A stretch of DNA of 64,000 bases from an uncultured Aquimarina sp. (GTDB lineage Bacteria; Bacteroidota; Bacteroidia; Flavobacteriales; Flavobacteriaceae). The number at the start of each line of letters is the position of its first letter. Position 1 is the first letter of the stretch. This document shows, piece after piece, positions 1 through 64,000 of this stretch. Made by a program: the position numbers and the translations under genes. Under the pieces are notes generated by a model. That model did no database searches and had not been told where the DNA came from. It saw only the letters and a program-made list of their open reading frames with translations. The stretch is taken from positions 1 through 64,000 of the forward strand of contig CANMKX010000001.1 in the NCBI GenBank assembly GCA_947498595.1, in the 5' to 3' direction.

Positions 1-54
1 CCTGCTATCAAATTTGAAACTACCAAATCAGACCAATTAACACTATTCTTATAA

Positions 55-1128
55 ACCCTTAGATCGAATTCAGGTTTTCTGGAAGGAGATATTGCATTTA
101 ATGATGAGGTATTTACTTCTCAAACTGGATTAGGCCCTTTATTTGTAGCTAATAGCTGTGTAAGTTGCCATGCAGGAGATGGTAAAGGTACACCGTTTAC
201 AACACTTACTAGATTTGGGCAAATCGATGAAACAGGAAATCAATATTTACACCTAGGAGGACCACAATTACAAAATAGAGCATTGCCAGGATATATACCC
301 GAAGAAATACCTATAGGAGCCACATTTTCAAAATTCACACCACCAGCTGTTACTGGTTTAGGGTTTTTGCAATACATTACTGATGCTGATATATTAGCTA
401 TGGCTGATCCTAATGATGTAAATGGTGATGGTATTTCTGGGGTACCTAATTGGAAAACTTTAAAAGAATATGTGATTCCTTTTGAAAATGCAATAACTCA
501 AGATAATAAGTATATACACAGATTCGGTAAAAAAGCAGCAGCGTATGATCTTTTACAACAAACAGTTGAGGCCTACAATCAAGATATGGGAATTACCTCA
601 TCTTTTGAACCTGTAGACACATTTTCAGGATTAACGATAGATCCTGAAGTAACGGATAAGACTATACGTAGTGTTGTAGCATATTTGCAAACATTAAAAG
701 CACCTATACAGAGAAACGTAAATGATCCTCATGTACAAAATGGTAAAAATTTATTTACGCAAATTAAATGCGCTGCATGTCATATTCCAGAATTACAAAC
801 AGGAAATGCTCCAATAGAGGCACTATCAAATAAGATTTTTAATCCTTATACAGATTTATTATTACACGATATGGGGACTGGATTAGATGATGGCTATACA
901 GAAGGAAGCGCTACAACATCAGAATGGAGGACGCCTCCATTATGGGGTTTAGGATTGTCTAGAACTACTCAAGGAGGGAACTATTTTTTGATGCATGATG
1001 GTAGAGCAAATAGTATTGAAGAAGCTATTCTTTTACATGGAGGAGAAGCTATTAACAGTAGAAATGGCTACCAAGAATTGTCACAAGAAGAAAAAGAGGA
1101 TATACTTAAATTCTTAGAATCATTATAA
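55..1128 (+). CDS. Di-haem oxidoreductase / putative peroxidase (DUF1111-like, c-type haem), 5' end missing or disrupted
   Basis: The frame is open from 55, upstream of the listed TTG start at 283. It encodes ...GFLEGDIAFNDEVFTSQTGLGPLFVANSCVSCHAGDGKG (CxxCH) and a second CAACH later. There is an in-frame TAA at 52-54 and no upstream ATG. Confidence 0.8.
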   Translation, partial: TLRSNSGFLEGDIAFNDEVFTSQTGLGPLFVANSCVSCHAGDGKGTPFTTLTRFGQIDETGNQYLHLGGPQLQNRALPGYIPEEIPIGATFSKFTPPAVTGLGFLQYITDADILAMADPNDVNGDGISGVPNWKTLKEYVIPFENAITQDNKYIHRFGKKAAAYDLLQQTVEAYNQDMGITSSFEPVDTFSGLTIDPEVTDKTIRSVVAYLQTLKAPIQRNVNDPHVQNGKNLFTQIKCAACHIPELQTGNAPIEALSNKIFNPYTDLLLHDMGTGLDDGYTEGSATTSEWRTPPLWGLGLSRTTQGGNYFLMHDGRANSIEEAILLHGGEAINSRNGYQELSQEEKEDILKFLESL

Positions 1129-1131
1129 TCA

Positions 1132-1566
1132 ATGGATAGAAAAGATTTTATTAAGAAATGTAGCTATACTTGCTTAGGTGCTAGTTCTATGGGAGTATTA
1201 TTACAAAGTTGTGTGAGCACAAAAATGATTACTTCAGAAATTATAGGAGAAAATATTATAGTTCCTTTTTCCGAATTTAATAAAGAAAATAAAAATTTAA
1301 AATATATAATTATTCAAAATCCTAATTTAAAATTTCCAATTTATGTATTTCGTTTTTCAGAAAGAAAATTTTCTGCCTTGTATTTGAGATGTACACATCA
1401 AGGAAATGAGTTAAATGCATATGGAGAAAAACTTGTATGCTCTGCTCATGGAAGTGAATTTGATACTGAAGGAAATGTTACTAATGGTCCAGCAAATATG
1501 CCTTTGAAATCTTTTCCAATAAAAATAACTAATCAAGAAATTCTTATTTCATTAAAGAAAGCATGA
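1132..1566 (+). CDS. Rieske [2Fe-2S] domain protein, probably exported
   Basis: CTHQGNEL...CSAHGSEFD cluster-binding motifs; hydrophobic N-terminus with a Cys. Confidence 0.85.
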   Translation: MDRKDFIKKCSYTCLGASSMGVLLQSCVSTKMITSEIIGENIIVPFSEFNKENKNLKYIIIQNPNLKFPIYVFRFSERKFSALYLRCTHQGNELNAYGEKLVCSAHGSEFDTEGNVTNGPANMPLKSFPIKITNQEILISLKKA

Positions 1567-2792
1567 GGAAAATAACAATTATACTATGCATTTTATTGTT
1601 AAATAGTAGTACCATTAAAGCTCAAATAGATACAAACCTTTTACGTAGAATATCAATAGATACAACTAAAAATAATTTAAATATGGATGCATCATACAAT
1701 CGTCCATTTTTAAACGTAGGAAAATTGCCAGTATCATTGGGAGGATATGCAGAAGTAAATTGGCAACATTTAGGGACCGATGGAGTTTCTGAAGGGCATC
1801 AATTTCAGATGCGAAGATTAACATTATTTGTATCATCGACTATTAGCAAGAAAATAAAGTTTTTAAGCGAAATAGAGTTCGAAGAGGGAGGTAAGGAAGT
1901 AGCAATAGAATTTGCCTCGATCGATGTAGCATTTCATCCTTTATTAAATGTAAGGGGAGGAATTATAGTAAACCCAATAGGAGCATTTAATCAAAACCAT
2001 GATGGTCCAAAATGGGAATTTACAGATAGACCAATTTCAGCAACACAAATGCTTCCAGCAACATGGAGTAATGCAGGTTTTGGAGTGTTTGGTAAAACAT
2101 ATAAAAATGATTGGATGTTTGGATATGAGATATATTTATCAGGAGGGTTTGATGATTCGATAATTGATAATGATCAAAATCGAACCTCACTAGCTGCGAC
2201 AAAAGAAAATGAAAACCGATTTGAAGAATCTGCTAGTGGTAAGCCTTTAACAACTCTAAAATTGGCAGTAAGACACAATACTTTTGGTGAAATAGGAATT
2301 TCATATATGGGAGGAGTATATAATACTTTTGAAGATGATGGAATTGCTCTTGATAAAAAGAGAAGCGTACATGTATTTGCAATAGATTATAATACAACTT
2401 TGCCTAAATTGAATACTTATATTGTTGGAGAATGGGCTTGGGTGAATGTAGATGTTCCTGATACATATACACAACAATATGGTGAGAAACAATACGGAGG
2501 TTTCTTGGATATTGTACAACCTGTCTTAAAGAAGAAAATGTTTGGTTGGGATAATGCTGTTTTCAATGTTGCATGTCGTTTTGAATATGTAGATTGGAAT
2601 GTGGGAAAATTTAATGAAACAGGAGATAGTATTGGAGATGAGTTGTGGAGTATAATGCCAGCAATAAGTTTTAGACCAATAGAAGGAACTGTTTTTAGAT
2701 TAAATTATAGGCATCAGTTACAAAAAGATATCTTAGGAAATGATCCAGCTAAAACAGGTGGGTTTAGTTTTGGAATAGCGACTTATTTCTAA
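1563..2792 (+). CDS. Outer-membrane beta-barrel porin-like protein
   Basis: Signal peptide ending in KAQ; porin-like alternating beta strands ending in an aromatic (IATYF); 4-nt overlap with the Rieske gene. Confidence 0.65.
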   Translation: MRKITIILCILLLNSSTIKAQIDTNLLRRISIDTTKNNLNMDASYNRPFLNVGKLPVSLGGYAEVNWQHLGTDGVSEGHQFQMRRLTLFVSSTISKKIKFLSEIEFEEGGKEVAIEFASIDVAFHPLLNVRGGIIVNPIGAFNQNHDGPKWEFTDRPISATQMLPATWSNAGFGVFGKTYKNDWMFGYEIYLSGGFDDSIIDNDQNRTSLAATKENENRFEESASGKPLTTLKLAVRHNTFGEIGISYMGGVYNTFEDDGIALDKKRSVHVFAIDYNTTLPKLNTYIVGEWAWVNVDVPDTYTQQYGEKQYGGFLDIVQPVLKKKMFGWDNAVFNVACRFEYVDWNVGKFNETGDSIGDELWSIMPAISFRPIEGTVFRLNYRHQLQKDILGNDPAKTGGFSFGIATYF

Positions 2793-2803
2793 ATATATAG
2801 ATT

Positions 2804-2845
2804 ATTAAAAGAGCGACTAATTCAAAAATTAGTCGCTCTTTTAAT
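2804..2845. terminator. Bidirectional intrinsic terminator between convergent genes
   Basis: Perfect 19-bp stem ATTAAAAGAGCGACTAATT-CAAA-AATTAGTCGCTCTTTTAAT. Confidence 0.85.
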
Positions 2846-2863
2846 AAAATGAAAAAAGAAAGA

Positions 2864-4324
2864 TTAGAAATCTAAATAATTGATGATAGAAATATCTATA
2901 TTTTCCTTATACATTTCTTGATATAAAAGATTCTTCATTTTACTATCTCCTATATTTTCTTTTTGTATTTGATAAAGCGAAGATTTTTTACCAGTAGTGA
3001 TCTGCTCTATTGCAGCAGCTAAGAGAGGCTCGTTTATATTTCCAAGAACGCCTAGATTTTCATAATTTTCAGTGATAGCTACATCAGGAACTAATCCATC
3101 AATAAATCCAGTTACACCGTCTGCATTAGCACTAGTTAAGACTAATGGTTGTAAAGCATAAAAATGTCTTGGATTTGCTCCTTGACGACCAAAATCACTA
3201 GAGTCGTATAATGTAATAGAAGCTTGAAACTTACCAGTTGTAGTGTCACCAATTGTTACTACATCAATATATGGAGTTAATCCGTTAATAACAAGTTCAC
3301 TTGCAGAAGCACTACTACCACTTGTTAATATATAAACTTTGCTTAGATTTAAACTATTAATAGCAGTACCAGTACGAATAGTATTGTTAAAAAAATTAGT
3401 TAACCTTTCTGGATTGTTAGCCTCTAATTGAGCTTGTATATCAGGATTCCATTGTTCTGTAGAAAAGATTTGCCCATTAAATTGCCCTGTAATCATACTT
3501 GATAGATCTATAGCAGTTTCAACAGAACCTCCTCCATTATATCTCAAATCTAAAACTAACTCAGTTACTCCTTCAGATTTTAATTGAGCAAAAGCATTGT
3601 TGAGTTGTTCATCAAAATTAGCAACAAAAGAATTGTACATGATGTATCCAATTTTTTGGCCATTTACATCCAGTGTTTGTGCAATATGAATTGGATTCTC
3701 TGTTAATTCAACTTTATTTAGAGTAAATGTTTGATCTATGGCTGTAAGTGTATTACCATTTAAGTTAGCTAAACCAATGGTATATGAATCAGGAGCAAGT
3801 AATTCTCTAAAATTACTATCACTTAAATCAGTACCATCGATACGGTTGAAAATCATACCTCGTTCTAATCCGGCATCAGCTGCGGGAGAGTTAGGTATAA
3901 TGTATCGTATATATCCATAAATTCTACTAGAACCTGTTTCTAATCTAATAAGTCCAAATTCCATTCCGTTATTTAAAGTAGTTCCAGCAAAAGAGTTTTC
4001 AAGCTCTCTATAATCAAGTGTTCTAAAACTAAAACGATCAGCATCTGTAACTAAGCCATTGAAAAATAAATCATCCGCATTTTCGAAAGTTCTCAAATAT
4101 TCGTTACGATCCTCTTGTGTAGCAAAGCGATCATTGGCAAGATCAGGATTGCTAGGTTTATATAAATAGAAAACGTTCATAGCTCTCCATACAAAATCTT
4201 CAATTTCTAAATCATTACGATCGTTAAAATCTATTAAATTAATGACATCATCATTATCCTTAAAACAACTGGTTACTATCGATAGCAACAAACAGCATAT
4301 GGCAATTTTTTTGAGGGATTTCAT
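2864..4324 (-). CDS. S41 family C-terminal-processing peptidase with PDZ, lipoprotein
   Basis: Lipobox LLSIVTSC; PDZ-like segment AADAGLERGMIFNRIDG; ELVLDLRYNGGG and SGSSASASELVINGL typical of S41. Confidence 0.85.
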   Translation of the reverse strand: MKSLKKIAICCLLLSIVTSCFKDNDDVINLIDFNDRNDLEIEDFVWRAMNVFYLYKPSNPDLANDRFATQEDRNEYLRTFENADDLFFNGLVTDADRFSFRTLDYRELENSFAGTTLNNGMEFGLIRLETGSSRIYGYIRYIIPNSPAADAGLERGMIFNRIDGTDLSDSNFRELLAPDSYTIGLANLNGNTLTAIDQTFTLNKVELTENPIHIAQTLDVNGQKIGYIMYNSFVANFDEQLNNAFAQLKSEGVTELVLDLRYNGGGSVETAIDLSSMITGQFNGQIFSTEQWNPDIQAQLEANNPERLTNFFNNTIRTGTAINSLNLSKVYILTSGSSASASELVINGLTPYIDVVTIGDTTTGKFQASITLYDSSDFGRQGANPRHFYALQPLVLTSANADGVTGFIDGLVPDVAITENYENLGVLGNINEPLLAAAIEQITTGKKSSLYQIQKENIGDSKMKNLLYQEMYKENIDISIINYLDF

Positions 4325-4533
4325 TCTTTTTTGAGTTTTTAGATTATGATACCTTTTATTGAGGTATAATAACCATAATTTATATTTCCAACTAAGTGGA
4401 TTTCCACAATATATTACTAGGTATAAAACACTAAAAATACAGACTTTATTATAATTTTAAAAAAAGATTGTAACAAAAGATAAAGTACTTCGTCTCCCTA
4501 GTATAAAGCAAAAGCTTTTAAACAACCAATCAA

Positions 4534-5043
4534 ATGAAAGAAAAAACGTTTATAACATTAACTAATGGATTTAAAGATAAACTCTTTAGATTGGCTAAAC
4601 GTTTACTTGTAAGTAATGAAGAAGCAGAAGATGCGACACAAGAAATATTACTGAAATTATGGAGAAATAAAACCAAAATGGAGGCATATAGAAATGTGGA
4701 AGCTTTTGCTATGACAATGACTAAAAACTATTGTTTTGATAAGCTAAAATCAAAAGAATCAGGGAATTTAAAAATAGTTCATAGTAATTATCAAGATGAA
4801 AGAGCATCTTTACAACGTGAAGTAGAAGCCAAAGATAGTTTAGGCTGGGTAGGTAAAATAATGGACACTTTACCAGAACAGCAACGAATGATAGTACAGC
4901 TAAGAGATATTGAGCAATATGATAATGCCGAAATTGCAAAAATGCTTGATATGAAAGAAACAGCTGTACGAGTAGCCTTATCAAGAGGAAGAAAAATAAT
5001 TAGAGAACAATTAACAAAAAAGCATAATTATGGAATTGTCTAA
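4534..5043 (+). CDS. RNA polymerase sigma factor, sigma-70/ECF family
   Basis: Region 2 (EEAEDATQEILLKLWRNK) and region 4 (LPEQQRMIVQLRDIEQYDNAEIAKMLDMKETAVRVALSRGRK). Confidence 0.9.
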   Translation: MKEKTFITLTNGFKDKLFRLAKRLLVSNEEAEDATQEILLKLWRNKTKMEAYRNVEAFAMTMTKNYCFDKLKSKESGNLKIVHSNYQDERASLQREVEAKDSLGWVGKIMDTLPEQQRMIVQLRDIEQYDNAEIAKMLDMKETAVRVALSRGRKIIREQLTKKHNYGIV

Positions 5044-5458
5044 TATCGAAAAATTACTTGAGAAGTATTTTGAAGGAGAAACGACCCTTTCTGAAGAACA
5101 AACGTTAAAGGTATATTTTACCAGAGAACATGTGGCGCCTCATCTAGAAGAATACAAATCAATGTTTCAATATTTTTCTGTAGAAAGCAATCAAAAGACT
5201 ACTGTAGATTTTACTCCTATAAAAACCCAAAAACCTAGTTATAAGTGGGTAGGTATAGCAGCATCGATTATATTAGTTATTGGATTGTTCTATAATATGT
5301 CTCCTTCAAAAGAAGCAAATGAGCGTAGAGAAGCTGAATTAGCTTTAAAAGAAGCTAAGAAAGCACTCAATATGGTTTCAAAATATATGAATGAAGGAAC
5401 ACAAGATTTAGTATATCTAGAAGAATTCGGAAATACTACCAAAAAATTATTAAAATAA
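5030..5458 (+). CDS. Small single-TM protein overlapping the ECF sigma gene, possible anti-sigma-like protein
   Basis: 14-nt overlap with the sigma gene; N-terminal ELSNIEKLLEKYFEGETTLSEEQTLKVYF; one TM segment. Confidence 0.6.
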   Translation: MELSNIEKLLEKYFEGETTLSEEQTLKVYFTREHVAPHLEEYKSMFQYFSVESNQKTTVDFTPIKTQKPSYKWVGIAASIILVIGLFYNMSPSKEANERREAELALKEAKKALNMVSKYMNEGTQDLVYLEEFGNTTKKLLK

Positions 5459-5476
5459 TAAAATCAAAATTTAAAG

Positions 5477-6004
5477 ATGAAGAAAATAGCAATAATATTC
5501 GCCCTAATTACCTTACCATTAATAACCAATGCACAAAGCGCTTTTGATAAATATGAAAATATGGATGGAGTTTCATCTATTGTTATCACGAGTAAAATGT
5601 TTAAATTATTAAGTCAAATTGATTTTAATAGCAATGATGCAGAAACTCAAGAGTATCTAAATTTAGTGAAAAACATAAAAAATATAAAAGTGTTAACAGC
5701 TGATAATGATGCCGTAGGAAGTAAAATGAAAGCTGATGTTACAAAATATTTGAAAAATACAAATATGGATGAGCTGATGAGAGTAAAGAGTGATGGTAAA
5801 AATATTCGATTTTATACAAAACCAGGTAAAAATGATGATCATGTAAGTGAATTATTTATGTTTTTAAATGGTATTAATGATGGAAATAATAATACTGTTA
5901 TTTTAACAATTACAGGAGATATAGATTTGAAGCAAGTATCAAAATTAGCGAATGATCTTAATGTACCTGGAAGTGAAGAATTAAAGAATGTAAAAACAAA
6001 TTAG
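5477..6004 (+). CDS. DUF4252-like secreted protein
   Basis: Signal peptide; tandem with a related lipoprotein downstream; same operon as the sigma factor. Confidence 0.6.
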   Translation: MKKIAIIFALITLPLITNAQSAFDKYENMDGVSSIVITSKMFKLLSQIDFNSNDAETQEYLNLVKNIKNIKVLTADNDAVGSKMKADVTKYLKNTNMDELMRVKSDGKNIRFYTKPGKNDDHVSELFMFLNGINDGNNNTVILTITGDIDLKQVSKLANDLNVPGSEELKNVKTN

Positions 6005-6032
6005 AATAATCAACCAATCAAAAAAATATAAA

Positions 6033-6572
6033 ATGAAAAATGTAATAAAAATATTAAGTATTGCTTGTCTATTAGTGATGATGAGTTGTAATAGTGATCC
6101 ATCATTGCAAGAATATTTTGTGAAGCAGCAAGAGAATTCAGCCTTTATAGCTATTGATATTCCACTAAGTTTGCTAGATACACAAAAAGACAAACTTGAT
6201 AAAGAGAGTCAAGAGACATTGAATTCGATAAAGAAAATTAATTTTATAGGATTACCAATATCTGAGGAAAATAAAGCTGACTTTGAAAAGGAACGAATTG
6301 AAATTAATAAAATATTAAAAAGCGATAAATATCAAACTTTGATGAAATTTAATACTAAAATGGGAAATGTAGTATTAAAATACTCAGGGGATGATGATGC
6401 TATTGAAGAGTTAATCGCTTTTGGATCGTCTCCAGATAAGGGACTCGCTTTAGTAAGAATGCTAGGAAAGGATATAAAACCAGGAAAGATGATTAAATTA
6501 GTAGAGTCAATGGATAAACAAAACCTAGACTTCTCTCAATTAGGAAAAATAGCAGGAATGTTTGCTAAGTAA
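6033..6572 (+). CDS. DUF4252-like lipoprotein
   Basis: Lipobox LLVMMSC; similar size and context to 5477-6004. Confidence 0.6.
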   Translation: MKNVIKILSIACLLVMMSCNSDPSLQEYFVKQQENSAFIAIDIPLSLLDTQKDKLDKESQETLNSIKKINFIGLPISEENKADFEKERIEINKILKSDKYQTLMKFNTKMGNVVLKYSGDDDAIEELIAFGSSPDKGLALVRMLGKDIKPGKMIKLVESMDKQNLDFSQLGKIAGMFAK

Positions 6573-6591
6573 TAATAGCTTGCTTTAAAAT

Positions 6592-6629
6592 AAAAAAGCC
6601 TATCAAATAATATTTTGATAGGCTTTTTT
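6592..6629. terminator. Intrinsic terminator
   Basis: AAAAAAGCCTATCAAA-taatat-TTTGATAGGCTTTTTT. Confidence 0.85.
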
Positions 6630-6796
6630 TATGGTTTTTTTTTAATGTTGATATAAAACAAATTAATAACAAATATTAAAAAGAGTATAATAAAGATAAT
6701 TTTAACAACAACATAATTGAGTACATCAATAATACCGCAGAAAACAAAACCGAGGCATATAATTCCACTGAGTATAATACTGTTTTTGTTGCTCAT
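6629..6796 (-). CDS. Small two-TM membrane protein (55 aa), absent from the supplied ORF track
   Basis: Reverse-strand ATG to TAA reads MSNKNSIILSGIICLGFVFCGIIDVLNYVVVKIIFIILFLIFVINLFYINIKKKP*. Confidence 0.5.
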   Translation of the reverse strand: MSNKNSIILSGIICLGFVFCGIIDVLNYVVVKIIFIILFLIFVINLFYINIKKKP

Positions 6797-6858
6797 AAAG
6801 TATTAATTTACAACATTTTACTCACAAAAACGAGTTAAGTATTGAAAATTAACACTAT

Positions 6859-8202
6859 TTAGATTCCTGTATAACTAGCTGGAGTTATTTGTTTTAGCTC
6901 ATCTTTGATTGTATCAGATATTTCTAATGTATTTATAAAATCAGCAATAGAGTTTTGATTAATTTTATCATTAGTTCTGGTCAATCCCTTTAAAGCTTCG
7001 TACGGATTAGGATATCCTTCTCTACGTAAAATTGTTTGAATAGCTTCTGCCGCAACTGCCCAATTGTTTTCTAAATCTTCAGCAAATTTGGATTCATTTA
7101 ATAATAATTTATTCAATCCTTTTAATGTAGCTTGAAAAGCAATAATTGTATGACCAAATGGAACACCTACGTTACGTAAAACAGTACTATCGGTTAAATC
7201 TCTTTGCAATCTACTTACTGGTAATTTTGCTGCTAAATGTTCAAAAATAGCATTCGCAAGACCGATATTTCCTTCACTATTTTCAAAATCAATTGGATTT
7301 ACTTTATGTGGCATAGCGGATGAGCCTACTTCGCCTTTTTTAATTTTTTGCTTAAAATAATCCATAGAGATGTAAGTCCATAAATCTCTATCTAAATCTA
7401 ATATAATTGTATTGATACGTTTTAAAGCATCAAACATGGCAGCCAAATGATCATAATGTTCTATTTGAGTTGTAGGAAAAGAGTGATGTAAACCTAAAGT
7501 ATTTTGAACAAAATTAGTCCCAAAACCTTTCCAATCATTAGTAGGATATGCTATTTTGTGAGCATTAAAATTACCTGTGGCTCCTCCAAATTTAGCAGCA
7601 TTAGGGATGTTTTTCAATAATTCAAATTGAGCTTCAAGTCTTGTAACAAAAACTTGAAATTCTTTCCCTAATCTAGTAGGAGATGCTGGTTGTCCATGAG
7701 TACGAGCAAGCATAGGAATTTCTTCCCATTCGATAACTAACTCCTTTAATCTTTCAACTAATTCTGTATATGTTGGAATGTATACATTATTAATAGCATC
7801 TTTAATACTTAATGGGATAGCTGTATTGTTGATATCTTGAGAAGTTAATCCAAAATGAATAAACTCTTTATACGATTCTAATCCTAAAGCATCAAATTGA
7901 TCCTTTATAAAATATTCTACAGCCTTGACATCATGATTTGTTGTCTTTTCTATTTCTTTAATAGCTAAGGCATCTTCTGTTGAAAAAGTTGTGTAAATAG
8001 CACGTAATTCCTTGAATAGAGAATTGTCAATACCTTGAAGTTGAGGTAAAGGTAATTCACATAATGAAATGAAATATTCTATTTCAACTAAAACTCGATA
8101 CTTGATTAAAGCTTCTTCACTAAAATAAGCACTTAAACTATTAGTTTTACTTGCATAGCGACCATCTATGGGTGAAATTGCTTGTAAAGGAGATAAAGAC
8201 AT
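6859..8202 (-). CDS. purB: Adenylosuccinate lyase
   Basis: SPIDGRYASKT; GSSAMPHKVNPIDFENSEGN signature; full-length 447 aa. Confidence 0.97.
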   Translation of the reverse strand: MSLSPLQAISPIDGRYASKTNSLSAYFSEEALIKYRVLVEIEYFISLCELPLPQLQGIDNSLFKELRAIYTTFSTEDALAIKEIEKTTNHDVKAVEYFIKDQFDALGLESYKEFIHFGLTSQDINNTAIPLSIKDAINNVYIPTYTELVERLKELVIEWEEIPMLARTHGQPASPTRLGKEFQVFVTRLEAQFELLKNIPNAAKFGGATGNFNAHKIAYPTNDWKGFGTNFVQNTLGLHHSFPTTQIEHYDHLAAMFDALKRINTIILDLDRDLWTYISMDYFKQKIKKGEVGSSAMPHKVNPIDFENSEGNIGLANAIFEHLAAKLPVSRLQRDLTDSTVLRNVGVPFGHTIIAFQATLKGLNKLLLNESKFAEDLENNWAVAAEAIQTILRREGYPNPYEALKGLTRTNDKINQNSIADFINTLEISDTIKDELKQITPASYTGI

Positions 8203-8269
8203 GTGTTGTAAATTTTAAAAGCGTCAAAGATATAGTTTCTTTAAAGATCTAATGTTTATAAAATGTTAT

Positions 8270-8827
8270 CTATCGCTTTATTTTTTTTAGAATGATACGA
8301 GCTCTAGCTTTATATGCTGCACTGCCAGTATTATAATTATTTTCAAGAATTACTTTGAGTTCTGGATGGATCCATTCAAATTCGGTACCTAGGAGATAAA
8401 GAGAAGTCATAGAATAGGCTTTAACAGCAACCTTTTGATTAGAAATTAACCAGTCAAAACAAGATTCGGTAATTAATGATCGATGTTTTTTTGTCAATGA
8501 AGTTTTGAAAAGAATTTTCTTTTGATGATAATGGATAGTAGTAATACATTCACATATTTTAGCTAAAGGACGAACAGCAGAATCTTTATATACTAAAGGT
8601 ATAGTTTTGATAAAAAGATCTAGATATGGTATGATAATTTCAGGATGAGACTTAATTATAAATTCTAATACCCAAGCAGCTTTACATGATATATTATCAT
8701 CAATGAGTGCTATTATTTTTAATAGATCTTTAATCTGATTAGGAGTTGAAATAATAGTGTTGGCACATTCAAGTCTTTTATCTCTCGAGTGATCAGTGAT
8801 TTCTAACTGTTTTATTAAAGTTAACAT
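8270..8827 (-). CDS. HEAT-repeat-like protein of unknown function
   Basis: All-helical repeat pattern (e.g. VKAYSMTSLYLLG, KARARIILKKIKR); 3 bp from the sirtuin gene. Confidence 0.5.
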   Translation of the reverse strand: MLTLIKQLEITDHSRDKRLECANTIISTPNQIKDLLKIIALIDDNISCKAAWVLEFIIKSHPEIIIPYLDLFIKTIPLVYKDSAVRPLAKICECITTIHYHQKKILFKTSLTKKHRSLITESCFDWLISNQKVAVKAYSMTSLYLLGTEFEWIHPELKVILENNYNTGSAAYKARARIILKKIKR

Positions 8828-8830
8828 ATA

Positions 8831-9517
8831 CTATGATGTTAAAAATTGTTCAACTAGCTGAGACATTCCTAAAGATGCCTTTTCCTTTATAATTGTTAGT
8901 TGTTTAGATGGTGAAATATTTGGATTAGGGTCTATAAAATAAATAGGAGTTTTAGGTGTTATATATTGCACTAAACTAGCAGCCGGGTATACTTGCATAG
9001 AGGTTCCTATAATAATTAATATATCAGCTTTTTGAGTTACTTCTATAGCTAGATCTAACATAGGTACTTCTTCTCCAAACCAAACGATATGAGGCCGTAA
9101 TTGACTATTGTGCTTACATACATCACCTATATGTAAATCTTTTTGCCAATCTAAAACGATATTTTGATCAAACTGACTTCTAACTTTTAGTAATTCTCCA
9201 TGAAGATGAATGATATTTTTACTACCTGCTCGTTCATGTAAATTATCTACATTTTGCGTAATAATAGAAACATTATATTTTGATTCTAATTTAACTAATT
9301 CATAATGAGCTAAATTGGGTTTAACTGTATATAATTGTTGTCTTCTTTTATTATAAAAATCAAGTACTAAACTGGGATTTTTTTTCCAACCAACAGGCGA
9401 AGCGACTTCCATAATATCATGACCTTCCCATAAACCATCGGAATCTCTAAATGTATTGATACCACTTTCTGCGCTGATTCCAGCACCTGTAAGAATTACC
9501 ATGTTTTTCATTAACAA
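8831..9517 (-). CDS. Sir2-family NAD-dependent deacylase
   Basis: GAGISAESGINTFR, TQNVDNLHERAGS, HLHGE, PHIVWFGE, GTSMQVYPAA. Confidence 0.95.
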   Translation of the reverse strand: MLMKNMVILTGAGISAESGINTFRDSDGLWEGHDIMEVASPVGWKKNPSLVLDFYNKRRQQLYTVKPNLAHYELVKLESKYNVSIITQNVDNLHERAGSKNIIHLHGELLKVRSQFDQNIVLDWQKDLHIGDVCKHNSQLRPHIVWFGEEVPMLDLAIEVTQKADILIIIGTSMQVYPAASLVQYITPKTPIYFIDPNPNISPSKQLTIIKEKASLGMSQLVEQFLTS

Positions 9518-9961
9518 ATCTTTTTAATATTTTAGTAATATGGACCTAAATATAAAAACTTAAAAACAAAGATTAATTCCGATACCCTCTAATTGAATAA
9601 ATAAAATTGTGTATCAACTTTGATTTATTGTTTATAGTATTTTCTTATAGATACTGTTTTTTTGTTAATTTATATTTATCGTTTTTTAGTTAACTTGTTG
9701 TTTTTTAGGTTTTTGTGTTTTTTTAGGGTAATTATCAATAATAATATCTTTTAAGTAGGTAATCACTTGTTTAGTTGAGTGTTATGTTTGATAACGAAAA
9801 GGTTTTTATATTTAACATTTAAGGCTTGTTATAGCTTATATATATTGTGGTTTTACCGTATCCAATTAGGAAGGTAAAACTATATCTTGCTATCAACATC
9901 TTTAAATCAAATACTTAGGTGTTTTTTTTAAGTGTTGATTACTAAAAAATATAGATTTGCT

Positions 9962-10699
9962 ATGAAATACCCATATATAATAATAGATACTGATAAAAAA
10001 GCAATTGAATCAATTCAATTAACATTAGAAGAACATTCAGATTATATCTGTACAGGGATCGCTAAAGATGAAGAAACCGCAGTTAATTTAATTTTAGAAA
10101 GAAAACCTGCATTAGTATTTTTAGAACCAGATGTACCAGGAAGTTTAACTCCCCAATGTATGTTCTTTATAATAGGAGAATTAAAGAAGTATATAGATAA
10201 ATTGCCAGAATTTATTATTGTTACTAAAACCTCAAATTATGCAATAGAAGGAATACGACATGAAGTACTTGATTATATATTAAAACCATTTAATAAAAAT
10301 CATTTACGTAAATCACTAATGAGATTTGAAAAGCGTACTACTATAGCTAAAGAGAAAACATTGTGTTTTAAATCCTATGGAGATTACAGATTTATTAATG
10401 TAGATGATGTATTGTATCTAAAGGCAGATAATAATGCAACAGATTTTGTTATGAATAATGGGAATAAAATAGAAGCCTATAAAACATTAAAGCATTTTCA
10501 GAATACATTACCAGACTATTTTGTAAGAATACATAATAGCTATATAATAAATACGAATTATTTATCTAGAATACATTTTGGAAAAGCAAAATGTTCAATA
10601 AAAAACACAACAGAATTAATTCCTTTCTCAAAATCATATAAAAATAACGTAGAAGAGATAAGAGATAATCTTGCTAAAAATAGCCTAATTCAGCTATAA
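9962..10699 (+). CDS. LytTR-family response regulator with a non-canonical receiver (start moved to the inner ATG)
   Basis: Receiver-like IIIDTD...VFLEPDVPG...TKTSNYAIEG...DYILKPF followed by LytTR (DVLYLKADNNATDFVMNNGNKIEAYKTLKHFQNTLPDYFVRIHNSYIIN). Confidence 0.88.
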   Translation: MKYPYIIIDTDKKAIESIQLTLEEHSDYICTGIAKDEETAVNLILERKPALVFLEPDVPGSLTPQCMFFIIGELKKYIDKLPEFIIVTKTSNYAIEGIRHEVLDYILKPFNKNHLRKSLMRFEKRTTIAKEKTLCFKSYGDYRFINVDDVLYLKADNNATDFVMNNGNKIEAYKTLKHFQNTLPDYFVRIHNSYIINTNYLSRIHFGKAKCSIKNTTELIPFSKSYKNNVEEIRDNLAKNSLIQL

Positions 10700-10727
10700 A
10701 ATTGCATTATACATATAATATACGAAG

Positions 10728-10763
10728 AAAAACCTTATAATTTGCGAATATTATAAGGTTTTT
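10728..10763. terminator. Intrinsic terminator
   Basis: AAAAACCTTATAA / TTATAAGGTTTTT with 10-nt loop. Confidence 0.8.
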
Positions 10764-11283
10764 TTGTATTTTTACGTTTAACGTAAACAAACTCAAAAAA
10801 ACAGCAATCGAATCGTAAAAGCTTCTTGTCTCCCCTTTTCTACTCCTTAGAAGCATTACCTATTTATATATACGATAAGATATATCAATATTTACTTCCT
10901 TAATATATAAGGTTTCCTCGTTTGTTTGTATGGCAAAAAAATAGGGGGAAAACTGACTATATTGATAGTTTTTTAACAAAAACAAGTAATCTACCCGTAA
11001 AATTCGTTCATCTACTTCTATTTGACGGCCAATGACTAAAGATGCTCGATAGGATGTGGGTTCATGCAAGAATTACAGTACATTTGAAGTGTACAAATAA
11101 AGATACAGAATTAGAAACCAGAATGTTATTGATGATATAAAACAATTGTTAGGTACCGAAAAAAGAATTGTTTTTTAATTACTACGTAGGATATCATTTA
11201 TCACATTTATTAAAATCCTATTCTATTAATAAGTATAATTACTTGTAAGAGAATAAATAAGAACATACTAAAACCAAACTATT

Positions 11284-11463
11284 ATGAAAACTATTATAAC
11301 AACTATACGCCTAACTTTTGCTATATTATTTTTAAGTACAATGTTTATTGCATGTGAATCTACTTCTATTCAAGACGAAGTTGGAATAGAAGAGCAAAAA
11401 GCTTCAGGAGAGCACGAGGAAGAAATTAATGAAGAAAATAATCATGAAAACGGTGATTCATAG
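11284..11463 (+). CDS. Small acidic lipoprotein (59 aa), absent from the supplied ORF track
   Basis: MKTIITTIRLTFAILFLSTMFIACESTSIQDEVGIEEQKASGEHEEEINEENNHENGDS*; signal peptide with lipobox-like FIAC; terminator follows 17 bp after the stop. Confidence 0.6.
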   Translation: MKTIITTIRLTFAILFLSTMFIACESTSIQDEVGIEEQKASGEHEEEINEENNHENGDS

Positions 11464-11480
11464 ATATTAATATTTTTAAA

Positions 11481-11520
11481 AAAAAAGCCTTTACAAAAGA
11501 TCTTTTGTAAAGGCTTTTTT
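11481..11520. terminator. Intrinsic terminator
   Basis: Perfect 40-bp palindrome AAAAAAGCCTTTACAAAAGA/TCTTTTGTAAAGGCTTTTTT. Confidence 0.85.
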
Positions 11521-11562
11521 TTGTATATTTAATTATATACTTGTTTAATTATTACAACTTTT

Positions 11563-13605
11563 ATGAACTTAGTATTTAAAAAGATTTATCAAATAATTCT
11601 ACCTCTTTTTCTTATATTTTTATCGTGCGATAATCAATATTTAAGTATTGATAACGAGGATAGTATACAGATTCAATTAATTGAAGAATATATAAAAAAA
11701 GCCAATGACAAAGAGAGTTCTTTAGTTGATCGAAAAAAAATAACTCAAAAAGCACTACACTTTATTAATGAATTAGAAGATTCTGAAATAAAGAGGAAAA
11801 AGCTAGAAGATGTTTCTTCTATTTATTTTAGGTTTAAAGATAATAAGAAATACAAAGAGCTTATTCTACAACGGTTGAAATTAAGTAACAATATTAAAGA
11901 CTCGATAGGGTTGGCTAAAGCTTGGAGTAGTTTAGGATATTATTATCAGATTAAATTAAATCAAAATGATAGTGCATATTACTTTTTTTCTAAATCTGTT
12001 AAGATTTTTGATAAAATTCAAGAGAGTCCTGTAAACCATGGAACAAACTTGCTTAATATGGCGAGAATGCAACGAACATTTAAAGACTATACAGGAAGTG
12101 AAAGTTCGTTAACAAAAGCAATCCCATATTTTATTAAAACTGACAAGAAACAATATTTACGAATGTGTTATAATACACTAGGAATTATAGCAAATGATTC
12201 TGAAAGATATGATGAGGCTTTAAATTATTATGAGAAATATAAAGAATATATAGATGTAGGAGAAGATGGTAAATATCAAACAGCTATAAGTTATAATAAT
12301 ATAGGAAACGTATTTAAAGAACAAAAAAAATATGAAAAAGCCATTGCTAATTATGATAAGGCTCTCTTATATAATAATCTATTAAAAAAAGAGCCAAAGT
12401 TATTTGCTCGTATTTTGGATAATAAAGCATATGCTAAATTTTTGTTGAAAAAAAATGAAAATATTGAAGAAGAATTATTATACCCATTAAAAATTCGAAA
12501 GAAAGAAAACGATGTTGATGGTATAATTGAAAGTAGCTTACATTTGGCCGAATATTATGCATCAAAAAATGATACAATTAATGGATACGAGTATGGGATA
12601 ATAGCAAAGGAGAATGCAGAAAAGTTGAATAAGAATGATTATTTACTAAAATCTTTGTTATTACTATCAGAAATATCTAGTAGAGAAAAAGGATTAGAGT
12701 ACACTCAAAAATATATTGCTATAAATAATGAGTTGCAAAAACAAGAAAGAACCAATAGAGAGAAATTTGCTCGAATCAGATTTGAAACTGATCAGATAGA
12801 AGGTGAAAACATAAAAATAAGCAAGACAAATGAAATACTTGGGATTTCAATATTAATTATAAGCGCATTATTTTTATTAATATATATTATAGTTAAACAG
12901 CAACAAAGTAATAAGGAATTAGAATTTACAAAAACTCAACAAGATTCTAATGAAGAAATTTACCGATTGATGTTATCACAGCAAATAAAACTTGAAGAAG
13001 GAAGACAATTAGAACAAAAACGAATGTCTGAAGAATTACATGATGGTGTTTTAGGAAGGTTATTTGGAGTTAGATTAAGTTTAGATGGTTTAAATCAACA
13101 ACAGCAAGGAGATGGATTTACTGAAATTAGAACCAAATATATTACAGAACTTAAAGCAATAGAAAAAGAAATACGATTAATATCACATGATTTAGGAACA
13201 GATACTTTAATTACAGATGTAGCATTTGTAGATGTGGTACGAGACTTGGTAAGTACACAATGTAACATTCATAAATTAGAATATAATTTTAGATCAGATA
13301 TAGATATTGACTGGGATGAAATACCAGATAATAAAAAAGTAAACTTGTTTAGAATAGTACAAGAATCTTTGCAGAACATATTTAAACATGCAAATGCAGA
13401 TAGTGTTAAAGTAAATTTTGTACAGGAAGAAGAAATAATTAAATTAACCATCAATGACGATGGAGTAGGATTTAAAAGTAATAAAGTGAAAAAGGGAATT
13501 GGAATCAAGAACATTACCTCCAGAGTTGAACAAATGAATGGAGAAGTTGAATTTTTAAGTGATATAGAGACTGGTACCCAAGTGTCTATTAGTATGCCTG
13601 TTTAA
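11563..13605 (+). CDS. TPR-containing sensor histidine kinase (HisKA_3/NarX-like)
   Basis: Lipobox-like LIFLSC; TPR-like helices (YQTAISYNNIGNVFKEQKKYEKAIANYDKAL); TM; EELHDGVLGRLFGVRLSLDGL; ATPase motif NDDGVGFKSNKVKKGIGIKNITSRVEQMNG. Confidence 0.9.
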   Translation: MNLVFKKIYQIILPLFLIFLSCDNQYLSIDNEDSIQIQLIEEYIKKANDKESSLVDRKKITQKALHFINELEDSEIKRKKLEDVSSIYFRFKDNKKYKELILQRLKLSNNIKDSIGLAKAWSSLGYYYQIKLNQNDSAYYFFSKSVKIFDKIQESPVNHGTNLLNMARMQRTFKDYTGSESSLTKAIPYFIKTDKKQYLRMCYNTLGIIANDSERYDEALNYYEKYKEYIDVGEDGKYQTAISYNNIGNVFKEQKKYEKAIANYDKALLYNNLLKKEPKLFARILDNKAYAKFLLKKNENIEEELLYPLKIRKKENDVDGIIESSLHLAEYYASKNDTINGYEYGIIAKENAEKLNKNDYLLKSLLLLSEISSREKGLEYTQKYIAINNELQKQERTNREKFARIRFETDQIEGENIKISKTNEILGISILIISALFLLIYIIVKQQQSNKELEFTKTQQDSNEEIYRLMLSQQIKLEEGRQLEQKRMSEELHDGVLGRLFGVRLSLDGLNQQQQGDGFTEIRTKYITELKAIEKEIRLISHDLGTDTLITDVAFVDVVRDLVSTQCNIHKLEYNFRSDIDIDWDEIPDNKKVNLFRIVQESLQNIFKHANADSVKVNFVQEEEIIKLTINDDGVGFKSNKVKKGIGIKNITSRVEQMNGEVEFLSDIETGTQVSISMPV

Positions 13606-13632
13606 TTTAAATTATATTGAAAAACCATTAAA

Positions 13633-14304
13633 ATGAAGAAAAAACTTAAAGTGCTTATGATTGATGATCATCCCATGATTATCGAAGGGTATAAAAACAC
13701 CCTCTTAGGTGAAAATCAACGTGACTATAATATCAATATTGAAGTTGCGTCTAATTGTGATGATGCTTATGCAAAAATTGTTAAAGCTTCAAACGGGACA
13801 CCGTATCACCTGCTATTTATAGATATTAAATTACCACCATCATCAGATGGAAAGATTACTTCAGGGGAAGATCTTGCAAAAACTGCAAAAAAGTTATTGC
13901 CGAAATCCAAAATAATTATTCTTACAATGCATAGAGAGGATCATAGAATCCATAATATATTTAAGAATATTAACCCGTCAGGTTTTTTAATAAAGAGTGA
14001 TTTAACATCAGTAGAATTATTATTAGCTTTTAATACTATCATGTCTGGTACGCCATATTATAGTGCTACAGTAAATAATCATTTTAGAAAAATGATGAAT
14101 AATAATTTCTCATTAGACGAAAAGAACTTGAAAATATTATATCACTTATCCAGAGGAGTCAAAACAAAGAACCTACCAGATTTTGTCAGCCTATCTTTAA
14201 GTGCAATAGAAAAAAGAAAGAATCATATCAAAGAGCTTTTTGCAATAAGCAAAGGAGATGATCAACAATTATTAGAAGAAGCAAGAAAGAGAGGCTTCGT
14301 TTAA
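13633..14304 (+). CDS. Response regulator, NarL/LuxR-like
   Basis: VLMIDDHPMIIEGY, LLFIDIKLP, C-terminal HTH-like region; directly follows the kinase. Confidence 0.85.
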   Translation: MKKKLKVLMIDDHPMIIEGYKNTLLGENQRDYNINIEVASNCDDAYAKIVKASNGTPYHLLFIDIKLPPSSDGKITSGEDLAKTAKKLLPKSKIIILTMHREDHRIHNIFKNINPSGFLIKSDLTSVELLLAFNTIMSGTPYYSATVNNHFRKMMNNNFSLDEKNLKILYHLSRGVKTKNLPDFVSLSLSAIEKRKNHIKELFAISKGDDQQLLEEARKRGFV

Positions 14305-14339
14305 TAGTTAATACTACTTACAAAAATCATAAAAACATC

Positions 14340-14367
14340 AAAGTGCAGCAGAAAAATCTGCACTTTT
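14340..14367. terminator. Intrinsic terminator
   Basis: AAAGTGCAG...CTGCACTTT followed by T-rich tract. Confidence 0.7.
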
Positions 14368-14460
14368 GTTATTATAAGTATAGTTTATCTATAGATTAAA
14401 AGTTATTTAATAAACACATTAATGTTGATAAAAAACTGTGTGTTTTATACTTTTGCAATT

Positions 14461-15120
14461 ATGAAAATTGATCAAAACATAGTTGCATATTTAGAATCTT
14501 TTCTTACTCCACGAAGACTTTCATTATACGAGAAAGTATTAGCAGAACGTACAAATCATTTTACCGTAGTAACCGAAGACGTATACCAATTACACAATAC
14601 AAGTGCTGTGATAAGAAGTTGTGATGTTTTTGGAATACAAAACATACACATTGTAGAAGAAATAAATGCTAAATCAATAGATAGAGAAATAGCTATGGGA
14701 GCTCAAAAATGGGTTGACATAAATAGGTATAACGCAATAGGTAATTGTATTGATACTCTTAAAAATCAAGGATATCAAATAGTAGCAACAAGTCCTCATG
14801 ATGATTCTGTTATGTTGTCAGATTTTGATATAAGTAAGCCATCTGCTATTTTCTTTGGTACAGAAAGGAACGGAGTAAGTGAGGAAGTTCTTAAAAGAGC
14901 AGATACAAGTTTAAAAATCCCAATGGTTGGATTTACAGAAAGTTTAAATATTTCCGTTTCTGCGGCAATTATATTACAAGAAATTTCAAGTAAATTAAAG
15001 AAGTCAGAAATATCATGGCAATTAAGTGATGAAGAAAAAATTGCGAAAAGATTTGACTGGGCTAAAAAAGCAATAAAAAGTCATAAAGAAATTATAGAAC
15101 GATATTTAGAAAAATCATAG
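14461..15120 (+). CDS. tRNA/rRNA 2'-O-methyltransferase, SpoU/TrmH family
   Basis: HNTSAVIRSCDVFGIQNIHIVE; FFGTERNGVSEEVL; MVGFTESLNISVSAAIILQE (SPOUT knot). The inner ATG is preferred to 14422. Confidence 0.9.
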   Translation: MKIDQNIVAYLESFLTPRRLSLYEKVLAERTNHFTVVTEDVYQLHNTSAVIRSCDVFGIQNIHIVEEINAKSIDREIAMGAQKWVDINRYNAIGNCIDTLKNQGYQIVATSPHDDSVMLSDFDISKPSAIFFGTERNGVSEEVLKRADTSLKIPMVGFTESLNISVSAAIILQEISSKLKKSEISWQLSDEEKIAKRFDWAKKAIKSHKEIIERYLEKS

Positions 15121-15159
15121 GGGAATATTCCCCTAAATTTAGTAAGGGGAATATTCCCC
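15118..15159. repeat. Two tandem GGGGAATATTCCCC palindromes overlapping the trmH stop codon
   Basis: Perfect 18-bp TAGGGGAATATTCCCCTA (15118-15135) and 14-bp GGGGAATATTCCCC (15146-15159). Confidence 0.9.
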
Positions 15160-15323
15160 CAGCAAAAGAATAAATGGAATTTGCTAATGGCTGTAAAGCT
15201 TTGTTTTTAAGACTACTATTGAGTGTTTTGAGATGAAATATTATAATTAAAGGGGACAGTTCTTTTGTGCCCTTTTTTTTTTGGATATATTTAACAAGTA
15301 AACAACCCAAATAATTAATTAAT

Positions 15324-15719
15324 ATGAGTAAAAAAAAACCAAACAAATGCATCAGCGTTGATAATGCTAAAGAATTACAACAAAATTGGTGCGATCACAG
15401 AGCTAGTCATTTACATAAATGTTTAGGACATGAAGATGCTAGAGAATTCTGGTGGAGTGTAGAAGAATTAGAAGAATACTTAGCTTATGTAAAAGAAGAG
15501 TCAGCTAAGCAAGGAATTCAAAAACCAGGTATAAGAGCTTATTTTGGAGCGTATCCTCAAGCAAAATGTAAACATGGTAAAGGAATGTCTACTTTATTTT
15601 TAGCACCAACAGGATCAAGAGAAGGGAGTCTTGGTAAAGATGGAGCTTTAGAGCCAAATAACTACGAAATAGAACCATTAAATGAAGGTTCATATGGAAA
15701 TCCACCACAAATATATTAG
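15324..15719 (+). CDS. Conserved hypothetical protein
   Basis: 131-aa ORF with good codon structure; no family recognised. Confidence 0.65.
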   Translation: MSKKKPNKCISVDNAKELQQNWCDHRASHLHKCLGHEDAREFWWSVEELEEYLAYVKEESAKQGIQKPGIRAYFGAYPQAKCKHGKGMSTLFLAPTGSREGSLGKDGALEPNNYEIEPLNEGSYGNPPQIY

Positions 15720-15721
15720 AA

Positions 15722-16435
15722 TTGACGTTTTTTATAATAATTAATATATGTGAACTTCTTGCCGCAATGGCAGGAAGTTTCTATCTGCATAAAAAGGGTG
15801 ATTATTCTAAAAAGAAAATAGATAAATTAATTGTCTATTTTTTGTGGTTTACATTTTTTAGTGAAGTAGTATTAGGATGGCCTGGTTTTTTAAACAGAGA
15901 ATTCGAAGAGCTTTCATTTCTGAAAATAATTATACCTTCAAATAATTCTTGGATATTTAATACTATCATAATAGTCAAATTCTTGATATATTCAGTTTTT
16001 TTTAAAGGGTATATTTTAAGTGTAAAATTCAAAAGAATATTGAACTTTTTAATAATAACGTTTTTAGTGACGTCAATATTAAATTTAATATTAACAGATG
16101 TTTATTTTGTTAAAATGTCTTCTTATACATATATATGCGGTTCAATATTATTGTTAACGAGTGTGTTAGCTTATTTTTATGAAATTTTAAGAAGTGATGA
16201 AATTTTAAATATTACAAAAAGTTTACCTTTTTATATTTCAATAGGGGCATTGGTTTTTCATTTATGCATGACTCCCCTGTTTATTTATACAGCATATTTT
16301 ATAACATATAGAACTCCAGACTTTTCTAATTTTTATCATTTAATTTTAACATCATGTAATATTTTTATGTATTCATGCTATAGTATAGGATTTATTGTAA
16401 CATCGAAGTTTCATAAAGAAATTAAAGTATCTTAA
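15722..16435 (+). CDS. 7-TM membrane protein, paralogue 1
   Basis: Seven hydrophobic segments; shared motif SSYTYI.GSILL...LPFYISIGALVFHLCMTPLFIY...FMYSCYSIGF. Confidence 0.8.
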   Translation: MTFFIIINICELLAAMAGSFYLHKKGDYSKKKIDKLIVYFLWFTFFSEVVLGWPGFLNREFEELSFLKIIIPSNNSWIFNTIIIVKFLIYSVFFKGYILSVKFKRILNFLIITFLVTSILNLILTDVYFVKMSSYTYICGSILLLTSVLAYFYEILRSDEILNITKSLPFYISIGALVFHLCMTPLFIYTAYFITYRTPDFSNFYHLILTSCNIFMYSCYSIGFIVTSKFHKEIKVS

Positions 16436-16448
16436 GTACATTTAAGTA

Positions 16449-17156
16449 ATGTTTTTAATAGTAATAATAAATTTTTTTGAGGTTTTAGCTGCGATAATAG
16501 GTAGTGTTTATAGTTTTAAATATCATAAAGAAAGAGGTTCTAGATATTTGATTTATTTTCTTTGGTTAACCGTATTTGTTGAAGTGTTTTTTGGATGGTT
16601 ACCATATTTTATACAAGAAAATGAATTTTTTCATTATTTAAGAGGAACTATATTAGAAAGAAACTCTTGGATTTATAATATTGAAGTTATTATTAAATTT
16701 TTATTCTATTCCTACTTTTTCTTGAGTTATATAAAAAATAAAAAAATGCGAAAAACATTGAATTATGGAATGATATTTTTTTTTATTACAACAATAATTA
16801 ATCTAATTTTTTCAAATATCTTTTTTGAAACTATATCCTCTTATACTTATATTACTGGATCTATATTATTAATGATAAGTATAGTTTTTTATTTTATGGA
16901 AATTATGAATACTGATGAGATATTATACTTTAAAAAGACATTACCTTTTTATATAGCGGTTGGAGCCTTACTTTTTCATTTAAGTATGACACCTTTATTT
17001 ATTTATAGTAGATATTATAGTAATTCCAGAAGTCCTGAATACGTAAGCATTTATAGGCTGATTTTGACTTTAGCTAATGTTTTTATGTATTCATGTTATT
17101 CGATAGGCTTTTTAGTATGCTTTAAATCAAATGATAAAACAATAAGAGGAAAATAA
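16449..17156 (+). CDS. 7-TM membrane protein, paralogue 2
   Basis: Same architecture; LPFYIAVGALLFHLSMTPLFIYS...FMYSCYSIGFLV. Confidence 0.8.
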   Translation: MFLIVIINFFEVLAAIIGSVYSFKYHKERGSRYLIYFLWLTVFVEVFFGWLPYFIQENEFFHYLRGTILERNSWIYNIEVIIKFLFYSYFFLSYIKNKKMRKTLNYGMIFFFITTIINLIFSNIFFETISSYTYITGSILLMISIVFYFMEIMNTDEILYFKKTLPFYIAVGALLFHLSMTPLFIYSRYYSNSRSPEYVSIYRLILTLANVFMYSCYSIGFLVCFKSNDKTIRGK

Positions 17157-17208
17157 TTTGATATTAATGAAAATGGAGCTAATTATTTATAATAAAGATA
17201 TTAATTAG

Positions 17209-17907
17209 ATGGTTTTTTTAAATATTTTATTTCATACAATAGAATTACTTTCTGCGATAATTGGAACTTATTTTATAAAAAAAAGATTAACAAATAATGA
17301 AACAATATATTTTGTATACTTTTTATGGTTAACAGTTTTTGTAGAAACTATAGGAATGTTACCTAGATTAATTTATTCATATGATTTTTTTAATTTTTTT
17401 GATTATAAATTGTTTTATAGCAATCAATGGTTATATAATATTTATACGATAATTTGTTTTAGTATATATATCATCTATTTTAGAGCAAGTATTATTAAAA
17501 GGATACTTAGAAATATGTTGAGTTTTTTGTTATTTATATATGTTTCAATATCAATAACATATTTTGTTGTTACAAAATCTCTTTTCGAAGTGTTTTCAAT
17601 TTTTATATTTATTTTAGGCGTAATTTTACTTCTTATAAGTATCCTATTGTATTTTTATGAGATATTAAATAACGATGTTATTTTTAAAATAACTCAAAAT
17701 TTGCCGATTTATATAGCGCTAGGAGCTTTAGTTTTTCATCTATGTGTTACGCCAATTTTTATATATGATAATTATTATATAAAATCTAGACCTAGATTTG
17801 TAGAAATTCATTCAATTATTCGCAAAATATGTATTGTTTTTATGTATTCATGTTATTCGATAGGCTTTTTAGTATGTTTAAAAAATAATGTAATAAGAAA
17901 AAAATAA
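17209..17907 (+). CDS. 7-TM membrane protein, paralogue 3
   Basis: Same architecture; LPIYIALGALVFHLCVTPIFIYD...FMYSCYSIGFLV. Confidence 0.8.
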   Translation: MVFLNILFHTIELLSAIIGTYFIKKRLTNNETIYFVYFLWLTVFVETIGMLPRLIYSYDFFNFFDYKLFYSNQWLYNIYTIICFSIYIIYFRASIIKRILRNMLSFLLFIYVSISITYFVVTKSLFEVFSIFIFILGVILLLISILLYFYEILNNDVIFKITQNLPIYIALGALVFHLCVTPIFIYDNYYIKSRPRFVEIHSIIRKICIVFMYSCYSIGFLVCLKNNVIRKK

Positions 17908-17928
17908 TATCCTATGAAGAATTATTTG

Positions 17929-18195
17929 ATGTAATATTAATTTACGTAATAAAAGTCATAATGGAAATTATAGCAGTAAATAACTATTTTAAATTTAAAA
18001 AAAAATGATTCCTTTTTATTTCTGTACTGGAGCATTGTTATTCCATTATTTATGTATTCGTGTTATTCAATTAGATTTAGTATATCATCAAAGTTCTACA
18101 CTGACATTAAATATAAAATAGGTCTATTAAAAAATTGAAAAGATGACATATCAGAAAATAACTTTTGAATATGTAATATTAATGACGTAATAAAT
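17929..18195 (+). repeat. Direct repeat ATGTAATATTAAT(N2)ACGTAATAAA before each decayed paralogue
   Basis: Copies at 17929-17953 and 18171-18194, near-identical. Confidence 0.7.
17960..18168 (+). pseudogene. Internally deleted, frameshifted remnant of a fourth 7-TM paralogue
   Basis: EIIA..NYFKFK (cf. EVLAAIIGSVYSFK), then PFYFCTGALLFH joined in another frame to FMYSCYSIRFSISSKFYTDIK. Confidence 0.75.
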
Positions 18196-18224
18196 TACGC
18201 ATTTTATATTGCTATTATTATTAA

Positions 18225-18425
18225 TTGTTAAACAATAATAAAGATTTAAATTTATATAAATACATAATGTTTTATATATCAATTAAAAAATTAGTATATC
18301 ATTTAGTAATCAATACCAGTATTTATTCTTTTTTTAGAATAGAATTAGTCGGTACAAATACGTTTATGTGTTTTTATATAAATAGATTTTATGTTTGTAC
18401 TTTAAAATCAATTAAAAATAAATGA
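18225..18425 (+). pseudogene. Remnant of the C-terminal half of a fifth 7-TM paralogue
   Basis: MLNNNKDLNLYKYIMFYISIKKLVYHL aligns with ILNNDVIFKITQNLPIYIALGALVFHL; NTFMCFYINRFYVCTLKSIKNK aligns with NIFMYSCYSIGFIVTSKFHKEIK. It ends in an ATGA overlap with the kinase. Confidence 0.7.
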
Positions 18426-19192
18426 AAGAACAAATATTATTAATAATCTACTTCATCATTATTATTCTTTTTTTTGTGACTTTTGGGATCATATTTGTGA
18501 TTGCTTTTCATAGAAGAAAAAATAGTTTGTTGTTAGAAAAACTAAAAGCGGAACAACGTTTTGAAGATGAATTATTAAAATCAAAAATTGAAATTCAAGA
18601 ACAAACACTTAAAAATGTAAGTTGGGAATTACATGATAATATAGGGCAACTTTTGTCTACTGCTGTGATGCAAATTAATATTTTAGGTACTTCTATTGAT
18701 AAAGGATCTTCAGAATCTTTGGCAGAAGTAAGAGAGTTAGTGGGGAGTAGTCTACAAGAAATACGTAATTTATCTAAAACGTTAAACCATGAAGTTGTTC
18801 AAAACATAGGATTGATAAAATCAATAGAAGTTGAATTAGCGCGCTTTGAAAAACTAAATTTTTTAGATACCAAATTAAATATAAAAGGAGATATAGTTCA
18901 TATAGATCCTAAAGAAGAGATCATTATATATAGAATTATTCAAGAATTTTTCTCAAATACAATAAAACATGCAGAAGCTTCTAATATGGAAGTCTCATTA
19001 GAGTATTCACCTAAAGAATTAACAATTGTAGCTAAGGATGATGGAAAAGGGTACGAAATGGATTCTGTACAAGCTAATTCAGGTCTGATAAATATGAGAA
19101 GTAGAGCTACATTGATAAATGCTACTATAGATTTTAAATCAAAAAAAGATAATGGGGTAGAAATCAATTTAGTATATCCTTTTAAAAGATGA
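18422..19192 (+). CDS. Sensor histidine kinase with a single N-terminal TM and no obvious sensor domain (HisKA_3 type)
   Basis: NVSWELHDNIGQLLSTAVMQINIL; IIYRIIQEFFSNTIKHAEASNM; AKDDGKGY...GLINMRSRATLINA. Confidence 0.9.
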   Translation: MKEQILLIIYFIIIILFFVTFGIIFVIAFHRRKNSLLLEKLKAEQRFEDELLKSKIEIQEQTLKNVSWELHDNIGQLLSTAVMQINILGTSIDKGSSESLAEVRELVGSSLQEIRNLSKTLNHEVVQNIGLIKSIEVELARFEKLNFLDTKLNIKGDIVHIDPKEEIIIYRIIQEFFSNTIKHAEASNMEVSLEYSPKELTIVAKDDGKGYEMDSVQANSGLINMRSRATLINATIDFKSKKDNGVEINLVYPFKR

Positions 19193-19225
19193 TTTTGAAA
19201 AAATAAAAAATTAAAACGAACATAA

Positions 19226-19882
19226 ATGATGAAGAAAAAATCGATTGTTATTGTAGATGATCATCTGCTGTTTGCGCAATCATTACAAGGATTAATAACT
19301 AGATATGAGGATTATGAAGTACTTGCCATTTTAAAAAACGGTAAAGAACTTACTCAATACTATTTACATAAGCGTCGTAAACCAGATCTTATATTATTGG
19401 ATGTTAAAATGCCAGTAATGAACGGTATTCAAACCATGGAATGGTTAAAAAAACACCGACCTAATCAAAAAGTGTTAGCCTTAACAATGGAAGATGATGA
19501 AGAAACGATAATCCGAATGTTAAGAGCAGGAGCAAGAGGATATTTACTTAAAGATATACATCCAGATAATTTTGAGTTTGCTTTGAAAATGGTAATAGAA
19601 CAAGGGTTCTATTATTCATCAAAAATAGAAAGCGCTTTAAAAGCATCTGAAGGAATTGAGAATAGCGAGAAGCAATTAGCACAGAAATTAACTGAAAAAG
19701 AGTTGATCTTTTTAAAACAAGCATGTACAGAAAAAACCTATAAAGATATAGCAGTAGAACTTAATTTAAGCCCTAAAACTATAGAGAATTATAGAGAAAC
19801 GGTGTTTAAAAAACTACAAGTTCGAACTAGAGTAGGAGCTGTAATATATTGTATGAAATATAAATTATTTAAAGTAGATTGA
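19226..19882 (+). CDS. NarL/FixJ-family response regulator
   Basis: IVDDHLLFAQSL, LILLDVKMPVMNG, KTIENYRETVFKKLQVRTRV (LuxR HTH). Confidence 0.93.
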   Translation: MMKKKSIVIVDDHLLFAQSLQGLITRYEDYEVLAILKNGKELTQYYLHKRRKPDLILLDVKMPVMNGIQTMEWLKKHRPNQKVLALTMEDDEETIIRMLRAGARGYLLKDIHPDNFEFALKMVIEQGFYYSSKIESALKASEGIENSEKQLAQKLTEKELIFLKQACTEKTYKDIAVELNLSPKTIENYRETVFKKLQVRTRVGAVIYCMKYKLFKVD

Positions 19883-19889
19883 AAAAAAG

Positions 19890-19921
19890 TTGGATATCTT
19901 AAAAAAATATACATACATTTG
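19890..19921 (+). promoter_or_regulatory. Candidate Bacteroidota promoter for the ilv leader region
   Basis: TTG at 19890-19892 and TACATTTG (TAnnTTTG) at 19914-19921; leader ATG at 19930, implying a very short 5' UTR. Confidence 0.6.
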
Positions 19922-19929
19922 TGCTAACA

Positions 19930-19992
19930 ATGAATAAGACAAAACAAAATAGTATTAATGTCATTAATATTGAGGTGATTATTTCATCTTAA
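19930..19992 (+). CDS. Leader peptide 1 for the ilv operon (20 aa)
   Basis: MNKTKQNSINVINIEVIISS*: 5 Ile and 2 Val in 20 residues; followed by antiterminator segment and terminator. Confidence 0.8.
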   Translation: MNKTKQNSINVINIEVIISS

Positions 19993-19993
19993 G

Positions 19994-20060
19994 AAAGGGA
20001 CGTATACGCTATTTTTAATAATATATAATCCCTTTACAATTAGTAAAGGGATTTTTTTTT
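19994..20060 (+). promoter_or_regulatory. Attenuator 1: AAAGGGA (19994-20000) can pair with TCCCTTT (20029-20035), competing with terminator 20027-20053
   Basis: Terminator stem AATCCCTTTA-caattag-TAAAGGGATT plus T-tract; the 5' AAAGGGA starts 2 nt after the leader stop. Confidence 0.8.
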
Positions 20061-20073
20061 ATCATAAATCGAA

Positions 20074-20139
20074 ATGAATTTAAAGAACGCAATTATAATT
20101 AATGTCATTAGTATTATTGAGGTGATTATTTCACCTTGA
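20074..20139 (+). CDS. Leader peptide 2 for the ilv operon (21 aa)
   Basis: MNLKNAIIINVISIIEVIISP*: 8 Ile and 2 Val in 21 residues; homologous to leader 1. Confidence 0.8.
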   Translation: MNLKNAIIINVISIIEVIISP

Positions 20140-20200
20140 TGAAGGGCATTATTATATATATGATTAATAAACCCTTTGTAATTACAAAGGGTTTTTTGTT
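20139..20200 (+). promoter_or_regulatory. Attenuator 2: ATGAAGGG (20139-20146) can pair with CCCTTTGT (20172-20179), competing with terminator 20169-20194
   Basis: Perfect palindrome AAACCCTTTGTAA/TTACAAAGGGTTT followed by T-rich sequence. Confidence 0.8.
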
Positions 20201-20442
20201 TTCAAGAAGAAACAATATTAGATAAATAAGAATTACTTATTGTAAAATATTTAAATGTAAATTATTGATTTTAAGATATTTAAATTGTTTTGTTAGCAAT
20301 GTGGATATTGTAACTTACTATTAAATTCGTAAAGATTGATAATCATTAAAAATAAATTTACAGATCATATTGATATAGGTTATGATATTGTTAGAATTAA
20401 ATATAAAAAAATAACAATACAGTAAAAGAAGAAGTAAATAAA

Positions 20443-22119
20443 ATGAAATTGAACAAATATAGTACCCAAGTAACTCAAGATGATACCCAACCTGCAGCAC
20501 AAGCGATGCTACATGCAATTGGATTAACAAGTGAAGATTTAAAAAAACCGTTGATCGGTATTGCAAGTACAGGATATGAAGGAAACCCATGTAATATGCA
20601 TTTAAATGATCTGGCAAAATTAGTGAAAAAAGGGACTTACAATGTTGATTTAATAGGATTGATCTTTAATACTATTGGAGTAAGCGATGGTATTTCAATG
20701 GGAACGCCAGGAATGCGCTTTTCATTACCATCAAGAGATGTTATTGCAGACTCAATGGAAACCGTAGTTCAGGCTATGTCATACGATGGTATGGTAACCG
20801 TTGTTGGATGTGATAAAAACATGCCAGGAGCATTAATGGCAATGCTAAGGTTAAACAGACCATCAATATTGGTATATGGAGGAACTATAGCTTCAGGTTG
20901 TCATGAAGGAAAAAAATTAGATGTTGTATCTGCATTCGAGGCTTGGGGAGAGAAAGTTGCAGGGAAAATTGAAGAAGAAGAATATCAAAATGTTATCGAG
21001 AAAGCCTGTCCCGGAGCAGGTGCATGTGGAGGGATGTATACAGCCAATACAATGGCATCAGCGATAGAAGCATTAGGGATGTCATTACCTTATAACTCAT
21101 CCAATCCAGCAATAAGTGACGATAAAGAAAAAGAAAGTATCAAAGCTGGAGAAGCATTACGAGTTTTATTAGAAAAAGATATAAAGCCTAAAGATATAGT
21201 AACTAAAAAATCATTAGAAAATGCTATTCGTTTAGTTACTGTTTTAGGAGGATCTACGAATGCAGTATTACACTTTTTAGCTATAGCAAGAGCTGCAGAC
21301 GTAAAATTTACATTAGAAGATTTTCAGAGAATTAGCGATGAAACTCCATTTCTAGCAGATTTAAAACCAAGTGGTAAATATCTAATGGAAGATATTCATG
21401 AAATTGGAGGAATACCCGCAGTATTAAAGTACTTATTAAAAGAAGGAATGCTTCATGGAGATTGTTTAACAGTTACAGGAAAAACATTAGCAGAAAACCT
21501 GAAAAATGTAAAAGATTTAGACCCAAACCAAGATGTTATCAAACCAATAAACCAGCCTATAAAAGAAACAGGGCATTTAAGAATCATGTTCGGAAATTTA
21601 GCAAAAGATGGTTGTGTTGCTAAAATAACAGGAAAAGAAGGACTTCGCTTTGAAGGTAAAGCAAAAGTATTTGAAGGAGAGTACGAAGCTAATGATGGTA
21701 TTAGACAAGGTAAAGTTAGCAAAGGTGATGTTGTTGTAATACGATATGAAGGTCCAAAAGGAGGACCTGGAATGCCAGAAATGTTGAAGCCTACCGCTGC
21801 AATTATGGGAGCTGGGCTAGGGAAAGATGTAGCTTTAATAACTGATGGTAGATTTTCGGGAGGAACCCATGGATTTGTTGTCGGGCATATTACACCAGAA
21901 GCTCAAGATGGAGGAATGATAGCTTTAGTTAAAGATAATGATCATATAATAATTGATGCAGAAAAAAACAGCATTACAGTTGCTATTGATGAAGATGAAC
22001 TTAACGAAAGAAAATTAGCATGGAAACAACCGCCTCTTAAATTTAAACGAGGAGTATTATATAAATATGCACATACCGTATCATCAGCTTCAAAAGGCTG
22101 TGTAACAGATGAATTTTAA
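20443..22119 (+). CDS. ilvD: Dihydroxy-acid dehydratase
   Basis: [55 protein letters not shown]. Confidence 0.97.
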
Positions 22120-22177
22120 CCAAAATTAAAAGAGAATAATGCATTCTGAAAATATTCAGGATTAAAACCAAAAGCGT

Positions 22178-23911
22178 ATGGAAGCACAAACGCACGTATC
22201 ACCACAAATAGAAAAAGCTGTTAAAAAGCGAATTACTGGAGCAGAAGCAATAATAAAATGCCTCTTAGCCGAAGATGCTGATTTAGTCTATGGTTATCCA
22301 GGAGGAGCTATTATGCCTGTCTACGATGAGTTGTATAAGTTTCAAAATGAGATTCAGCATATATTAGCAAGACATGAGCAAGGAGCAATACATGCAGCTC
22401 AAGGATTTGCACGTACTAGTGGTAAAGTTGGAGTAGCTCTAGCAACGTCTGGGCCTGGAGCAACAAACCTTGTTACTGGGATTGCTGACGCACAAATTGA
22501 TTCTACACCTTTAGTATGTATTACAGGACAGGTAGGATCACATTTATTAGGATCAGATGCATTTCAAGAAACTGATATTGTAGGAATATCAACACCAGTA
22601 ACCAAATGGAATCATCAAGTAACAAAAGCAGCAGATATTCCTGAAGTTTTAGCAAAGGCTTTTTATATAGCAAAATCAGGTCGACCAGGGCCTGTTTTGA
22701 TTGATATAACTAAAGATGCACAGTTTGGAGAACTAGATTTTGAATATAAAAAATGCAAAGGAATTAGAAGCTATAAACCAGTTCCAACAACAGATCCAGA
22801 TAGTTTAGTTAAAGCTGCGCAATTAATTAATGAAGCAAAAAAACCTTTTATTGTTTTCGGACAGGGAGTGATATTAGGAAAAGCAGAAAAGATTTTTAAA
22901 GATTTTGTAGAAAAAACCGGAATTCCTGCTGCTTGGACAATCTTAGGGGCATCAGCCTTATCAACAAAGCATCCATTAAATGTGGGAATGGTTGGTATGC
23001 ATGGTAACTATGGCCCTAATAAACTAACGAATGAATGTGACTTGTTAATCGCTGTAGGAATGAGGTTTGATGATAGAGTAACAGGGAATTTAGAAATGTA
23101 TGCGAAACAAGCAAAAGTGATCCATTTTGAGATCGACCCAGCAGAAATTGATAAAAATGTAAAAGCTGATGTAGCGGTTTTGGGAGATGTGAGAAAAACC
23201 TTAGCACAATTATATCCTTTAATTCAAGCAAATGAACATGATGAATGGTTACAGCAATTTAGAGCTTATGATACAATAGAATTTGAAAAGGTAATAAAAA
23301 ATGAATTATATCCACAGAAAGAAGGATTGTCCATGGGAGAAGTTTTGCGAGGAATTAACCGAGAGACAAAAGGAGATGCTATTATTGTTTCTGATGTAGG
23401 ACAACATCAAATGATTGCATGTCGTTATGCAGAGTTTACAAAAAGTAGAAGTAACGTTACTTCTGGTGGTTTAGGAACTATGGGGTTTGCTCTGCCAGCT
23501 GCGATAGGAGCAAAAATGGGAGCGCCTCAGAGAGAAGTAGTAGCTATAATTGGAGATGGGGGATATCAAATGACTATTCAAGAGTTAGGAACTATTTTTC
23601 AAACGAAAACTCCAGTTAAAATAGTAGTACTTAATAATAGTTTTTTAGGGATGGTAAGACAATGGCAACAACTGTTTTTTGATAAACGATATGCTTCTAC
23701 AGAAATGATCAATCCAGATTTTGTAACGATTGCAAAGGGATACGATATAAAAGCAAGAAAAGTAACAAAAAGAGAAGAGTTGGATACAGCTATTAATGAA
23801 ATGATAGCTTCAAAAGAGGCTTACTTTTTAGAAGTATGTGTAGAGAAAGAAAACAATGTATTTCCAATGATTCCTACAGGAGCTTCGGTATCAGATGTTA
23901 GACTAAGTTAA
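22178..23911 (+). CDS. ilvB: Acetolactate synthase large subunit
   Basis: ThDP enzyme motifs: YGYPGGAIMPVYDEL, RHEQGAIHAAQGFAR, GDGGYQMTIQELGT. Confidence 0.97.
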   Translation: MEAQTHVSPQIEKAVKKRITGAEAIIKCLLAEDADLVYGYPGGAIMPVYDELYKFQNEIQHILARHEQGAIHAAQGFARTSGKVGVALATSGPGATNLVTGIADAQIDSTPLVCITGQVGSHLLGSDAFQETDIVGISTPVTKWNHQVTKAADIPEVLAKAFYIAKSGRPGPVLIDITKDAQFGELDFEYKKCKGIRSYKPVPTTDPDSLVKAAQLINEAKKPFIVFGQGVILGKAEKIFKDFVEKTGIPAAWTILGASALSTKHPLNVGMVGMHGNYGPNKLTNECDLLIAVGMRFDDRVTGNLEMYAKQAKVIHFEIDPAEIDKNVKADVAVLGDVRKTLAQLYPLIQANEHDEWLQQFRAYDTIEFEKVIKNELYPQKEGLSMGEVLRGINRETKGDAIIVSDVGQHQMIACRYAEFTKSRSNVTSGGLGTMGFALPAAIGAKMGAPQREVVAIIGDGGYQMTIQELGTIFQTKTPVKIVVLNNSFLGMVRQWQQLFFDKRYASTEMINPDFVTIAKGYDIKARKVTKREELDTAINEMIASKEAYFLEVCVEKENNVFPMIPTGASVSDVRLS

Positions 23912-23918
23912 AAAGAAT

Positions 23919-24452
23919 ATGATGAAGAAAGAAAATTATACAATTTCTGTTTATACAGAAAATAATATAGGGTTACTAAATCGAATTTCGGCTATTTTTC
24001 TTAAAAGACATATAAATTTAGATAGTTTAACAACTTCTGTATCAGAAATTAAAGATGTATTTAGATTCACTATAGTTGTTCAAATTACCGAAGATCAAGT
24101 TAAAAAACTTGTTAAACAAATAGAAAAACAGATAGAAGTAATCAAAGCATATTATCATAAAGATGATGAAACGATATATCAAGAAACTGCATTGTTTAAA
24201 ATAGCATCAAAATTACTTTTTGAAGAGCGACAAATCCAAAATGTGATTAAAGAAAACAATGCACATATAGTTACAGTAACTCCAGAGTTTTTTGTTATAG
24301 AAAAAACAGGAAGAAGAGGAGAAGTAGAGGTACTTCATGAAGAATTGAAACCTTATGGATTAATGCAATTTGTGCGTTCAGGAAGAATATCAGTATCAAA
24401 AAATAAAATGCATATATCTAATATGTTAGAAAACTTTGCATTAGCAGAATAA
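23919..24452 (+). CDS. ilvN: Acetolactate synthase small (ACT) subunit
   Basis: ACT domain YTISVYTENNIGLLNRISAIFLKRHINLDSLTTS; position after ilvB. Confidence 0.92.
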   Translation: MMKKENYTISVYTENNIGLLNRISAIFLKRHINLDSLTTSVSEIKDVFRFTIVVQITEDQVKKLVKQIEKQIEVIKAYYHKDDETIYQETALFKIASKLLFEERQIQNVIKENNAHIVTVTPEFFVIEKTGRRGEVEVLHEELKPYGLMQFVRSGRISVSKNKMHISNMLENFALAE

Positions 24453-24484
24453 AAATCAATTAAACAATAAATAAAAGAATAATC

Positions 24485-25963
24485 ATGGCAAATTACTTTA
24501 ACACGCTACCATTAAGAGATCAATTAGATCAACTAGGGAAATGTAGGTTTATGGAGGCTTCAGAATTTGATGAAGGAGTTACAGCGTTAGAAGGAAAAAA
24601 AATAGTAATTATTGGTTGTGGTGCACAAGGACTTAATCAAGGGTTAAATATGAGAGATTCTGGATTACAGATAGCTTATGCTTTAAGACCACAAGCAATA
24701 AAAGAAAAAAGAACTTCGTATTTAAATGCAACACAAAATGAGTTTGAAGTAGGGACATATAACGAACTAATACCTAATGCAGATGTAGTCATTAACTTGA
24801 CACCCGATAAACAGCATACACAAGTTGTTAATGCAGTAATGCCATTGATGAAAAAAGGAGCAACATTATCATATTCGCATGGATTTAATATTGTTGAAGA
24901 AGGAATGAAGGTGAGAGATGATTTAACAGTAATTATGGTTGCCCCTAAATGTCCAGGAACCGAAGTAAGAGAAGAGTATAAAAGAGGTTTTGGAGTTCCG
25001 ACATTAATAGCAGTTCATCCAGAGAATGATCCTAAAAAACATGGATTAGAGCAAGCCAAAGCATATGCTGCTGCAACTGGAGGTCATAAAGCAGGTGTTT
25101 TAGAATCATCTTTTGTAGCCGAAGTTAAATCAGATTTAATGGGAGAACAAACAATTCTATGCGGTTTATTACAAACGGGATCAATCCTGTGCTTTGATAA
25201 AATGATTGAAAAAGGAATTGATAAAGGGTATGCTTCAAAATTAATTCAGTACGGATGGGAAACTATTACCGAAGGACTTAAGTACGGTGGAATTACTCAT
25301 ATGATGGATCGATTGTCAAATCCATCTAAAATTAAAGCTTTTGAATTATCTGAAGAGTTAAAAGAAATTATGCGTCCGTTATTTAGAAAGCATATGGACG
25401 ATATTATGCAAGGTAATTTTTCAAAAGTGATGATGGAAGACTGGTCAAATGAAGATCATAATTTATTATCATGGAGAAAAGCTACAGGAGAAACAGCATT
25501 CGAAAAAACGCCAGCGAGTGATGTCGTGATTACTGAACAAGAATATTATGATCATGGAGTATTAATGGTTGCAATGGTTAGGGCTGGAGTAGAATTAGCT
25601 TTTGAAGCAATGACAGAATCTGGAATTATAGCAGCATCTGCGTATTATGAATCATTACATGAAACACCATTAATAGCAAATACAATAGCTCGTAAGAAAT
25701 TATTCGAAATGAACAGTGTAATATCGGATACAGCTGAATATGGTTGTTATTTGTTTGATCATGCATGTAAACCATTATTGACTGATTTTATGAAAACTAT
25801 TGATACAAATGTGATAGGAAAAGCCTTTGATAAGGATAAAGGAAATGGAGTTGATAATAGTAAATTAATAGAAGTTAATTCTAGTATTCGAAATCATCCA
25901 ATAGAAAAAATTGGAGCACAATTAAGAGCATCAATGACAGCGATGAAACCTATTGTAGCATAA
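24485..25963 (+). CDS. ilvC: Ketol-acid reductoisomerase, long (class II) form
   Basis: [46 protein letters not shown]; 492 aa. Confidence 0.96.
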
Positions 25964-25974
25964 TAAATTTGATA

Positions 25975-26032
25975 GTCAAACTGAACTTGTTGAAAGTTTA
26001 GGGGTATTACCTTTCAATGAGTTCAGGGAGAC
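25975..26032. repeat. Imperfect inverted repeat in the ilvC-ilvA gap (REP/MITE-like)
   Basis: GTCAAACTGAACTTGTTGAAAG (25975-25996) and CTTTCAATGAGTTCAGGGAGAC (26011-26032) are complementary at about 17 of 22 positions. Confidence 0.6.
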
Positions 26033-26056
26033 ATAAAAAAATCTAATAATTAAAAA

Positions 26057-27319
26057 ATGAATACTACAACTACATACTTCCCTGAAATAAAAGATATAAG
26101 AGCTGCAGCAGATAGAATTCAAACTGTAGCAGAAAAAACACCACTGCAGCAAAATATTAGGTATTCAAAAAAATATGAAACAAATGTTTTACTAAAAAGA
26201 GAAGACTTACAAAAAGTTAGATCTTATAAAATTAGAGGAGCATATAATAAAATAAGCTCTCTAACAGTAGACGAATTAAATAGAGGGATTGTATGTGCAA
26301 GTGCAGGGAATCACGCACAAGGTGTAGCATTTGCATGCGCTGAGTTGAAAATTAAAGGTACAATTTATATGCCCACTGTAACTCCGAAACAAAAAATTGA
26401 ACAAACGAAAATGTTTGGAGGAGATTATGTAGAAATTGTATTAGAAGGAGATACTTTTGATGACGCATCAAAAATAGCAAAAGAAAAATGTTTACTATAT
26501 GATAAAACATTTGTACATCCTTTTGATGACCCTAAAATTATAGAAGGACAAGGGACTATAGGTTTAGAGATAATAGAACAAACGCCAGTATCTATAGATT
26601 ATGTATTTGTCCCAATAGGAGGAGGAGGATTAGCTTCGGGAATATGTAGTGTTTTAAAAAACATTTCCCCAACAACCAAAATAATAGGGGTAGAGCCAAA
26701 AGGAGCTCCGTCAATGTCAACATCAATAAAAAAAGGATATAATACAGAAGTATTCGATCTTGATAAATTTATCGATGGAGCAGCAGTACAAAGAGTAGGA
26801 GATTATAATTTTCATATTTGTAATAAAGAGCTATCAAAAGTAATAACAGTACCAGAAGGACTTGTTTGTCAAACCATATTGGATTTATACAATAGAGAAG
26901 CGATAGTAGTTGAACCAGCTGGAGCTTTAACAATAGCAGCTTTAGAACTTTATAAAGAAGAAATAAAAGGGAAAAATGTTGTTTGTATTGTAAGTGGGAG
27001 TAATAACGATATTACGAGAACTGCAGAAATCAAAGAAAGAGCTTTGCTATATGCAAAATTAAAACATTACTTCATTATTAGGTTTCCACAACGAGCAGGA
27101 GCATTGAAAGAGTTTGTAGGTGAAGTCTTGGGGCCTACTGATGATATAACTCATTTTGAATATTCAAAAAAATCTAGTAGAGAAAATGGACCAGCAGTAG
27201 TGGGTATTGAATTGAAGAATGAGCGTGACTTAGAGTCGTTACTTTTAAGAATGAAAAAACATAATTTCTATGGAGATTATTTAAATGATAAACCAAATCT
27301 TTTTCAATTTTTAATTTAA
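26057..27319 (+). CDS. ilvA: Threonine ammonia-lyase (threonine deaminase), biosynthetic
   Basis: REDLQKVRSYKIRGAYNKI, GGGGLASGI; C-terminal ACT-like region. Confidence 0.95.
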   Translation: MNTTTTYFPEIKDIRAAADRIQTVAEKTPLQQNIRYSKKYETNVLLKREDLQKVRSYKIRGAYNKISSLTVDELNRGIVCASAGNHAQGVAFACAELKIKGTIYMPTVTPKQKIEQTKMFGGDYVEIVLEGDTFDDASKIAKEKCLLYDKTFVHPFDDPKIIEGQGTIGLEIIEQTPVSIDYVFVPIGGGGLASGICSVLKNISPTTKIIGVEPKGAPSMSTSIKKGYNTEVFDLDKFIDGAAVQRVGDYNFHICNKELSKVITVPEGLVCQTILDLYNREAIVVEPAGALTIAALELYKEEIKGKNVVCIVSGSNNDITRTAEIKERALLYAKLKHYFIIRFPQRAGALKEFVGEVLGPTDDITHFEYSKKSSRENGPAVVGIELKNERDLESLLLRMKKHNFYGDYLNDKPNLFQFLI

Positions 27320-27349
27320 AAAAGATTGCCAACTACCATTATAAACCAA

Positions 27350-27384
27350 AAAAGTCAACGAATAATTATAATTCGTTGACTTTT
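27350..27384. terminator. Bidirectional terminator
   Basis: AAAAGTCAACGAAT...ATTCGTTGACTTTT between convergent genes. Confidence 0.8.
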
Positions 27385-27401
27385 ATATACAGTTAATTAG
27401 T

Positions 27402-28625
27402 TTATAATGCTGAGGCTTCAGTTTTTAAAATACCAATTTCTTCCATACAAGATTTCATGGCCAGGTATGTACGTTCAATGTTATTGTCTAAACCGATAGA
27501 GAAACGAATCAAACCATCTGTTAATCCCATATCTTTTTGCTCTTCTAAAGGTATTTCAGAAGAAGTAGATGTTCCAGGAGCACTGAATAACGTTTTATAA
27601 AAACCTAAACTTACTGCTAAGTAACCTAAATTACGATTCTGCATTAATTCCATTAACTCATTAGCCTTATCTAATGAACCTACATCTATAGTAAGCATTC
27701 CTCCATAACCATACTCTGGATTCATCATTTTTGTATAAACTTCATGACTAGGATGAGATGTTAATCCTGGATATACAGTTTTTAGACCATCTGCTTCGAA
27801 TTTTTTAGCCAAATACATAGCATTGGTACTATGTTGTTTTATACGAATATGAAGCGTACGTAAATTTTTTAATACAGATGAAGCTCTTAAACTGTCCATT
27901 GTGGGGCCTAATAGCATACTAGCACCATCATTAACATTACGTAAAGAATCTATAAAATCTTGAGTACCACAAGTTACACCTCCAACAGTATCACTACTAC
28001 CATTAATAAATTTAGTTAAGCTGTGTATTATAACATCAGCTCCAAGTTTAGCAGGAGAAATTGATAAAGGAGAGAAAGTGTTATCTACAACAAGTTTTAG
28101 ATTGTGCTTTTTAGCTAGCGCAGCTAATGCCTCAAGATCTGCAACTTCTAAAAGTGGATTACTAACCGTTTCACAATATAATACTTTTGTGTTTTCGTTA
28201 ATAGCTGCTTCAACAATAGCCAATTTAGTAATATCGACAAAACTTGTTTGAATGTTTAATCTAGGAGCAAAGTTTTTTAAGAAAGCATAAGTTCCTCCGT
28301 ATATAGTTCGACTAGAAACGATATGATCTCCTGCTTGGCATAATTGTAGAATAGTAGGAGTAATAGCTCCCATACCACTTGCCGCAACATTTGCAGTTTC
28401 TGTTCCTTCCATTGCAGCTAATGCTTCTCCTAAATGTAAATTTGAAGGAGTAGAATGTCTAGAATATAAATAACAACCGTCTGTATTACCTTCAAAAGTA
28501 TCAAACATGGTCTTTGCAGATAAAAATGTATAGGTTGATGAATCGGATATAGAAGGATTTACTCCTCCAAATTCACCAAAATATTGTAAATCTTGAATTT
28601 CATCGGCTGGGTTAAAAATTGACAT
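27402..28625 (-). CDS. Cys/Met-metabolism PLP enzyme (methionine gamma-lyase / cystathionine gamma-synthase-like)
   Basis: YSRHSTPSNLHLGEALAAMEGTE; VVDNTFSPLSISPAKLGADVIIHSLTKFINGSSDTVGG. Confidence 0.92.
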   Translation of the reverse strand: MSIFNPADEIQDLQYFGEFGGVNPSISDSSTYTFLSAKTMFDTFEGNTDGCYLYSRHSTPSNLHLGEALAAMEGTETANVAASGMGAITPTILQLCQAGDHIVSSRTIYGGTYAFLKNFAPRLNIQTSFVDITKLAIVEAAINENTKVLYCETVSNPLLEVADLEALAALAKKHNLKLVVDNTFSPLSISPAKLGADVIIHSLTKFINGSSDTVGGVTCGTQDFIDSLRNVNDGASMLLGPTMDSLRASSVLKNLRTLHIRIKQHSTNAMYLAKKFEADGLKTVYPGLTSHPSHEVYTKMMNPEYGYGGMLTIDVGSLDKANELMELMQNRNLGYLAVSLGFYKTLFSAPGTSTSSEIPLEEQKDMGLTDGLIRFSIGLDNNIERTYLAMKSCMEEIGILKTEASAL

Positions 28626-28795
28626 AGTATAAGTAGATTAAATTATATAATATTTGCTACCTAAAAATAAATGGAAAATAAATATTTATCAATGTAAATG
28701 TTAAAAAATAGATTTTAAATCTATATAAATATATTTTAATAAACTTTATTGTTGTAATTTTAAATAAAGTAACAAATCAATAGAAAATATTACAA

Positions 28796-29254
28796 ATGAT
28801 ATTAGATGTTATAGATAAAAAAATTCTTCAAATATTACAGAACGATAGTAAAAAGACAACAAAAGAAGTCGCGAATCAACTAAATTTATCTGTTACGGCA
28901 ATTTATGAACGAATAAAAAAGTTAGAAAGAGAAGGAGTAATAGAAAGATATGTTGCACTTGTTGATAAAGAAAAAATTCAAAAATCCTTTGTCGTTTTTT
29001 GTCACATAAAATTAACGCAGCATACTAAAGATTATTTAACAAAATTTGAAAAACAAGTTACTCAGTTAGATGAAGTACAAGAGTGTTATCATGTAAGTGG
29101 AGATTATGACTATATATTAAAAATTTATGTTACAGACATGAAAGAATATAGAGAGTTTATGGTAACCAAATTAACTACGTTGAATCATATAGGAAGTACA
29201 CATAGTACTTTTATGATAAATGAAGTTAAAAAAACTACAGCTATTCAACTATAA
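28796..29254 (+). CDS. Lrp/AsnC family transcriptional regulator
   Basis: ILDVIDKKILQILQNDSKKTTKEVANQLNLSVTAIYERIKKLEREGVIERYVALVD; RAM-like C-terminal domain. Confidence 0.94.
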   Translation: MILDVIDKKILQILQNDSKKTTKEVANQLNLSVTAIYERIKKLEREGVIERYVALVDKEKIQKSFVVFCHIKLTQHTKDYLTKFEKQVTQLDEVQECYHVSGDYDYILKIYVTDMKEYREFMVTKLTTLNHIGSTHSTFMINEVKKTTAIQL

Positions 29255-29293
29255 TTCGAGAATCTATTTTAAGAAAAATAATAGCCAAACAAA

Positions 29294-29325
29294 AAAAACC
29301 TCGGAAAGTAATTTCCAAGGTTTTT
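29294..29325. terminator. Intrinsic terminator
   Basis: AAAAACCTCGGAAA-gtaa-TTTCCAAGGTTTTT. Confidence 0.75.
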
Positions 29326-29621
29326 AATTAAAAGTTAAAAATTAAGGGTAAACCCCATTGACGAATTAAAGTAGTGAAAATATGGCGTATTAACGACTAT
29401 TATAATTCTTCAATTAAACAGAAACTATAACCCCCATTAAAGTATACTGTTTAATTATTAACTTTATTGATGCCCTCTAAATTTAAAATGTATCGATTGT
29501 GTAATTAAAAATTTAGCTACACCAATATTAGTATCTTTTTAAAGAATTACTAATTGTTTTCGCCTCAATATTTTTACGGGGTATCCACATATTTATGTTA
29601 AATAAAACTTAAAAAATATGA

Positions 29622-30551
29622 TTAATAACCTCTTTCTAGAGAAACCGTATTTGTAAGAGGCTTCTTACGTAATAAGTTGTTGTAATTAGTAATTATTTGA
29701 TCTATAACAGATTTTGGATGAGTTATACTTGCTATATGAGGAGTGATATTGATTTTTGGGTGTTTCCAGAAGGGATGAGTTGATGGTAAAGGCTCTTTTT
29801 TGAAAACGTCAAGACTAGCTCCACTAAGGTGATTTTCGTCAATTTTATTGATTAAATCTTCTTCTTCTAAATGTGCACCTCTAGCAACATTTATGACATA
29901 AGCTCCTTTTGGCAATTTTGAAAATGTCTTTTTATTTAAGATATTTTCTGTACTCTTTGTTAAAGGTAATAAACATATTAAAATATTAGATTTCGATAAA
30001 AAAGCATCAAAATCGTTTTGTCCAGTATACATAGGAAAATTGAGATTCTTTTTAGTTGTTCTACTCCACCCAATAATAGTAGTATTTAAAGCAGATAAAT
30101 TTTTGGCAGTTTCTTGACCTAGTAGCCCCATTCCCATAATTCCAATAGTTAGATCTTCAATTTCAGAATATGGTTTTGGTAGCCATGAAGAAGTATTTTC
30201 ATTTAATTTATAATTAGAAAGCCCTCTAATATGATTTAATACAGTTGCTAATACAAAAGTACCCATGTCTTTTGCTAACTTTTTATCTACAATTCTAGTG
30301 ATTGGAATAGATGATGGTAAATCAGGATCTTTTAGTATATGATCTACACCAGCACCCATTGATGCAATCCATTTTAAATTTGGATATTTTTTCAATATTC
30401 CATGAGGATAATTCCATACTAGAACAATTTCAATCTCATTTAAATCTCCTTCTTCAGGATATACCCTAACATCTAAAGAGTTATCCTTTTCTTTAATAGC
30501 TTTAACCCAAGGAGCGGTGGCCTTCCCATTACTAATAATTAATATAGACAT
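29622..30551 (-). CDS. D-2-hydroxyacid dehydrogenase (glyoxylate/hydroxypyruvate reductase A-like)
   Basis: TIGIMGMGLLGQETAKNL, INVARGAHLEEEDLI, HPFWKHPKINITPHIAS; start at MSILIISNGKA. Confidence 0.9.
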   Translation of the reverse strand: MSILIISNGKATAPWVKAIKEKDNSLDVRVYPEEGDLNEIEIVLVWNYPHGILKKYPNLKWIASMGAGVDHILKDPDLPSSIPITRIVDKKLAKDMGTFVLATVLNHIRGLSNYKLNENTSSWLPKPYSEIEDLTIGIMGMGLLGQETAKNLSALNTTIIGWSRTTKKNLNFPMYTGQNDFDAFLSKSNILICLLPLTKSTENILNKKTFSKLPKGAYVINVARGAHLEEEDLINKIDENHLSGASLDVFKKEPLPSTHPFWKHPKINITPHIASITHPKSVIDQIITNYNNLLRKKPLTNTVSLERGY

Positions 30552-30588
30552 AGCTTTTTTTGATTTATAAATAATTAAATATGAAGGT

Positions 30589-32355
30589 TTATATTCTAGC
30601 TTGATAGGTGTATAAATCATGATACCTACCTTCTTTTTGAATAAGTTCTTCATGAGTTCCTTGTTCAGCTATATTTCCAGATTCTATAACTAGTATCTGA
30701 TCAGCTTTTTTGATGGTACTTAACCTATGAGCAATTACAAAAGTTGTACGTCCTTTAATAAGTTTATTTAAACTTTTTTGAATTAACGCTTCGCTTTCTG
30801 TATCAAGGTTAGATGTAGCTTCATCTAAAATTAAAATTTTAGGATCTGCTAGTATAGCTCTAGCGATAGCAATTCGTTGACGTTGACCACCAGATAATTT
30901 AACACCTCTTTCGCCAATTAATGTATTTAAACCATTATCAAAACGATCAGTAAATTCATCTACATAAGCAGCTTTAACAGCAATTAATAATTCTTCTTCG
31001 GTAGCGTTGGGTTTAGGGAATAGAATATTATCTTTTATGGTTCCTTCAAATAAAAATTCATCTTGTAGAACAAGTCCTAAATGTTTTCTATAGCTACTTA
31101 GTTTGGCTTTAGAAAGATCTTTACCATCAATTGAAATTAATCCATTTTTTGGTGTTAAAAATGTAGCAACGAGCCCTGCTATAGTTGATTTTCCAGATCC
31201 AGAACTTCCTACTAACGCTGTTACTGATCCAACAGGAGCATTAAAACTAATATTATGAAGAACGTCTTTACCTTCTTCATAAGAAAAGTTGACATTGTCA
31301 AATACAATATTTCCTTTCAGATTATCTAAAGTTTGATCACGACCTTGTAATTCATTTTCGGTAGTCATGTTCATTAATTCTTCTGTACGATCAAGTCCAG
31401 CTAACGCTTCGGTTAATTGAGTCCCTATATTACTCATTTGGACTATAGGAGCAATCATAAAGCCTAATAACATCGTAAATTCTAAAAATTCACCAGGAGT
31501 TAGTTCGTCATTTATCATATAGTATCCACCAATCCCCATAATCCCCACAGTCGCTAGCCCTAGAAGAAAAGTGGATGAGCTAGTGATGAGTGCTGTAGTC
31601 GTTAAACTCTTTTTTACATTTTGAAATAAGCGATCAGCACCTTTTTCAAAAACTAAACTTTCTTGTTGTTCAGCATTAAACCCTTTGATAACTCTAATTC
31701 CATTTAAAGTTTCGGTTAAACGCCCTTTAACTTCGGCATTAATCTTTCCTCTTTTTCTAAAAATAGGACGTATAAATTTAAAAGCTTTCATGGCAATAAA
31801 AGCAAAAATACTGATAGGAATAAAAACATATAATGTCATCCAAGGATTTATATTTATCAATATAATTAATGAGGTAATCGCAGTAATAATACCACCTACG
31901 AGTTGGACTAAACCAGTACCGATTAAATTTCGTACACCTTCAACATCACTCATAATTCTTGACACAAGTGCCCCAGCTTTTGTGTTATCAAAAAAACTAA
32001 TAGGAAGTGACAATACTTTTTTCTGAACCTGAACCCTAAGTTCTGATATTAAAAATTGTGCTTGTACACTTAAAACTTTGGTAAGAAGAAAAGATGTTAA
32101 AGCTTGAACTGTTATAGCTGCAATGACAATAATTAATAATTGCTGAAGCATTATATAATCTTTTTTACCAACAACATCATCTATTAGATACTTAGAGGAT
32201 ATAGGTAAAATTAAACCAGCAAATTTGCTAATTACAATTAAAACAAATCCTGTAAGAACAATAAACTTTCTAGGCCATATAATAGTTTTAAAAGCATGTT
32301 TTAAAGAAACAGTACTTTTTTTTGGAGTGGATTTAGTATCACTAAATGATTTCAT
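30589..32355 (-). CDS. ABC exporter, fused permease and ATPase (MsbA/MDR-type)
   Basis: TM domain plus ALVGSSGSGKSTIAGL, LSGGQRQRIAIARAILADPKILILDEATSNLD. Confidence 0.95.
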   Translation of the reverse strand: MKSFSDTKSTPKKSTVSLKHAFKTIIWPRKFIVLTGFVLIVISKFAGLILPISSKYLIDDVVGKKDYIMLQQLLIIVIAAITVQALTSFLLTKVLSVQAQFLISELRVQVQKKVLSLPISFFDNTKAGALVSRIMSDVEGVRNLIGTGLVQLVGGIITAITSLIILININPWMTLYVFIPISIFAFIAMKAFKFIRPIFRKRGKINAEVKGRLTETLNGIRVIKGFNAEQQESLVFEKGADRLFQNVKKSLTTTALITSSSTFLLGLATVGIMGIGGYYMINDELTPGEFLEFTMLLGFMIAPIVQMSNIGTQLTEALAGLDRTEELMNMTTENELQGRDQTLDNLKGNIVFDNVNFSYEEGKDVLHNISFNAPVGSVTALVGSSGSGKSTIAGLVATFLTPKNGLISIDGKDLSKAKLSSYRKHLGLVLQDEFLFEGTIKDNILFPKPNATEEELLIAVKAAYVDEFTDRFDNGLNTLIGERGVKLSGGQRQRIAIARAILADPKILILDEATSNLDTESEALIQKSLNKLIKGRTTFVIAHRLSTIKKADQILVIESGNIAEQGTHEELIQKEGRYHDLYTYQARI

Positions 32356-32367
32356 AGATAGTAGTAG

Positions 32368-33240
32368 TTATGCAATTTCAATGCTATAAGTAGCAGTATA
32401 ATTTTGATTTTCTGGTAATGTTATAATACCGTGTTTTGTTTGTAGATTTTGATCTGTATCTTCAAAATCAGCAATACCTAACCATGGCTCAATACATACA
32501 TACGGAACATTTGGTTTTGCCCATAAACCGATATAAGGAAAATCATTAAAATGTAAATTTAATATAGTACCAATTTTATTACTTTTTAATGCAATTTTTT
32601 TAGAATTTAGAGTCGTAAAAATTAATGCGTCATCTAAAAAAATATCAGGATGAAGATGTAATATATTTTGTTGTTGTAAAATAGGTTTTTGTTGATTTGT
32701 TATTAATCCAGATTTATTAAGTAAATGAGTATTGACAGATTCTATTTGATCAAACTCTAAATAGTAATCACTATAAGTTTCATTATTATTAATAGGGCAA
32801 TTAAATGCAGGATGTCCTCCTAGAGAAAAGAAAATAGATTTATTGTCTAGATTAATAACATTATGTTTGATATGGACTGTTTTATCAATAAGCTCATACG
32901 TGATTTCATATTCAAACTTAAAAGGATATTGAGCTAATGTTTTTTTGGAAAAAAGTAAAGAGAAAACAAGTGTAGTATTAGTTTGTTTTTTTAGAATAAT
33001 AGCTTCATTATATCTAATAAAACCATGTTTAGGTAAAGAATACTTTTTATTTTCGTAGGTATAATAACCATTTTTTAAAGCTCCAATTATAGGGAATAAG
33101 TTTGGAGCATGATTATTCCATATTTCAGGATTTGCTTGCCATATATATTCAGTATCTGTAATTTTTGATTTGATACTAGCCAATTCAGCTCCAGTTTTCT
33201 TAACTATAACTTGTAAGTAGCTATTTTGTAGTGTATACAT
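32368..33240 (-). CDS. Aldose 1-epimerase family protein
   Basis: YTLQNSYLQVIVKKTGAELASI; LPKHGFIRY; FSLGGHPAFNCPI. Confidence 0.88.
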   Translation of the reverse strand: MYTLQNSYLQVIVKKTGAELASIKSKITDTEYIWQANPEIWNNHAPNLFPIIGALKNGYYTYENKKYSLPKHGFIRYNEAIILKKQTNTTLVFSLLFSKKTLAQYPFKFEYEITYELIDKTVHIKHNVINLDNKSIFFSLGGHPAFNCPINNNETYSDYYLEFDQIESVNTHLLNKSGLITNQQKPILQQQNILHLHPDIFLDDALIFTTLNSKKIALKSNKIGTILNLHFNDFPYIGLWAKPNVPYVCIEPWLGIADFEDTDQNLQTKHGIITLPENQNYTATYSIEIA

Positions 33241-33318
33241 TCAAGTGAATTTTAATGAAAAAGAATTATCAAAAATAGAAAGAATACGAAAAAGTAATGT
33301 AGAGGTTTTGTTAAATAA

Positions 33319-33349
33319 AAAAGACCTATTCATTATGAATAGGTCTTTT
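33319..33349. terminator. Intrinsic terminator downstream of csp
   Basis: AAAAGACCTATTCAT-t-ATGAATAGGTCTTTT. Confidence 0.8.
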
Positions 33350-33376
33350 CTATAAAAAGTTTATATATCGTATAAA

Positions 33377-33568
33377 TTAGAGAACTCTAACGTTTACTGC
33401 ATTTAATCCTTTTTTACCTTCTTTAAGCTCGAACTCAACTGCATCATTCTCTTGGATCTCATCAATTAATCCTGAGATGTGTACAAAATATTCGTTCTTT
33501 GTGTTGTCTTCAACTATAAAACCAAATCCTTTAGAATCGTTGAAGAATTTTACTGTACCGTTTTTCAT
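33377..33568 (-). CDS. Cold-shock domain protein (63 aa)
   Basis: GTVKFFNDSKGFGFIVEDN...EYFVHISGL...VEFELKEGKKGLNAVNV. Confidence 0.95.
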   Translation of the reverse strand: MKNGTVKFFNDSKGFGFIVEDNTKNEYFVHISGLIDEIQENDAVEFELKEGKKGLNAVNVRVL

Positions 33569-33780
33569 TTCTTATTTTAAATAATTACTGCGAATTTAAT
33601 AAAAAAATCAATAAACAAAGCTTTTTGAAACTATTTTTTATTTATTTCTAATTAGATAAAAAATAGTTTGTTTAATTTTTTGATTTATAGCTATTTATTG
33701 AATTTTATTTGAGATTAAATTTATTGTTTTTTGATTTAAAAACGAAAGAAAAGCTATGAAAATAATTTTGAATAATCATT

Positions 33781-35139
33781 TTATTTCTTTTTTCGCCTTA
33801 AGTTTTGCACTTTATCTCCTTTTGTTCTTGGTTTTTTATATTTTTTTGCAATTTCTCTTCTGTATGAGCCACCTAAATTAACTTTTTGATTTTTCTTACT
33901 TTTTTCATGAAAAGCTTCACCAGGAGCATCCTCGTCATTTTTATTCCTTTTGGTAGGATTATTAATTTCTTTTACTTTCGGACGTTCTTCAGGTGTTAAT
34001 TCTTCAGAGATAGCTACAGAGTCAGGAAATGCTAATTGAGGGATTTTCATGTCCATTAAACTTTCAATTTTAACAAGAGCATCTTCCTCTTTGGGAGTTG
34101 TTAAAACAATTGAGCTTCCTTCTTTTTCAGCACGACCAGTCCTACCAATTCGGTGCATATAATTTTCTGGATACGCAGGAGTATCTAAATTAATTACTTG
34201 ACTTACACCGTTTATATCTAAACCTCTAGCCATTACATCAGTGGCGATTAAAATACGATTATCACCATCTTCAAATTGACGAATACTACGCAAACGATAG
34301 TTTTGAGTTTTGTTAGAATGAATAACACAACATTCTTCAGGAAATGTTTTCTCTAAACGCTCAAAAATTCGGTCAGCCATTTTTTTGTAACCAACAAAAA
34401 TTAATGTTTTGTGATATGTTTCGCGATCTTCTAATAAATACTCAAGTAAGTTAACTTTTGTATAAAAATTAGGTATTTTATATCCAGTTTGTTTGATGTT
34501 ATCAAGAGGAGTACCACTAGCCGCAACAGAAATACGTACAGGATTTCTAAATGTCTCAGAGATTATTTGATCTACATCGTCAGTCATAGTTGCAGAAAAC
34601 ATAATGTTTTGACGTTGTTTAGGTAAAATATCAAAAATATTAATTAATTGATGCCTAAAACCTAAATCTAACATTACATCAACTTCATCAATAACAAGTT
34701 TTTGTATTGATTTTAGTTGCAAAGCTCTACTTACTGCTAGATCATATAAACGACCAGGAGTTGCAACTATTATATCAAGACCCTGTGCGACTGCTTTTTT
34801 TTGAGTATTAATATTGGTACCACCATATACACCCGTTACTCTAACATTAATGTATGTTGTAAGTTTTTCAATTTCATCTACAACCTGAACAACTAGCTCT
34901 CTAGTAGGTACTAAAATTAGGACTCTAGGATTTAGTTGAGTCGAATATTTAAGAGAACGTAAAATAGGTAGCATATAAGCATATGTTTTACCAGTTCCAG
35001 TTTGTGCAATACCAACTACATCTCTACCTGACATTACAACTGAAAAAGCTTGTTCTTGGATGGCTGTAGGGGTTGAAAACCCTAAATCATCTAAGGCATT
35101 GTGTAATGGAGTACTTAAATTTAAATCTTGAAAAGTCAC
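33781..35139 (-). CDS. DEAD-box ATP-dependent RNA helicase
   Basis: AQTGTGKT, PTRELVVQV, VIDEVDVM (DEVD variant of DEAD), SATMT, HRIGRTGR. Confidence 0.95.
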   Translation of the reverse strand: MTFQDLNLSTPLHNALDDLGFSTPTAIQEQAFSVVMSGRDVVGIAQTGTGKTYAYMLPILRSLKYSTQLNPRVLILVPTRELVVQVVDEIEKLTTYINVRVTGVYGGTNINTQKKAVAQGLDIIVATPGRLYDLAVSRALQLKSIQKLVIDEVDVMLDLGFRHQLINIFDILPKQRQNIMFSATMTDDVDQIISETFRNPVRISVAASGTPLDNIKQTGYKIPNFYTKVNLLEYLLEDRETYHKTLIFVGYKKMADRIFERLEKTFPEECCVIHSNKTQNYRLRSIRQFEDGDNRILIATDVMARGLDINGVSQVINLDTPAYPENYMHRIGRTGRAEKEGSSIVLTTPKEEDALVKIESLMDMKIPQLAFPDSVAISEELTPEERPKVKEINNPTKRNKNDEDAPGEAFHEKSKKNQKVNLGGSYRREIAKKYKKPRTKGDKVQNLRRKKK

Positions 35140-35273
35140 TTTCTATACTATTTTTTATCGATACAAAGGTAGCCTTATTTTGTGACTGTTCTCATTTTAA
35201 TTACTTTTGAGCCCCAACCCCTAGTAAAGAATAGAATATTTACTGTAGGAAATAACTAATTTAAACAGTTAAA

Positions 35274-35819
35274 ATGAAAAAAATCCTTGCTTTTGCAGGC
35301 TCAAATAGTAGTAATTCTATCAATCAAATATTCGTGAAATATGTTGCATCTCAAGTTACTGAACATGATGTAAAGGTTTTACAGTTAGTTAATTACCCAC
35401 TCCCCATGTATAGCCAAGATGAAGAGGCTAAAGGTTTTAATGGAATGTTGTTAGGATTAAAGCAAGAAATATCCGAAGTCGATGCTTTAATCATATCCCT
35501 TAATGAACACAATGGAAGCTTTAGCGCCTTTTTCAAAAATATAATTGATTGGTTGTCCAGATTAGATCGAGAATTTTTAAAAAATAAAAAAATATTATTA
35601 ATGAGTACTTCTCCAGGGAAAAGAGGAGGATTAGCAGCGTTAGAATTTGGAAAAAAGGTATTACCCAGATTTGGAGCAGAAATAATTCAGAGTTTTAGTT
35701 TTCCCCTATTTTATGATAATTTCTCTGAAGAAAATTTAGAAGTTACGAATGATATTCTTGCTATAGGTTTAAAAGAAGTTATTCATACCTTTTCACATCA
35801 AATACAAACAGAAGATTAG
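35274..35819 (+). CDS. NADPH-dependent FMN reductase family protein
   Basis: ILAFAGSNSSNSINQIFVKYVA; flavodoxin-like fold pattern. Confidence 0.85.
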   Translation: MKKILAFAGSNSSNSINQIFVKYVASQVTEHDVKVLQLVNYPLPMYSQDEEAKGFNGMLLGLKQEISEVDALIISLNEHNGSFSAFFKNIIDWLSRLDREFLKNKKILLMSTSPGKRGGLAALEFGKKVLPRFGAEIIQSFSFPLFYDNFSEENLEVTNDILAIGLKEVIHTFSHQIQTED

Positions 35820-37117
35820 TGCGGAGCACACACAAATATAAAGTAGTAAATGCTAAGGAGACAAAACGAAAACTGTTGTCATGGGCACAACAGTTTGAGG
35901 AGGTTGTTTGGTTAGACTCTAATGATTATCATCAAAAATATGAAAGTTATGATGCTATTCTAGCGGTAGATGCATTTACATTAATAAGAACGGATAGCGA
36001 ATTAGCTTTTGAACAATTAAAAGAATACCAATCTAATACAAATGATTGGATCTTTGGTTATTTATCATACGATTTAAAAAATGATATTGAGAATTTAAAA
36101 TCTTCTAATAAAGATGATTTAGGTTTTCCAGAGCTGTATTTTTTTCAACCCAAAAAGATTTTTTTATTAAAAGGGAATGAACTTCAAGTCCGTTATTTAA
36201 AAATGGTTGATGATGAAATTGATGATGATTTAAAAGAAATAGAAGAAATTACTATTGTAGATAAAATTACAGACAAAACAGCTCATAAAGTAAAAATTAA
36301 ATTACGAATCACTAAAGACGTGTATATAGCAAAAATAGAAAAACTATTAAAGCATATACATAGAGGTGATATTTATGAAGCAAACTTTTGTCAAGAATTT
36401 TATGCAGAAAACACGACTATTGATCCACTAGAGACTTTTTTACATCTTAATTCTATTTCAAGACCTCCTTTTGCATCATATGTAAAACTTGAAGATCAAT
36501 ATATCTTATCAGCAACTCCAGAACGATATATAAAAAAAGAAGGAACTGAAATAATATCACAACCTATTAAAGGAACTGCAAAAAGAGCTGTTGATTTGGA
36601 AGAAGATAATGAGATAAAAATAGCTTTATCTGAAGATCCTAAAGAACGTTCAGAAAATATAATGATAGTTGATTTGGTTCGAAATGATTTATCAAAAACG
36701 GCAGTTAAAGGCTCTGTTCAAGTAGAAGAATTATGCAAGGTATATACATTTGATCAAGTACATCAAATGATTTCTACAATAACTTCTAAAAGTCGAGAAA
36801 AAGTAACTCCTGTAGATATTATAAAAACAACATTTCCTATGGGAAGTATGACTGGAGCTCCTAAAATTTCTGCAATGGAAATTATAGAAAACCTAGAGGA
36901 AACCAAACGAGGAGTCTATAGTGGAAGTATTGGATATTTTACACCAGAAAATGATTTTGATTTTAATGTTGTGATAAGGAGCATTTTGTATAATCAAGAA
37001 CGTAAATTTATATCCTACTCAGTTGGAGGAGCTATTACATCCAAGTCGATTCCAGAAAAAGAATACGAAGAATGCTTGCTTAAAGCGAAAGCTATGAGAG
37101 AAGCATTAGAAAATTAA
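35819..37117 (+). CDS. pabB: Aminodeoxychorismate synthase component I / anthranilate synthase I family
   Basis: GDIYEANFCQEFYA, SATPERYIKKEGTEIISQPIKGTAKR, MIVDLVRNDLS, GSMTGAPKISAMEIIE; GTG start overlaps the preceding stop. Confidence 0.88.
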   Translation: MRSTHKYKVVNAKETKRKLLSWAQQFEEVVWLDSNDYHQKYESYDAILAVDAFTLIRTDSELAFEQLKEYQSNTNDWIFGYLSYDLKNDIENLKSSNKDDLGFPELYFFQPKKIFLLKGNELQVRYLKMVDDEIDDDLKEIEEITIVDKITDKTAHKVKIKLRITKDVYIAKIEKLLKHIHRGDIYEANFCQEFYAENTTIDPLETFLHLNSISRPPFASYVKLEDQYILSATPERYIKKEGTEIISQPIKGTAKRAVDLEEDNEIKIALSEDPKERSENIMIVDLVRNDLSKTAVKGSVQVEELCKVYTFDQVHQMISTITSKSREKVTPVDIIKTTFPMGSMTGAPKISAMEIIENLEETKRGVYSGSIGYFTPENDFDFNVVIRSILYNQERKFISYSVGGAITSKSIPEKEYEECLLKAKAMREALEN

Positions 37118-37188
37118 CAAATAGTATAGACAATCACATTGCGTAATTTATATCTTTATGCATGAAAGTAATAACGTAAATAATTGTA

Positions 37189-38511
37189 TTGGAAACACAA
37201 TTTGAAAAACATATTTCAAAAAGAATTTCATTTATTAAAGAAGAAAAACTTTTAATAGCATGTAGTGGAGGAGTAGATAGTATGATATTAACTCATCTAT
37301 GCCAGCAAGCAAAATTAAATATAGCATTAGCTCATTGTAACTTTAATTTAAGAGGAAAAGAAAGTGATGAGGATGAATTATTTATTAGAGAATATGCAAA
37401 AGAGCAAGAACTGCCTCTTTATGTAGCACAGTTTGATACCCAAAAAATAGCCAAAGAGAAGCAACTTTCAATTCAAATGGCAGCAAGAGAATTAAGATAT
37501 GATTGGTTTAAAGAATTATCTAAGAAAGAAAATTTTTCATATGTTTTAACAGCTCACCATGCAGATGATAATCTAGAAACTTTTCTAATTAATTTATCAA
37601 GAGGTACAGGGATTGATGGGTTAACAGGTATTCCAGAAGTAAATGATATATACGTTAGACCATTACTTCCGTTTTCAAGGAAAGAAATAATTCATTATGC
37701 TCAACATAAAAAAATTAACTGGAGAGAAGACAGTAGTAATAGTAGTACTAAGTATTTACGAAATAAATTAAGGCATGATGTCATTCCTGAATTAAAAAAA
37801 GTGAATACTACTTTTCTTCAAAATTTTACTACAACATTAGATAATTTACAGAAGCAAGCTGCATTCTTAGAAGAACAAATAACTAGAATAAAAAAAGAAA
37901 CTTTCAAGAAAATATCGGTAGAACCATTGACCTATTCGATCAAAATAGATCAAATAAATGAACAGATAGTTTCGGTAAGTAATTTGTATTACCTATTCAA
38001 ATCATACGGATTTACAACATCACATGATATAGAAAACTTATTAGTAGCACAATCAGGAAAATATATAGAATCTTCGACGCATAAATTATTAAAGAATAGA
38101 AGCGAATTACTTTTAAGCGAAAGAAGAGAAGATACTAAAGAAATAGTTCTTATAAATGAAATTCAAAAAACTATAGAGATAAAAAATAAAACGCTTGTCT
38201 TTAGTTCTGTAGATGAAATAGGTGAAAAGAATAAGGAAACTATTTATATCGATAAAAATAAAATAAACTACCCTCTTACTGTAAGAAATTGGAGAAAAGG
38301 AGACTATTTCTATCCTTTAGGGATGAAAGGGAAAAAGAAATTGAGCAAGTATTTTAAGGATGAAAAAGCTTCCTTATTAGAAAAAGAACAAACATTATTA
38401 TTATGCGATAACAATGATGCTATAATTTGGATACTTAATTATAGAGCAGATAATCGCTTCAAAATAACAGCAGGGACTAAACACATACTGAAAATAACAT
38501 TGAACCAATGA
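37189..38511 (+). CDS. tilS: tRNA(Ile)-lysidine synthetase
   Basis: LIACSGGVDSMIL P-loop; HHADDNLETFLINLSRGTGIDGLTGI; C-terminal TilS region. Confidence 0.95.
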   Translation: METQFEKHISKRISFIKEEKLLIACSGGVDSMILTHLCQQAKLNIALAHCNFNLRGKESDEDELFIREYAKEQELPLYVAQFDTQKIAKEKQLSIQMAARELRYDWFKELSKKENFSYVLTAHHADDNLETFLINLSRGTGIDGLTGIPEVNDIYVRPLLPFSRKEIIHYAQHKKINWREDSSNSSTKYLRNKLRHDVIPELKKVNTTFLQNFTTTLDNLQKQAAFLEEQITRIKKETFKKISVEPLTYSIKIDQINEQIVSVSNLYYLFKSYGFTTSHDIENLLVAQSGKYIESSTHKLLKNRSELLLSERREDTKEIVLINEIQKTIEIKNKTLVFSSVDEIGEKNKETIYIDKNKINYPLTVRNWRKGDYFYPLGMKGKKKLSKYFKDEKASLLEKEQTLLLCDNNDAIIWILNYRADNRFKITAGTKHILKITLNQ

Positions 38512-40535
38512 AATATTATATAACCTTAATTGCAATCATATTTAGTACTCTCTTTGGGCATGCCCAAATATTTGAGCCGGTGAAATGGAGTTCTAAAATA
38601 ACAAAAGATAGTGATACTGAGTTTACACTAACATTTGATGGAACTATAGAAAAAGAATGGCATGTATATTCATTACACGAATATCCTGAAGATGCAATAG
38701 CACCTATACCTTTATCATTTCAGTTCATTGAAGAAGGTAAAGGTATTGAGTTGGTAGGGAAACCTTCAGAAAGTAAAACAAAGACAAGTTATAATGATGT
38801 TTTCGAATTGGATGAAACTTATTATGTTGATAAAGCAATATTAAAGCAGAAAATAAAGATAATCGATCCAGCTATTTCAAAAATAAAGGTTGAAATGGAG
38901 TATCAAGTATGTAAAGAGGTATGTCTTAATGAAATTGCTTATTTTATATTTAATACCGAGACGCTATTGGGTGAAAAGGTAGATGCAAATGTGTTTGAAG
39001 GAAATGAAGTAAAAGAAGATCAAATTAAAGAAATTGAAACAAATACTTTTATTACAGGAAACGATGATGCAAATTCAAATGAAGAGGTTGAAACAACTAA
39101 TTCTTTAGACGATACTAAAGGATTATGGGGAATTTTTATCATAGCATTCTTTTCAGGATTTGCGGCATTGTTAACGCCATGCGTGTTTCCAATGATTCCG
39201 ATGACCGTTAGTTTTTTTACAAAGCAGAGTAAATCAAAAGCAGCTGGAATCCGAAATGCTATAATTTATGGATTATCAATTATTTTGATATATGTTCTAT
39301 TAGGATCTATAATAACAGGGATTTTTGGAGCAGATGCATTAAATATATTATCGACAGATGTTTGGTTTAATGTTGGATTCTTTATTTTAATTGTTGTTTT
39401 TGCAATATCATTTTTAGGTGCATTCGAGATTATGTTACCTAATTCATGGGCAAATAAAGTAGATCGTCAAGCAGACAGAGGAGGTATTATAGGAATTTTA
39501 TTTATGGCGTTGGCTTTAGCTATTGTATCATTTAGTTGTACAGGACCTATAGTAGGAACATTATTAGTTGAAGCAGCTTCCAAAGGAGGAATGGCTCCAA
39601 TAATAGGAATGTTTGGATTCTCACTAGCTTTAGCAATACCGTTTATGTTGTTTGCAATGTTCCCTGGTTGGCTAAATTCTTTACCAAAAAGTGGAGGATG
39701 GTTAAATACAGTAAAAGTAGTTTTAGGGTTTTTAGAATTAGCTTTAGCATTTAAATTCCTTTCAAACGCAGATTTAGTATTACAATTACATTGGTTAGAA
39801 AGAGAAGTGTTTTTAGCAATTTGGATAACTATCTTTGGAACATTAGGATTGTATTTATTAGGTAAAATAAGATTACCACATGATTCACCATTAGAAAAAA
39901 TATCTGTAGGAAGATTATTATTAGCATTATTAACGATCGCATTTACGATTTATTTAATTCCAGGACTTTGGGGAGCTCCATTAAAATTGATTAGTGGATT
40001 TCCACCACCATTAAGTTATAGCGAATCTCCGTATGGAGTTGGATATACAAAAGGAGGGACTTCAAATACAATAACAGAATTACCTGATGGAGCAAAATTA
40101 GCAGAGCATGATATTGTAGCATTTACTGATTACCAAAAAGGATTAGCATATGCAAAGAAAGTTAATAAACCCGTATTGCTTGATTTTACAGGATACGCAT
40201 GTGTTAACTGTAGAAAAATGGAAGAAAATGTATGGGTAGAAAAAAACATTTTAAAAAGATTAAAGCAAGATGTAGTTTTAATATCTCTCTATGTAGACTA
40301 TAAAAAGGAGTTACCCAAGGATGAGCAATATATATCAAAAGAAACAGGAAAGAAAATAAAGACTATTGGTAATAAATGGAGTGATTTTCAGATAACTAAA
40401 TACAAAGCTAATGCACAACCATATTATGTTATGATAGATCATCAAGAAAATAACCTTAATAAACCAATAGGATATACGCCAGATACTGATGAATTTTTAT
40501 CATGGTTAAAAAAAGGGCAAAATAAGTTTAAATAA
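38508..40535 (+). CDS. dsbD: Thiol:disulfide interchange protein DsbD
   Basis: N-terminal DsbD-alpha-like domain, multi-TM GFAALLTPCVFPMIPMTV, C-terminal thioredoxin GYACVNCRKMEENVW. Confidence 0.93.
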   Translation: MKYYITLIAIIFSTLFGHAQIFEPVKWSSKITKDSDTEFTLTFDGTIEKEWHVYSLHEYPEDAIAPIPLSFQFIEEGKGIELVGKPSESKTKTSYNDVFELDETYYVDKAILKQKIKIIDPAISKIKVEMEYQVCKEVCLNEIAYFIFNTETLLGEKVDANVFEGNEVKEDQIKEIETNTFITGNDDANSNEEVETTNSLDDTKGLWGIFIIAFFSGFAALLTPCVFPMIPMTVSFFTKQSKSKAAGIRNAIIYGLSIILIYVLLGSIITGIFGADALNILSTDVWFNVGFFILIVVFAISFLGAFEIMLPNSWANKVDRQADRGGIIGILFMALALAIVSFSCTGPIVGTLLVEAASKGGMAPIIGMFGFSLALAIPFMLFAMFPGWLNSLPKSGGWLNTVKVVLGFLELALAFKFLSNADLVLQLHWLEREVFLAIWITIFGTLGLYLLGKIRLPHDSPLEKISVGRLLLALLTIAFTIYLIPGLWGAPLKLISGFPPPLSYSESPYGVGYTKGGTSNTITELPDGAKLAEHDIVAFTDYQKGLAYAKKVNKPVLLDFTGYACVNCRKMEENVWVEKNILKRLKQDVVLISLYVDYKKELPKDEQYISKETGKKIKTIGNKWSDFQITKYKANAQPYYVMIDHQENNLNKPIGYTPDTDEFLSWLKKGQNKFK

Positions 40536-40636
40536 CGATAGTTTTTTTATCTTTTGGTATAAGGTTTTACGATACGAATCAAGTGTAAGGATTATGGATC
40601 TTTTCGACTTAAATAAAGAACAAAAACTAACTCAGA

Positions 40637-41266
40637 ATGCCAACCGATAAAATTCAAATTTCTCAGTGTTTTCCTTTTATTGAAGCTGATTTAAAAGAAG
40701 AAATCATGTCTTTTGGAGAAATAAAAACAGTTCCTAAAGGAAAATATGTAGTACGGCAAGGAAGTTATTTAAATTTTTTGCCTATAATTTTAGATGGATT
40801 AATAAAAATGTATGCAGAAGAAGATGAAGTGGAATTTTTGTTATATTATATTTATCCAAATCAAAGCTGTATTTTAAGTTTTAACCATCTTTTTAGTCAA
40901 GAACCTGTTAGGTTTTCTGCTATTACAGAAGAAGAAACTACAGTATTATGTATTCCTGTAAATAAAGTAAAGGAATGGTTTATTAAATATCCATCTTTTA
41001 CACAAGTAGTACTTAAAGATTTTCAACGTAATTATGAAGATCTTTTAACGACAACAAAGCAATTAGTTTGTTATAAGATTGAAGATAGATTAATTAATTA
41101 CTTAGAGAAAAAAGCCGTATTGACAAATAATAAAGAAATACAAATCTCTCACAAACAAATAGCATTAGATTTAGGAACTTCAAGAGAAGTAATTTCTAGA
41201 ATAACAAAAAAATTACAAGCATCTAATAAACTTATTCAACACAAAAGACATATAGAGTTAGTGTAG
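40637..41266 (+). CDS. Crp/Fnr family transcriptional regulator
   Basis: Cyclic-nucleotide-binding fold; HTH HKQIALDLGTSREVISRITKKL. Confidence 0.9.
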   Translation: MPTDKIQISQCFPFIEADLKEEIMSFGEIKTVPKGKYVVRQGSYLNFLPIILDGLIKMYAEEDEVEFLLYYIYPNQSCILSFNHLFSQEPVRFSAITEEETTVLCIPVNKVKEWFIKYPSFTQVVLKDFQRNYEDLLTTTKQLVCYKIEDRLINYLEKKAVLTNNKEIQISHKQIALDLGTSREVISRITKKLQASNKLIQHKRHIELV

Positions 41267-41286
41267 ACATAATAAAAATACTAAAC

Positions 41287-41317
41287 AAAAAAGCACCTAA
41301 AATAAAGGTGCTTTTTT
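41287..41317. terminator. Intrinsic terminator
   Basis: AAAAAAGCACCT...AGGTGCTTTTTT. Confidence 0.8.
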
Positions 41318-41471
41318 GCTTAGTGTAATTATGGTATTCGTATTTTATAATGTGTAATCTTTGGTTTGTAACATTTATTTAACGTTTTAGAGTAACTTTT
41401 GTCACCGTTATGAGTATTCAAGTGATTATATATTTGTGCCAGAAAGATGAACAAATAAAAATTTATTGACT

Positions 41472-43772
41472 ATGAAAAACAAAATGCTTTATGCCATGGC
41501 AGCACTATCCTTTTTTGCCTCGTGTAGTGATGACGATGATGCAGCACCTATTACTAATCCAGTTAATACTACTGCTGAGGTAGTATTAAACGAAGTTCGT
41601 TATCAAGGTGATGATCGTGTAGAGATTTTTAACAAAGGAACTGAAACGGCTGATTTAAGTGATTATTGGTTGTGCTTAGGACCTCAAACTTATAGAAAGA
41701 TTGGAGATTTAACTCCAGAAAGTGGTAACATTGAATTAGAAGCAGGTGGATACTTAGTATTATCATATGATTTGCCAGATACTGATGGTGGATTAGGATT
41801 ATACTCAACAAACGAATTTGAAAATTCTGAAGCTATTGTAGATTTTGTACAATATGGAGCTGCAGGAAGTGTAAGAGAGAATGTAGCTGTTGCTGCAGGA
41901 ATTTGGACAGCTGGAGAATTTGTTCCTACTGTGATTAGCGCTGATCATAGTATTATTTTTGATGGAGACGGAAATGGTGCTGCAAATTGGGCAGAAACTA
42001 CGACTCCAACTTTTGGACAGGAAAATATGCTAATGGTAGCACAACGTTCTGTTGTTTTTAATGAAGTTAATTATGGAGAAGATAAATTAATCGAGATCTA
42101 TAATAATGGATCCGTAACAGTTGATTTAGCTCCATATTGGTTATGCTTAGGACCAGGAAGATACCTGCAAATTGATGCAGTAACTCCAACAAGTGGTAAC
42201 AAACAATTAGCACCAGGAGAGTTTTTGGTTGTTAATTGGGATGCACTAGGAGAAAGTGAAGGATTAGGATTATATTCTACAAATACTTTTGGAAGTTCTG
42301 ATGCAATAGTAGATTTTGTACAATGGGGATCTTCTGGTAGCGCAAGAGAAAATGTAGCTGCTGGCGCTGGAATTTGGACAGCTGGAGAGTTTGTGCCTAA
42401 TGTAGCATTAGGAAGCTATAGTATAGCATATGACGGAGAAGGAGATGCTGCTTCTGATTGGGAACAAGATGAAACACCTACTTTTGGAAGTGCTAATGAT
42501 ACTGCAAATGCAATGACAACTTTTGTTGTAACGCTAAAAAATGAAATTAATTATTTAGCAGCACAAGCTTTCAATACTCCAGATGGAACTAGTACAATGG
42601 GACCATTAACAACTACTGGAGCAAGTTATACAATTCCTTTTAAAGCAGTAGCTGGAGCAAAACTTAACTTTGTAACAATGAGTGCTATGACAAATGATTG
42701 GTTTTTCGCTCCAAATGGAGAAGGGATTACATTATTTGATACTGCAGGACAGCCTATATTAGGAGATATAACGAATCAAATTTATTTATGGGATGCAGGT
42801 ACAGAAGAAGAAGATCCAGCAACTATAGCTACTGAACCGGACGGAATGACAGCAGGAGATCCTGATGATGATAATACAGTACGTATACAGAATATGGATG
42901 TTAGTTCATATGCATCATTTGTACTTACTTGGGATGCTGCAAATAGCCAGTTTGTTTTAACAATAACAAGAACTGATATGGGAGTAATTACTCCAGGACT
43001 TTTAGTATTACATGCTCAAAACAATCCTTTCTTTACAGTAGGAGAACCAGATAGAGGCGTAGGATTAGAGCAAATAGCTGAAGCAGGTATTCCAACAGAA
43101 TTATATGAATGGTTTACAGAAACAGGTAGTCAAGGAACGCCATTGAGATTATCATCTTCAATTAGTGTTTTATCACCAGGTTTAGCATATGCATTTAATA
43201 CAAACAGTGATCCATGGTTTACTCAAGGTGAAGCAGCAAGAGCAGCTAGCGGAGTAGAACAAATTGCAGAGGATGGAAACAATCAACCAGCAATAGATTA
43301 TTTAGCTAGCCTTGGTTTACCAGTAGTAGCAAGTGATCAAACTGCTAATGTTGGACCAGGAGAATCATTAACATTTACAATTCAAGTTCCACAAGGACAA
43401 GATTATAAATTAGGATTTGGTACGATGTTAGTACAAACTAATGATTGGTTTATTAGTTATAACAATAATGGAACGGTATTATTTGATGCTAATGGAACTC
43501 CTTTCTCAGGAATGTCAAGTAGCCAACAAACGTATTTATTTGATGCAGGAACAGAAGAAGATCAAGATGTAGGATTTGGTATGGATCAAGCACCAAGACA
43601 AGCAAATCCTAATACAGGAGCTGCTGATGCAAATACAACAATCCGAAGAGTAAGCTCATTAGAAGATGTACAGTTTGGTAAAGGAGCAATTAATAGTGGA
43701 CCAGGAGTAACTTGGTCAGGTGATCCTAGAGGAGGATATAACTTAGTAAGTATTAATGTTCAGCCACAATAA
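41472..43772 (+). CDS. Lipoprotein with two lamin-tail-like and two spondin-like repeats
   Basis: Lipobox SFFASC; duplicated EVVLNEVRYQGDDRVEIFNKG.../SVVFNEVNYGEDKLIEIYNNG...; duplicated TNDWFFAPNGEGITLFD.../TNDWFISYNNNGTVLFD.... Confidence 0.75.
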   Translation: MKNKMLYAMAALSFFASCSDDDDAAPITNPVNTTAEVVLNEVRYQGDDRVEIFNKGTETADLSDYWLCLGPQTYRKIGDLTPESGNIELEAGGYLVLSYDLPDTDGGLGLYSTNEFENSEAIVDFVQYGAAGSVRENVAVAAGIWTAGEFVPTVISADHSIIFDGDGNGAANWAETTTPTFGQENMLMVAQRSVVFNEVNYGEDKLIEIYNNGSVTVDLAPYWLCLGPGRYLQIDAVTPTSGNKQLAPGEFLVVNWDALGESEGLGLYSTNTFGSSDAIVDFVQWGSSGSARENVAAGAGIWTAGEFVPNVALGSYSIAYDGEGDAASDWEQDETPTFGSANDTANAMTTFVVTLKNEINYLAAQAFNTPDGTSTMGPLTTTGASYTIPFKAVAGAKLNFVTMSAMTNDWFFAPNGEGITLFDTAGQPILGDITNQIYLWDAGTEEEDPATIATEPDGMTAGDPDDDNTVRIQNMDVSSYASFVLTWDAANSQFVLTITRTDMGVITPGLLVLHAQNNPFFTVGEPDRGVGLEQIAEAGIPTELYEWFTETGSQGTPLRLSSSISVLSPGLAYAFNTNSDPWFTQGEAARAASGVEQIAEDGNNQPAIDYLASLGLPVVASDQTANVGPGESLTFTIQVPQGQDYKLGFGTMLVQTNDWFISYNNNGTVLFDANGTPFSGMSSSQQTYLFDAGTEEDQDVGFGMDQAPRQANPNTGAADANTTIRRVSSLEDVQFGKGAINSGPGVTWSGDPRGGYNLVSINVQPQ

Positions 43773-43830
43773 TATGATTTCTAGAAACTAGTTAAGTATA
43801 TATTAGGGGATATAAATTAGTTTCAATGTA

Positions 43831-43862
43831 AAAGACCTTCGCAATATGTCGAAGGTCTTTTT
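43831..43862. terminator. Intrinsic terminator
   Basis: AAAGACCTTC...GAAGGTCTTTTT. Confidence 0.8.
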
Positions 43863-43961
43863 ATATACAATTATTTTATAATAATGTTAAAATCACCTTA
43901 AAATGTAGCTTACTTCAATAGGCATTTTTATATTGAAGAACAACTTAAAATAACTCATAAA

Positions 43962-45815
43962 ATGCGCTCATTTGAAATTAAAATGCTAATAATTATTAGC
44001 TTAATTACTACTCTTTTTGCATCTGCACAAAATACGACAACCTATGATGTTAAAGAACATTATACCAAGCAAGAGGTTGATATAGAAATGCGTGATGGAA
44101 CTAAATTACACACTACGATTTATGCTCCAAAAGATACCAGTAAAAAATACCCAATTCTTATGCAACGAACTCCTTATAGTTCTAGACCATATGGAGAAGG
44201 ACAATTTAGAAGAAGAATAGGTCCTAATGAGTTTTTAATGAAAGAAGGAAATATTATCGTTTATCAAGACGTAAGAGGGCGTTGGATGAGTGAGGGAGAT
44301 TATGATAATATGAGAGCATATATTCCTAAAAAGAAGAAGAAACAATTTGACGAATCAAGTGATACATACGATACTATTGATTGGTTGGTAAAAAACGTAA
44401 AAAATAATAATGGAAGAGTGGGTACATGGGGAATTTCATATCCAGGATTTTATGCAACATATTCGTTATTAGATTCTCACCCAGCGTTAAAAGCAGTATC
44501 TCCTCAGGCATGTATAGGAGATTTTTTCTTTGATGATTTTCATCATAATGGAGCTTATTTATTGAGTTATTGGAGAGCAACAGCTCTATTTGGGTATGAA
44601 AAAACAAAACCAACGACTAAAGCTTGGTATAAATTCCCAGAATTACCAAGTAAAGATCAATACCAATTTTTCTTAGATAATGGACCATTGTCTAATCTAG
44701 ATACATATTACAAAGAAGATAATGTTTTTTGGACACAATTGAAAGAACATCCTAATTATGATGAATTCTGGAAAAAAAGAGGAATTATACAGCATTTAGA
44801 AGATATTAAGCCAGCAGTAATGGTAGTTGGAGGATTATTTGATGCTGAAGATTTATACGGGCCTTTTCAAACATATAAAAATATAGAAAAAAGAAGTGAT
44901 AATTATAATACCGTAGTTTTTGGACCTTGGAGTCATGGAGATTGGGCTAGAAATAAAAAGCGACAAGCGATAGGGAATGTTTATTTTGGAGATGATATAT
45001 CCTTGGCTTTTCAAAGAGATATAGAGACTAAGTTTTTTAACCATTTTCTTAAAGGAAGTGGTGATAAAAATTCAGGATTACCAGAAGCTAAAATATACGA
45101 TACAGGAGTTAGAGCGTGGAGCGCTTTTAATGCATGGCCGCCAAAAAATACAACTAAGAAAAAATATTTTTTAAATGCTACAGGAAATTTAGGAGTAACA
45201 AGTGATGCTTCGGCAAATGAATTCATTAGTGATCCCAAAAAACCAGTACCTTATTCTGAAGATGTTAAGATGGTTTTCACTCCACGAAAATATATGACAG
45301 ATGATCAACGTTTTGCAGCTAGAAGACCAGATGTATTAGTTTATGAAACTGAAGCGTTGGATGGAGATGTTATTTTGGCAGGAGAAATATTAGCAAAATT
45401 AAAAGTAGCTACAACAGGAACAGATGCAGATTGGATTGTTAAAGTTATTGATGTATATCCTAATGATGCTAAAGATTATGATGAAACTCAAAAATATTTA
45501 AAAATGAGTAATTATCATATGATGGTTAGAAGTGAAGTGATGAGAGGGCGTTTCAGAAATGACTTTAGTAAACCAGAAGCATTTACCCCAAACAAAAAAA
45601 CGACAGTAAATGTTAAGCTTCAAGATGTTCACCATACATTTAAAAAAGGACATAAAATTCAAATTCAAATTCAGAGTACGTGGTTTCCATTAATAGATTT
45701 GAATCCACAAACGTATGTGCCAAATATTTTTAAAGCAAAAGAAACGGATTTTAAAAAACAAACTCATAAAGTATTCGGAGATTCTGAAATTGAATTTACA
45801 ATATTAAATAAATAA
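43962..45815 (+). CDS. CocE/NonD family (S15-like) secreted hydrolase
   Basis: MRDGTKLHTTIYAPKD; VGTWGISYPGFYATYSLL nucleophile elbow; galactose-binding-like C-terminus. Confidence 0.9.
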   Translation: MRSFEIKMLIIISLITTLFASAQNTTTYDVKEHYTKQEVDIEMRDGTKLHTTIYAPKDTSKKYPILMQRTPYSSRPYGEGQFRRRIGPNEFLMKEGNIIVYQDVRGRWMSEGDYDNMRAYIPKKKKKQFDESSDTYDTIDWLVKNVKNNNGRVGTWGISYPGFYATYSLLDSHPALKAVSPQACIGDFFFDDFHHNGAYLLSYWRATALFGYEKTKPTTKAWYKFPELPSKDQYQFFLDNGPLSNLDTYYKEDNVFWTQLKEHPNYDEFWKKRGIIQHLEDIKPAVMVVGGLFDAEDLYGPFQTYKNIEKRSDNYNTVVFGPWSHGDWARNKKRQAIGNVYFGDDISLAFQRDIETKFFNHFLKGSGDKNSGLPEAKIYDTGVRAWSAFNAWPPKNTTKKKYFLNATGNLGVTSDASANEFISDPKKPVPYSEDVKMVFTPRKYMTDDQRFAARRPDVLVYETEALDGDVILAGEILAKLKVATTGTDADWIVKVIDVYPNDAKDYDETQKYLKMSNYHMMVRSEVMRGRFRNDFSKPEAFTPNKKTTVNVKLQDVHHTFKKGHKIQIQIQSTWFPLIDLNPQTYVPNIFKAKETDFKKQTHKVFGDSEIEFTILNK

Positions 45816-45833
45816 CTAAAACCTCTAAATAAA

Positions 45834-47666
45834 ATGAAAAAAACAAATTTAGCTCTTCTATTTGTGTCGGTGGCTCTTGCTGTTGGTTGTAAACAAGAAC
45901 CTAAACAAGTAGAAAGTGTAGCACCAACAGAAGGTGAAATAAAAATTGCTTCGAAAAAATTAAACGATTGGTTTGAAAGTAATTTTAAAGAAGAAGTAAA
46001 AGAATCACCAATGATGCAAACCTATTTAGGTGTCAAAACTGCAGATTATGGTAAATGGGATGATATTTCAAAAAAACAAGAAGATAAAGATTTAAGCGTA
46101 GCCAAAGAACGATTAGCATACCTTGAAGATTCTGTTGATGTTAAAACATTGGATGAAGCTACAACTTTGAGTTATAAATTATTAAAAGAAGATTTAAAGA
46201 ATTCAATTGCTGATCATCAATATAGATTACATACATACCCAGTAAATCAAATGCATGGAATGCAAGCAGAAATCCCTGCTTTTTTGATTAATATGCATAG
46301 AATCGAAAATAAAAGTGATGCTGAAGCATATATTTCTCGATTAAATGGAATGAATGGCTTATTTGGGCAATTAGTTACAAACTTAGAGGAAAGAGAGAAA
46401 GTAGGAATTTTGCCTCCAAAATTCGTATATGCTAAAGTTCTTGAAGATAGTAAAAACATTATCAAAGGTGTGCCATTTGATAATTCATCTAAAGAAAGTA
46501 CTTTATTGAGTGATTTTAAGAGCAAAGTAAATGGTATAGAACTAAAAGATGAAGAAAAGAATGAATTAATAGCAAAAGCAGAAAAAGCACTTGTAGAAAA
46601 TGTAAAACCTGCTTATGAAAAACTAATAGCTACTCTAGAAGCTCAAGAAAAGATAGCTACTACAGACGATGGCGCTTGGAAATTTCCTAATGGAGCTGCG
46701 TTTTATAACAACGCTTTGCAACGTACTACTACTACTACAATGACTGCTGAGGAAATTCATACGTTAGGATTAGCAGAAGTAGCGAGAATACATAAAGAGA
46801 TGGAAGCTATAAAAGAATCTGTAAAGTTTGAAGGAACGTTACAAGAGTTCTTCAAGTTTATGAAAGAAGATAAGCAATTTTACTATCCAAATACAGCAGA
46901 AGGTAAAGCAACTTATTTGAAAGAAGCAGTAACTCTAATTGATACAATGAAATCTAAATTAGATGAACTATTTATTACTAAACCTAAAGCAGATATTAAT
47001 GTTAAAGCTGTAGAAGCATTTAGAGAAAAAAGTGCGGGTAAAGCTTTTTATCAACGAGGAACTCCAGATGGATCTAGACCAGGTACTTATTATGCAAATC
47101 TTTATGATATGGAAGCTATGCCGATATATCAAATGGAAGCATTAGCATACCATGAAGGAATTCCGGGACATCATATGCAAATATCAATAGCACAAGAATT
47201 AAGTGATATTCCTAAATTTAGAAAATTTGGAGGCTATACAGCGTACATTGAAGGATGGGGATTATACAATGAGTTTTTACCAAAAGAAATAGGTATGTAT
47301 AGTGATCCATATTCTGATTTTGGAAGATTGGCAATGGAATTATGGAGAGCATGTAGATTAGTTGTAGATACAGGAATTCACGCAAAGAAATGGACAAGAA
47401 ATCAAGGGATTAATTATTACGTAACTAATACTCCTAATGCAGAAAGTGATGCTGTAAAAATGGTAGAGCGACACATCGTAATGCCAAGTCAAGCTACAGC
47501 ATATAAAATAGGAATGATTAAAATATTAGAATTGAGAACTAAGGCTAAAGAAAAGCTTGGAGATAAATTTGATATAAGAGAGTTTCATGATGTTGTTTTA
47601 ACTAACGGAGCCGTACCATTAACAGTTTTAGAAGAACTAGTAAATACGTGGATTGCTAGTAAATAA
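45834..47666 (+). CDS. DUF885 family putative peptidase, lipoprotein
   Basis: Lipobox ALAVGC; ALAYHEGIPGHHMQISIAQEL; YIEGWGLYNEFLPKE. Confidence 0.88.
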   Translation: MKKTNLALLFVSVALAVGCKQEPKQVESVAPTEGEIKIASKKLNDWFESNFKEEVKESPMMQTYLGVKTADYGKWDDISKKQEDKDLSVAKERLAYLEDSVDVKTLDEATTLSYKLLKEDLKNSIADHQYRLHTYPVNQMHGMQAEIPAFLINMHRIENKSDAEAYISRLNGMNGLFGQLVTNLEEREKVGILPPKFVYAKVLEDSKNIIKGVPFDNSSKESTLLSDFKSKVNGIELKDEEKNELIAKAEKALVENVKPAYEKLIATLEAQEKIATTDDGAWKFPNGAAFYNNALQRTTTTTMTAEEIHTLGLAEVARIHKEMEAIKESVKFEGTLQEFFKFMKEDKQFYYPNTAEGKATYLKEAVTLIDTMKSKLDELFITKPKADINVKAVEAFREKSAGKAFYQRGTPDGSRPGTYYANLYDMEAMPIYQMEALAYHEGIPGHHMQISIAQELSDIPKFRKFGGYTAYIEGWGLYNEFLPKEIGMYSDPYSDFGRLAMELWRACRLVVDTGIHAKKWTRNQGINYYVTNTPNAESDAVKMVERHIVMPSQATAYKIGMIKILELRTKAKEKLGDKFDIREFHDVVLTNGAVPLTVLEELVNTWIASK

Positions 47667-47691
47667 AAAATAAAACTAAAAAAAAGAACTT

Positions 47692-47723
47692 AAACCATCA
47701 TTATTAATTAATAATGGTGGTTT
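47692..47723. terminator. Bidirectional terminator between convergent genes
   Basis: AAACCATCATTATTAA/TTAATAATGGTGGTTT. Confidence 0.7.
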
Positions 47724-48414
47724 CTTTTATAAATTCAATTAAATCATTTTTAGAGCCATTGAAAAAATTGATCTTATTTTCTTTTTTGTCAATAGATGGG
47801 TATCCTTTTACAAAACGCCATCCTGTTTTTTTCCATTTTGAGGGTAGTTTCCAAATATCATCATCTGTTTCAGAATGAATACATAGTGGAAATTTAGAAA
47901 ATAAAGAAGTCGTAAGTAACTTATCGGCTAAATCTTTATCAGTAGAAATTATAGGAATCTTACCAGTCTTAATTCTTAATTGAGTTAGAAAAATTAATAA
48001 ATCTTTTTGATAATTTTTCGGATTAATGATCTGATGCTTTTTTGCGTGTATATTAACTATAATAGGTAATTCTTGAGGATTGAGCTTACCAACTGCTTTT
48101 ACAATAGGAGCTACTTGCTTTATAGGTGGGATTTTACAATCGTAAATATGATATGCACCTCTAATTAAATGATTAGATTTTAAGTGTTTCCATTGTTTTG
48201 AAAAATTTCCATTTAACGAGTCACCAACAGTAACATTACTTACAACATAAGAAACATCACTATAATGTATTTGTTGTAAATTGTTTACATATGTAATGTC
48301 AATACCTTTAGCATATTTTGAAGTATCTAATTGATAAGGATTACAACTAATAAATAGTAAAGAGGTAAATATCAAAAAGATAAATAAAGTATGAATCGAA
48401 TTGTTTTTAAGCAT
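47704..48414 (-). CDS. GH25 lysozyme-like lipoprotein with substituted catalytic motif
   Basis: AKGIDITYV, RGAYHIYD, GKIPIISTD consistent with GH25; PIIVNIHA where GH25 normally has D-x-E. Confidence 0.65.
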   Translation of the reverse strand: MLKNNSIHTLFIFLIFTSLLFISCNPYQLDTSKYAKGIDITYVNNLQQIHYSDVSYVVSNVTVGDSLNGNFSKQWKHLKSNHLIRGAYHIYDCKIPPIKQVAPIVKAVGKLNPQELPIIVNIHAKKHQIINPKNYQKDLLIFLTQLRIKTGKIPIISTDKDLADKLLTTSLFSKFPLCIHSETDDDIWKLPSKWKKTGWRFVKGYPSIDKKENKINFFNGSKNDLIEFIKETTIIN

Positions 48415-48636
48415 TTTATTTTGAAATAAGCTTGTAATATTAAGTCGTAAAAGTAGTTGATTATCTAAGAATAAAATAATAAAAAGTAGGGGGAAAAACC
48501 ACTTTTTTTATGGATAAACCAGTAGTAAGATGTTTTTTACTTGTTTTAAATAGTAGTAATATAAAATAAATTTAAGATTTATATAACATATATCTTATTG
48601 AAATAGTGGCGTAACTAAAATATAAATTATAGCATA

Positions 48637-49791
48637 TTATTGTTTTTGAATTATATCAAGCACTATTTTTTTTAATTGATGGTATTCGAAATTTTTGCTA
48701 AGGTGACCAATAACAGAATGTTTTCCTTTTTTATCCATACCTATAATATATTTTGATGCAGCTTGATCATTCATTATAGGAGATGTTTCTGTTTGTACAG
48801 TAAATTCTATTTGATTATTCATGTTTATAATATAAAAAATGTGTTTATAGTATAAATCCCCTTTTTTAACTTCATAGCGTTCAAAAGCTTGAATTAAATT
48901 GTTCTTGTATTCAAATTGATCAAAACAGAACATTTCTTTTAATTTCCCAGATAGTTGTTGCTTGTAGTATGCTTCGTATAGTTTCTTACGATATGGAATT
49001 ACTTTGCTATATTCTTTTTTTGCATAAAGGGTTTGTATAATTTTAGCATAAGCAGCATAGTCATAAGGATCTAAATCAATCACTTCTTTAAATGCAGTTT
49101 CAGCTTTATTATAATTATTATTGAGTAATTCAAAAATACCAATGTTATATACTATCGTTGTATATCTGATAGAATCAGGAGATATTTTTTCTTTTGCAGT
49201 ATAAAATGCTTTTAATGCTTTTTGATCTTCTTTTATTTCTGCATAAATCTGCGGAATCATTATATATGGTCGATCAGTAGATAATTTTCTTTCAGTAGCA
49301 TTTTTATAATAGTTCATAGCTAAATTAAGATTTCCAATATTTAAATATGAATCACCTAAAGCACTGTAGTAATCTCCTTTATGAGAATTGATATGAATCG
49401 CCTTTTTTAAGCATATAATCGCTTTGTCGAATTCCTCAAGATAATTATGTGATAATCCTTTTATATAATGAGTTTCAGATAAATTAGAATCCTTGTCTAG
49501 GGATAATTGCATGTACTTTAAAGCGTTAATATGATCAACTTTTACATAATATGCCATTCCGATATAATAAATAGCTTTTGCAGGATACAAATCTGCGTGA
49601 TCGGTATAGTTTTTTATAATATAATTATACTGTTTAGAAAAATACAAATCTCTTAAGGTATGCGTTATATCCTCTTGAGAAGATGCAGTAAATGATACTA
49701 TGGACCCTATAAAAAGGAGTATGATTTTTTGATATGTAAACAATATTTGAGGAATAATATGAATTGTATTTATAATAATAAAATGATGCAA
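48637..49791 (-). CDS. Tetratricopeptide-repeat protein, exported
   Basis: Signal peptide (SFTASSQE); TPR units such as EFDKAIICLKKAIHINSHKGDYYSALGDSYLNIGNLNLAMNYYKNA. Confidence 0.8.
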   Translation of the reverse strand: MHHFIIINTIHIIPQILFTYQKIILLFIGSIVSFTASSQEDITHTLRDLYFSKQYNYIIKNYTDHADLYPAKAIYYIGMAYYVKVDHINALKYMQLSLDKDSNLSETHYIKGLSHNYLEEFDKAIICLKKAIHINSHKGDYYSALGDSYLNIGNLNLAMNYYKNATERKLSTDRPYIMIPQIYAEIKEDQKALKAFYTAKEKISPDSIRYTTIVYNIGIFELLNNNYNKAETAFKEVIDLDPYDYAAYAKIIQTLYAKKEYSKVIPYRKKLYEAYYKQQLSGKLKEMFCFDQFEYKNNLIQAFERYEVKKGDLYYKHIFYIINMNNQIEFTVQTETSPIMNDQAASKYIIGMDKKGKHSVIGHLSKNFEYHQLKKIVLDIIQKQ

Positions 49792-49803
49792 TTTAAATAT
49801 TTT

Positions 49804-50106
49804 TTAAATGTTTATTGCAATTACTTTAGCAATGATATCTTTTTTTGATATCCAACCATTTAGTTTTCCTAAATTATTACCAATAAGAACTTGTTCATCA
49901 GTAATATCTTTTATGATATGTAATATGTAGTTTTTTTTCCAATTGATGAATACTATATCGTTAATATAAATTTTATTAAGATCGATACTTTGCAATGTAA
50001 TTAGTTGTCCGCTATTAATAATTCCCTTCATGGAGTTACCAATAGGTCTTATACTACATATTTGATTTTTTTTTAAAGCAATCAAGGCTTCTTTTACCCA
50101 CCCCAT
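49804..50106 (-). CDS. S24/S26 peptidase-like small protein
   Basis: IRPIGNSMKGIINSGQLITLQSI with Ser in a GNSM motif; NWKKNYILHIIKDI. Confidence 0.6.
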   Translation of the reverse strand: MGWVKEALIALKKNQICSIRPIGNSMKGIINSGQLITLQSIDLNKIYINDIVFINWKKNYILHIIKDITDEQVLIGNNLGKLNGWISKKDIIAKVIAINI

Positions 50107-50221
50107 TTATTGAGTAATAAAATTTTTATGACGAAAAGAGATAATTATGTAAGTAAGAGGTACAAAATTAGAAAAGATAGTTTTCATAAATAGGATTTGA
50201 TGATGAATGTGTAGTAAAAAT

Positions 50222-50279
50222 ACAAATAAAATTATAAAAGGCAATTCAAATTTGAATTGCCTTTTATAATTTTATTTGT
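50222..50279. repeat. Perfect 58-bp palindrome overlapping the 3' end of the HlyD gene (probable terminator)
   Basis: ACAAATAAAATTATAAAAGGCAATTCAAA/TTTGAATTGCCTTTTATAATTTTATTTGT; no mismatch, no loop. Confidence 0.95.
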
Positions 50280-51570
50280 CAATCAATTTTCTGAACTGAT
50301 AAAAGAATCGTTCGATAAGTCTAAGATCCTCTGTGATAATTTCGACAACCCCTCTCATTTCTTGTTTAAAAGGTATTTCTTTATCGTAAGTTGTGATTAA
50401 TCGATCAGGTAAACTAACATCTATCGTGTATACGCCATCTTTATTAGGTAATAAAGAAATTCTTCTAACAGTACCTTTTAAAGTCCCAAATTCGTTATCA
50501 GGAAAATTTTCTAATTTAATATTAGCAACTTGACCAACTTTAATTTTACCAGAATTTAATGAAGGAGCTTTTATTCTTGCTAAATAAGACGAATGTTGAG
50601 TAGGAACGATAGAAAAAACTAGGTCGCCTGCATTTACAGTTTGATTTTCATTCCAGTAATCCAAAAAGGATACATGTCCAGCAATATCTGATTTTAAAAC
50701 ATATCTAAGTTCCCAATCTTTGATACTTTTTTTAAGTTGATTAAAAGATTGTAAAACTCGATTAAATAAATTTATTTCTTCTTTACGTTTATTAATATTT
50801 GTACCAATAGATACTTTATTAGCATTGCTAATACTTTCTGTAATTTGAGAAATGGTTAGACTATTATTTTCATAGTTTTTTTTAGAAGCTAAATATTCAA
50901 GTTCTTTATTGTCATATTCTTGTTTCGAAATTCTCCCCTTATCAAATAAAGATTGATGTCTTAGATAATCAGTTTTTCTTAAGGTGAGTTCGGCTTGACT
51001 TAGTTTTTCTTGAGCTTTTAAACTCTCTAATCGACGGTATAACTCTGATAAAGTTACTTGATTAGCTAGTGCTTCACTAGAATAAGGTTGGAGCTCTTTA
51101 TTTAATAGGTACTCGGTATAATTGTTTTCAAAAAGCGCATAATCTGTTTCTATATCTCCTAATATCAATATCAAAGGCATATTTTGAATAGGAAAAGAAA
51201 AAGATTTTTTATTTACTCTAATTGTATCAATTACAGACTTCAAGAAAAAGACATCCTTATAATTGGCTGTGTTTTCTATAATAGCTAAAGGAGTATTTCT
51301 AGGTACAATTTGATTATCTTTTACAAGAATAGTATCTATTTTACCTGTAGTTTTAGCAAATTCTTTTTGAGGTGGAATCGTAGTTGTAATGATTGCTTCT
51401 GCAGGGATTACATCTGGATATTTGATTAACCATGAAATAAATAGAATTACAAGTACCAAAATAAAAATTAACATATTCCCCCATCTAATCATCCAATGTG
51501 GTACCTGAGTCAGAATTTCCTGGACCTCTTCGCTTCGTAATTGTATGTCGTCTAAATTATTTTCTGGCAT
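50272..51570 (-). CDS. HlyD-family periplasmic adaptor subunit
   Basis: N-terminal TM, coiled coil, SDIAGHVSFLDYWNENQTVNAGDLVFSIVP. Confidence 0.9.
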   Translation of the reverse strand: MPENNLDDIQLRSEEVQEILTQVPHWMIRWGNMLIFILVLVILFISWLIKYPDVIPAEAIITTTIPPQKEFAKTTGKIDTILVKDNQIVPRNTPLAIIENTANYKDVFFLKSVIDTIRVNKKSFSFPIQNMPLILILGDIETDYALFENNYTEYLLNKELQPYSSEALANQVTLSELYRRLESLKAQEKLSQAELTLRKTDYLRHQSLFDKGRISKQEYDNKELEYLASKKNYENNSLTISQITESISNANKVSIGTNINKRKEEINLFNRVLQSFNQLKKSIKDWELRYVLKSDIAGHVSFLDYWNENQTVNAGDLVFSIVPTQHSSYLARIKAPSLNSGKIKVGQVANIKLENFPDNEFGTLKGTVRRISLLPNKDGVYTIDVSLPDRLITTYDKEIPFKQEMRGVVEIITEDLRLIERFFYQFRKLIDK

Positions 51571-51571
51571 T

Positions 51572-53776
51572 TTAATTTCCTAATTCTAACTGGTTCTTAA
51601 CTAAATTATAATAATTTCCACGTTTTTTAATTAGAGATTCGTGGTTACCAACTTCTACTATTTTACCTTGATCCAACACTACAATTTGGTGAGCATTTTT
51701 AACAGTACTTAATCTGTGAGCTATTACCATTACAGTTTTGTCTTCAAAAAATTGATCTAACTTCTCCATGATGACTTTTTCATTATTAGCATCTAATGCT
51801 GATGTAGCTTCATCAAAGAAAAGGAATTTTGGATTTTTATATACCGATCGAGCAATGAATAAACGTTGTTTTTGACCAGTACTAAGTCCAATCCCTTCCA
51901 TCCCAATTTTGGTATTATAGGATAAGGGTAGTCCTTCTATAAAATCTTTAATATTAGCCACATCTACAGCATGTGCTAATTTCTTTTTATCTACATAATC
52001 ATCACCTACAGCAATATTATTAGCTATAGTATCATTAAAAATATATCCTTCTTGCATTACAACGCCAAATTGTTGACGCCATGCTTTTTGGGATACATTT
52101 TTTAAATCATGTTTACCAATATAAATTTGTCCGTCATTAGGTTGATAAAATTTGAGAAGCATTTTCATCAAAGTAGTTTTACCGCTACCACTAACACCAA
52201 CTACCGCAGTAATTTTGTTTGCAGGTATGGATAAATTTAAATTCTCTAGAACAGGACGATCAGAACCAACATATCTAAACATTAGATCTTTAATCTCAAA
52301 ACCTGCTTTATCAGGTATTTCATAAACTTTTTCATCTTCTGCACTTTCTTCATTTTCCTTATTATGAATTTCAGAAAGACGTTCTAGTGATATATTAGCA
52401 TCTTGTAATTCTCTTAAAAAGCTAATCAATTGAGTAATAGGCGCATTTAATTGCCCAACAATAGAGGTTATAGCAAGCATCATCCCAAGTGTAATATCTC
52501 CATCGATAACGAGTTTTGCAGAAATAACTGTAATTAGAATATTCTTTAATTCGTTAATAAATGAAGAACCCACACTTTGGTATTGTTCTAAAGCTAAATT
52601 CTCTATTGAGATTTTAAATAATTTAGCTTGTACAAACTCCCAATTCCAGCGTTTACGTTTTTCTGCATTATGAAGTTTAATCTCCTGCATACCGTTAACC
52701 AATTCAATTACTTTACTTTGTTCTTCACTAATTTGAGAAAAACGTTTGTAATCTAATTTTTTACGTTTTCTAAAGAAAATTAAAATCCAAGCAAAATAAG
52801 CGATACTACCAATAGCAAAAATGCTGAATATAGTTAAGCTATAATAAATTAATACAATGCTGAATACAACAAGATTAACCATAGAAAATAATACATTAAG
52901 CGATGACATAGTCAATATACGCTCAATACGCTTATGATCATTAATACGTTGTAAAAGATCTCCTGTCATTTTTACATCAAAAAATGAAATTGGAAGATTC
53001 ATTAATTTTATGAAAAAATCGGATATTAAAGAAATATTAATACGCGTACTTAAATGTAATAAAATCCAACTGCGCAATACTTCGATTAATGTTCTCCCTA
53101 TAAATAATGAAAGTTGGGCTATAAGTACGAGATAAATAAAATTTACATCTTGATTCGTGATTCCTACATCGACAATACTTTGCGTTAAAAAAGGAAATAT
53201 AAGTTGTAAAATACTACTAGCAGTTAATCCTATAATTAGTTGGACTAGAAAAGCTTTGTATTTAAATACGTATTTCGAAATAAATTTAAAACCAAAAGCT
53301 TCTTCTTTATCATCAAGATTATCACTATAAAATTTTGGAGTTGGTTCTAATAATAAAGCAACACCTTCTTCGGTAGCTTCGGTAGCATTATTACCAATCC
53401 AAGCTTGGATAAATTCATCTTTAGTGTAAGTTATAAGTCCGTGAGCAGGATCAGATATATAAATAGTCATCTCACCATTACGTTTCTTTTTAATTTTATA
53501 AAGAACAACATAATGAATTTTATTCCAATGTAAGACACAAGGTAATGGTACCTCGGTTAATTGATTGAGAGATAATTTTACACCAAGTGATCTAAAACCT
53601 ATTTCTTCTACAGCGTCACTTAAGCCTAGTAAAGAACTACCTTCTCTAGTTGTTTCACTTAATGTACGTAATTTTTGAGTATTAAGAACCTTGCCATAAT
53701 GTTTTGCAATAATCTTAATACAAGTTGGACCACAATCTTTAGATTCAGTTTGTTTGTAAAAAGGAAATTTACGCAT
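51572..53776 (-). CDS. Peptidase C39-containing ABC transporter (bacteriocin-type exporter)
   Basis: C39: QTESKDCGPTCIKIIAKHYG...VLHWNKIHYVVLYKIKK; ABC: VVGVSGSGKTTLMKMLL, LSTGQKQRLFIARSVYKNPKFLFFDEATSALD. Confidence 0.94.
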   Translation of the reverse strand: MRKFPFYKQTESKDCGPTCIKIIAKHYGKVLNTQKLRTLSETTREGSSLLGLSDAVEEIGFRSLGVKLSLNQLTEVPLPCVLHWNKIHYVVLYKIKKKRNGEMTIYISDPAHGLITYTKDEFIQAWIGNNATEATEEGVALLLEPTPKFYSDNLDDKEEAFGFKFISKYVFKYKAFLVQLIIGLTASSILQLIFPFLTQSIVDVGITNQDVNFIYLVLIAQLSLFIGRTLIEVLRSWILLHLSTRINISLISDFFIKLMNLPISFFDVKMTGDLLQRINDHKRIERILTMSSLNVLFSMVNLVVFSIVLIYYSLTIFSIFAIGSIAYFAWILIFFRKRKKLDYKRFSQISEEQSKVIELVNGMQEIKLHNAEKRKRWNWEFVQAKLFKISIENLALEQYQSVGSSFINELKNILITVISAKLVIDGDITLGMMLAITSIVGQLNAPITQLISFLRELQDANISLERLSEIHNKENEESAEDEKVYEIPDKAGFEIKDLMFRYVGSDRPVLENLNLSIPANKITAVVGVSGSGKTTLMKMLLKFYQPNDGQIYIGKHDLKNVSQKAWRQQFGVVMQEGYIFNDTIANNIAVGDDYVDKKKLAHAVDVANIKDFIEGLPLSYNTKIGMEGIGLSTGQKQRLFIARSVYKNPKFLFFDEATSALDANNEKVIMEKLDQFFEDKTVMVIAHRLSTVKNAHQIVVLDQGKIVEVGNHESLIKKRGNYYNLVKNQLELGN

Positions 53777-53783
53777 TAAGAAA

Positions 53784-55391
53784 TTATGAGTTTAGTTGTT
53801 TTTGTTCGATCAGCTCTTCGATAAAATATAGTATCTCTTTTCTACCATATTCTTTAGGGTAAGTTCTGCCCTCAATAAGAATTTCTGGAGTAAAGTTTTT
53901 GTTATTTTGAATACACCAATTGTTGGCAGCCTTCAGTGTATCTAGATATGTTTCATCTTGAAAAGTTCCCCATTTATCAAGCCATGTTTTAGCAGGCATG
54001 TCGCCGTAGATCTCATGCATAGCTTCTAAGCATAATTTTTCCCCCTTAGTATTGTATATTTCAGTCAATTTGGTTGTAATTTTTAAACCATCATGATCTA
54101 AGTTTTTTGTTGGTACGTTAAAACGTATTAGAACTTGAACTTTATCCTGATAATTTTTTAATAATTGTTCGATTATAGTATGTACTTCTCTACAATGTCC
54201 ACAAAGTGGATTGGTAATGATTGTAATTAATAGTTCCGGATTGGGGGTTTTATTACCCAGAATTATTTCATTTTTATTCTCAATGTTAGTATTAATCGGT
54301 TCGGATTTGGCTAACATCGCCTCAAATAAAGAGAAATTACGCTTAAATTTGACATGCTCAATTTTAAGTTCTTTCAGCTCTTTTTTGTGTTTTAAATGAG
54401 GAAAAACATAAAACCAACTTGTAGTTGTAGCAATAAAACTAAACAATATGATTAAATAATCTACTATATCAAGGTTTAAAAAATTAAAAATTGAAGTATC
54501 AAAATAAATAAGACCTGCTTGCAACCATAAGATAGAAACGATTGAAAGACAAAGTGAACACCATTTTTTAACTACTGAAAATTGATAATAAATAGAATAA
54601 ATGGTAAAAGGAATAGCAGCAACACTTAAAGTACTTAAAAGAGTATAATTAGTGTTTTGCTGAAAAGAAGATAATAACCAAAACAATAGAGATGCAGAAA
54701 AATAAATAATTCCTACATCGCTAAGTTTTAAAAAACCAAACCATGTGGCACCTTCAGAATTTAAGACTGCATCACAGTTTTTACTAGTATCTTGTTCTCC
54801 AGAACAAAATGCATCAAGAGCTTTTGATTGCATTCCTAATTCGCGTTGTACAATTAACGTACTAATTATGATACCGATGCATGTAAGTACAAAATGTAAT
54901 GTACTATATAGATTAGGAGTGCTATAGAAAAATAAACTAATTAATAAAGCAATCGTAAGATATAAAGGAATCTGTTTATAGTTTTTTTTTGATAATGCTG
55001 TAGTAGCGGTATCTGTTTGTTTGTCTTCTATAGCAACAATAACTCCAGTCCATATTTGTAAAAATTCTTGAGCTGAAGCATTTTGAGTATGTTCTTTATT
55101 AAAAATAAGTTTATAATATTCTTTTGTTTTGGTACAGACAACAAAATGTTCTCCCGTTTCGTTTTTTATTTGTGTAAGAAAACTGCCCTCAAGATGCTGC
55201 AACGTATCTTCGGCAACAGGAACTCTAAAAGCAGCGTTTTCAATATTAAAATGATCCAAAACACCAGTAATAGAGTGTAAACTAGGATAAGTAGGATGAC
55301 TTAATAATTGAAAAGATAATTCTTCTTGATCAACTGCAATATTTTCTTTTTTGAATAATACATATAAAAGGTGAACTAGAGGGTCTTTCAT
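53784..55391 (-). CDS. C39-like (degenerate) / vitamin K epoxide reductase / thioredoxin fusion
   Basis: N-terminal C39-like fold without catalytic Cys; VKOR loop Cys (FCSGEQDTSKNCDAV) and WCSLC; thioredoxin motif NPLCGHCREVHTII. Confidence 0.88.
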   Translation of the reverse strand: MKDPLVHLLYVLFKKENIAVDQEELSFQLLSHPTYPSLHSITGVLDHFNIENAAFRVPVAEDTLQHLEGSFLTQIKNETGEHFVVCTKTKEYYKLIFNKEHTQNASAQEFLQIWTGVIVAIEDKQTDTATTALSKKNYKQIPLYLTIALLISLFFYSTPNLYSTLHFVLTCIGIIISTLIVQRELGMQSKALDAFCSGEQDTSKNCDAVLNSEGATWFGFLKLSDVGIIYFSASLLFWLLSSFQQNTNYTLLSTLSVAAIPFTIYSIYYQFSVVKKWCSLCLSIVSILWLQAGLIYFDTSIFNFLNLDIVDYLIILFSFIATTTSWFYVFPHLKHKKELKELKIEHVKFKRNFSLFEAMLAKSEPINTNIENKNEIILGNKTPNPELLITIITNPLCGHCREVHTIIEQLLKNYQDKVQVLIRFNVPTKNLDHDGLKITTKLTEIYNTKGEKLCLEAMHEIYGDMPAKTWLDKWGTFQDETYLDTLKAANNWCIQNNKNFTPEILIEGRTYPKEYGRKEILYFIEELIEQKQLNS

Positions 55392-55593
55392 AATAGAGAT
55401 GAATGTTTTTTATACTATTTGTATGATTTCTAAAAGTAACATTTTATCCATAATAAATGAAATTAACTTGTATTTTAATCTAGAATCATCCATTTGTTGC
55501 ATAAAATCAGTATCATTTTTTATATTTCATGTATTATTAATTTAAATATTAGTATGATCTTTTAAAGAGTTAAATTGTGTAGATTACAATTTA

Positions 55594-58500
55594 TTAGATG
55601 TCATTTTTGATTTCCTCTGTTTCTAATTTAAAATATTGTTTTAAAATGTCTGAAGTTGGAGGATATAAATTTTTAACCTTCACAGTTAGTTCATTTAATA
55701 TAGTTTCTTTATGTTCTTTTGAATTATGAATGATTTTTGAGAAGAAACCTATATTAGGAAAAAATACGTCATCAAAACACTTTTTGGATTTAATTAAAGG
55801 AAGAATGATTTTTAAGGCGGTTTTATTAGGTGTTTTATCTAAATCACCGTATTTTAATAAGCCTTTTTGAAAAAATAATAATTCGTTATCTTCTAATTCA
55901 CCTCGATCATTACATAAAATATCACGTACTGTCGTAAATGTAGATTTTATTTTTTTGATATTAAGTATGTCTAAGATGGAATTCCAAAAATCACTTTTAT
56001 TTGGTTTATGACTACCTTTTGCAATAGTTTCATAGTAATCATGAAAAGCACTATAAAACTCACTAGAAAACTTAGTTAGTAATTTATTATTTATAAGATG
56101 TTCTATTATTGTAAAATCATTATTATTTGATTCAAAAGCCTCTAATAGTTCTTGTTTGTTTAGGTTTTCTATGTAATTTAAAGCATCTTTTGTTATTTTT
56201 TGGATAAGTTTTAAATCTTGTTTATCAAAGTGTTTTAATATTCCTAAGTCGATACCCTTAAAATATTTTTTATAGGAAGTATTCCAAGTGTTAATGTTTT
56301 TTAAAAATAGAACTTCTTGCTCATTATTATTTCCAAATATAGATTTTACTATTAAAGAATAATTTTTAAGAATCCAGTTTATGTCTAATACTTTCCCCAT
56401 ATTCTTAGTAATAATATAAAGTATTATTTCTCTTAATAAAAGATATTCAGAAGAATCGGGATTATTAACGAATATTTTTAACAAATCATTATAGGTAGAA
56501 TAATTAAGTGTTTCTTTAGTGAGCTCTTCTATAGAATAACCAGAAACTGGATTATTAATGAGTTGTTTAAATTCATACTTATAAAAAGAATTATCGAAAT
56601 TTGCAATACCAATCGCCATAATTTTATAGAAATGAGGATCACCTTGTCGTAAAGACCGGTAGAAAGATGAGTTTAGTTTTATATTATTTTCGGGTTGTTT
56701 TAATGCGTCATATATAGCAAAGTATTCATCAAAGTGTTTTTTATTTCGAGTATTTAATTTTAAAATATTTTCTTGAACTACTTGAATCAATTCAGAAAAA
56801 TCATAATCTTTTTGTAGTATTTTTAGTTCTTCAATGTACTTATTACAAATTTCTCTATTGAGTTGATTTTCTTTGATATCCACACCTAAAACTACATTTA
56901 ATAGAGTATCTTGTTCTATAATGATATTGTATTTTTTATAGTCAGAAGGATTGTTCTTTATTAATTTCAAATAATCTTCAGTTCCAAAACTAACCAAAGG
57001 CAAAAGAGGATAAATATCAATATTTAGTTTTTCGTTTTTTATAAAGTTTTGAATACTAATAATTTCATGATAGTAAGTAATCTCCATATCGTTAATAACA
57101 AAACTATTTGGTCTAATAAGTTGAGATAAAATATTTTTAATAATTTGTTTGGCCTCTTTTTTACGAGAATTAGAGATAAGTAATTTAGAATTATAGTCAA
57201 AAGATATTATATCTAAATTTGAAAAACGAGAAGCTGTTTCGTTCCAATATATATAAAATCGTTCTGTAGAAAAAGTAGAGCCTAAGGAATGTAATATTTT
57301 AGGAATATTGAATAAATCCCTTCTAATATTTGATTTAAATATTTTTAAGAAATGACTATTAAAGGCAGAATGATTTTTTAGATTGTTAAAAATAGATAGG
57401 TCTCCAGTTTCAAAACCATGAGAAAGTTGGCGAGAAAGTAAAACATCATTCGCTAAATCTTTTTCAACTCCAAAAGTGAGCGCAGCAATACTCTGATCTA
57501 GTTCTTCTAGATCATCGAATAATATTTGTTGTCCATCTTTAAAGTATGATCGAGATGGGATAGTAGAATAGGGATCATTGTTTATTCCATCTTGAACAAA
57601 ACTATAAAGCGCTAGGTATCTAAATCTTATAGTATCTTCCCATTGAACATAGAGAGATACTAAGTTATTCATATAGTTAATGATTTTTCGAGGTTTAATC
57701 GTCTCTCCACCAGTAAAAATATCAAATAAACGTTTTATGTATTCTAATTCTGTTTCAGGTATGATGTTGCTTCCAAATGCTTCATTTATTTTAGTGTTTA
57801 AAAATGATTCCCACTCGGTAATTACAGGGGGAGTTATACGAAAATTAATAGAAATAGATTTATCTATAAAACCTTGCCCAGATGTTATATCGTTTTTATC
57901 TTGATTCAGATGGAGTAAGAGTTCTGACTTATTATAAGGAATTATCACCCAAGATTTAAAATCACTTTCAGCAAAAAAACTATGAATAGAAGACCAAAGA
58001 GATTTAATTTTATCTTTTTCTAAACGATCTAAATTATCAAAAACAATGATAATTTTATAATTGGAACCATGTGCGCTATCTTCTATTTTTTTTAAATATT
58101 CTCTAAAACGTATAACTGAAGGTTCTTCTTCTAGAATATTTTCGACCTCTTCTGATTCGATGTCTTTACCTTGTAACCAGTATATAATTCTACTAATACG
58201 GTCTTCGAACTTTTCATGTGGATTCTTTTTTTTCTCTTCAGAATACGCTTTTTTCAAGAGATATAATCCCCAAATAAAAAATAAACAGGGGATAGAGTAA
58301 ACAACTATTATTGGTTTATATATTCCTGCATCCCAAGAAGGGATTACATTTCTTTTCTCAAGAGCTAGTTTATAAAAACTAGATAAGAACCCATAAGATA
58401 TAATAGCTAGTGAAAAAATAATCCAAAAGAATTTAATTTTAGGAAATTTTTGAGTGTGAGAAGTAGAAGTTTTAGCTAGTAATTTATTTCGTTCTCTACG

Positions 58501-58839
58501 CCATTCTTCTTGGTTTTCAAGAACTTTTTTATTGATTAATTCTTGAATGATTTGTTCTAAAAAACTTCTTCTTGTTAGATCTTCTTGAAATCCCCAAGCA
58601 TCGTAAATAAATGTATGATAGTTATCAGAAGCTAATTGATCTTGGATCATTCTCACAACATTTGATTTTCCTGACCCCCAGTCTCCTTCTAAGCCTATTA
58701 TTCTTTTATTCTCAAGAGCATTGTTTTTAATTAATGATGCTATTTTTGAAGCTATCTTTTTTTGAGATTGTCCTTTAAATTCATCTTTTCCTGAGGGTTG
58801 ATTGGATAAAAATTGAGGATAAGTAGCTTGACCTGGCAT
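55594..58839 (-). CDS. KAP family P-loop NTPase, membrane-inserted
   Basis: Walker A GLEGDWGSGKSNVVRMI; two TM segments; Walker B KIIIVFDNLDRLEKDKI; 1081 aa. Confidence 0.88.
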   Translation of the reverse strand: MPGQATYPQFLSNQPSGKDEFKGQSQKKIASKIASLIKNNALENKRIIGLEGDWGSGKSNVVRMIQDQLASDNYHTFIYDAWGFQEDLTRRSFLEQIIQELINKKVLENQEEWRRERNKLLAKTSTSHTQKFPKIKFFWIIFSLAIISYGFLSSFYKLALEKRNVIPSWDAGIYKPIIVVYSIPCLFFIWGLYLLKKAYSEEKKKNPHEKFEDRISRIIYWLQGKDIESEEVENILEEEPSVIRFREYLKKIEDSAHGSNYKIIIVFDNLDRLEKDKIKSLWSSIHSFFAESDFKSWVIIPYNKSELLLHLNQDKNDITSGQGFIDKSISINFRITPPVITEWESFLNTKINEAFGSNIIPETELEYIKRLFDIFTGGETIKPRKIINYMNNLVSLYVQWEDTIRFRYLALYSFVQDGINNDPYSTIPSRSYFKDGQQILFDDLEELDQSIAALTFGVEKDLANDVLLSRQLSHGFETGDLSIFNNLKNHSAFNSHFLKIFKSNIRRDLFNIPKILHSLGSTFSTERFYIYWNETASRFSNLDIISFDYNSKLLISNSRKKEAKQIIKNILSQLIRPNSFVINDMEITYYHEIISIQNFIKNEKLNIDIYPLLPLVSFGTEDYLKLIKNNPSDYKKYNIIIEQDTLLNVVLGVDIKENQLNREICNKYIEELKILQKDYDFSELIQVVQENILKLNTRNKKHFDEYFAIYDALKQPENNIKLNSSFYRSLRQGDPHFYKIMAIGIANFDNSFYKYEFKQLINNPVSGYSIEELTKETLNYSTYNDLLKIFVNNPDSSEYLLLREIILYIITKNMGKVLDINWILKNYSLIVKSIFGNNNEQEVLFLKNINTWNTSYKKYFKGIDLGILKHFDKQDLKLIQKITKDALNYIENLNKQELLEAFESNNNDFTIIEHLINNKLLTKFSSEFYSAFHDYYETIAKGSHKPNKSDFWNSILDILNIKKIKSTFTTVRDILCNDRGELEDNELLFFQKGLLKYGDLDKTPNKTALKIILPLIKSKKCFDDVFFPNIGFFSKIIHNSKEHKETILNELTVKVKNLYPPTSDILKQYFKLETEEIKNDI

Positions 58840-59045
58840 AATGTTTTTTATTTTTTACAAAACTAAAGCTAAATAATCATTCTTTTTTACGGAAAGACGT
58901 AATTAGAAGAAAAAACAAAAGATAAATTGCATGAATGCTTATATTATATCTTTAGATTTATATTGAATGGATCGAGTTTTGAAATGCATTATAAAAATCC
59001 ATTAAAAATAGTTGTTTATAAATGCTTAGCATTGTATAAATAAAA

Positions 59046-59070
59046 AGAGGGCACAATTATCGTGCCCTCT
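59046..59070. terminator. Stem-loop downstream of the amylase gene
   Basis: AGAGGGCAC...GTGCCCTCT. Confidence 0.65.
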
Positions 59071-59104
59071 CAAGGTTTAAATTATAAATAATAGTGGAAG
59101 TTAT

Positions 59105-61930
59105 TTATAACTTAATAAGTTTGCTAATAGCATTTCCTTTATCATTTTTGATATGTACTATATACAAACCGGCTGTTAAATCATTAATTGCAAAAGAATG
59201 ATTAGGAGAGAAATTACCTGTGAAAGATTTTATAATCTGACCAGTGATGTTGTAAATTTTAATTTCTTCTACGGATTCTTCTAATTCAAAATGAGTATTA
59301 GCAGGATTAGGACTAATAGAAATATCCCTTAAATTATCAAATTCAGAGGTGCTCAAAGTTCTTGTTTCATTAGCATAAATTTTAAACTCTCCAGGTTGTA
59401 AATTAATATTAGCACTTGTATTAGTCACATTTATAGGAGCATTACTGTTTAAGGTATCGTACCAGGTTCCAGTTTCTTGGAAATCTGGAGTAATACTTTG
59501 CGTAGTGACACCAAAATTTCCGATAATAGTAATGTGTTTTATTTCAGAACCTGTAGCTGCATTATCAGTAAGGTGTATACGTTTTAACCCATTAGAGTTT
59601 CCTACATCTAATGTAAAGTCATCAGTATTAAAAATGCGCTCTGTGTGTTTTAATTCAATCAATCTAGAAAACATATTGTACACATCACGTCTGTCTTGAA
59701 CATCATAATAATCCCAACGGATAGGTTTGTTAGCAACTCTACAATCGTTATTGATAGAACCATCAGGACATCTATTAATTGAAAAATCGTATCCTAATTC
59801 ACCAAACTGCCATATCATTTTTGGACCAGGTATAGTAAAATAAAAAGCACTAGCTAGTTCTATACGATCTAATGCTGTTTCTAAATTTTTTACATTGTAT
59901 GCTCCGTCAGCATTTCCAAATTGTAAATTTTTATACATCAAACGTTCTTCATCATGACTTTCCATATAACTAATATTTGCAGGAGTTGCCCAACCTCTAT
60001 TTAGATAGGAAACAGATGAAAAGTTAGATTTGTTATTATCATGATATCCTAAGGTAGCTTCATTATAATTATCATTGCTGTTCCCCCAAAACATAATACC
60101 TTTTCCTTCAGCTAATCGATAATTTGACCATTCAGTTTCTTCTGTAAAAGAACCACCAAATCCTAAGTGTTCAAAAATCACATAGAAATCTGGGTCTATT
60201 TCCCATTGATCATCAGCATATTGTTTTAAAACAGCAACACGATCTGCTTGATAAGCGTTGGTACAAGAATCTTGATTTGCGCCACCGCAGTTTTGAGTGA
60301 AACCTTTGGTTAAATCCCATCTGAAACCATCTATCTTATACTCATCAATCCAATATTGAGTTACTCTTTTTACATAAGCTTGTGTGGCAGCTTGTTGGTG
60401 ATTAAAATCATTGAATACATTAAATGAATGCATCGCTTGTTGATTAAAAAAAGGACTGTCTGCAGCAGCTGTACCTCCAAAACCACCATTGTCAGTATTC
60501 CACATTCTATAAAAAGGATGTTGTCCTGTTGCGTGATTAAACACAACATCTATAATGACAGCGATACCTCTTCTATGACATTCATCAATTAATTGTTTAA
60601 AAGCTGTTTGAGTTCCATAATATTTATCTAATGCCATATGGAAGGAAGGATTGTATCCCCAGCTTTCATTTCCATCAAATTCAGATACAGGCATAAATTC
60701 AATAGCATTAACACCAAGATTTTCTAAATAATCAAGTCTATCTTTTACAGCATCAAAAGAATGTAGTTGATCAAAATCACGTATCAATAATTCATAGATA
60801 ACTAAATCTTCTTTTTCTGGTTTAGCAAAATTTGTTACTTGCCAATCAAAAGCAGGTGTTTGAGGATTAAACCAAGTTACTGCAGTGTTAGTTCGACCAG
60901 TAGGATAAGCTGGTAAATCAGGAAAAGTTGTTGCGTTAATAAATTGATCATTAGATTCTGATAAAATAGAAGTAGAGTAGGGGTCAGCAATTCTTAAATT
61001 TGCATCAATTACATATTGATATAGAATATTAGTTTCTACATCATTTAGATTGTTAAGCGTAATCCAAAAACGATCCTGTGCACTATCTTTATTTAATAAG
61101 TAATCATTGTGTAATGTCCAGTTATTATCATTAAAATTACCAATAACATGAACAAAGTTTTTGCCTGGAGCATATATAACCAAAGTGGCTGTCGACGAAT
61201 CATTTGGGTCTAAATTTAAACCATCTTTCATACCAGCAGGTACTGGAGCTTCTGTAGGATTAGGAGTTGTGATTGCAGAAAATTCTTCGGTTAGCGTATT
61301 AGATGAAACAGGATCTGTTACTTCTAATCTGTAGCTAATACTTTCTGTTACAGGATGATTAAAGTTGTAATTAGTAATATTGTTTTGTGTGTTGATAGAT
61401 ACTTCATTAGCAAATAGTTCAAAATTAGCATTGATGCTTGATGTAGCATTAATAGCAAGATTATCACCATTATTAAGTATACTAGTATCTGTTGTTGGAG
61501 CTGTTAAATTGATTTGAAATGTACCAACATTAACAATGTGATCTTGTGTTTTTTTGTCACCTTCTCCATTTTTTGCTTTTGCAAGCATTCCTATACGATC
61601 AATTCCTGTAGTTGCAAAATGTGTGGATGGAACCATAGTATATGAAAAAGTTCCATCTCCGTTATTTGTGAATTTTTGGAATTCGTCTGAGTCATTCCAT
61701 TCTCCGTTAGTTGTTGGACCACCTTGCCCTCCAGAAGTATCAAAATACCATGTCCATAAATATATATCACTTACACTCCAAATCCCTGGGTTCACTCCAG
61801 AAACAGTAATAGTGATTTCGTCTCCTTCTTCAAAAGTAGCAGGAGTTATTGTAAATGTTCCATTTTGTACTTGTGCAATAGTCAAATGACTAATACAAAG
61901 TAGAAAGAACAATAGTGTAATCTTTTTCAT
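59105..61930 (-). CDS. Secreted alpha-amylase-family (GH13) glycosidase with T9SS-like C-terminal sorting domain
   Basis: VIIDVVFNHATG, DGFRWDLTKGF, YVIFEHLG, MESHDEERL GH13 motifs; C-terminal ISPNPANTHFELEE...GLYIVHIKNDKGNAISKLIKL. Confidence 0.93.
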   Translation of the reverse strand: MKKITLLFFLLCISHLTIAQVQNGTFTITPATFEEGDEITITVSGVNPGIWSVSDIYLWTWYFDTSGGQGGPTTNGEWNDSDEFQKFTNNGDGTFSYTMVPSTHFATTGIDRIGMLAKAKNGEGDKKTQDHIVNVGTFQINLTAPTTDTSILNNGDNLAINATSSINANFELFANEVSINTQNNITNYNFNHPVTESISYRLEVTDPVSSNTLTEEFSAITTPNPTEAPVPAGMKDGLNLDPNDSSTATLVIYAPGKNFVHVIGNFNDNNWTLHNDYLLNKDSAQDRFWITLNNLNDVETNILYQYVIDANLRIADPYSTSILSESNDQFINATTFPDLPAYPTGRTNTAVTWFNPQTPAFDWQVTNFAKPEKEDLVIYELLIRDFDQLHSFDAVKDRLDYLENLGVNAIEFMPVSEFDGNESWGYNPSFHMALDKYYGTQTAFKQLIDECHRRGIAVIIDVVFNHATGQHPFYRMWNTDNGGFGGTAAADSPFFNQQAMHSFNVFNDFNHQQAATQAYVKRVTQYWIDEYKIDGFRWDLTKGFTQNCGGANQDSCTNAYQADRVAVLKQYADDQWEIDPDFYVIFEHLGFGGSFTEETEWSNYRLAEGKGIMFWGNSNDNYNEATLGYHDNNKSNFSSVSYLNRGWATPANISYMESHDEERLMYKNLQFGNADGAYNVKNLETALDRIELASAFYFTIPGPKMIWQFGELGYDFSINRCPDGSINNDCRVANKPIRWDYYDVQDRRDVYNMFSRLIELKHTERIFNTDDFTLDVGNSNGLKRIHLTDNAATGSEIKHITIIGNFGVTTQSITPDFQETGTWYDTLNSNAPINVTNTSANINLQPGEFKIYANETRTLSTSEFDNLRDISISPNPANTHFELEESVEEIKIYNITGQIIKSFTGNFSPNHSFAINDLTAGLYIVHIKNDKGNAISKLIKL

Positions 61931-61958
61931 TTCACTGACTTATATAAAATTAAAGAAA

Positions 61959-61991
61959 AAAAAAGGCTGTTTTATCAGAACAGCCTTTTTT
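61959..61991. terminator. Intrinsic terminator/attenuating hairpin between susE-like and amylase genes
   Basis: AAAAAAGGCTGTT...AACAGCCTTTTTT. Confidence 0.7.
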
Positions 61992-62006
61992 GTGTGTATA
62001 TTAATA

Positions 62007-63083
62007 CTATTGTAATTCAAGAGTATATGTATAAGCTCTAGGATTGCTTAAATCTAGCGTTACTAAATATGTACCAGCTTGAGATATAGCAATATTACCT
62101 TCACCAAGACCAATATTATTATCAGATGTATCATCATCTCCAAAATTCAAATCCCAAGCATCGTTTGCTCTAAATTTGATTTCATCTGCAGAAAGTGCTA
62201 ATGTTACAGTCCATACTCTTGTTGTAGCATCGTATGTTAAATCTGTATCATTATCCCATCCGCCTGGTGTAGCAGAACCAATAATTCCCCAATCAGTTTG
62301 AACAGCGCTATATGTTAACGTTTCAGGATCTGTATCTGCTTTTACATAATAATATCCAGCAGGAGAAGCTTCACAGTTGTTTTCTCCATCGTCAATTAAT
62401 TTTCCAGTATTGGTAGTATCGTCACCCCAATCAATATTACCCCATACAAAATCACCGGCATCATTAGGACCAACAAACTTATAACCACCATCTAACCACA
62501 TAAAACCTTCAAAGTCGGTTAAACCAAATGCAGAAGCTTCAAGAAAAGGAACAAAATCAACAGCATTTATATCTGGATTCCATCCTTGATGATTTCCTGG
62601 TACAGCCAATCTAGGTGCTTCAGTCGAATATGTTGTAACACTAATAGTTCTTGTTTCAGAAATAGTTTCCATTTCATTATTAGAACCTAAAGATGTTTTT
62701 ACTCTTAGCTCTATTAAACCTTGTTGAAAAGGAGGAATACCAGCTGTTACAGCAAAACCATTTAATTCTTGTACAGTCCAAGTAAAGAAATTATTAGAAG
62801 TAGTTCCAGTAACTTGTGGTTCTGCAAACTCAGTACCTGCTAATGCTATTTCTACAGTATAATTAACTTCTGTAGGAACATCAAATGTAGCACGATCCCA
62901 TACTAAGCTTAAAGATGGATTAGTAGGAGTTTCTGGGTCGAGAACAAATGCAGTACCTTCTTCAGGTGATGTAATAGAAGTAGTTTGTTCGGGGTTTATG
63001 ATTGTAAAATTTTCATCATCAGTACAAGCATTAAAACCTAAAAGGGTAATAAATGCTATTATTAATAAGGATACCTTTTTCAT
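62007..63083 (-). CDS. SusE/SusF-like starch-binding outer-membrane lipoprotein
   Basis: Lipobox LLGFNAC; SLVWDRATFDVPTEVNYTVEIAL SusE-like domain; CBM-like IKFRANDAWDLNFGDD. Confidence 0.88.
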   Translation of the reverse strand: MKKVSLLIIAFITLLGFNACTDDENFTIINPEQTTSITSPEEGTAFVLDPETPTNPSLSLVWDRATFDVPTEVNYTVEIALAGTEFAEPQVTGTTSNNFFTWTVQELNGFAVTAGIPPFQQGLIELRVKTSLGSNNEMETISETRTISVTTYSTEAPRLAVPGNHQGWNPDINAVDFVPFLEASAFGLTDFEGFMWLDGGYKFVGPNDAGDFVWGNIDWGDDTTNTGKLIDDGENNCEASPAGYYYVKADTDPETLTYSAVQTDWGIIGSATPGGWDNDTDLTYDATTRVWTVTLALSADEIKFRANDAWDLNFGDDDTSDNNIGLGEGNIAISQAGTYLVTLDLSNPRAYTYTLELQ

Positions 63084-63132
63084 TTTTGTTTGAGTTTATT
63101 TTTTAATATAATTATCTAGTACTTAGTAAATA

Positions 63133-64000
63133 TTAATATCCAACATTTTGGCTTAAATTACCGTTTGCAGCTCTACTTGCATCAGGAATAGCGAAAACGT
63201 TTAAGTGACTAGGTGTAGAAATACCATTAGAAGAATTACCTTTTAAAGCCCAGTTATATGCACCACCAGTGAATAAACCAAAGCGAATTAAATCTTGTCT
63301 TCTATGACCTTCCCAATATAATTCTCTAGCTCTTTCGTCAATAATAAAATCTAATGTTAAATCATTAGAAGCTATTGTTATTGAATTAGCTCTTGTTCTT
63401 AAATCATTAATATATGTAAGGGCAGTTCCTAAATCTCCATTGTTACCACCTCTTAACGTTGCTTCTGCATACATTAGATATACATCACCTAATCTGAACA
63501 TAGGGAAATCTACATCAGAAAAAGTTAAATCAGAACCTTGACTTCCATCAGTTTTAACATTTGTATATTTCTCAAGAATATATCCTTCAGCAGGATTAAT
63601 AATGTCATTGATTTCCGCAGTTCTACCATCTTTAATGATAGTATTTCTTTGGTCATTGTTAAACTCGGTTCCGTCAAATTTAGTAGCAAATTGAGGAGTT
63701 AAACGAATAGCACCCCCCCAACCACCGGCAGATACACCAAGGTTTACTCCATTTTGTTCTATACTTCCAACAGCTCCATTGGTCATAACAGTTGTAGGTC
63801 CAAAATTTTGAACAAATTGACCATCAGCTACTATAGGGAAAATGATTTCATTTCTAGCTGCATTTGTATTATTATCACCTCTAAATAAATCTTTATAAGT
63901 AGGAGCAAGTGTATACCCAGCGTTAATGATTCTATTTAAATACTCGATAGAATCGTTATAACGATTTTGACCAGCACCTAAGTAAACATCAGCATTTAAA
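63133..64000 (-). CDS. RagB/SusD family nutrient-uptake lipoprotein (partial at window edge)
   Basis: The reading frame continues past the listed start to the window end (LNADVYLGAGQNRYNDSIEYLNRIINAGYTLAPTYKDLFRGDNN...); PMFRLGDVYLMYAEATLRGG, YWEGHRRQDLIRFG. Confidence 0.93.
   Translation of the reverse strand, partial: LNADVYLGAGQNRYNDSIEYLNRIINAGYTLAPTYKDLFRGDNNTNAARNEIIFPIVADGQFVQNFGPTTVMTNGAVGSIEQNGVNLGVSAGGWGGAIRLTPQFATKFDGTEFNNDQRNTIIKDGRTAEINDIINPAEGYILEKYTNVKTDGSQGSDLTFSDVDFPMFRLGDVYLMYAEATLRGGNNGDLGTALTYINDLRTRANSITIASNDLTLDFIIDERARELYWEGHRRQDLIRFGLFTGGAYNWALKGNSSNGISTPSHLNVFAIPDASRAANGNLSQNVGY

Follow-up and report, generated by a model that had tools for sequence, protein, structure and literature searches.

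The classical leader-peptide attenuators are those of the Escherichia coli ilvGMEDA, ilvBN, trp and his operons. The ilv leader of Aquimarina described here resembles them in that an open reading frame (ORF) carrying codons for the pathway's products, competing 1:2, 2:3 and 3:4 hairpins and an intrinsic terminator precede a biosynthetic operon, but it differs in having two complete units for the same amino acids in series, in belonging to another phylum, in the spacing of just 8-11 nt between the -7 element and the start of leader 1 and in having hardly any Leu codons. Salmonella mgtCBR is another operon with two leader ORFs on a single leader mRNA, each of which influences whether transcription enters the operon; its tandem ORFs mgtM and mgtP sense ATP and proline and were presented by their authors as a singular example (PMC3641672). 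The Aquimarina leader likewise holds two leader ORFs in what its single promoter-like element suggests to be one transcript; unlike mgtCBR, whose signals differ, both of its leaders carry Ile and Val codons, and each unit has its own terminator. In the same paper the contrast to mgtCBR is metE, in the leader of which two sites are expected to work as intrinsic terminators (PMC3641672), and the Bacillus clausii metE tandem riboswitches are cited there as binding SAM and B12; as described in that citation, these too are two serial terminator-bearing sensors, but they are ligand-binding, respond to different signals and involve no leader peptide. The Corynebacterium ilvB-II motif and other actinobacterial ilvB leaders combine an upstream ORF containing branched-chain codons with a terminator before ilvB, in another phylum and with an operon order other than that of Aquimarina, and no tandem unit is described for them (PMC10272879, PMC1262725). 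In Streptomyces coelicolor, swapping of the candidate control codons before ilvB is cited as having had no effect (cited in PMC1262725), so that attenuator look-alikes need not work.

Within the family to which Aquimarina belongs, hints of leader-peptide attenuation upstream of amino-acid operons come from a study of Flavobacterium psychrophilum whose main text mentions no ilv or tandem unit (PMC9723704). A first-pass annotation of the DNA analysed here had named Proteobacteria as the group in which attenuation of ilv operons is established, to which this earlier suggestion from the Flavobacteriaceae has to be added. It had also called two attenuators in tandem unusual for Bacteroidota. That judgement survives in part: a survey of the open-access literature, outside which most subscription journals lie, turned up no description of same-signal leader-peptide attenuators arranged in series, but the arrangement proved to be genus-wide and to recur in about ten other genera, and mgtCBR is a tandem precedent (PMC3641672). 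Each unit, then, is classical, and the same-signal pair in series is, as far as we found, undescribed. Most known cases of leader-peptide attenuation have one unit per operon, and a conserved pair reading the same signal asks what the second unit buys, possible gains being a lower leak, a steeper response and noise control.

The window, by which we mean the entire 64,000-nt stretch analysed (contig CANMKX010000001.1, positions 1 to 64,000, from an uncultured Aquimarina sp.), contains an ilvD gene whose product is 84-88% identical to IlvD of Aquimarina species, both named and unnamed, and the genome falls within that genus. The genes that follow ilvD, up to position 27319, we take to be ilvB, ilvN, ilvC and ilvA. 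Both Ile/Val-rich micro-ORFs reported by the first-pass annotation are present before ilvD with the peptides given for them (Table 1), as are the A, B and C segments and T-runs described after each ORF; the two terminators are strong intrinsic ones, and the leader cores, which had been called nearly identical, share 79% identity over 58 nt.

Table 1. Positions of the predicted regulatory elements before ilvD in the window, and of the trpE attenuator of the same genome.
Feature	Position	Strand	Basis or remark
Intergenic gap before ilvD	response regulator end 19882 to ilvD start 20443		holds both micro-ORFs
P1, promoter-like element: TTG (19890)-N21-TACATTTG (19914-19921)	19890-19921	+	sequence; Bacteroidota-type -33/-7
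Leader peptide 1 ORF, MNKTKQNSINVINIEVIISS*	19930-19992	+	sequence; conserved in Aquimarina
Hairpin 1:2 of attenuator 1: 19970-19978 with 19984-19992	19970-19992	+	folding, covariation; at ORF end, Ile codons in loop
Segment A1, AAAGGGA, putative antiterminator 5' side	19994-20000	+	sequence, pairing
Terminator 1: B1:C1 hairpin 20027-20053 (dG -13.9 kcal/mol), then T-run	20027-20060	+	B1 (TCCCTTT) and C1 (AAAGGGA) both inside the hairpin
Leader peptide 2 ORF, MNLKNAIIINVISIIEVIISP*	20074-20139	+	sequence; conserved in Aquimarina
Hairpin 1:2 of attenuator 2: 20114-20125 with 20131-20142	20114-20142	+	folding, covariation; overlaps 5' end of A2
Segment A2, ATGAAGGG, putative antiterminator 5' side	20139-20146	+	first base is last base of stop codon
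Terminator 2: B2:C2 hairpin 20169-20194 (dG -13.2 kcal/mol), then T-run	20169-20203	+	B2 (CCCTTTGT) and C2 (ACAAAGGG) both inside the hairpin
P2, possible second promoter: boxes ATTGTAA (20239) and ATTGTAA (20307), -7-like TAAATTTA (20353-20360)	20239-20360	+	after both attenuators, before ilvD
ilvD, first gene of the putatively controlled operon	20443-22119	+	ORF list; IlvD relatives
trpE attenuator, window genome	L195:3163-3284		other genomes L196-L225

The codon content of the leaders points to the signal that they would read. Per about 20 leader codons there are 6-7 for Ile and 2-3 for Val, compared with about 2.6 and 1.0 after the same ORFs are shuffled (leader 1, Ile 6.14 vs 2.59 and Val 2.29 vs 0.91; leader 2, Ile 7.13 vs 2.71 and Val 3.06 vs 1.05), an enrichment that is biased upwards because leader ORFs were picked by an Ile/Val threshold. 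Two further features lie outside what the detector selects for: the depletion of Leu (0.31 vs 2.13 in leader 1 and 0.58 vs 2.54 in leader 2) and Phe (0 vs 1.0 in leader 1) relative to the same shuffles, and the pattern of conserved columns, the best-kept of which are mostly Ile or Val. Since Leu codons are nearly absent, we rejected Leu as the sensed amino acid, which leaves Ile and Val, the direct products, as the signal. Different signals for the two units were likewise rejected, because both leaders have the same codon content with Ile and Val in matching columns, a comparison that concerns codons only.

Folding of the region revealed competing structures in each unit. A terminator scan returned 3 sites in 1.1 kb, where shuffles predict 0.2; two lie on the plus strand and the third is the opposite-strand reading of the first. 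The B arm is common to the A:B and B:C pairings, making them mutually exclusive, and in the window A:B folds (-8.6 and -9.8 kcal/mol) are possible but weaker than B:C (about -14 kcal/mol), so that B:C should win except where A is available for pairing as B emerges. The position of A relative to the stop codon is tightly kept, its GGG core lying at -1 to +4 nt from the stop-codon end in 64/64 anchored Aquimarina units. Within its own unit the A:B duplex averages -9.33 kcal/mol, compared with -7.06 +/- 0.19 kcal/mol for permuted partners (all 114 units) and -4.16 for shuffled A; this signal resides mostly between classes, A, B and C changing together across genera (CCCTTT, CCTTCC and CTGTATC classes), and own-versus-swapped comparisons within one class are weak, given how little the sequences vary there, with p values of 0.02-0.05 for three classes and 0.40 for Aq2. 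At position -3 the A:B pair is A-U in 13 units but G-C in 17, and the B:C pair is A-U in 33 but G-C in 29.

The first-pass annotation had described three alternating segments per unit; the competing A, B and C segments are there, but the units comprise four, as a conserved hairpin 1:2 in the 3' part of each leader had been missed. Its mean dG is -10.4 and -9.4 in the two copies, compared with -4.6 and -5.0 for shuffled sequences. Over both copies in 29 species, 87.7% of its cells are paired vs 81.1 +/- 0.8 after shuffling, a count inflated by the relatedness of the species, and double changes number 59 vs 19 +/- 6.4. Six of its 11 pairs have changed on both sides, and pairing collapses when the alignment is slid by one column.

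Comparison across the Flavobacteriaceae, which the first-pass annotation had proposed as a check on leader codons and compensatory changes, brought out both, the former in the Aquimarina-type loci described below and the latter in hairpin 1:2. The sample consisted of 160 distinct ilvD upstream regions, and a unit was called where a terminator had, at most 80 nt upstream, an ORF of 13-34 aa with at least 5 Ile/Val and 35% Ile/Val/Leu. By this detector two or more units occur in 41 regions, one in 33 and none in 86, and both units are found in 31/35 Aquimarina-type loci, with two further tandem loci (L033 and L043) recognised on inspection. Outside Aquimarina the tandem state was found at 10 loci (L042, L062, L101, L103, L143, L146, L147, L148, L154 and L180), among them those of Tenacibaculum agarivorans (L042) and Bizionia arctica (L062). 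The loci L108 and L109 also have a tandem appearance, with no first leader recognised. The detector never called two units in the reverse complements of the 160 regions. A single unit was found at three Aquimarina loci, two with copy 1 only (L032 and L174) and one with copy 2 only (L049), and the Aquimarina relatives L029 (G003), L171 (G005) and L172 (G007) have no ilv attenuator; two units are therefore not essential, and the genus offers a natural comparison set of species with two units, one unit (either copy) or none.

The sequence features of trp-, his- and ilv-type attenuators (an ORF with product codons, a terminator, an antiterminator, the placement of the stop codon and hairpin 1:2) are all found in this leader, and the ribosome-mediated attenuation put forward in the first-pass annotation fits the codon bias, the location of A beside the stop codon, the exclusivity of A:B and B:C, the covariation in hairpin 1:2, the placement before ilvD and behind a single promoter-like element, and the conservation. 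We consider it likely that one ilvDBNCA leader transcript carries two complete classical ribosome-mediated attenuators in series, both reading charged Ile- and Val-tRNA. Reading anatomy, conservation, codon bias, covariation and geometry from the sequence, we infer stalling, termination, multiplication in series and the dominant amino acid along the following lines. A ribosome at the stop codon would cover segment A, the B:C terminator would form and RNA polymerase would halt. When Ile- or Val-tRNA is scarce, the ribosome would instead stall on Ile/Val codons a few codons earlier, within hairpin 1:2 on its 5' arm or its loop, leaving A free to pair with B, so that the terminator would be blocked and polymerase would continue. 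From P1, ilvD would be reached only by escaping both units, so that read-through would approximate the two escape probabilities multiplied together, and serial units would thus give lower basal expression and a steeper and wider response than one unit.

The action of both units in series depends on where transcription starts. The -7 element of P1 lies 8 nt before the leader 1 ATG in the window, and TATATTT[GA] is found 8-11 nt before this ATG in nearly all Aquimarina relatives. Upstream of leader 2, whose ATG lies 70-168 nt after stop 1, no TAnnTTTG is present in most species, which led us to reject a separate leader 2 promoter. With a single promoter-like element, located before leader 1, both units should act in series. 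Judging from the predicted transcription start, translation of leader 1 is probably close to leaderless, its ORF beginning almost at the 5' end of the mRNA, and leader 2 probably uses an internal start. Bacteroidota ribosomes rely little on Shine-Dalgarno sequences.

Between attenuator 2 and ilvD, however, lies the module P2, which raises the alternative that the units act on a minor transcript while most ilv expression comes from P2 through a factor common to leuA. In this conserved module a pair of RTTGTA boxes is spaced 67 nt apart (68 nt for the copy in the window) and a -7-like TAnnTTTA follows after about another 46 nt, and at least two RTTGTA boxes occur in 38/42 ilv loci, including those of attenuator-free species. 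Upstream of leuA a box pair 67 nt apart is present in 21/21 Aquimarina genomes (L194 and L237-L256), followed 46-47 nt after the second box by a -7-like TAnnTT[CT]G, which reads TAAATTCG in 19 genomes and TACATTTG in 2. We looked for an attenuator upstream of leuA in the window genome and found none. P2 is probably a factor-controlled branched-chain amino-acid promoter common to ilv and leu, and transcripts from it may bypass both attenuators. It is nevertheless a prediction, whose -7 element is degenerate in the window genome (TAAATTTA), and a whole-genome pattern search for the module gave 11 matches vs 6 in the control, too unspecific to define a regulon; moreover, leader coding and pairing persist, where decay would be expected if attenuation hardly mattered. 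A minor role for the attenuated transcript is compatible with serial attenuation, which would then matter less, and strikes us as rather improbable, though it is the most serious of the alternatives. A possible candidate for the factor binding the RTTGTA boxes is an Lrp/AsnC-type regulator. Just downstream of the ilv operon in the window is what we take to be a gene for such a regulator (28796-29254), beside a presumed methionine gamma-lyase-like gene (27402-28625).

The history of the two copies bears on whether both work. Across Aquimarina species, core identity is 0.775 between copies 1, 0.75 between copies 2 and 0.72 between copy 1 and copy 2, so the duplication is probably older than most of the genus. 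One might suppose that a single unit works and that its partner is a duplicate, neutral or in decay, whose terminator does no more than reduce basal transcription, as the existence of single-unit species retaining either copy (copy 1 in A. algicola, copy 2 in A. pacifica) and the identity of 72% between copies 1 and 2, the same within and between species, would allow. We regard this as unlikely, given that in about 30 species both copies retain start, stop and Ile/Val codons, with pooled pN/pS values of 0.58 for leader 1 and 0.64 for leader 2, together with the stop-to-A spacing, hairpin 1:2 and the terminator.

The pairing alphabets of the units also differ. In Aquimarina the B arms read CCCTTT in copy 1 and CCCTTC in copy 2; in other genera GCCTTCC marks the first or only unit and CCTGTATC the second (in a few, the only) unit, and segment A matches the alphabet, being GGAAGG-like with GCCTTCC and TGATACAG-like with CCTGTATC. 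Non-Aquimarina tandems keep a fixed order, GCCTTCC-like and then CCTGTATC, and the two alphabets hardly cross-pair. Compared by core, both Aquimarina copies stand closer to the GCCTTCC class (identity 0.68, against 0.61 for the CCTGTATC class). This disfavours copy 2 as an orthologue of the CCTGTATC unit and makes two duplications or a replacement likelier; the tandem state may have had two or more origins, or a replacement of one unit may have occurred, a choice for which 58-nt segments are too short. The odds seem to us evenly balanced that same-signal serial attenuators are an old, selected ilv architecture of the Flavobacteriaceae, which would multiply termination and give a steep, wide-range response, and whose alphabets would have diverged in several genera for independent action.

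Serial attenuation driven by translation has also to be set against a ligand- or tRNA-binding RNA of the T-box or riboswitch kind, which any terminator/antiterminator pair could in principle serve. Such an RNA is very improbable here, for the conserved part is an ORF with in-frame Ile/Val codons, no Rfam family reached its cut-off in the window and nothing of the T-box or riboswitch type appeared at relaxed thresholds; the leader families RF04312 (trpB motif, 30.0 against 59 bits) and RF00514 (His_leader, 26.6 against 49) scored below their gathering cut-offs. Chance can practically be dismissed: Ile codons, themselves AT-rich, and hairpins arise easily in AT-rich intergenic DNA such as this, but dinucleotide shuffles of the 160 regions gave two units in 0/480 cases and one unit in 3/480, and the leaders have more Ile and Val, and less Leu and Phe, than shuffles of matched composition would give.

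The trp operon appears to provide an internal positive control, indicating from its sequence that leader-peptide attenuation is present elsewhere in these genomes: one attenuator with a WWW leader peptide (for example MNLILTNTWWWKSQNERS) precedes trpE in 30/30 Aquimarina genomes. As trp has exactly one unit, doubling is not a general habit and is peculiar to ilv among the operons checked against it (trp and leu). Classical-looking attenuation of both ilv and trp is thereby placed in Bacteroidota. As to the surroundings of the ilv leader, directly before it come genes for a histidine kinase (18422-19192) and for a response regulator (19226-19882), and in several relatives a similar regulator C-terminus precedes ilvD. 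Further upstream, at 15722-17907, the window holds three tandem, similar-looking ORFs of 232-237 aa, which are membrane-protein-like.
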